Virus record (IMG/VR): IMGVR_UViG_3300046820_001667
Coordinates: 1-23,069 of that record
Length of the DNA stretch: 23,069 nucleotides
Direction: 5' to 3' (one strand)
Source: a virus
The position numbers and the translations under genes are program-made. How positions within the stretch are numbered: position 1 is the stretch's first letter; each line of letters opens with the position of its first letter. Under the pieces are notes generated by a model. That model was not told where the DNA came from, made no database searches, and was given only the letters and a program-made list of their open reading frames with translations. This document shows positions 1-23,069 of this stretch, one piece after another.

Positions 1-7
1 AAACCAA

Positions 8-217
8 TTATTGAATTACTTCATCAATTTTACTTTCAGAGACTGCAGTGATTCTCCACTCATGTGAGAACCCCTCATATTTTTTTGTAACTTTGGCTTC
101 AACATCTGTTACTGAATAACCATTTACAAGTTTCTCTTCTCTAATTTTTTTAATTTTACCTGTGTTCTCATCAGGTAAGTCGTACTGAATTTTTGCTACG
201 AAATACTTTTCTTCCAT
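8..217 (-). CDS. small DUF4494-like phage protein
   Basis: A complete 69-aa protein starts at ATG 217 and stops at TAA 8-10. It begins MEEKYFVAKIQYD and continues with alternating charged and hydrophobic stretches. This layout resembles the short DUF4494 proteins of Bacteroidota and their phages, which start with an aromatic/Lys-Ile-x-Tyr strand and carry a central LVxGxSVTDVEAK-like segment. The family has no established function. The gene follows the prohead protease after a gap of 8 nt and has no promoter motif of its own, so it is probably co-transcribed with it. The DUF assignment is from memory of the pattern and is moderate; that the gene is real is likely from its tight position in the operon. 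Confidence 0.6.
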   Translation of the reverse strand: MEEKYFVAKIQYDLPDENTGKIKKIREEKLVNGYSVTDVEAKVTKKYEGFSHEWRITAVSESKIDEVIQ

Positions 218-225
218 GTGTTTTT

Positions 226-942
226 TTATTTTCCTAAAAAGTCGTTTAATTTTTTCATTAAGTCAACTGACTTCTCCACATAATCGTCTTTTTGTTTATA
301 TTTTTTTTCTTCTTCAAGATTTTCTTCATACTTGTCTCTATCGTCAGCATTTGTAAACAAATACGCTCCCGGTGTTGATGGTGATGATACTAAGTCGAAA
401 CAAATTAATTCAAAATCATCTTGAACTTCATTTCTTTCACCTACTTTTTTAAGTGAACCAACTCCACGAGAAGAAATACCTAAAGTAACTCCTTGTCTCA
501 TTAAATTTGCCGCTTGGTCTCCTTTAGTTGAAACAATTCCTCTTTCATGAAATCCCGGGGAAGTTAATAATTTAAGTTTTCCCATTAATATGTTTCTGTC
601 CCACCATACGTCAGTAATGATATGAGATACTCGGTCTAAATCAATTAAAGATGATTCAGGGTGATTTAACTCTGATGTTGATAACCCTTTTTCAATTGCA
701 ATTTTATAATTGTCAGCCTCTCTTTTTAATATCCTTTCAGGATATGTTCTACCGTTTCTATTAGGTGTGTCATATTTTTGTAAAACAGCATAAAATTCAA
801 ATGGGTTTCTATAGTCCATTTCTTTAGCTTCTCTCAAAACTTTTTCATTATGTTTGTCTTTTGGTGAAACCCAACCTGCGTCAGCCTCAACTAATATACC
901 GTGTCCGGTTTCGGTTGCTTCTAATATTCTTAATTGTTTCAT
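226..942 (-). CDS. prohead core protease, T4 gp21-like
   Basis: This 238-aa protein matches T4-type prohead serine proteases, which cut scaffold and head proteins during capsid maturation. The conserved features are FYAVLQKYDTPNRNGRTYP (residues 50-68), the catalytic-His motif ELNHPESS (His94), the catalytic-Ser region GISSRGVGS (Ser157/158) and the strand FELICFDLVSSPSTPGAYL, which carries Asp183. The length is close to T4 gp21 (about 210 aa). Residues 17-20 read LVEA, which fits the [I/L]xE-Ala self-cleavage pattern of these enzymes, so a propeptide of about 19 residues may be removed. The acidic/Lys-rich tail after residue 200 may also be trimmed. A TATTTAT box lies 14 nt upstream of ATG. 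Its position downstream of the portal gene agrees with the order 20-67-68-21 in T4. The family call is secure; the exact processing sites are inferred. Confidence 0.88.
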   Translation of the reverse strand: MKQLRILEATETGHGILVEADAGWVSPKDKHNEKVLREAKEMDYRNPFEFYAVLQKYDTPNRNGRTYPERILKREADNYKIAIEKGLSTSELNHPESSLIDLDRVSHIITDVWWDRNILMGKLKLLTSPGFHERGIVSTKGDQAANLMRQGVTLGISSRGVGSLKKVGERNEVQDDFELICFDLVSSPSTPGAYLFTNADDRDKYEENLEEEKKYKQKDDYVEKSVDLMKKLNDFLGK

Positions 943-956
943 TAATTCTTTTTAAG

Positions 957-963
957 ATAAATA
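957..963 (-). promoter_or_regulatory. TATTTAT box 14 nt upstream of the protease gene
   Basis: Read on the minus strand, TATTTAT ends 14 nt before the protease ATG. The same spacing is seen at the genes starting at 1420, 10565 and 17616. Probably the -10 element of a phage promoter (inferred). Confidence 0.5.
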
Positions 964-979
964 TATCGATTATGATACT

Positions 980-1420
980 TTACAAGATAACCTCTTTTTT
1001 TGTAGTTGAAAATTCAAAATATTTGTTCGTTGTGATGTTATTATTATAGATAGATTGTACTATATTTTTTACGGATTCTTTAATTTCAGGCGATTTAAAA
1101 TCTAATTCATTTGTTGCGTATAGATTTATTTCTAAATTAAAAAATGATTTTTTACCGTGAGATATCCCACTGGTTCTTAAATCTAAATCCACAATACTTT
1201 TATTTTGGAATAAATTTGTGTTAATGGATTTAAAAACAGAATGTTTAATCTCCCGACTTAAATTGGAAACAACTCGATTCCAATTATCGTATTCATCTTT
1301 TGGTGTCACCCATGATTGAATGTTTATGTAAACTGATTTTAAGTTTTTTGAATCTACGGTACCATAGACTGATTTAATTGGATTGTATAAATTTAATTTT
1401 ACACTTTTTCCTTTTTTCAT
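980..1420 (-). CDS. hypothetical phage protein in the head gene cluster
   Basis: I do not recognise this 146-aa protein. It is basic at the N-terminus (MKKGKSVKLNLYN), rich in Asn, Ser and Ile, and looks like a mixed alpha/beta fold with strands such as SVYINIQSWVTPKDEY and FFNLEINLYATNELDF. There is no signal peptide, membrane segment or catalytic motif. The gene lies between the protease (37 nt downstream) and a terminator at 1487-1529. It therefore probably starts a new transcript from the CATTTAT box at 1435-1441. In T4 the equivalent place is taken by small prohead core genes (67, 68), so a role in head assembly is possible from position alone. Confidence 0.65.
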   Translation of the reverse strand: MKKGKSVKLNLYNPIKSVYGTVDSKNLKSVYINIQSWVTPKDEYDNWNRVVSNLSREIKHSVFKSINTNLFQNKSIVDLDLRTSGISHGKKSFFNLEINLYATNELDFKSPEIKESVKNIVQSIYNNNITTNKYFEFSTTKKEVIL

Positions 1421-1434
1421 TAAAGTTTTTCATT

Positions 1435-1441
1435 ATAAATG
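1435..1441 (-). promoter_or_regulatory. variant CATTTAT box 14 nt upstream of the 146-aa gene
   Basis: The minus strand reads CATTTATAA with 14 nt to ATG. It is a one-base variant of the TATTTAT box, lying just downstream of a terminator, where a new promoter is expected. Confidence 0.35.
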
Positions 1442-1486
1442 TTTATTGGTTATAATGAAAATATAATTGAAATTATTGTTTATGTC

Positions 1487-1529
1487 AAAAAAAAAAAGTG
1501 TTTTTACCGTTTGAATAGTAAAAACACTT
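1487..1529 (-). terminator. intrinsic terminator, minus strand
   Basis: A perfect 12-bp stem, AAGTGTTTTTAC (1496-1507) with GTAAAAACACTT (1518-1529), has a 10-nt loop. On the minus strand it is followed by a run of about 12 U (A-tract 1487-1497). It lies just after the stop of the 1556-2254 gene and should end the terminase-portal transcript, separating it from the protease genes. Confidence 0.8.
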
Positions 1530-1555
1530 ATTGATTTATAATGTAATATGTTAAA

Positions 1556-2254
1556 TTAAATAGATTCTTCTAAATTTTTAAGTTTTAAAAAGTTCATTTG
1601 GTCGAACTTTTCATCTTTTAATCTATCGATAGTTTCAGAAATTTTTGTTTTCATTTCAGACTCTTGTTCAGTATCTAACATCCCTTTAAGTTTTGTGATT
1701 GTATTCTCACGTAAAGTTTCAAATTTAGTTTCAAGAGTTTTAGTGTCTTCGGATATTAATTGAAAAAATTCTTTTTTGGAATTCTCATCTAAGTTCTCAA
1801 TATACCCTCTTAATGTTTGGTTGGCAATACTAACCATAGATTTAATTGGAATATTAATTGATTCTTTAACCGTTTCTTTTTTAGTTGTTAAAACTTTAAT
1901 TATGTTTTTCTTAGCATTCACTCTTTCAAGTAAATTTAATTTGTTTGAATACGCTAATACATCTAAATCAGAATAATTATTTATAATTGTTTCTGATAAA
2001 CTTCTTGGTGATTTTATTGTTGGTAAAATTTTATGTAATAAACTAATCCCTTCTTCTAAAAATTCTTTAGCATCCTGTTCAGATAAACCTTGAGGTGTGC
2101 TTAATTGGTCATATAAAGCATAAGCTTTTGACATAGATTTATTGTTCAGAACATTATGTTTGAACTCTCTTAAAGATTTTTTGAAATCTTTTTCGTCACT
2201 ATATGACTCAAGTAGATTTTTTTCGATTATGGATTTTAGGTTTCCGAAGGTCAT
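1556..2254 (-). CDS. probable prohead core or internal head protein (unknown)
   Basis: This 232-aa protein is almost entirely predicted helix, with many Lys, Glu and Leu and no Cys; long amphipathic or coiled-coil stretches lie around residues 145-225. The N-terminus is a short amphipathic segment ending LLES (residues 14-17), which fits the [I/L]xE cleavage rule of T4-type prohead proteases. The gene lies directly downstream of the portal gene and ends at a strong terminator. In T4 the same place holds core genes 67 and 68, whose products are cut to peptides. I infer a scaffold/core or internal head role; sequence alone does not prove it. A TATTTAT box lies 18 nt upstream of ATG, touching the stop of the portal gene. 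Confidence 0.65.
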   Translation of the reverse strand: MTFGNLKSIIEKNLLESYSDEKDFKKSLREFKHNVLNNKSMSKAYALYDQLSTPQGLSEQDAKEFLEEGISLLHKILPTIKSPRSLSETIINNYSDLDVLAYSNKLNLLERVNAKKNIIKVLTTKKETVKESINIPIKSMVSIANQTLRGYIENLDENSKKEFFQLISEDTKTLETKFETLRENTITKLKGMLDTEQESEMKTKISETIDRLKDEKFDQMNFLKLKNLEESI

Positions 2255-2272
2255 TACACTTAATTTTATTAA

Positions 2273-2279
2273 ATAAATA
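2273..2279 (-). promoter_or_regulatory. TATTTAT box 18 nt upstream of the 232-aa gene
   Basis: The minus strand reads AATATTTATTTAAT between the portal stop codon and the next ATG. It could give an extra promoter inside the portal operon. The 18-nt spacing differs from the usual 4 or 14 nt. Confidence 0.4.
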
Positions 2280-4139
2280 TTAGGAATTTAGTAACTTATT
2301 CAATTCTTTTGAAATTTCTCCTAAAGAATCTTGTCCATGACCTAAATTAATCATTTGAGCACCGTCAATTAAGTTATTTTCAACTAACATGTTTAGGTTA
2401 TTCATTCGTGATTCTGGTGTCACTTCAGCCTCACCTCCTGCCGGTGGTGGTGGTACTGTTTCCTCTCCTGCTGGTGGTAATTCTTCTCCACCGCCTAAAT
2501 CCGCAGTATCAAATCCACCTCCACCAAATGATGGTGCCGGTTCGGATGTTTCAGATGATACTGGAGCAGTAGAACCTGAGTTACTACCGTAAAGTTTGTC
2601 TATATTATCAAATAACCCTGTTTTAGTAATAACAGTTGCAGTTGCTTTAAGTTCTTCACCAACAGCTCTTTCAATTCTTTGTTGTTGTAAATCCAAACGA
2701 ACTTCTTCATCAGACCATCCAAAGATATGTTTCTTAGCCCAAGTAGATGAGGTTGCCGAAATTCCATTTCCTGGGTCTGCAACTAAATCTTTGTATAATA
2801 AAACTTTTTCTTTCCAAACATCAATTTTTAATAAATCTGCTTGTGTTGAAGGGTTTGATAACCCTAATGTAAAATTATCTAATTCATCTTCGAACCCAAG
2901 TAAAAATAAATGAACGATTGCAATTTTATTTAATTCCGCAACCATACTCTTTTGAATTCTATTAATAGTTCTAGCAAAACGAATATCTTGTAATGATAAA
3001 TTTTTACCATCACCAACTACTTCTTCAAATCCTAAAAATGCTTTAGGAACACGAAGTGCTGTTAATAATTTCTTTTGGATATATTCAATATCGGCAATTT
3101 CAGAAAGGTTTGTTGCCCCCGGTAACGTTGTAATTGGGTCTGGTGCTGATGGGTCTCTAACAGGAATAAAGTAATCTTGGTCAACAGCCATTTGGTTGAA
3201 TCTCATGTCAACATTACCTGTTTTATTATCCACCACTTGTTCTCTTTTGAATTTGTTTGCAACACGTTGTACGTAAGCCTCAACATCATCATCGTTCATA
3301 TTACCCACGAATACTTTAAACATTCTTCTTTCAGGTGCTCTTGACGTACGATAAATTAACATTGCATCTTCAGATAATAATAATTGTTTCCAAATACGTC
3401 TTGCTTTTTCTAACATAGATGTACCATAAGGAAGTTTTCTATCATCACCTAATAATCTAAAGTGACCAATCTCCCATGATTGAAATTCCATGTTTTTATT
3501 CTTCCAAGTAAAATGAAGTGATTTTTTATCCTTGTCCATTTCCTTAGTAATATCTGTAGATATTTTTGCACTTACACCTACCTCATGACGTTCAATCTCA
3601 ATAGTAGGTAATTGTTGTACCCCAACAATACCTTTTTCAGGGTCCAATTTTAAATAAATAAAGTTATCACCATACTTACAAGTGTTTCTTGTCCACATTG
3701 GTAAGTTAGTGTTGATATCAAGTGAGTTGTTAAATAAATCTGCTAATACACCTTTTATTCTTTTCGATTCAGAATAAATTTGTAAAATAAAACCATCTTC
3801 GTTTGTTGTTGTCGATTCTTCTGCGTAGATATCTAATGCCGCTGAAATCTCCGGAGTATACTCCATTGACTCGTAATCGTATTGTGCTGATAATCTTGAT
3901 GGTTCATAATAGATTGCTTGTGAATATAAATTATTCTCAACTTTCGCCCATTGGTTTGTTAAGTAAAAGGTTTGTTGTGCCTGTAACTTCTCTTTTTCGT
4001 ATTCTTCCTTACTTTTGGTACGTAATAATTCCTTCTTATCAAACTTAAATGTTGGATAATCTTGGTTTAATAGAGAATTTGGCCCAAATGTTTGGGACAA
4101 TCTCTGCCATACCGTCATATTATTTTGTTGTTCACTCAT
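2280..4139 (-). CDS. portal (head-tail vertex) protein, T4 gp20-like
   Basis: This 619-aa protein matches the gp20 portal family, the dodecameric ring at the packaging vertex through which DNA enters and to which the neck attaches. Diagnostic stretches are MEYTPEISAALDIYAEEST (about residues 91-109), the TRNTCKYGDNFIYLKLD segment (about 151-167), WKQLLLSEDAMLIYRTSRAPERRMF and the core DIEYIQKKLLTALRVPKAFLGFEE. After about residue 520 there is a low-complexity tail rich in Gly, Pro, Ser and Glu (PPPPAGGEAEV), then a short helical end. This tail makes the protein longer than T4 gp20 (524 aa). The gene sits directly after the terminase gene, as is common. A TATTTAT box lies 29 nt before ATG, and the leader between them contains GAGGA, one of the few SD-like stretches here. 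Confidence 0.92.
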   Translation of the reverse strand: MSEQQNNMTVWQRLSQTFGPNSLLNQDYPTFKFDKKELLRTKSKEEYEKEKLQAQQTFYLTNQWAKVENNLYSQAIYYEPSRLSAQYDYESMEYTPEISAALDIYAEESTTTNEDGFILQIYSESKRIKGVLADLFNNSLDINTNLPMWTRNTCKYGDNFIYLKLDPEKGIVGVQQLPTIEIERHEVGVSAKISTDITKEMDKDKKSLHFTWKNKNMEFQSWEIGHFRLLGDDRKLPYGTSMLEKARRIWKQLLLSEDAMLIYRTSRAPERRMFKVFVGNMNDDDVEAYVQRVANKFKREQVVDNKTGNVDMRFNQMAVDQDYFIPVRDPSAPDPITTLPGATNLSEIADIEYIQKKLLTALRVPKAFLGFEEVVGDGKNLSLQDIRFARTINRIQKSMVAELNKIAIVHLFLLGFEDELDNFTLGLSNPSTQADLLKIDVWKEKVLLYKDLVADPGNGISATSSTWAKKHIFGWSDEEVRLDLQQQRIERAVGEELKATATVITKTGLFDNIDKLYGSNSGSTAPVSSETSEPAPSFGGGGFDTADLGGGEELPPAGEETVPPPPAGGEAEVTPESRMNNLNMLVENNLIDGAQMINLGHGQDSLGEISKELNKLLNS

Positions 4140-4168
4140 GATATAAATTTACTTGTTTCCTCAGTAAT

Positions 4169-4175
4169 ATAAATA
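4169..4175 (-). promoter_or_regulatory. TATTTAT box upstream of the portal gene
   Basis: The minus strand reads ACTATTTATATTAC, 29 nt before the portal ATG and close to the terminase stop codon. The leader that follows contains GAGGA about 17 nt before ATG, which is too far for a typical SD. Confidence 0.45.
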
Positions 4176-4178
4176 GTA

Positions 4179-5936
4179 TTACCCACCAAATAACCACCCA
4201 TACTTTTGGTAATCTTCTCTAGTTGCTCCTTGGTTTATTGGATATTGTCTACCCATTTGAGGTACCATTGGATTAAAAAACTCAGATGAGTTTTTATTTT
4301 CATTTACAGCGGTAGACCAAGAATTTAACATTGCTCTGGTATGGTTGGTAACTTTTTCTAATGATTGGAATGATTTTTCCGCAACATATATCGCCATCGC
4401 AATACTCATGATACAGTCATCATGATGCATTTTTTGATGGTCAGGTCGTCCATTTATGTAAACAAACGTATTCATTTCGTTATAAAGACGACTTGAATAA
4501 ATTCTAAACTTATGTCTCATCGCTTCTTCAAACGCAGCAATAATCTGAACTCTTTTTGAATTAAAGTTAATTCCCGGAATTTTTTCATTTATTTTTGGGT
4601 CATACTTCCATTTATTGGTTGTATCAACACCATCAACATACAATCCACCCTGATAGTTCATTTCTTGTAGTTTTCTTGCGGTTGAAACTCCCATACCACC
4701 AGTAATATCCACAACACAATAAGCATTATACATAGTTCCCCACTTATACGCAATTTCAGCTAAAACGTCTGGAGGAACTTTTCCGACATATTCTAATACC
4801 TGTTCTCTAGTGTCAAAATCAATAATCTCAACACTTGAAAAATCTTCAGAATCTCCACGAGATACGTCACAACCCATAACATATTTATGCCCATTTTCCG
4901 GTTCTTTCCATATCCATAATCCACCACCCATCATTTTAGCCATTGGTTCTTTAACTTGATTTTTGGCAATGTCTTGCATCAAATCAGAATCAAATACGTT
5001 ATCTCCGGAACCTAAGAAATTACATTCTAACTCTTGAGCAACCTTACGTCTATCGTATTTTAATTTTTTTACCATTCCTTCAAACCAAGCAGAACATGGT
5101 TTGTAGCCATCTTCAATATATTTGGTCACAATAGAATGGTCTCTCTCAAATGGATTGGACATTGATAGGTCAACAATAACCTCATCAAGGTTATATTCTT
5201 CCCTATTTAATAAAAAGTGAACTAAATCGTGTGTTTTAACCATATACAAATCTTTTGTATATCGAGGGTCACGGTGCCAAAACATTTCAGAAATTTTAAA
5301 GTCATTCATATTTCTAAGTGACTGGTCATAAATTTCATAGTAAATTGCGTCATAACCATTTGGTGTGGAAACTACAATTACTTTACCCCCGGTAGATAGG
5401 GACGCCATACACGCTGACCAAAAATCTCCGTCAGCTTCAATAAACGCAGCCTCATCAAAGATAAGAATGGTTGGGGTATAACCCCTTAATGCATCTCGGG
5501 ATGTTGCAACTGCCTTTACCTCGCACCCATTTGTTAGTTTAAAATGTCGTTGTGCATTTTTTTCATTTGAAAAACCTACACCAACCCAACTAGGCCACTG
5601 TTCAGTAAAACCTCTAATTTTATTTGCCATTTCCATAGACGTATCTAATTTATTGGCAATTATTAGAATTTTTTCGGGCTTAGTTTTTTTTGCAAATACA
5701 AGTTTTTTAGACGCCCAAGCGGCGGTCACAGTAGACACACCTGCCTGTCTGTACTTAAGGGCAATATTCTCATTGTATTTATCGTAATCCTCAATCAAGG
5801 ATACTTGGTCAGGAAATAAATCTAACGGTACATATTTTGATACCGTATTATCGTATGTCTGTAAATAAGTACGAAGTGCGTAGGGTGTATTCCTCATGCA
5901 CTTCGTTACCTCAATTATTAATTGTTCTTTATTCAA
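4179..5936 (-). CDS. terL: terminase large subunit, T4 gp17-like packaging motor
   Basis: This 585-aa protein is the ATPase-nuclease that cuts and pumps DNA into the prohead. The ATPase half has a deviant Walker A, KYRQAGVST (61-69), Walker B ILIFDE (157-162, catalytic Glu162) and the coupling motif VVSTPNG (188-194). The C-terminal RNase H-like nuclease has Asp357 in GCDVSRGDSEDFS, Asp410 in CVVDITGG and an acidic site HHDDC (Asp506/507). The P-loop lacks the usual GK[S/T] lysine; the lysine at its start (Lys61) may substitute, as in other terminases such as lambda gpA. Length (T4 gp17 is 610 aa) and domain order are normal, so the enzyme looks intact. The gene is preceded by a 15-nt gap from the 431-aa gene and is part of the same transcript. 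Confidence 0.94.
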   Translation of the reverse strand: MNKEQLIIEVTKCMRNTPYALRTYLQTYDNTVSKYVPLDLFPDQVSLIEDYDKYNENIALKYRQAGVSTVTAAWASKKLVFAKKTKPEKILIIANKLDTSMEMANKIRGFTEQWPSWVGVGFSNEKNAQRHFKLTNGCEVKAVATSRDALRGYTPTILIFDEAAFIEADGDFWSACMASLSTGGKVIVVSTPNGYDAIYYEIYDQSLRNMNDFKISEMFWHRDPRYTKDLYMVKTHDLVHFLLNREEYNLDEVIVDLSMSNPFERDHSIVTKYIEDGYKPCSAWFEGMVKKLKYDRRKVAQELECNFLGSGDNVFDSDLMQDIAKNQVKEPMAKMMGGGLWIWKEPENGHKYVMGCDVSRGDSEDFSSVEIIDFDTREQVLEYVGKVPPDVLAEIAYKWGTMYNAYCVVDITGGMGVSTARKLQEMNYQGGLYVDGVDTTNKWKYDPKINEKIPGINFNSKRVQIIAAFEEAMRHKFRIYSSRLYNEMNTFVYINGRPDHQKMHHDDCIMSIAMAIYVAEKSFQSLEKVTNHTRAMLNSWSTAVNENKNSSEFFNPMVPQMGRQYPINQGATREDYQKYGWLFGG

Positions 5937-5951
5937 GAGTTATTTTTTTGG

Positions 5952-7247
5952 TTATTTAGGTCTCGATATACCTAAACTACCCAAGAAATCATCTAATCCG
6001 TCGTCTTCGTTTTCATCAGAATCAATCCCTTCTTCTTCTTTGTAATCTTCAAATTCTTCTTTCATTTTGATAGCTTCTCTCATAATTTCATTAAATTTTG
6101 AGGTTGCTTTCGCTACTTTTGAAGAATCTTCAGAGATTGCGTTTCCGATAATTTCTAAAAACTCTTGGGCTTCAATTTGGTATAACAAAGTATGAAACCA
6201 GTTTATCAAACCTTTGTTTTCAGGTTCGTACATTTTATCAGGTAATGCAAACCTTATTCTTTCCACGATTTCCGGACCTATTCTCAACTGCATTGGTTCA
6301 TTACTTAATGTATCAGTTTGTCCCATAACTCGTTGAGCCATCTCCGGGTCTTTAGGTAATCCGTGTCTACCTTTTGCTTCTTCTAATCCTTTAATTATTT
6401 CATGACATAGAATTGGAAAGATTAAACCAAACGCTTTAATTACTGTATCCGGAGTTTCTTCTCCTTCTTCACCTTCATCCCCCTCTTCATCGTTATCGTC
6501 CAATTCAACTTTTCCTGCAATTCCTTGACCTGTTTGACTCATCATTTCAATCATTTGTTCCATACTAAAGTATAAGAAGTCGTTAATTGCCATAATACCT
6601 AAATAATCATTATAAAGAGATGGGTCAATTTCATCAAGTCTTGCTTTAATATCCGGTTTTTGGAAAATATAATGCCCTTTTTTCGCAGCACCTTGAATGA
6701 TGGCGTTGATAATATTTCTCTTATGTTTTTCTAATTCAAAAATTTCATCTTTGGTTAAATTTTCAACATCAAAAGATGGAATTTCCATTTCTTCGTCTTC
6801 TTCTTCCTCGTCATCTTTTTCTTCTTCAGGTTTCATTCTAAAATTAGAAGTATCAATTGGTTCTCTATTTAAATAAGCCTCAATTTTATACCAATCAACA
6901 GGAACTTCAGACTCTTCTAACGCAGCTTCAATTGCTAACTGTTCAAGTTCATCTCTATGAGCAGCTTCAATTCTCATAATGTTAGGCAATTTTCTCATCA
7001 TCTCTTGGTATATCATACCTTGAGTTTGTTGAGAACTTAAATTTTGAATACCTGTAACATCACTTAATTTTTCAGCAACTTTTTGGAATCGATTACTAAT
7101 CAATCTTTGAACGTCAACCTCTTTATTTTTCATTGCAGGATTCTGAGCGTATAGACCTTCAGGACTTGCAAGTTTTCTTTCTAAATTTGGGTCCATTCTT
7201 TCAGGTCTATTCCCGTAATCTAACTGTTCTTTAATTCTCTTTGCCAT
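5952..7247 (-). CDS. acidic phage protein of unknown function, upstream of terminase
   Basis: I do not recognise the family of this 431-aa protein. It is strongly acidic, with three Asp/Glu-rich low-complexity segments at roughly residues 145-160 (EEEKDDEEEEDEEME), 250-267 and 400-420. These separate predicted helical blocks, including the Met-rich MEQMIEMMSQ. The N-terminus is basic (MAKRIKEQLDYGNRPERMD). There is no catalytic motif, membrane segment or signal peptide. The gene starts 2 nt downstream of the previous stop and ends 15 nt before terL, so it is translated within the packaging operon. Acidic linkers are common in scaffold or core proteins, and a structural or packaging-accessory role is suggested by position only. 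Confidence 0.7.
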   Translation of the reverse strand: MAKRIKEQLDYGNRPERMDPNLERKLASPEGLYAQNPAMKNKEVDVQRLISNRFQKVAEKLSDVTGIQNLSSQQTQGMIYQEMMRKLPNIMRIEAAHRDELEQLAIEAALEESEVPVDWYKIEAYLNREPIDTSNFRMKPEEEKDDEEEEDEEMEIPSFDVENLTKDEIFELEKHKRNIINAIIQGAAKKGHYIFQKPDIKARLDEIDPSLYNDYLGIMAINDFLYFSMEQMIEMMSQTGQGIAGKVELDDNDEEGDEGEEGEETPDTVIKAFGLIFPILCHEIIKGLEEAKGRHGLPKDPEMAQRVMGQTDTLSNEPMQLRIGPEIVERIRFALPDKMYEPENKGLINWFHTLLYQIEAQEFLEIIGNAISEDSSKVAKATSKFNEIMREAIKMKEEFEDYKEEEGIDSDENEDDGLDDFLGSLGISRPK

Positions 7248-7249
7248 TA

Positions 7250-8020
7250 TTATTTTTCTAAGATTTGCATGATTACATCCATAATTTTGTCCTTAGCTTC
7301 TTCTGGTGAAGGTTTCTTAGCTTTTGGTGCAGGGTTAACTCCCGGATTTGGATTTTTACCCGGATGACTTGGTTTTGTACCAGGTTTTGTTGTTGGTTTT
7401 GTTCTTGTCGGCGCTGTCTCAGTGTCAGCTTCTGTCAAATACTTTACAAGTTCACCTTTAGTGATTCTTGGAGGTAAATTTCTTTCTACTATTTTCATAA
7501 TTTCGTTTTCAAGAAACAAAGATACAACATTTTTTCCTTCTGCCAACTGTTTTTTTACAGATTGTACACATCTTTCAAATTTTCTTGTTTTCTTCGGACC
7601 TACTTGTGCGTGACAAATAGCCCAAGGATTAGGTTTTCCATCCTGAGTTTCATTCTCAAACATACCCATACCATCAGTTTCATCCCCAAATCCATCATCA
7701 GTTGATGGACCTACTTGTTTTGGGTCTTGAGTTTCATTTTCTTTATTTGGGTCAGTAGTTACTTCAACGTCTTCTCCAATCTCACCTTCGGTAGCAGTTA
7801 CCATAACTTCTTTAGTGTTTGGGTCTTGTGTAATATTTAAATTACCAACCTTACCACCTGCTGGTCCTACTTTATAACTTTTTTTAGTTGGAACTTCAGT
7901 TACTTGTTCATTAACAAGTTTACTATGTAACACATTGATTTGAGATTCTGTTAGTTTCCCAACAGTTTTTGATGATAACCCTTTTTCAATTAGTTCTAAT
8001 GCTTTAATATTAACTTTCAT
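7250..8020 (-). CDS. phage structural-operon protein with PWAIC Cys motif
   Basis: This 256-aa protein has a helical N-terminus (MKVNIKALELIEKGL), a disordered acidic middle, the compact motif KPNPWAICHAQVGPKKTRKFERCVQSVKKQ at about residues 128-157 (given here only to name its two cysteines, WAIC and ERC), and a Thr/Pro/Lys-rich tail ending in a short helix. Short NPWAICxAxVG...ERCV motifs recur in proteins of uncultured phages; their function is unknown. Two LTE sites (LTES near residue 25, LTEA near residue 194) fit prohead-protease cleavage. The start overlaps the end of the 131-aa gene by 11 nt, suggesting translational coupling. A head or core role is plausible but inferred. Confidence 0.68.
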   Translation of the reverse strand: MKVNIKALELIEKGLSSKTVGKLTESQINVLHSKLVNEQVTEVPTKKSYKVGPAGGKVGNLNITQDPNTKEVMVTATEGEIGEDVEVTTDPNKENETQDPKQVGPSTDDGFGDETDGMGMFENETQDGKPNPWAICHAQVGPKKTRKFERCVQSVKKQLAEGKNVVSLFLENEIMKIVERNLPPRITKGELVKYLTEADTETAPTRTKPTTKPGTKPSHPGKNPNPGVNPAPKAKKPSPEEAKDKIMDVIMQILEK

Positions 8021-8405
8021 AGACTACTTTCTTTTCAAATTCTAATACCAAATCTCTTTCATAGAGTTTGTCTTTTATTTCTTGTTCAGGAACCCCAAAT
8101 CTAAAAACCATTCTTTTTTGATTAGTTTCATCTTCTGTTTCCCATGCTAATGCAATTATGTCGTCCATTGCATCCATCACTGAAAAAAAATCGGAGTTTT
8201 GAATCAATTCCAATTTTACATCAGTATCTCTCAAAACTCCTACTTTTTTAATATATTTTAAATCAGGTGGTTGAGGGTATCCGTTAGACGGACGATTATC
8301 CCACGCTTCACCCCACACATCCAAACTATCAGAGAATATGAATTCGTAAAGGTTATCACCCTTATAGTTAGGACCTAAACCGTTTACGTAAATCAAATAA
8401 CTCAT
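8010..8405 (-). CDS. conserved hypothetical phage structural-operon protein
   Basis: This 131-aa protein starts with a beta-rich segment, MSYLIYVNGLGPNYKGDNLYEFIF. Other stretches are VWGEAWDNRPSNG, a KKVGVLRDTDVKLELIQNSDFF segment and DDIIALAWE. The pattern looks familiar from other large phages, where such proteins sit near head genes without an assigned role. There are no cysteines, membrane helices or catalytic signatures. It overlaps both neighbours: 4 nt with the 437-aa gene upstream (ATGA-type overlap) and 11 nt with the 256-aa gene downstream. This tight coupling suggests that the three proteins are made together. Confidence 0.68.
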   Translation of the reverse strand: MSYLIYVNGLGPNYKGDNLYEFIFSDSLDVWGEAWDNRPSNGYPQPPDLKYIKKVGVLRDTDVKLELIQNSDFFSVMDAMDDIIALAWETEDETNQKRMVFRFGVPEQEIKDKLYERDLVLEFEKKVVYES

Positions 8406-9715
8406 ACTAATAATCCTTCAGGTGTGATTTTAATTTCTTTTCCTTTGTTTTCAAAAACTAAGTTATTTTTATTAGTTTTTCCAACAATTTTAGCTCCAGT
8501 ATTTTCTTCTAAAAATTTTTGAGAAGCTAATTCTTGTTCAATAGTTTCAGTTAATTTAACAACTGATTTCATTTGTCTTCTAACCTCAGTAATTGTTTTA
8601 GTTTTTCTTTCTGCAGTTTTTTGTCTATTCTCAACAATTTCTTTTTTAGAAACTTCGAAATATTTTGATAATACTTTATCTACTTTAGATTCTCCAAAAA
8701 TACTGTCAAAAATAGCTCCGTTTTCCGAGTCAGAATGTCTTCTCTTAAATCTTGAATGTCTACGATGTTTTTCAAACTCTTCGTCATCAAAAATGTCATC
8801 AGGATTAATCTCATCTACATCATCATACTTATATCCTTCCTCCATATCACTTTCCATTGGAATGTCCATGTCTGCTTGGATATCTTCAACTTCACTATCA
8901 TCAGTTAAGTCTTCACCATCCATATCGTCTCCACCTAAATCTTCAGTTTCATCTTCAAATTTAGATAAAATATCTTCTCTATCTTCTTCAGTTAATTCAT
9001 TTAAGTCAAATGAAGATAACACCATATTAATAACATATTTCATATTCTCAGAAGTCATTCCTTCTTCAGAATCTAATGTTCTAATTTTTTGAGTTAATTT
9101 ACCTGTTAACTTTTGAATTGTTTTGAAAGTTACTTGTTCGTTTGAACCTCCTTCATCTTCTACATCAACTTCAGTATCAACATCAACTTCAGTATCCATG
9201 TCATCCATACCCATATCATCCATATCTGCATCTTCCATACCCATATCATCCATTGGTGATGGTGGTAATTCCGGTGATGGAACTGCTGGTGGTGCCGACG
9301 GAACCGCTGCCGGTGCCGGAGCCTCTATCTGTGGTTTTGGAGTTTTTAATGTGAATTTTTTTTGTTCACCATATAGTGATATACCTTCTTCATTCTCATT
9401 AAGTCTATTTAACTCACCCGCAACTAAGTTCAATCTTTTGAATGCTTGTGAATATGAAGAATAGTATTTTCTATTTTTCATTGGCTCCAAATAATCTGTT
9501 TCAGATTCTGAGATAGTTTTCTTAATGATGTAACCTTGTTTCTCTTTAACAATTTCATATTTATTACCATCTGCAAGACCAATAGAATATTCTGATGTTG
9601 CATTTTCGTTTATACGATTAGGAATTACTTCATTGAAACGAGCAATTTCCATAATTCTTTTTAATTTTTGGTCCCCTGTTAGTTTTTCACTACCAATTGG
9701 TTTTAAATTTCCCAT
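8402..9715 (-). CDS. acidic structural or scaffold-like phage protein
   Basis: I cannot assign a family to this 437-aa protein. Residues 1-120 form a small domain, including YSIGLADGNKYEIVKEKQGYIIKK. An Ala/Pro-rich linker follows (about 130-153), then Met/Asp repeats of the form MDDMGM and DTEVDVDTEVDVE (about 154-190). Next come two very acidic helical blocks, a basic cluster (HRRHSRFKRRHS, about 316-327) and a helical C-terminus that ends in a beta hairpin (KIVGKTNKNNLVFENKGKEI). Alternating acidic and basic blocks are typical of scaffold or core proteins, but no specific scaffold is recognised. It heads the block 8402, 8010, 7250, 5952, terL. Only 22 nt separate it from the Thr/Pro-repeat gene, and I see no TATTTAT box, so it is probably read through. 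Confidence 0.68.
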   Translation of the reverse strand: MGNLKPIGSEKLTGDQKLKRIMEIARFNEVIPNRINENATSEYSIGLADGNKYEIVKEKQGYIIKKTISESETDYLEPMKNRKYYSSYSQAFKRLNLVAGELNRLNENEEGISLYGEQKKFTLKTPKPQIEAPAPAAVPSAPPAVPSPELPPSPMDDMGMEDADMDDMGMDDMDTEVDVDTEVDVEDEGGSNEQVTFKTIQKLTGKLTQKIRTLDSEEGMTSENMKYVINMVLSSFDLNELTEEDREDILSKFEDETEDLGGDDMDGEDLTDDSEVEDIQADMDIPMESDMEEGYKYDDVDEINPDDIFDDEEFEKHRRHSRFKRRHSDSENGAIFDSIFGESKVDKVLSKYFEVSKKEIVENRQKTAERKTKTITEVRRQMKSVVKLTETIEQELASQKFLEENTGAKIVGKTNKNNLVFENKGKEIKITPEGLLV

Positions 9716-9737
9716 TGTATATTAATTTGTTTTGTTT

Positions 9738-10565
9738 TTAATTATTTAATCCGTTAAATCCACCTAACGTAATTGCGTTTAACTGAGCGTATGGTATTCC
9801 ATTTGCGTCAGTGAATATAGGGTGTGGTGCTATTCCATTTGCCGGTCCTCCCTCAGTAATTGACCCACCACTAAAGTTACCCAATATTTGAACAGTATAC
9901 GCATATTGATTATCCACACTATATCCTGTTAATGGATATGGAGTTGATGACGGTGTTGGAGTTTGTGTTGGTGTTGGGGTATTAGTTGGCGTTTTGGTTG
10001 GAGTTGGAGTTGGTGTACCAGTTTTGGTTGGAGTTGGAGTTGGTGTAGCAGTTTTAGTTGGGGTTGGAGTAGGTGTAGCAGTTTTAGTTGGCGTTTGTGT
10101 TGGTGTTCCGGTCTGAGTTGGTGTTGGAGTTGGTGTACCAGTTTTAGTTTGGGTTGGCGTTTGAGTTTGTGTTGGGGTATTTGTTGGCGTTTTAGTTGGA
10201 GTTGGTGTTGGAGTACCCGTTTTGGTTGGAGTTGGTGTAGGTGTTTTTGTAGGTGTTTGAGTTGGAGTACCCGTTTGTGTTGGGGTATGTGTTGGTGTTT
10301 GAGTTTGAGTTGGTGTTGGGGTTGGAGTCGGATTGGCAGTTAAACATGTTACACAATCACCATAATTTGTTGACATAGTTGCAACATAATCCGAACCCGT
10401 TCCTGGCTCCGCAGTATCAGCCACCTCATAACATCCCTGAGTTGTTGCACCTGTGAACGTTAAATAATAATTTCCACCAACAGCTGGAAGTGATGAACTG
10501 TTAAATTCTACGGTTAGTGCTGAACCACCCGCGCAAGGTGCTATAAGATATGTAACGAATGCCAT
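9738..10565 (-). CDS. Thr/Pro-repeat phage surface or fibre-like protein
   Basis: This 275-aa protein has three parts. Residues 1-78 form a beta-rich domain with four cysteines (Cys11, Cys45, Cys71, Cys74) and the ending YGDCVTCLT. Residues 79-208 are an almost pure Thr-Pro tract with Gln, Lys, Gly, Ala and Asn at regular places (units such as [10 protein letters not shown]). Residues 209-275 form a Gly-rich beta domain ([20 protein letters not shown]). Such Pro/Thr tracts act as stiff, extended linkers, and a role as a capsid decoration, fibre or adhesion protein is inferred. A TATTTAT box with 14-nt spacing precedes ATG, and the gene lies just upstream of the head block. There is no secretion signal, which fits a virion protein. 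Confidence 0.72.
9942..10331 (-). repeat. degenerate in-frame tandem repeats encoding Thr-Pro units
   Basis: About 390 bp made of variants of a short unit seen on the plus strand as GTTGGAGTTGGTGT. They encode residues 79-208 of the 275-aa protein. The near-identical units could change in number by slippage or recombination. The reading frame is kept open throughout. Confidence 0.9.
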
Positions 10566-10579
10566 TTAATTTTTTATTT

Positions 10580-10586
10580 ATAAATA
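10580..10586 (-). promoter_or_regulatory. TATTTAT box 14 nt upstream of the Thr/Pro-repeat gene
   Basis: The minus strand reads GTATATTTATAAATAAA with 14 nt between the box and ATG. It lies in a 54-nt gap after the nucleotidyltransferase stop and probably drives the structural operon. Confidence 0.55.
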
Positions 10587-10619
10587 TACGATTATTAACA
10601 ATTATTGTAATTTTACTAA

Positions 10620-11351
10620 CTAATCCTCCATTTTTCTTTCAACGGATAGTTCTTTGTCGGTACCTTTATTGATTGAGTCAAATAATTTTTCAATATGTTC
10701 GGACCTTCTCAAATATTTAAAAACCAAATTTTCATAGGATAATTCCCCATCACCATCCAATCCGGACTGACGATATTTTTTTAATTTGTCTTTAAGAGAT
10801 TCAAGAACTTTGACATCTCCATTCTCAACGGCAGTATCAATTTTTTCAACCCAATTTTGTATTTTAGATTCAAGAACTTTTTTATCTATTTCAAGATTCA
10901 TTTTCTTTGGAACATTAATCCATTTGTTATTCATAATAGAATAAACACCTGAACTAGTGTGAGGTTCTTCGGCATCTTGAGCATATAACTCGACATCATA
11001 TCCAAATATTTTGATATTATGTTTGTCGTTAAAAATTTGTTTTTTTAAATTAAAAAGTTCTTTGTATAATTCATCCTCGTCTCCGTATTCATCCATGTCA
11101 ACAATAATGTGTAAATCAAAATCAGAAAATTCGGACCAATTAAAATTTGAAAGAGAACCTGTAAGGACAACGTCCTCAACAAATACGTCATCACCCAAAT
11201 ACTCAACAAACTCATCAGCAATACGCTCAAGAGCCTTTCTAACTTTAGGAATTATACTTGCCTTTTTAGGGTCAGTAGGATTTTCCCATACTTTTGGGTT
11301 AAGAGTTTCTTTAATAGTGAAACTATTAAGTATTTGTTGTAATTTACTCAT
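10620..11351 (-). CDS. nucleotidyltransferase-fold protein, possibly packaged
   Basis: This 243-aa protein has the polymerase-beta-type nucleotidyltransferase signature: GS at 65-66 (VVLTGSLSNFNW) followed by the metal-binding pair Asp77 and Asp79 in SDFDLHIIVD. A probable third acidic residue lies in the strand YDVELYAQD. Such enzymes transfer a nucleotide to an RNA, protein or small molecule; the target is unknown here. Residues 12-15 read TIKE, followed by Thr, which fits the [I/L]xE rule for T4-type prohead protease cleavage. I infer that it may be an internal head protein injected with the DNA. The C-terminus is helical and charged. A TATTTAT box lies only 4 nt before ATG, so the mRNA may be leaderless. 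The fold call is good; substrate and packaging are open. Confidence 0.78.
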   Translation of the reverse strand: MSKLQQILNSFTIKETLNPKVWENPTDPKKASIIPKVRKALERIADEFVEYLGDDVFVEDVVLTGSLSNFNWSEFSDFDLHIIVDMDEYGDEDELYKELFNLKKQIFNDKHNIKIFGYDVELYAQDAEEPHTSSGVYSIMNNKWINVPKKMNLEIDKKVLESKIQNWVEKIDTAVENGDVKVLESLKDKLKKYRQSGLDGDGELSYENLVFKYLRRSEHIEKLFDSINKGTDKELSVERKMED

Positions 11352-11355
11352 TATT

Positions 11356-11362
11356 ATAAATA
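11356..11362 (-). promoter_or_regulatory. TATTTAT box 4 nt upstream of the nucleotidyltransferase
   Basis: The minus strand reads AGTATTTATAATAATG. The box is 4 nt from ATG, as at the genes starting at 11894, 18146 and 22214. If it is a -10 element, the transcript would begin at or next to ATG. Confidence 0.5.
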
Positions 11363-11605
11363 CTACAGTTTCTTATACTTGTAGGCTTTTGATATCTCGT
11401 TTACAAAAAATTTTCCTTGAGATTCCGCAGCTCTGAATTTTGTGTAGGCTTGGTGTGGTACATCATCATACTCATACTTGAATCCATTGTTAAATTCAAC
11501 AATCATTTTTTTTGTTTCAGTATCGTATTCTGTCCTTTTAATGTTTGACGATTTTATTTCATTAATAATCTTCGTCCCCTTGATTTCTTCCCTTGTGATT
11601 CCCAT
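11363..11605 (-). CDS. KTSC-domain protein
   Basis: This 80-aa protein consists almost entirely of a KTSC domain (residues about 19-78). The hallmarks are the strand MIVEFNNGFKYEYDDVP, then YTKFRAAESQGKFFVNEI and a final Tyr-rich helix. KTSC domains occur alone or at the end of a lysyl-tRNA synthetase-like protein and in many phages; their biochemical role is not established. The lysine/threonine/serine/cysteine motif itself is degenerate here, with AES-G in place of S-x-G. The gene overlaps the end of the 110-aa gene upstream by 44 nt in another frame and stops 11 nt before the nucleotidyltransferase ATG. It is probably translated from the 11894 transcript. Confidence 0.75.
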   Translation of the reverse strand: MGITREEIKGTKIINEIKSSNIKRTEYDTETKKMIVEFNNGFKYEYDDVPHQAYTKFRAAESQGKFFVNEISKAYKYKKL

Positions 11606-11894
11606 CTTTTAGTGGTGTTATTTCGTTTATTTTTTCTATTGATTTTTCAATAAATTTATTAAAATCATTCAAATCTACCTCAAGACCTAAATCTTTAATC
11701 TGTTGAAGTAAAACCCTTTGTTCATACCCAAAATTATCATATAATCTCATAAGTTTTGATGGGAAATAGGGTGGGTATTCTACATCTTCCTCGCTCCAAC
11801 CTATTTCTTGTAAATATTGTCTTAATTCAAGGTACACTTCACTTAGTCGTGTTAACCCGACACTACTAACTAAAAATTTTTCAAATGGTTTCAT
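11562..11894 (-). CDS. hypothetical phage protein, 110 aa
   Basis: I do not recognise this protein. It starts MKPFEKFLVSSVGL and is mostly helical and acidic, with the segments WSEEDVEYPPYFPSKLMRLYDNFGYEQRVLLQQI and LNDFNKFIEKSIEKINEI. The last 15 residues are polar (GNHKGRNQGDEDY) and are encoded in the overlap with the KTSC gene, so only the first 95 or so may be folded. There are no cysteines, membrane helices or catalytic motif. A TATTTAT box 4 nt before ATG marks the start of a short operon with the KTSC gene. The terminator at 11926-11946 separates it from the UVR gene. Confidence 0.6.
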   Translation of the reverse strand: MKPFEKFLVSSVGLTRLSEVYLELRQYLQEIGWSEEDVEYPPYFPSKLMRLYDNFGYEQRVLLQQIKDLGLEVDLNDFNKFIEKSIEKINEITPLKDGNHKGRNQGDEDY

Positions 11895-11898
11895 AATT

Positions 11899-11905
11899 AT
11901 AAATA
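11899..11905 (-). promoter_or_regulatory. TATTTAT box 4 nt upstream of the 110-aa gene
   Basis: The minus strand reads CATATTTATAATTATG, with 4 nt between box and ATG. It lies directly downstream of a terminator, as expected for a new transcript. Confidence 0.5.
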
Positions 11906-11925
11906 TGAGACATAGTAAATAAAAA

Positions 11926-11946
11926 ACCCCACCTATTGGGCGGGGT
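11926..11946 (-). terminator. intrinsic terminator of the UVR gene
   Basis: On the minus strand ACCCCGCC pairs with GGTGGGGT (one G-U pair) around a 5-nt loop, followed by a U tract. It lies 6 nt beyond the UVR gene stop. On the plus strand the stem has an A/C mismatch, so it is best as a minus-strand terminator. Confidence 0.8.
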
Positions 11947-11952
11947 TTCTTT

Positions 11953-12330
11953 TTACTTCTTTAATTTCTTTAATTCGTCACGAATCTCGATTGACCTTTC
12001 AAAATTATGGTCCTTAATTGTTTGTTTTAATTCTTCTTCAAGTTTCGTAATGGTTTCTTGATTAAGTTCCATTTTTTTAATTTGGTCTCTAATCTCAACC
12101 GCCTTTTCAAAGTCTTCATTCTCAATTGCAATTTCAAGTTGTCGTTTCAAACCATATCCATCTTTAGATGATTTTGGTTCAGTACCCCTATAATAGGTAG
12201 TAACTTTCACCGTACCATCTTCAGATAGTTTAGTTTGTGATTTCCATTCCCCTAAACGAGAATCAAACTGAGCGAACATATCGTCAAACGCTCTCAAAAT
12301 GTCATTAAAATTTTTTTCGTTTCCAAACAT
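11953..12330 (-). CDS. protein with two UVR motifs, McsA-like ClpC partner candidate
   Basis: This 125-aa protein ends with two UVR-type helical hairpins. UVR1 is at about 61-88 (LKRQLEIAIENEDFEKAVEIRD), UVR2 at about 96-124 (LKQTIKDHNFERSIEIRDELKK). Both have the x-N-F/Y-E-x-A/S-x-x-x-R-D core. UVR motifs are known in UvrB and UvrC, where they bind each other, and in McsA and ClpC, where McsA takes part in ClpC regulation. The N-terminal half (MFGNEKNFNDILRAFDDMFAQFD) is helical, with no Cys zinc fingers, unlike McsA. The gene is divergent from a ClpC-like gene that itself carries a UVR motif. I infer an adaptor or regulator of that unfoldase; a DNA-repair role is less likely because the helicase and nuclease parts are absent. 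Confidence 0.72.
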   Translation of the reverse strand: MFGNEKNFNDILRAFDDMFAQFDSRLGEWKSQTKLSEDGTVKVTTYYRGTEPKSSKDGYGLKRQLEIAIENEDFEKAVEIRDQIKKMELNQETITKLEEELKQTIKDHNFERSIEIRDELKKLKK

Positions 12331-12379
12331 AATTTAATTTTTTTAATTCAGATTTATTTTATACCTTTGTCGTATTCAA

Positions 12380-12408
12380 ATAATATACCATTTAAATAAA
12401 TATGTCAA
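12380..12408 (-). promoter_or_regulatory. candidate sigma70-like promoter of the UVR gene
   Basis: The minus strand reads TTGACA (12403-12408), 17 nt, then TATTAT (12380-12385), about 50 nt before the UVR gene ATG. The spacer also holds a TATTTAT box (12396-12402). Which element is used cannot be decided by eye. Confidence 0.4.
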
Positions 12409-12438
12409 TATGTCAGGTTAAAAAAAATTTACTGACAA

Positions 12439-12471
12439 TTTGACTAAAAATTAGGATAAGAACAATATTTG
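12439..12471 (+). promoter_or_regulatory. possible host-type promoter of the ClpC-like gene
   Basis: TTTG (12439-12442), a 21-nt spacer, then AATATTTG (12464-12471), one mismatch from the Bacteroidota -7 consensus TAnnTTTG. ATG is at 12502. A better -7 match, TACCTTTG at 12362-12369, has no -33 element. Low confidence. Confidence 0.35.
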
Positions 12472-12501
12472 ATTCACCTTTGTAAAATAAAATTAAAAAC
12501 T

Positions 12502-14517
12502 ATGAACGACTTAATGGACGACAACGAAAAATCAGGTAACAAAGCACAAAAACAAGCTATGGACACAAACACTCCTGTATTAGACAACTTCAGTAGAGAT
12601 TTAAATAAACTAGCTGAGGCGGGTAAATTAGACCCGGTAATTGGTAGAGATGCCGAGATTTTGAGAATCGCACAAATCCTTTCTCGTAGAAAAAAGAATA
12701 ACCCTATTATTGTAGGTGAGCCAGGGTGTGGTAAAACCGCATTAGTTGAAGGGTTGGCAATGAAAATTGTTAACGGAGAATGTCCAAGAAATTTAGTGGA
12801 CAAAAGAATTGTAAACCTTGATTTAACTTCAGTTGTTGCCGGTACAAAATATCGTGGACAATTTGAAGAAAGAATGAAAGTGATTATCGAAGAACTTAGT
12901 GCGAACCCAAACATCATCGTTTTTATCGATGAGATTCATACTTTGGTTGGTTCAGGTAATTCATCAGGTTCAATGGATGGTTCAAACATCTTCAAACCAG
13001 CACTTGCTCGTGGTGAGGTTCAATGTATTGGGGCAACAACTCTTGATGAGTTCCGTAAGAACATTGAGAAAGATGGGGCATTGGAACGTAGATTCCAAAA
13101 AGTAGTGGTAGAACCATCAACCGTAGAGGAAACCATTCAAATCCTTAAAAATGTTCGTGATAAATACGAATCATACCACAAGGTGTTGTATAGTGACGAA
13201 GTTATTGAGACTTGTGTTAAGTTGGCTGACCGTTACATTACTGACCGTGAGTTCCCGGATAAAGCATTTGACATCTTAGATGAGGTTGGTGCTCGTATGC
13301 AAACTGAGATTAAAGTCCCTCAAGTAATTGAAGACCTTAAAAAGAAAGCGGCTGAGATTAAGATTGAAAAAATGGAAGTAGTTAAAAAACAAAACTACGA
13401 ACAAGCAGCTCAACTTAGAGATAAGGAGAAAAAGTTGTTAATCAAACTTGAAGTAGAAAAAGAGAAGTTTTCTAAACAAATGGATTTAGAGAAACAAACT
13501 ATTGTTCTTGAAACTGTTTATGAAGTTGTATCAAGTATGACTAAAATCCCGGTGAATAAAATGAATGCTGATGACTCTAAAGCGTTATTAGATTTAGACA
13601 AATCAATCATGGGTAAAGTAATCGGTCAAGATGCTGCTGTTGTTAAGATTGCAAAATCAATCAAGAGAAACCGTTTGGGCATTAAAGACCCTAACAGACC
13701 TATTGGTTCATTTATCTTCTTAGGTTCAACCGGAGTGGGTAAAACTCACTTGGCAAAACAATTGGCAAAAGAGATGTTTGGAACTGAAGATTCACTTATC
13801 CGTGTGGATATGTCAGAATACCAAGAGAAACACACTATCTCTAAATTGGTTGGAGCACCTCCGGGATACGTTGGATATGAAGAAGGTGGATTATTAACTG
13901 AAAAAGTTAAAAATAAACCATATTCTGTTATCTTGTTTGATGAGGTGGAGAAAGCACACAAAGATGTGTTTACGGTATTACTTCAAATCTTGGATGATGG
14001 ACACGTAACCGATAGTTTAGGTAGAAAGATTAACTTCAAGAATACCTTGATTATTTTAACCTCTAACTTGGGTGTTAAGAAATTACAAGATTTTGGTACT
14101 GGTATTGGGTTCTCAAATAACTCATATGCAGATGAGGAGGCGAAAAAAGAAATCTTGATGAAAGAGATGAAGAACTTCTTCTCTCCGGAGTTCATTAACC
14201 GTATTGACGATACTATTGTCTTCAATTCATTATCTCCTGAAGATATTGAAAAAATTACAGAGATTGAATTAAAGAAATTAATGACTCGTCTTGGTGATAT
14301 GAAATACACAGTAACCTACGATAACGAAGTAGTAAAATACTTGGCTAAGATTGGATTTGATGAAGTGTATGGAGCGAGACCATTGAAGAGAGCAATCCAA
14401 GATAAAATTGAGGATTTGTTATCTGAAGAAGTGTTAACCGGTAAAATGTTTGAAGGGAAATCTTACCAAATTAAAATGGATGGTGAGGAAATCAAAATCA
14501 CCAAAAAAGGTAGATAA
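12502..14517 (+). CDS. ClpC/ClpA-like double AAA+ unfoldase without N-domain
   Basis: A Hsp100-type ATP-dependent unfoldase that threads proteins through a ring. I place the start at ATG 12502 (671 aa); a TTG at 12469 is in frame but overlaps the likely promoter. The first AAA+ domain has GEPGCGKT (72-79), pore loop KYRG (116-119) and Walker B VFIDE (140-144). A short middle region carries a UVR motif (about 285-312, QNYEQAAQLRDKEKK), as in ClpC. The second AAA+ domain has GSTGVGKT (408-415), pore loop GYVG (455-458), VILFDE (476-481) and sensor-2 GARPLKR (624-630). IGF at 535-537 sits where ClpA and ClpC have the ClpP-docking loop. The Clp N-domain, which binds adaptors, is absent, so it is shorter than ClpC (about 810-850 aa). 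No clpP is seen in the window, so host ClpP is the presumed partner. A terminator follows at 14522. Confidence 0.92.
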   Translation: MNDLMDDNEKSGNKAQKQAMDTNTPVLDNFSRDLNKLAEAGKLDPVIGRDAEILRIAQILSRRKKNNPIIVGEPGCGKTALVEGLAMKIVNGECPRNLVDKRIVNLDLTSVVAGTKYRGQFEERMKVIIEELSANPNIIVFIDEIHTLVGSGNSSGSMDGSNIFKPALARGEVQCIGATTLDEFRKNIEKDGALERRFQKVVVEPSTVEETIQILKNVRDKYESYHKVLYSDEVIETCVKLADRYITDREFPDKAFDILDEVGARMQTEIKVPQVIEDLKKKAAEIKIEKMEVVKKQNYEQAAQLRDKEKKLLIKLEVEKEKFSKQMDLEKQTIVLETVYEVVSSMTKIPVNKMNADDSKALLDLDKSIMGKVIGQDAAVVKIAKSIKRNRLGIKDPNRPIGSFIFLGSTGVGKTHLAKQLAKEMFGTEDSLIRVDMSEYQEKHTISKLVGAPPGYVGYEEGGLLTEKVKNKPYSVILFDEVEKAHKDVFTVLLQILDDGHVTDSLGRKINFKNTLIILTSNLGVKKLQDFGTGIGFSNNSYADEEAKKEILMKEMKNFFSPEFINRIDDTIVFNSLSPEDIEKITEIELKKLMTRLGDMKYTVTYDNEVVKYLAKIGFDEVYGARPLKRAIQDKIEDLLSEEVLTGKMFEGKSYQIKMDGEEIKITKKGR

Positions 14518-14521
14518 TAAG

Positions 14522-14547
14522 AAAGGGGATAAAAATCCCCTTTTTTT
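14522..14547 (+). terminator. intrinsic terminator of the ClpC-like gene
   Basis: AAAGGGGAT (14522-14530) pairs with ATCCCCTTT (14535-14543) around a 4-nt loop, followed by a run of T. It starts a few nt after the stop codon. Confidence 0.88.
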
Positions 14548-14564
14548 GTTTATAATTAGAGCAT

Positions 14565-14593
14565 AAAAAAAGAGACCGATTGGTCTCTTTTTT
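14565..14593. terminator. bidirectional terminator after the metallopeptidase gene
   Basis: AGAGACC and GGTCTCT form a stem around GATT, with A-runs on the left and T-runs on the right, so it works on either strand. On the minus strand it ends the metallopeptidase transcript, which stops at 14597. On the plus strand it backs up the terminator at 14522-14547. Confidence 0.82.
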
Positions 14594-14596
14594 ATT

Positions 14597-15439
14597 TTAG
14601 AAGAATCTACTATTATATCTTGGAAGTTCAACCACTTCTTTGTAGTGTAACTTATTTCCAAGTTTTTCAATCATTTGTCTTCCCATCTCAATCCCTTTGA
14701 AAACATCTTCAATTACCACATATTCGTTTGGTGTGTGGTAATCGTAATACCCAATTGAAAAGTTAATACAAGAAAAGTTAAATTTACTTCTTAATGCGTA
14801 AACATCGGTATACGGGTGAACCATATATTGCATATCTTCATTATGCATCCCTTCGGTTAATACTTGGTCACAAACCTCAAAGAATTCTGATTCTCTATCA
14901 AATAAATCTTGACTGAAACATTTTTCGGTAATCATCCAATTCTCAGGAGCGTCAAATTGAATTCCATACCCAACATTGGTAAAAAATTCAGGGTCTGCTT
15001 TTTTAGAACCGTGACATCCCGTTTCTTCAGATACGAAAAATGCCGCTTTTAAGTTTGGAACTTCTTTAAGTAATTTTAAACAAGCAAAAACACCACACTT
15101 ATCGTCGCCACCGATTCCGGTTGGTAATCCATGTAAGTTGTAAGCTTTCAACGCATCTTTAATCTCACCTTGAGCATTTGGTAATTGTTCCTCATGAACA
15201 ATAATAGTATCCAATCTATGGACAGTGTCGGTATGCGCGATAACACAAGGGAAGTAAAAATCTTCAGGAAGTGTTTCGAGTTCTTGTTTTGTTGCATAAA
15301 CATTTTTGTGTTCATCAACGTAATGTTCTATATTGTTTTCTGTCAACCAATTCTGTAAAAACTCGACCATAAGGTCTTCTTGATAAGTTACGGTTGGAAC
15401 ACTAAGAACTTCTTTTAGCAATAATATATCATTTGTCAT
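14597..15439 (-). CDS. compact M20/M28-like zinc metallopeptidase
   Basis: This 280-aa protein shows the co-catalytic zinc site of M20/M28-clan exopeptidases: His69 and Asp71 in IAHTDTVH, Asp112 in GIGGDDKCG, the catalytic Glu138-Glu139 pair in VSEETGCHGS, probable ligand Asp163 in QFDAP and the final His235 in YHTPNEYV. The order resembles peptidase T, a tripeptide aminopeptidase. It is about 130 residues shorter than peptidase T (about 410 aa), and the gap between the Glu pair and the last His leaves no room for the usual M20 dimerisation lid, so it may be monomeric and M28-like. It would release amino acids from short peptides in the cytoplasm. A host-type promoter ends 4 nt before ATG. 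The gene lies between the ClpC-like gene and the tmRNA region, which hints at a role after ATP-dependent proteolysis. Confidence 0.85.
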   Translation of the reverse strand: MTNDILLLKEVLSVPTVTYQEDLMVEFLQNWLTENNIEHYVDEHKNVYATKQELETLPEDFYFPCVIAHTDTVHRLDTIIVHEEQLPNAQGEIKDALKAYNLHGLPTGIGGDDKCGVFACLKLLKEVPNLKAAFFVSEETGCHGSKKADPEFFTNVGYGIQFDAPENWMITEKCFSQDLFDRESEFFEVCDQVLTEGMHNEDMQYMVHPYTDVYALRSKFNFSCINFSIGYYDYHTPNEYVVIEDVFKGIEMGRQMIEKLGNKLHYKEVVELPRYNSRFF

Positions 15440-15443
15440 GGGA

Positions 15444-15475
15444 CAAAGATAAACAATTAATACATATCTTCCAAA
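15444..15475 (-). promoter_or_regulatory. Bacteroidota-type promoter of the metallopeptidase
   Basis: The minus strand has TTTG (15472-15475), 20 nt, then TATCTTTG (15444-15451), a perfect match to TTTG/TAnnTTTG. Only 4 nt separate it from ATG at 15439, implying a leaderless or nearly leaderless mRNA. It overlaps the 3' end of the 378-aa gene. Confidence 0.72.
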
Positions 15476-16593
15476 CTAAATAAAGAATTTTGGTTTAAAA
15501 AATTGTTAAACTGTTCTTCATCTAATACAAGTTGTTTAAATAACCCGGTATCCCTTGACTTAACATTTAACCTAACGGAGAGATTAGGTGCGTTAAATGA
15601 GTCAATCAGAAAAATAATATTATCATCTTTAGGAGTTTCATACCAAGTTTTTAATTTATATTTTGACATAATACGATTTCTAAATTCAACAAAATCTTGA
15701 ACAGTATAAACTTCATCACTTCTTTCATCCAATTTTTCTTTCATCTGTTCAAATTGATGAGCAACGTAATTATTAAATGATTTTGAATCAAATTTACTAT
15801 CATCTTGGAACTCATAACTATTTTCATACCAACCTCCAACATTATTACCCAACGCTTTTTGCATTATTGCGGTAACAATTTCTTTTGCATCCGAGTTAAA
15901 CATATTCAATTGTAATGCGCCCAAATACAAGTCGGCTAAACTAATCTCAACCTCATCCATATCATGATTAAGATTAATACCACTTTCTTCTAACGGTCTT
16001 TCAAACTCATCCTTTATTGCCTCTTTGGCAACTGTATTCATTTCAATGTCTTTTTCAACCGCAAAATCACCAAAAATGTAGTCCATTTCATTTGGAAACA
16101 AATCAAGTAACATATCAGATAACTCTACCTTATATTCGTCATCTTCAAGATTAAATTCCTTATTTGGTAAAATTGTTGTTGCAATATTTTTAAGAGTTTC
16201 CTTATTTTCGTCATTTAAATCATAATATATTCCATACCCTTCTTTAAAATCTTGTTCCACTTGATATGAATCCTTAAATTCATAACCATTATATGAATTA
16301 AGAGCGCCCATAAACCAAATGTCTTGCTCATCAATATCCAATTCTTCAAACAATTCTTTATCATCTTCAAATCGAATTGTAATAATTGATTGTCCCAAAG
16401 GTTCTTTTTGATAGATGTCGTATATGCTATCGTCAAGACGATATAACTCATCTTTACTAATTCTACCTTTTGAAAAGTTTCTAAGACCCACAACTAAATT
16501 TGTATCCGGTTCTTCTTCAGATTCTTGTTCAGTCTGTAATACCCTCTTAATGATACGATTAAGTTCAGATTCGGTTAATTTTATTACTTTCAT
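15457..16593 (-). CDS. acidic phage protein, possible internal head protein
   Basis: I do not recognise this 378-aa protein beyond its first 20 residues. An in-frame ATG at 16695 would add 34 residues but would run through the tmRNA 5' end and its promoter; the ATG at 16593 (MKVIKLTESELNRIIKRVLQ) is preceded by a TATTTAT box at 15 nt, so I choose it. This N-terminus (LTESELxRIIKRVL) recurs at the start of unrelated proteins in large Bacteroidota phages. KLTE followed by Ser fits the prohead-protease rule, so it may be a capsid-targeting peptide. The rest is acidic (runs such as EEEPD, DEQDIW, ELDIDE) and mainly helical, with no motif seen. Its 3' end carries the metallopeptidase promoter. Confidence 0.68.
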   Translation of the reverse strand: MKVIKLTESELNRIIKRVLQTEQESEEEPDTNLVVGLRNFSKGRISKDELYRLDDSIYDIYQKEPLGQSIITIRFEDDKELFEELDIDEQDIWFMGALNSYNGYEFKDSYQVEQDFKEGYGIYYDLNDENKETLKNIATTILPNKEFNLEDDEYKVELSDMLLDLFPNEMDYIFGDFAVEKDIEMNTVAKEAIKDEFERPLEESGINLNHDMDEVEISLADLYLGALQLNMFNSDAKEIVTAIMQKALGNNVGGWYENSYEFQDDSKFDSKSFNNYVAHQFEQMKEKLDERSDEVYTVQDFVEFRNRIMSKYKLKTWYETPKDDNIIFLIDSFNAPNLSVRLNVKSRDTGLFKQLVLDEEQFNNFLNQNSLFSLEDMY

Positions 16594-16608
16594 TAAAATG
16601 ATTTTACA

Positions 16609-16615
16609 ATAAATA
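16609..16615 (-). promoter_or_regulatory. TATTTAT box 15 nt upstream of the 378-aa gene
   Basis: The minus strand reads AGTATTTATTG, 15 nt before ATG at 16593 and 6 nt from the -33 element of the divergent tmRNA promoter. This supports the choice of start. Confidence 0.52.
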
Positions 16616-16620
16616 CTTTT

Positions 16621-16655
16621 TTTGTTTGGAATTTCAATATTTATGATTATCTTTG
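16621..16655 (+). promoter_or_regulatory. Bacteroidota-type promoter of the tmRNA gene
   Basis: Two TTTG copies at 16621-16628, of which the second (16625-16628) is followed by 19 nt and TATCTTTG (16648-16655). This is a full match to the Bacteroidota -33/-7 consensus. The mature tmRNA 5' end is 14 nt beyond the -7 element, leaving a short leader for RNase P to remove. Confidence 0.82.
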
Positions 16656-16669
16656 TACCACAATAATAA

Positions 16670-17060
16670 GGGGATGAAATGGTATTGACTGGCATATCTA
16701 CTTATTTGAGGCACGTAGTGAGATGTTCTCTATCACTTAAATCTATGGGTAACAAAATTATAAATGGCAACATTTTAAACAAAATGGCTCTAGTAGGTCT
16801 TGTACGTCAAGATGAGCTTGTGAACGTAGCGTAAGCAAACACACATTCGGGCCGGTGAGCGTTCAGCCTAGGAACAGAAGCTTTTACAAAGGTGTGGTAT
16901 CTACCCGAAAAGGTACAAGTGGAAGATTAGTTCTCAGTAAACCGAACCACTCTAAAATAAGGGAATTGTGAATTTTGTCAGTTTAGAAAAATTGAATAAA
17001 CGTGTAGTCTTGAATTTTTAGCGTGAGCAGCACTCGGCTTCGAAGCCGACATCTCCACCA
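16670..17060 (+). ncRNA. ssrA: tmRNA (transfer-messenger RNA)
   Basis: A 391-nt RNA that frees stalled ribosomes by acting as tRNA-Ala and then as a short mRNA. The ends pair as a 7-bp acceptor stem, GGGGAUG with CAUCUCC (one G-U), followed by ACCA. The 5' part has GGUAUUGACUGGC, matching the tmRNA consensus GGNUUCGACNGG. The T-arm is TCGGC-TTCGAA-GCCGA, with a loop that counts as six rather than seven nt. CACGU near 16712 pairs with ACGUG near 17000 as helix H2, with a bulge UAG as in E. coli. TTCGGG pairs with CCCGAA downstream, as in a pseudoknot. The tag frame is less certain: an open frame ends at TAA 16832-16834 and reads GLVRQDELVNVA from 16796. It would not end in the usual LAA. A terminator follows at once. 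Confidence 0.93.
16796..16834 (+). other. ssrA: candidate tmRNA tag-peptide frame
   Basis: GGT at 16796 follows a TAGTA that resembles the UAGUC before the E. coli resume codon. From there the frame reads GLVRQDELVNVA and stops at TAA. The DE-x-V-x-V-A pattern is only loosely like DENYALAA. The same frame is open back to 16748, so the true resume codon could be earlier. Confidence 0.4.
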
Positions 17061-17097
17061 AAAGAAAAACCCATCATACGATGGGTTTTTTGTTTTC
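17061..17097. terminator. bidirectional terminator between tmRNA and HNH gene
   Basis: AACCCATC (17068-17075) pairs with GATGGGTT (17080-17087) around ATAC, with a T run to the right and an A run to the left. It ends the tmRNA on the plus strand and the HNH gene on the minus strand. The HNH stop codon (17074-17076) lies inside the hairpin. Nearly the same 20-bp hairpin recurs at 22878-22897. Confidence 0.88.
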
Positions 17098-17616
17098 CAT
17101 AATTAACCCACAAAATTCTAACATTTGTTCGTGAGACATTGAATTTTTTGCATGATTCGCAGTAATTGAAATATATTGAATATTACCTTTAACATAACCT
17201 TTTGTTGAATCAATTCGGTCAATTGACGCAGTTACTAATGGGTTATTATTTTGAATATGAGTCGGTAAAGTTAATTTAACCCCACTGTAAACACAAACAT
17301 TACAACTATCCCATACTTTTTTTAAGTATTCCAAATCAACATCATATTCATAATTTCTTCTTTTAATTCTCCTTAAAAAATCTCTAAACCCTGTAAACTC
17401 ATCTCTATTATTACTTGAATGTTTGGAAATATCATAATTATTCTCCCTATCCGGAAAATTTTTTATGTTATTTTTACCGACACAACTTCTTGTACAAAAA
17501 TTCATTCTACCAAGTTTTTTGTTTCGATTCAACTCACTCAAAGGTTTTTCAAAAATAACCCCACAATTATCACAGGAACATTCGCCCATTTTTCGTTTCG
17601 ACTTATTTATACTCAT
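17074..17616 (-). CDS. HNH endonuclease with zinc finger (homing type)
   Basis: A 180-aa nuclease of the type found as free-standing homing genes in large phages. The N-terminus has a zinc-binding cluster, Cys13/Cys15/Cys18 with Cys41/Cys45 (CSCDNC and CTRSC). The middle is basic (RRIKRRNYEYDVDLEYL). The HNH part has Cys105 and Cys108 (CNVCVYSG), the SIDRID motif at 131-136, NGNIQ-like GNIQYIS (144-150) and the His/Asn pair ITANHAKN (151-158). It would cut or nick double-stranded DNA at a target often near its own gene. A TATTTAT box lies 14 nt before ATG. Its position right beside the tmRNA gene, whose terminator it shares, suggests insertion at this locus. The last codons form part of the terminator hairpin. 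Confidence 0.85.
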   Translation of the reverse strand: MSINKSKRKMGECSCDNCGVIFEKPLSELNRNKKLGRMNFCTRSCVGKNNIKNFPDRENNYDISKHSSNNRDEFTGFRDFLRRIKRRNYEYDVDLEYLKKVWDSCNVCVYSGVKLTLPTHIQNNNPLVTASIDRIDSTKGYVKGNIQYISITANHAKNSMSHEQMLEFCGLIMENKKPIV

Positions 17617-17630
17617 AATTTTCTTTTATA

Positions 17631-17637
17631 ATAAATA
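17631..17637 (-). promoter_or_regulatory. TATTTAT box 14 nt upstream of the HNH gene
   Basis: The minus strand reads CACTATTTATTATAAAAG, and exactly 14 nt separate the box from ATG. Same spacing as at the protease and Thr/Pro-repeat genes. Confidence 0.5.
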
Positions 17638-17704
17638 GTGTGGAGATGGTGAAAAGTTTGTGGAGGTGTATTTTTTATTTAAAAATTTTTATTATAATTA
17701 AACC

Positions 17705-18121
17705 ATGGGAACAGATTGTAACGTATGTAGTAATAAATGTTGGGGTATTGAAGGGTATGACGGAAGTTGTTGTACCATTGAAGACCGAGATTGGATTATG
17801 GGACCAATTAATGATTCTCACCAATTCATAGAAAAATTATCAGAAAAATTAGGTGAAAAAGTTAAACATGAGGATATCTTCATTGAATTTGAAGAAGGTA
17901 AAGAGTTATTCTCAGACAAACCTTCTTGGCAAACACCAATTTCATATCCCGCCTTTAGAGTTAAATTAGACAATAAGAAATTACCTTGTATTTTTTATGA
18001 TACAGACGAAAAAAAATGTATAGTATATGATATTAGACCTAAAACTTGTAGTTTATATGAATGTAATTACTATTCAGTTATTAAGTCAATTAATAAGATA
18101 AAAGAAACCCTACTAAAATAA
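17705..18121 (+). CDS. YkgJ-like cysteine cluster protein
   Basis: This 138-aa protein matches the YkgJ/UPF0153 type, small proteins thought to bind zinc or an iron-sulfur cluster. The cysteines are Cys5, Cys8 and Cys12 (CNVCSNKC), the pair Cys22-Cys23 (SCC), then Cys95, Cys105, Cys115 and Cys120 (PCIFYDTDEKKC, RPKTCSLYEC). The family function is unknown, although some relatives are linked to protein modification. The start is ATG 17705; I see neither promoter type immediately before it. The gap of 24 nt to the WCT-motif gene contains a TATTTAT box, so the two genes may be transcribed separately. Confidence 0.82.
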   Translation: MGTDCNVCSNKCWGIEGYDGSCCTIEDRDWIMGPINDSHQFIEKLSEKLGEKVKHEDIFIEFEEGKELFSDKPSWQTPISYPAFRVKLDNKKLPCIFYDTDEKKCIVYDIRPKTCSLYECNYYSVIKSINKIKETLLK

Positions 18122-18134
18122 GGAAAATTCGGAG

Positions 18135-18141
18135 TATTTAT
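18135..18141 (+). promoter_or_regulatory. TATTTAT box 4 nt upstream of the WCT-motif gene
   Basis: AGTATTTATTAATATGAA at 18133-18150, ATG included, is identical over 18 bases to 22201-22218 before the M15 gene. Spacing to ATG is 4 nt. Confidence 0.6.
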
Positions 18142-18145
18142 TAAT

Positions 18146-19630
18146 ATGAAATTAGTTAATATTTTACTTATCGAGGGTAGAAAAGAAGATTTAGAAAGGA
18201 AATATTCAGGAACACTTAGTCAACAAGTATTTGATTATGTCTTCAATGACCCTTTTATGAAAAAAACCAATTACAAATATGGTAATTTTCTTTTTAATAG
18301 CTTGAGATATAGTCATCCCGCCAAATGGGAACTTGACAACTCATTATCATTATTAAAAAAGTTCGATAAATTCTCAAAGAATCTTGAGAAAAAAGATATT
18401 AATCAATATGAAGATTTGTCCGATTTATCAATTGAACTTTCCGACTACAAATCCAAAAATCAATCAAAAAAAATTGATGATACCGAAACTGAAAAAGTTT
18501 ATGAAGACCCAAACATTTTAATTGTTCGTCCTTTAACTCATAAATCTTCTTGTAAGTATGGGGCGGGAACAAGATGGTGTACCACAGATTACGATAAAAC
18601 TCATTACGATAGATACACTAGTGGAACTCAAGGTTTATACTACATAATCCTAAAAAAATTCGACCAATCAAATAAGTTTTATAAGATTGCAATCCATAAA
18701 TCCCCATCAGGTGAGGATGAATGGTATGATGCACAGGACCAACCCTTCTCTAAAAGAGAAAAAGAAGTTTTTAATTTAGGAGCACCTAAAATTATTCAAA
18801 CGATTAATAACCATTACGAAAAGTTAAAAAACAAAAAGGGTAGTGATTTATTAAATAATGTTTTTGATGATAATAATACTTCGGCATCTTTCGATGTATC
18901 AAAAGATTTAAAGGTAGATGTACCGGTTTTTGTTGTATTTCGTTGGCCAGGAACCCTTGACGAGAATCATTATAATGTAATGATGGACTTAGTCGTTAAT
19001 GGTGAAATAGTTGATAGATATCTTTTATTTATTTTAGTATCATTTGAAGACGATTTTATTGACATGAACATTGAATTAGATGGTGAGGAAGGTTTTGAAA
19101 CAAATACAGATACTGATATGTCAGGTGAATCAATTTTTATAAAGTATGGTACAGAATTTTTTAAAAGTAAGACACCAGAGAATGGATTTAGCGCAATAAT
19201 GGATTCTGTTTATCGTTACTATTTAAGAAGATTAAAAAATGATAACAAATTTAGAGCATTAACACTAAAAGACCCAAGAAAAGTATGGACACCAAATAGA
19301 GATAGTTATGGTTATACATTCAAACAAAATAAAGGTTTAATCAAACAATTGGTTGATTCATTAAACTCCGGTAAAAAAATCACAAAATTAGATTTTTTAG
19401 TCGATACAGGAAAATTGGAGAAAAAAGAAGAGAACGGAAAAACTCTATATTCAACTCCCGGTACTAAGATGTTTAGACCGTCTTCAGATTTTAGAGGTCA
19501 TTTTTCTGCGTTATTTAACTCCGCAGTTTTAGCCGGAATTATCGCTTACGATAAAGAAGGTTCAAAATATTACATTAAAAAAGGTCCAAACTTCGAGGAC
19601 TTTGTAAGGGGAGAACTGACTGCACTTTAA
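18146..19630 (+). CDS. large phage protein with WCT motif, probably packaged
   Basis: This 494-aa protein belongs to a type I recall from many large phages: it begins MKLxNILLxEGRKEDLERKY, has the segment DINQYEDLSDL and a core RPLTHKSSCKYGAGTRWCTT (about residues 128-147) with the G-x-x-T-x-W-C-T signature. Its function is unknown to me. The first 10 residues, MKLVNILLIE followed by Gly, match the capsid-targeting peptides of T4 internal proteins, both in length and in the [I/L]xE-[A/G] end, so I infer packaging and cleavage by the gp21-like protease. The remainder contains an acidic beta-rich domain (about 255-360) and a basic C-terminal domain. There is no signal peptide for export and no membrane segment. 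The TATTTAT box 4 nt before ATG supports late expression. Confidence 0.78.
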   Translation: MKLVNILLIEGRKEDLERKYSGTLSQQVFDYVFNDPFMKKTNYKYGNFLFNSLRYSHPAKWELDNSLSLLKKFDKFSKNLEKKDINQYEDLSDLSIELSDYKSKNQSKKIDDTETEKVYEDPNILIVRPLTHKSSCKYGAGTRWCTTDYDKTHYDRYTSGTQGLYYIILKKFDQSNKFYKIAIHKSPSGEDEWYDAQDQPFSKREKEVFNLGAPKIIQTINNHYEKLKNKKGSDLLNNVFDDNNTSASFDVSKDLKVDVPVFVVFRWPGTLDENHYNVMMDLVVNGEIVDRYLLFILVSFEDDFIDMNIELDGEEGFETNTDTDMSGESIFIKYGTEFFKSKTPENGFSAIMDSVYRYYLRRLKNDNKFRALTLKDPRKVWTPNRDSYGYTFKQNKGLIKQLVDSLNSGKKITKLDFLVDTGKLEKKEENGKTLYSTPGTKMFRPSSDFRGHFSALFNSAVLAGIIAYDKEGSKYYIKKGPNFEDFVRGELTAL

Positions 19631-19649
19631 CAAACAATTATTTTATTTT

Positions 19650-19684
19650 TTTGTAGATATACTCAATTTTTTTGTCTATCTTTG
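19650..19684 (+). promoter_or_regulatory. Bacteroidota-type promoter before the 149-aa gene
   Basis: TTTG (19650-19653), 23 nt, then TATCTTTG (19677-19684). The -7 match is perfect; the spacer is a little long. It argues against the in-frame TTG at 19682 as start and for ATG at 19706. Confidence 0.6.
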
Positions 19685-19705
19685 CCAGATAAAATATGCG
19701 TGAAA

Positions 19706-20155
19706 ATGAAGGATAAAGATGAACAAAAACAACATCTAATTGATATGATGAAATCTGATGAAGAATTGGGGTTGTATGATGATTATGAATCATATGATAA
19801 AAAACAATTCAAACATGAGGTAACAGTTATCCCTAAAGAAGAAATTATTGGTAAGAGACCTGAGAAGTATTCTGAAAGATTTGATAATGATAAATCACCA
19901 ATAGGTAATCCTGAAACTTGGGGTAAGAGAATGGTTGATGAATCCCGAGAAATTAAAATTGAGAACATCTTTAACGATGTGAAAAGAGAAGGAGCTAAAA
20001 GAGTAATTCAACAACACAAAGTTCTAAGAGGGTTAAGTTTAGTCAACCCTATTCATTTATTTAGGGTGAGTGACGGTCATGGTGAATTTCCTGATGGTTA
20101 TAAATTAACTGAAAAAGGTATTCAATATATTATTGAACAATTATACAAAGAATAA
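19706..20155 (+). CDS. hypothetical protein, 149 aa
   Basis: I do not recognise this protein. An in-frame TTG at 19682 lies inside the -7 promoter element, so I start at ATG 19706 (MKDKDEQKQHL); GTG 19700 is another option. It is acidic at the front (LIDMMKSDEELGLYDDYESYDKK), has a middle with GNPETWGKRMVDESREIK and ends in a helix, GIQYIIEQLYKE. The last part (HLFRVSDGHGEFPDGYKLTEKG) looks like a small winged or beta-hairpin element. No catalytic motif is evident. It heads a run of short genes (20157, 20333, 20502) that overlap or nearly touch, so these are likely one transcript from the host-type promoter. Confidence 0.65.
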   Translation: MKDKDEQKQHLIDMMKSDEELGLYDDYESYDKKQFKHEVTVIPKEEIIGKRPEKYSERFDNDKSPIGNPETWGKRMVDESREIKIENIFNDVKREGAKRVIQQHKVLRGLSLVNPIHLFRVSDGHGEFPDGYKLTEKGIQYIIEQLYKE

Positions 20156-20156
20156 G

Positions 20157-20333
20157 ATGCAAAACACATTTACAATAGAAGAAATTAGAAAATATATCCT
20201 ATCACAGGATAGCTTGGGAGATGTCCTATACAATTTAAGTGTCTCAAAAATACTTCAGGCGAATGAACCAAAAACAAATGATATTGATTGGGACGATTTA
20301 AGTGATGATGAAATAAAAGAAATGTATGAATAA
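20157..20333 (+). CDS. small hypothetical phage protein, 58 aa
   Basis: The protein reads MQNTFTIEEIRKYILSQDSLG and continues DVLYNLSVSKI, ending in an acidic stretch DIDWDDLSDDEIKEMYE. An earlier in-frame ATG at 20133 would overlap the upstream gene by 23 nt; I prefer 20157, which starts right after that stop codon. Short proteins with an IEEIRKYILSQDSLGDVLYNL segment occur in other large phages without known function. It is helical and acidic and may bind another protein. Its stop overlaps the next ATG (TAATG). Confidence 0.6.
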   Translation: MQNTFTIEEIRKYILSQDSLGDVLYNLSVSKILQANEPKTNDIDWDDLSDDEIKEMYE

Positions 20334-20521
20334 TGAAAACAATAATTAAAAAATTAAAATTAAGAATCAAATTATTTTTTGTATTTTTGCGATGGTGTTG
20401 TCTATCCCCAATTGAGATTAAAGAACATTGGGATGATATGAATATCAAGTATTATAATGAGACAGACCCTAAAATGTTAAAAATATTTAAAGAATTAGAA
20501 GATGAAAGTAATATTTCTTGA
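20333..20521 (+). CDS. small protein with hydrophobic N-terminus, 62 aa
   Basis: This 62-aa protein begins MKTIIKKLKLRIKLFFVFLRW, a basic then hydrophobic segment that could insert in a membrane, followed by an acidic soluble half (IKEHWDDMNIKYYNETDPK). Its ATG overlaps the previous stop by one base (TAATG), and its end overlaps the next gene by 20 nt, which favours a real, coupled gene. I do not recognise it. Confidence 0.5.
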   Translation: MKTIIKKLKLRIKLFFVFLRWCCLSPIEIKEHWDDMNIKYYNETDPKMLKIFKELEDESNIS

Positions 20522-21077
20522 TAACGATGGTGTTATCTGTTTAGCGAACAATTGGGGTGGTAGAGCCAAAAAATGGAAGAAGTATAAAAAACTTAATCCT
20601 GAAGCAACCAGCGACACAGACGCGCCAGTTGATGTAAGATTTGACGACTTTGATAAAAAAGCCGTTAAGGTACTGAATCAAGTATTAGAAGAAACAGGAG
20701 CGGAATTAGTTGTTTCCTCTGATTGGAGATTATTTGCAACATTGGAAGAAATCGGAGAATACTACCTATCAAAAGGAATCTTAAAAGCACCAATCGCATT
20801 CACCAAACGATACATCGGTTGTGATAAACCGGATGAATTTGAATGGGTTAGACGAACAATGCACTTACAACAAAGATGTGTAGAAGTTAGACAATATCTA
20901 ACCGACCATCCTGAAGTTACACATTGGGCCTGTATCGATGATTTAGAGTTAGGTGAAAGAGATACTTACAATAGAGAACAAAAGTGGGGTTTATCAAACT
21001 TTGTTCATACACCAAGAGAAAATGAAGGAATCAAACAATCAGGGGTTAAAGAAAAATTATTAGAATACTTAAAATAA
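20502..21077 (+). CDS. HAD-superfamily phosphatase, RNA-repair-associated type
   Basis: A 191-aa HAD-like hydrolase. Motif I is FLDNDGV with nucleophile Asp7 and Asp9; motif II is VVSSDWR (71-77, Ser73/Ser74); motif IV is WACIDDLELG (Asp147/Asp148). This set, especially SSDWR and IDD, resembles the HAD domain found in 'Swiss army knife' RNA repair proteins. It would remove a phosphate, perhaps from a nucleic acid end or a nucleotide. Overlap with the upstream small gene (20 nt, other frame) suggests translational coupling. Substrate is inferred from domain similarity only. Confidence 0.8.
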   Translation: MKVIFLDNDGVICLANNWGGRAKKWKKYKKLNPEATSDTDAPVDVRFDDFDKKAVKVLNQVLEETGAELVVSSDWRLFATLEEIGEYYLSKGILKAPIAFTKRYIGCDKPDEFEWVRRTMHLQQRCVEVRQYLTDHPEVTHWACIDDLELGERDTYNREQKWGLSNFVHTPRENEGIKQSGVKEKLLEYLK

Positions 21078-21078
21078 C

Positions 21079-21116
21079 TTAATCATTTATTTGGTTGGTG
21101 TTGTATTAATGATTAA
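21079..21116. promoter_or_regulatory. 9-bp inverted repeat embracing a promoter
   Basis: TTAATCATT (21079-21087) and AATGATTAA (21108-21116) are perfect inverted copies 20 nt apart. They flank the -33 TTTG and touch the -7 element of the promoter at 21090-21121. An operator for a dimeric repressor is possible; a weak transcript hairpin is the alternative. Confidence 0.45.
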
Positions 21117-21121
21117 TTTTG
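21090..21121 (+). promoter_or_regulatory. Bacteroidota-type promoter before the 78-aa gene
   Basis: TTTG (21090-21093), a 20-nt spacer and TAATTTTG (21114-21121) match the TTTG/TAnnTTTG consensus. ATG follows at 21138 after 16 nt. Confidence 0.72.
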
Positions 21122-21137
21122 TATAAAATAATTAGAT

Positions 21138-21374
21138 ATGAAAAAAGAAACTTTAACGTGGTTCGATAAAATATTTAGACCGAAATTATACGATAAGATA
21201 ATGCGTGAAAAATTACTGATGATATTTGATGAGTTATTAGATGATGACAGTGAAATTAATGAGTGTCTTGAAGTGATTAATGAATATAGAGTGGATGATT
21301 TGTTAGACAAAATTACTAAATCGGGTCTAAAATCATTAACTAATGATGAATTAGCTTTCCTTAACAATCAATAA
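21138..21374 (+). CDS. hypothetical protein, 78 aa
   Basis: An acidic helical protein: MKKETLTWFDKIFRPKLYDK, then LLMIFDELLDDDSEINECLEVI and a final LTNDELAFLNNQ. I see no family match, membrane segment or motif. It is the first gene behind a clear host-type promoter and is followed after 10 nt by a HAD phosphatase, so it is probably an early-expressed gene of a three-gene operon (21138, 21385, 21767). Confidence 0.65.
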   Translation: MKKETLTWFDKIFRPKLYDKIMREKLLMIFDELLDDDSEINECLEVINEYRVDDLLDKITKSGLKSLTNDELAFLNNQ

Positions 21375-21384
21375 AAGAATCAAA

Positions 21385-21780
21385 ATGAGTAAAGTAATTA
21401 AGAATCCTACCTATTTTGTTGATATTGATGGTACTATAGTAAAGTATCGAAAATTTACTGAACTTAATGAGACCTCTTTGGAACCAATCCAAGACGTTAT
21501 TGATTATTTAAATGAACAATTTACTAATGGTGCAGTAATTATAGTTACAACCGCACGTCCTGATTCATATCGACTATTAACCGAACACGAACTAAATGTT
21601 ATTGGTTTGAAACATAATCAAATTGTCATGAATTGTGGTCGAGGTAGTCGAATAATCTTAAATGATTTGGACCCGGATAATTTGGAAATACCAAGAGCAG
21701 TTGGAATAAACCTGAAAAGGGATGAGGGATTAAAAAATATTACAATCCCGGACAATATTAATTCATATGAGTCAAATTAA
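21385..21780 (+). CDS. small HAD-superfamily phosphatase
   Basis: A 131-aa HAD hydrolase. Motif I is VDIDGTIVK, with Asp13 and Asp15; motif II is IIVTTARPDSYR (Thr55/Thr56); NCGRGSRIILNDLDP (about 83-97) carries a basic residue (Arg88) and the acidic motif IV. It lacks a large cap domain, so substrates could be bulky, such as a nucleic acid end or a phosphosugar. The distal segment PRAVGINLKRDEGL resembles that of phage and capsule-locus HAD proteins. It ends with a 14-nt overlap with the DUF2061 gene. The family call is strong and the substrate open; it is unlike the other HAD gene at 20502 in its motifs. Confidence 0.82.
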   Translation: MSKVIKNPTYFVDIDGTIVKYRKFTELNETSLEPIQDVIDYLNEQFTNGAVIIVTTARPDSYRLLTEHELNVIGLKHNQIVMNCGRGSRIILNDLDPDNLEIPRAVGINLKRDEGLKNITIPDNINSYESN

Positions 21781-22174
21781 AGTATCTGCTAAACGACATT
21801 TAGCAAAAACAATAAGTTATCGAATAATCAGCACCTTAATAGGTTTTTTGATTATGTGGGGAGTAACAGGTAAAATTGAAATTGGAGCCGCGTTTGGTGT
21901 AATTGAATTACTCTATAAACCAATTCAATACTACATTCACGAAAGAATATGGTATAGATGGATAAGTTATGGTTTAATTAGAGTTAATCCGGTTAAAAGG
22001 ATTAAGACTAAAACCTCAAGAGATGGAAATAAAGTAACTTCTCCATCCGTGTCAAAACCAAGAGTTATCCCAACTGTTCCTCCTGAATATAGACAACAAT
22101 TAAACGAAGGTGTTAACATACCAACTCAACCTCAGATTAAAAGATTAACATACACAAAGAAGTCCGACAATTAG
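21767..22174 (+). CDS. DUF2061 membrane protein
   Basis: A 135-aa protein whose first 65 residues fit the DUF2061 family of small inner-membrane proteins: KRHLAKTISYRIISTLIGF, then a TG motif (WGVTGKIEIG) and YKPIQYYIHERIWYRW. Two membrane helices are likely, at about 19-35 and 38-55. The family function is unknown. The C-terminal 65 residues are basic and Pro/Thr-rich, and appear to be a phage-specific cytoplasmic tail. It overlaps the HAD gene by 14 nt, and its stop codon TAG (22172-22174) lies in the loop of the terminator hairpin. Confidence 0.85.
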   Translation: MSQIKVSAKRHLAKTISYRIISTLIGFLIMWGVTGKIEIGAAFGVIELLYKPIQYYIHERIWYRWISYGLIRVNPVKRIKTKTSRDGNKVTSPSVSKPRVIPTVPPEYRQQLNEGVNIPTQPQIKRLTYTKKSDN

Positions 22175-22189
22175 TCGGATTTTTTTTTA
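22161..22189 (+). terminator. intrinsic terminator overlapping the DUF2061 stop codon
   Basis: TCCGAC (22163-22168) pairs with GTCGGA (22174-22179) around AATTA, extended by one G-U and one A-T pair, followed by a run of T. The gene's stop codon straddles loop and stem. Confidence 0.82.
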
Positions 22190-22202
22190 TTCCATATTGA
22201 AG

Positions 22203-22209
22203 TATTTAT
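22203..22209 (+). promoter_or_regulatory. TATTTAT box 4 nt upstream of the M15 peptidase gene
   Basis: Second copy of the 18-base block AGTATTTATTAATATGAA also found at 18133-18150. It lies directly after a terminator, which supports a promoter role. Confidence 0.6.
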
Positions 22210-22213
22210 TAAT

Positions 22214-22870
22214 ATGAATGAATTTAATAAAATAACTCGAAAATATGATATCATTTCTGATATGAAAAAAAACAAAGTGACAGAAGCTTTAGATAATTTT
22301 AGTAATGTTGATTTTAAACCTTTAAACGGTAGTAATCCTTCTGCAGATAACATCAACGTTTCACTGTTACAAGATATACAAACGGCAGCAAAAAACGCAA
22401 ATCTTAAAGTTGACATTACAACCGCAATTACAGGTCATAGACCAGGTACAAGACATGAAACCGGAAATGCTGTTGATATTGCAATAATTAATGGAAAGGC
22501 TGTAAGTACATCAAATAGAACGGATGCTGACAAATTAGTTGGGGAATTAGTTAAATTAGGATATGCCAAAAATGTTGCCGAATCAGGTAATGATAAAGTT
22601 GTTTTAACATTTGGTATGAAAGACCATGACAACCATGTTCACGTATCTAAAAAATCAAATACTGATTCGTCATCATCTCCATTATCAACAGACCCTGAAT
22701 CCGAAGATGATACTCCGTCTGAAGAAGGTGGATTTTTGTCTTCATATGCCAAAAATATTGCCAAGTCAATTATGGGGACAAACAGTAAAGGAGAAGATAA
22801 TACGATTGATATTGGTAAAATGATTGGACTTACTGAAAATATTAATAGAATCAAAGAATTATTAAAATAA
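22214..22870 (+). CDS. M15-type peptidase (peptidoglycan-cleaving candidate)
   Basis: This 218-aa protein has the zinc site of M15 peptidases (D-Ala-D-Ala carboxypeptidase / L-Ala-D-Glu endopeptidase type): GHRPGTRHETGNAVDIAI with His81 and Asp88 (spacing H-x6-D), and NHVHVS with His143 after His141 (H-x-H). The catalytic domain covers about residues 45-147. A Ser/Glu/Asp linker and a C-terminal helical segment (AKNIAKSIMGT, ENINRIKELLK) follow. It could cut peptidoglycan peptides as endolysin or as a virion-borne enzyme. The N-terminus (KKNKVTE followed by Ala) resembles a targeting peptide, though V replaces I/L. I use ATG 22214 because the TATTTAT box lies 4 nt before it; ATG 22262 is an alternative. 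There is no signal peptide and no holin beside it. Confidence 0.8.
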   Translation: MNEFNKITRKYDIISDMKKNKVTEALDNFSNVDFKPLNGSNPSADNINVSLLQDIQTAAKNANLKVDITTAITGHRPGTRHETGNAVDIAIINGKAVSTSNRTDADKLVGELVKLGYAKNVAESGNDKVVLTFGMKDHDNHVHVSKKSNTDSSSSPLSTDPESEDDTPSEEGGFLSSYAKNIAKSIMGTNSKGEDNTIDIGKMIGLTENINRIKELLK

Positions 22871-22907
22871 AAAAAAAAACCCATCATATGATGGGTTTTT
22901 TGTTTCT
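22871..22907. terminator. bidirectional terminator after the M15 gene
   Basis: AACCCATCATATGATGGGTT (22878-22897) is a perfect palindrome with A and T runs on both sides. It serves the M15 gene and, on the minus strand, the lipoprotein gene. It differs by one base from the hairpin at 17068-17087. Confidence 0.88.
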
Positions 22908-22917
22908 TTAACTGTTA

Positions 22918-23069
22918 TTATTTTTTTTCTTCAACAACTTCTGTTGTTTCAACTTCAACAGAATCAACAGCAACTGAATCAGTAGCTACGTTAGTTGAAT
23001 CAACAACTTCTATAGTTGTTTCAGTTTTAATTTCTTTTTTACAAGACACTACTGTTAATGTCAAGACAG
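22918..23069 (-). CDS. small lipoprotein, 5' end beyond the window
   Basis: Forty-nine C-terminal residues are seen, ending in VVEEKK and the stop TAA (22918-22920). The visible front reads VLTLTVVSCKK: a hydrophobic stretch followed by Ser-Cys-Lys-Lys, as at the lipobox of a type II signal peptide, so the Cys would become the lipid-bearing first residue. The mature part is about 41 residues of Thr, Val, Glu, Asp and Ser with near repeats (EVVDSTNVATDSVAVDSVE). Such tiny acidic lipoproteins are common in Bacteroidota and turn up in their phages, perhaps in the host envelope. The start codon lies to the right of the window, and the function is unknown. Confidence 0.7.
   Translation of the reverse strand, partial: VLTLTVVSCKKEIKTETTIEVVDSTNVATDSVAVDSVEVETTEVVEEKK

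Follow-up and report, generated by a model that had tools for sequence, protein, structure and literature searches.

Investigation of a 23,069-base virus record (the window, which is the whole stretch of DNA analysed and a linear fragment) revealed a clpC-like gene whose 671-aa product, judged by its domains, is an N-domain-less variant of ClpC composed of D1, a middle domain and D2, and not a canonical ClpC. We put the probability at about one half that this protein is the unfoldase of a phage-encoded ClpCP protease, which would be freed from N-domain control and would have a UVR protein or a small heat shock protein (sHSP) as its dedicated partner.

Regarding the source of this DNA, the neighbouring genes include those encoding a T4-type portal, a large terminase and a prohead protease of the T4 S77 type, and the nearest relative, with a 96% identical ClpC, is found on a 309-kb record; the source is thus very probably a jumbo T4-like phage. 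The affinity of the ClpC and gene starts that are A-rich and show no evident Shine-Dalgarno sequence suggest a Bacteroidetes host. Other genes in the vicinity, all on the minus strand, encode a protein that may be a fibre or spacer, with a long threonine-proline repeat of the PTPTPTKT type (9738-10565), a nucleotidyltransferase-like protein (NTP_transf_2) and a KTSC-domain protein, a gene pair kept upstream of clpC in many relatives (10620-11605), and an M20-type peptidase-like protein, convergent with clpC and assigned to a phage peptidase family by PHROGs (14597-15439).

The clpC-like open reading frame runs on the plus strand from an ATG at 12502 to a stop codon ending at 14517 (12502..14517), as given in the original prediction. 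Pfam matches to AAA, AAA_lid_9, AAA_2 and ClpB_D2-small were detected in the 671-aa protein, while no match to Clp_N was found in it. The Walker A motifs of D1 (GEPGCGKT, residues 72-79, 12715..12738, plus strand) and D2 (GSTGVGKT, residues 408-415, 13723..13746, plus strand) are present, and on inspection of the sequence the Walker A and B motifs, pore loops and arginine motifs of both rings are all intact. Between the rings, alignment places a middle domain that is of the short ClpC type and contains a UVR motif at about residues 273-332 (13318..13497, plus strand), in which Y299 aligns with F436 at the middle-domain tip of Staphylococcus aureus ClpC; this tip residue is Y or F in 80/80 viral relatives, and an aromatic residue is also kept in host ClpCs. 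The best PDB match was S. aureus ClpC, with an alignment covering its residues 145 to 803 and leaving out the first 144, and the best structural matches of the AlphaFold model were the ClpC chains of ClpC-ClpP complexes. Of the features defining ClpC (Hsp100 class I), two intact AAA+ rings, a short single-wing UVR-type middle domain and a Phi-G-F loop were found, and the N-terminal double Clp_N domain was not. A ClpB disaggregase was ruled out, as ClpB has a long two-wing middle domain and lacks the ClpP loop, neither of which applies to the phage protein. The earlier assignment as a ClpC-like unfoldase is therefore confirmed by D1, the short UVR-type middle domain, D2 and the IGF loop.

In place of the N-domain there is a polar leader of 23 residues (12502..12570, plus strand), of which residues 1-21 are disordered in the model (pLDDT <50), and D1 opens with the conserved TPVLDNF at residue 24. 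This agrees with the prediction that the N-domain is lacking and that coding starts about 25 residues before the first AAA+ domain, and the loss proved to be family-wide: in a comparison set of 80 viral relatives (about 67-96% identical to the window ClpC) the domain was missing from all 78 with a complete 5' end. Their leaders before TPVLDNF comprise 16-23 residues in 75 of the 78, with the frame closing just upstream, and 33-50 residues in the remaining three, whose first ATG in frame is further upstream. Among cellular ClpCs the 80 nearest, from Bacteroidota as far as named, are all full-length proteins of 840-900 aa with 179-233 residues before TPVLDNF. A mis-called start was ruled out because the relatives share the same short leader, and an in-frame TTG at 12469 would lengthen the protein by 11 residues only. 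A hidden or split N-domain was likewise ruled out, as a profile search of the window and of 112 viral loci gave no match and Clp_N was absent from 12/12 larger related records (107-326 kb). Truncation as an artefact is ruled out by the conservation of the form together with strong purifying selection (dN/dS of about 0.05-0.07 between the window clpC and its relatives). The viral ClpCs form one fully supported clade separate from the host ClpCs, and these comparisons indicate that the N-domain-less ClpC is an old, selected form.

Bacteroidetes host ClpC shares D1, the short UVR-type middle domain, D2 and a V/IGF loop with the phage protein, to which it is 55-61% identical over 650 residues, whereas it differs in its length of 840-900 aa with an N-domain, the phage proteins of about 671 aa forming a clade of their own. 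ClpC-like proteins without an N-domain were also detected in three huge phages of 484-642 kb (L229 5884-7989, L230 5923-8046, L231 6019-7992), while that of a fourth (L232, 735 kb) keeps the domain. The huge phages LR745206.1 (634 kb) and LR756502.1 (642 kb) encode N-domain-less ClpCs of 701 and 707 aa with a GVGF loop and have ClpP genes in the same genomes; their ClpCs are, however, only 57-59% identical, fall near host sequences in the tree and have no UVR or sHSP neighbour. The tree suggests that huge phages lost the N-domain independently more than once, but this is not claimed, as a single origin of these two ClpCs and the window clade is neither shown nor rejected (AU p = 0.40). Many matches to ClpB/ClpC in the GenBank phage collection, on short contigs labelled Listeria, Escherichia or fecal phages, look bacterial and were not used.

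The IGF tripeptide that had been placed at the position of the ClpP loop (residues 535-537) was found there, at 14104..14112 on the plus strand. The tripeptide is IGF, VGF or LGF in 80/80 viral relatives and IGF or VGF in 80/80 host ClpCs, a conservation that excludes a chance occurrence. In the AlphaFold model residues 533-540 link two helices as a loop without structure and with low confidence, which is what a flexible ClpP loop should look like, and the segment is thus, within the limits of a monomer model, disordered and not buried. In the solved ClpC-ClpP structure the Phi-G-F motif of the flexible loop docks into ClpP, and its mutation abolishes binding (PMC12521514). Taken together, motif, model and the published structure identify the IGF loop as the ClpP-docking loop.

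A divergent gene upstream of clpC, missed in the original prediction, encodes a 125-aa protein with two UVR motifs, carrying F74 and F110 at F436-like positions (11953..12330, minus strand), and is separated from clpC by an intergenic region of 171 bp (12331..12501), a layout conserved in 68 UVR loci. The protein (P0002) consists of an N-terminal helix, a beta-hairpin and the two UVR motifs, with no other recognisable domain. It contains no cysteine and hence lacks the N-terminal zinc-binding cysteine motifs that accompany the C-terminal UVR motif in McsA. Confidence in its structural model is low, with a mean pLDDT of 64.5, and a fold search with this model gave no significant match and no solved structural relative. 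Slot occupancy was counted in 112 viral loci; in the 80 ClpC loci the divergent slot holds a UVR gene in 38, an Hsp20-family sHSP gene in 20 (L003 9352-9753, L004 9402-9803 and L042 9476-9847, all on the minus strand, and 17 further loci), neither in 20 and never both, the slot lying off the contig in 2. All 68 UVR matches and all 20 sHSP matches in the 112 loci sit in the divergent slot, and in the 32 loci with relatives of the UVR protein clpC lies divergently next door wherever there is room to see it. In 20 larger records HSP20 is confined to three sHSP-slot records and there to the slot, and in the larger records UVR motifs occur almost exclusively in the slot protein and in the middle domain of ClpC, a domain that itself scores as UVR. 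The state of the slot has switched repeatedly on the ClpC tree, with at least about 8 UVR changes forced by well-supported branches. Of the top 40 ClpC columns that track the slot state, 8 fall in the middle domain where 4.8 would be expected, a slight excess which is weak and post hoc, and it is not claimed that columns of ClpC co-evolve with the slot partner. Since two unrelated proteostasis-type genes replace each other beside the same motor gene, there is strong neighbourhood evidence for a shared task, which does not extend to physical contact, and gene neighbourhood and UVR homology make the UVR protein a candidate ClpC adaptor.

Investigation of related records of at least 45 kb revealed ClpP (PF00574) in 18 of 28, comprising 11/12 of a first set and 7/16 of a further one. 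By slot class, phage ClpP was present in 13/14 UVR records, 5/7 sHSP records and 0/7 records without a partner; the ten records in which it was not found thus include all seven without a slot partner, which are fragments (the records behind L081, L079, L043, L050, L048, L052 and L059). Because the sequence of three of these (L081, L079 and L043) reaches 33-58 kb downstream of clpC, part of the clade may truly lack a phage ClpP, and host ClpP could be the partner there. In the five records measured clpP lies 22-32 kb downstream of clpC, the two genes not forming one operon; the ClpP of the nearest relative is encoded about 32 kb downstream, and none was found in the 23-kb fragment that makes up the window. 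The catalytic triad of Ser, His and Asp is kept in the phage ClpPs, including the divergent one of the nearest relative, and these proteins are not the capsid protease, a role that falls here to a head protease of the T4 S77 type. The ClpP of the sub-group to which that of the nearest relative (L202 9178-9921) belongs is only 59% identical to other phage ClpPs and has a host-like Tyr (INLYLQTPGG) where these have His (ITMHIDSPGG), at a position which we take to be a residue of the Phi-G-F docking pocket.

How such a protease might be controlled is suggested by deletion of the N-domain from S. aureus ClpC, which weakens the resting state and makes MecA dispensable for ClpP binding, while contacts between middle domains lead to head-to-head rods in which degradation is blocked; combining the deletion with F436A gives an active, less selective protease, and MecA itself works partly by shielding the F436 tip of the middle domain (PMC12583610). 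This construct resembles the phage ClpC in its short polar linker before D1 and in keeping the middle-domain aromatic, and differs in being a laboratory product that bound ClpP, formed inactive rods unless F436A was introduced and had no UVR or sHSP partner. As the phage protein has lost the N-domain and kept the tip aromatic, it would be expected in a partly released state needing input at the middle domain. Without the N-domain the resting state would be weakened and the ring could dock ClpP without a host adaptor, while the contact kept at Y299 would still pair the rings head to head, up to the point at which a partner covers the tips of the middle domains. With motifs homologous to the tip, the UVR protein may provide this cap and so gate, or recruit to, the phage ClpCP; in members that have an sHSP, this would deliver unfolded or aggregated clients. 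Substrates would enter through pore-recognised tails or the partner, independently of host N-domain adaptors such as ClpS. Both the function of the partner and the choice of ClpP are what we infer from sequence, and the fullest form of the proposal, a self-contained phage ClpCP gated through the middle domain whose discarded N-domain is functionally replaced by an exchangeable UVR or sHSP partner, is offered only tentatively.

The N-domain is the binding site for adaptors such as MecA and McsB, and ClpS is also an N-domain adaptor. The original prediction was that the phage enzyme could ignore such adaptors while competing for host ClpP and redirecting proteolysis, and its first part holds insofar as a ClpC without an N-domain should not respond to them. 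MecA is a poor example, as it was not found in 12 Bacteroidota genomes by a search that detected it in a Firmicutes control; ClpS is present in 12/12 of these genomes, so that, of the known N-domain adaptors, it is the one from which the phage ClpC would escape. A search of six large records for a phage ClpS gave no match. There are simpler readings than competition for host ClpP, since related phages usually encode a ClpP of their own with an intact triad, and such competition may still apply in a sub-group where none was found. That the phage ClpC docks host ClpP, displaces host ClpC or ClpX and redirects host proteolysis regardless of adaptors seems unlikely to us. Its docking loop has the canonical form and is nearly identical to the loop of Bacteroidetes ClpC, host ClpP is present in 12/12 Bacteroidota genomes, and it would be the sole peptidase available in the seven no-partner records; however, the class to which the window belongs has phage ClpP in 13 of its 14 records, that of the nearest relative included, and the phage ClpPs share only about 43-47% identity with the ClpP of Bacteroidota hosts. 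Redirection of proteolysis would moreover probably need a further factor, given that the N-domain deletion in S. aureus by itself yields inactive rods.

Cooperation between sHSPs and Hsp100 proteins is established, and the phage ClpC could alternatively be a ClpP-independent disaggregase or assembly chaperone that keeps virion proteins soluble with the sHSP or UVR protein, in the manner of ClpB with IbpA/B. The sHSP genes in 20 of the 80 slots and the location of clpC in a T4-like head and packaging region (portal, terminase, prohead protease) are consistent with this, and a comparative study of jumbo phages proposed virion-assembly roles for ClpA- and ClpX-like proteins (PMC7824862). We nevertheless regard this role as doubtful, as the middle domain is of the short ClpC type and not the long, DnaK-recruiting ClpB type, the strictly conserved ClpP loop (80/80) would be superfluous in a pure disaggregase, and most records also carry a phage ClpP. 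Passive carriage of a host clpC fragment with no specific role, to which the identity of about 60% to host ClpC might point, is scarcely credible, being already contradicted by the purifying selection and opposed by the well-supported single viral clade far from hosts, the intact motifs and the conserved leader and neighbourhood.

Regarding known systems, a phage-encoded ClpCP with its own partner would resemble SPO1 Gp53 in redirecting ClpCP, although Gp53 is an adaptor-like modulator of host ClpC that competes with MecA (PMC6873191), whereas here the phage supplies the unfoldase. The phage UVR protein is comparable to plastid ClpF, the UVR-DUF151 proteins and McsA of Firmicutes as a UVR-motif protein associated with ClpC, chloroplast ClpC1 having been found to trap several UVR proteins (PMC8889267), and differs from them in having neither DUF151 nor a cysteine-rich zinc motif. 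Flavobacteriia genomes (L236-L238) encode a protein of about 205-225 aa with a C-terminal UVR motif, the N-terminal part of which resembles a DUF151/bifunctional nuclease domain; proteins of this architecture have been trapped with ClpC1 of chloroplasts. In jumbo phages ClpP, ClpS, ClpA and ClpX were reported as scattered components, likewise phage-encoded, and the part of that study considered here does not describe an N-domain-less ClpC with a divergent UVR or sHSP gene (PMC7824862). Searches of the open-access literature found nothing on phage ClpC without an N-domain or on phage-encoded ClpP as such, nor any description of such a ClpC with an exchangeable divergent partner; the conserved, exchangeable divergent partner gene beside an N-domain-less clpC thus appears to be new here.

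The role of the ClpC N-domain has just been worked out by laboratory deletions, and a broad viral clade carries the natural deletion under strong selection, alongside a virus-encoded ClpP and a small, conserved partner gene. This makes two questions testable, namely what controls an Hsp100 protease that lacks its N-domain and whether UVR proteins act on the ClpC middle domain. If the proposal is true, the phage enzyme would be an Hsp100 protease gated via the middle domain instead of the N-domain. As most such viruses encode a ClpP of their own, and a small UVR or heat-shock gene lies beside the motor gene in many of them, they probably bring a private protein-degrading machine and do not only borrow that of the host, which suggests that large phages carry regulated proteolysis of their own, beyond modulators of the host's.
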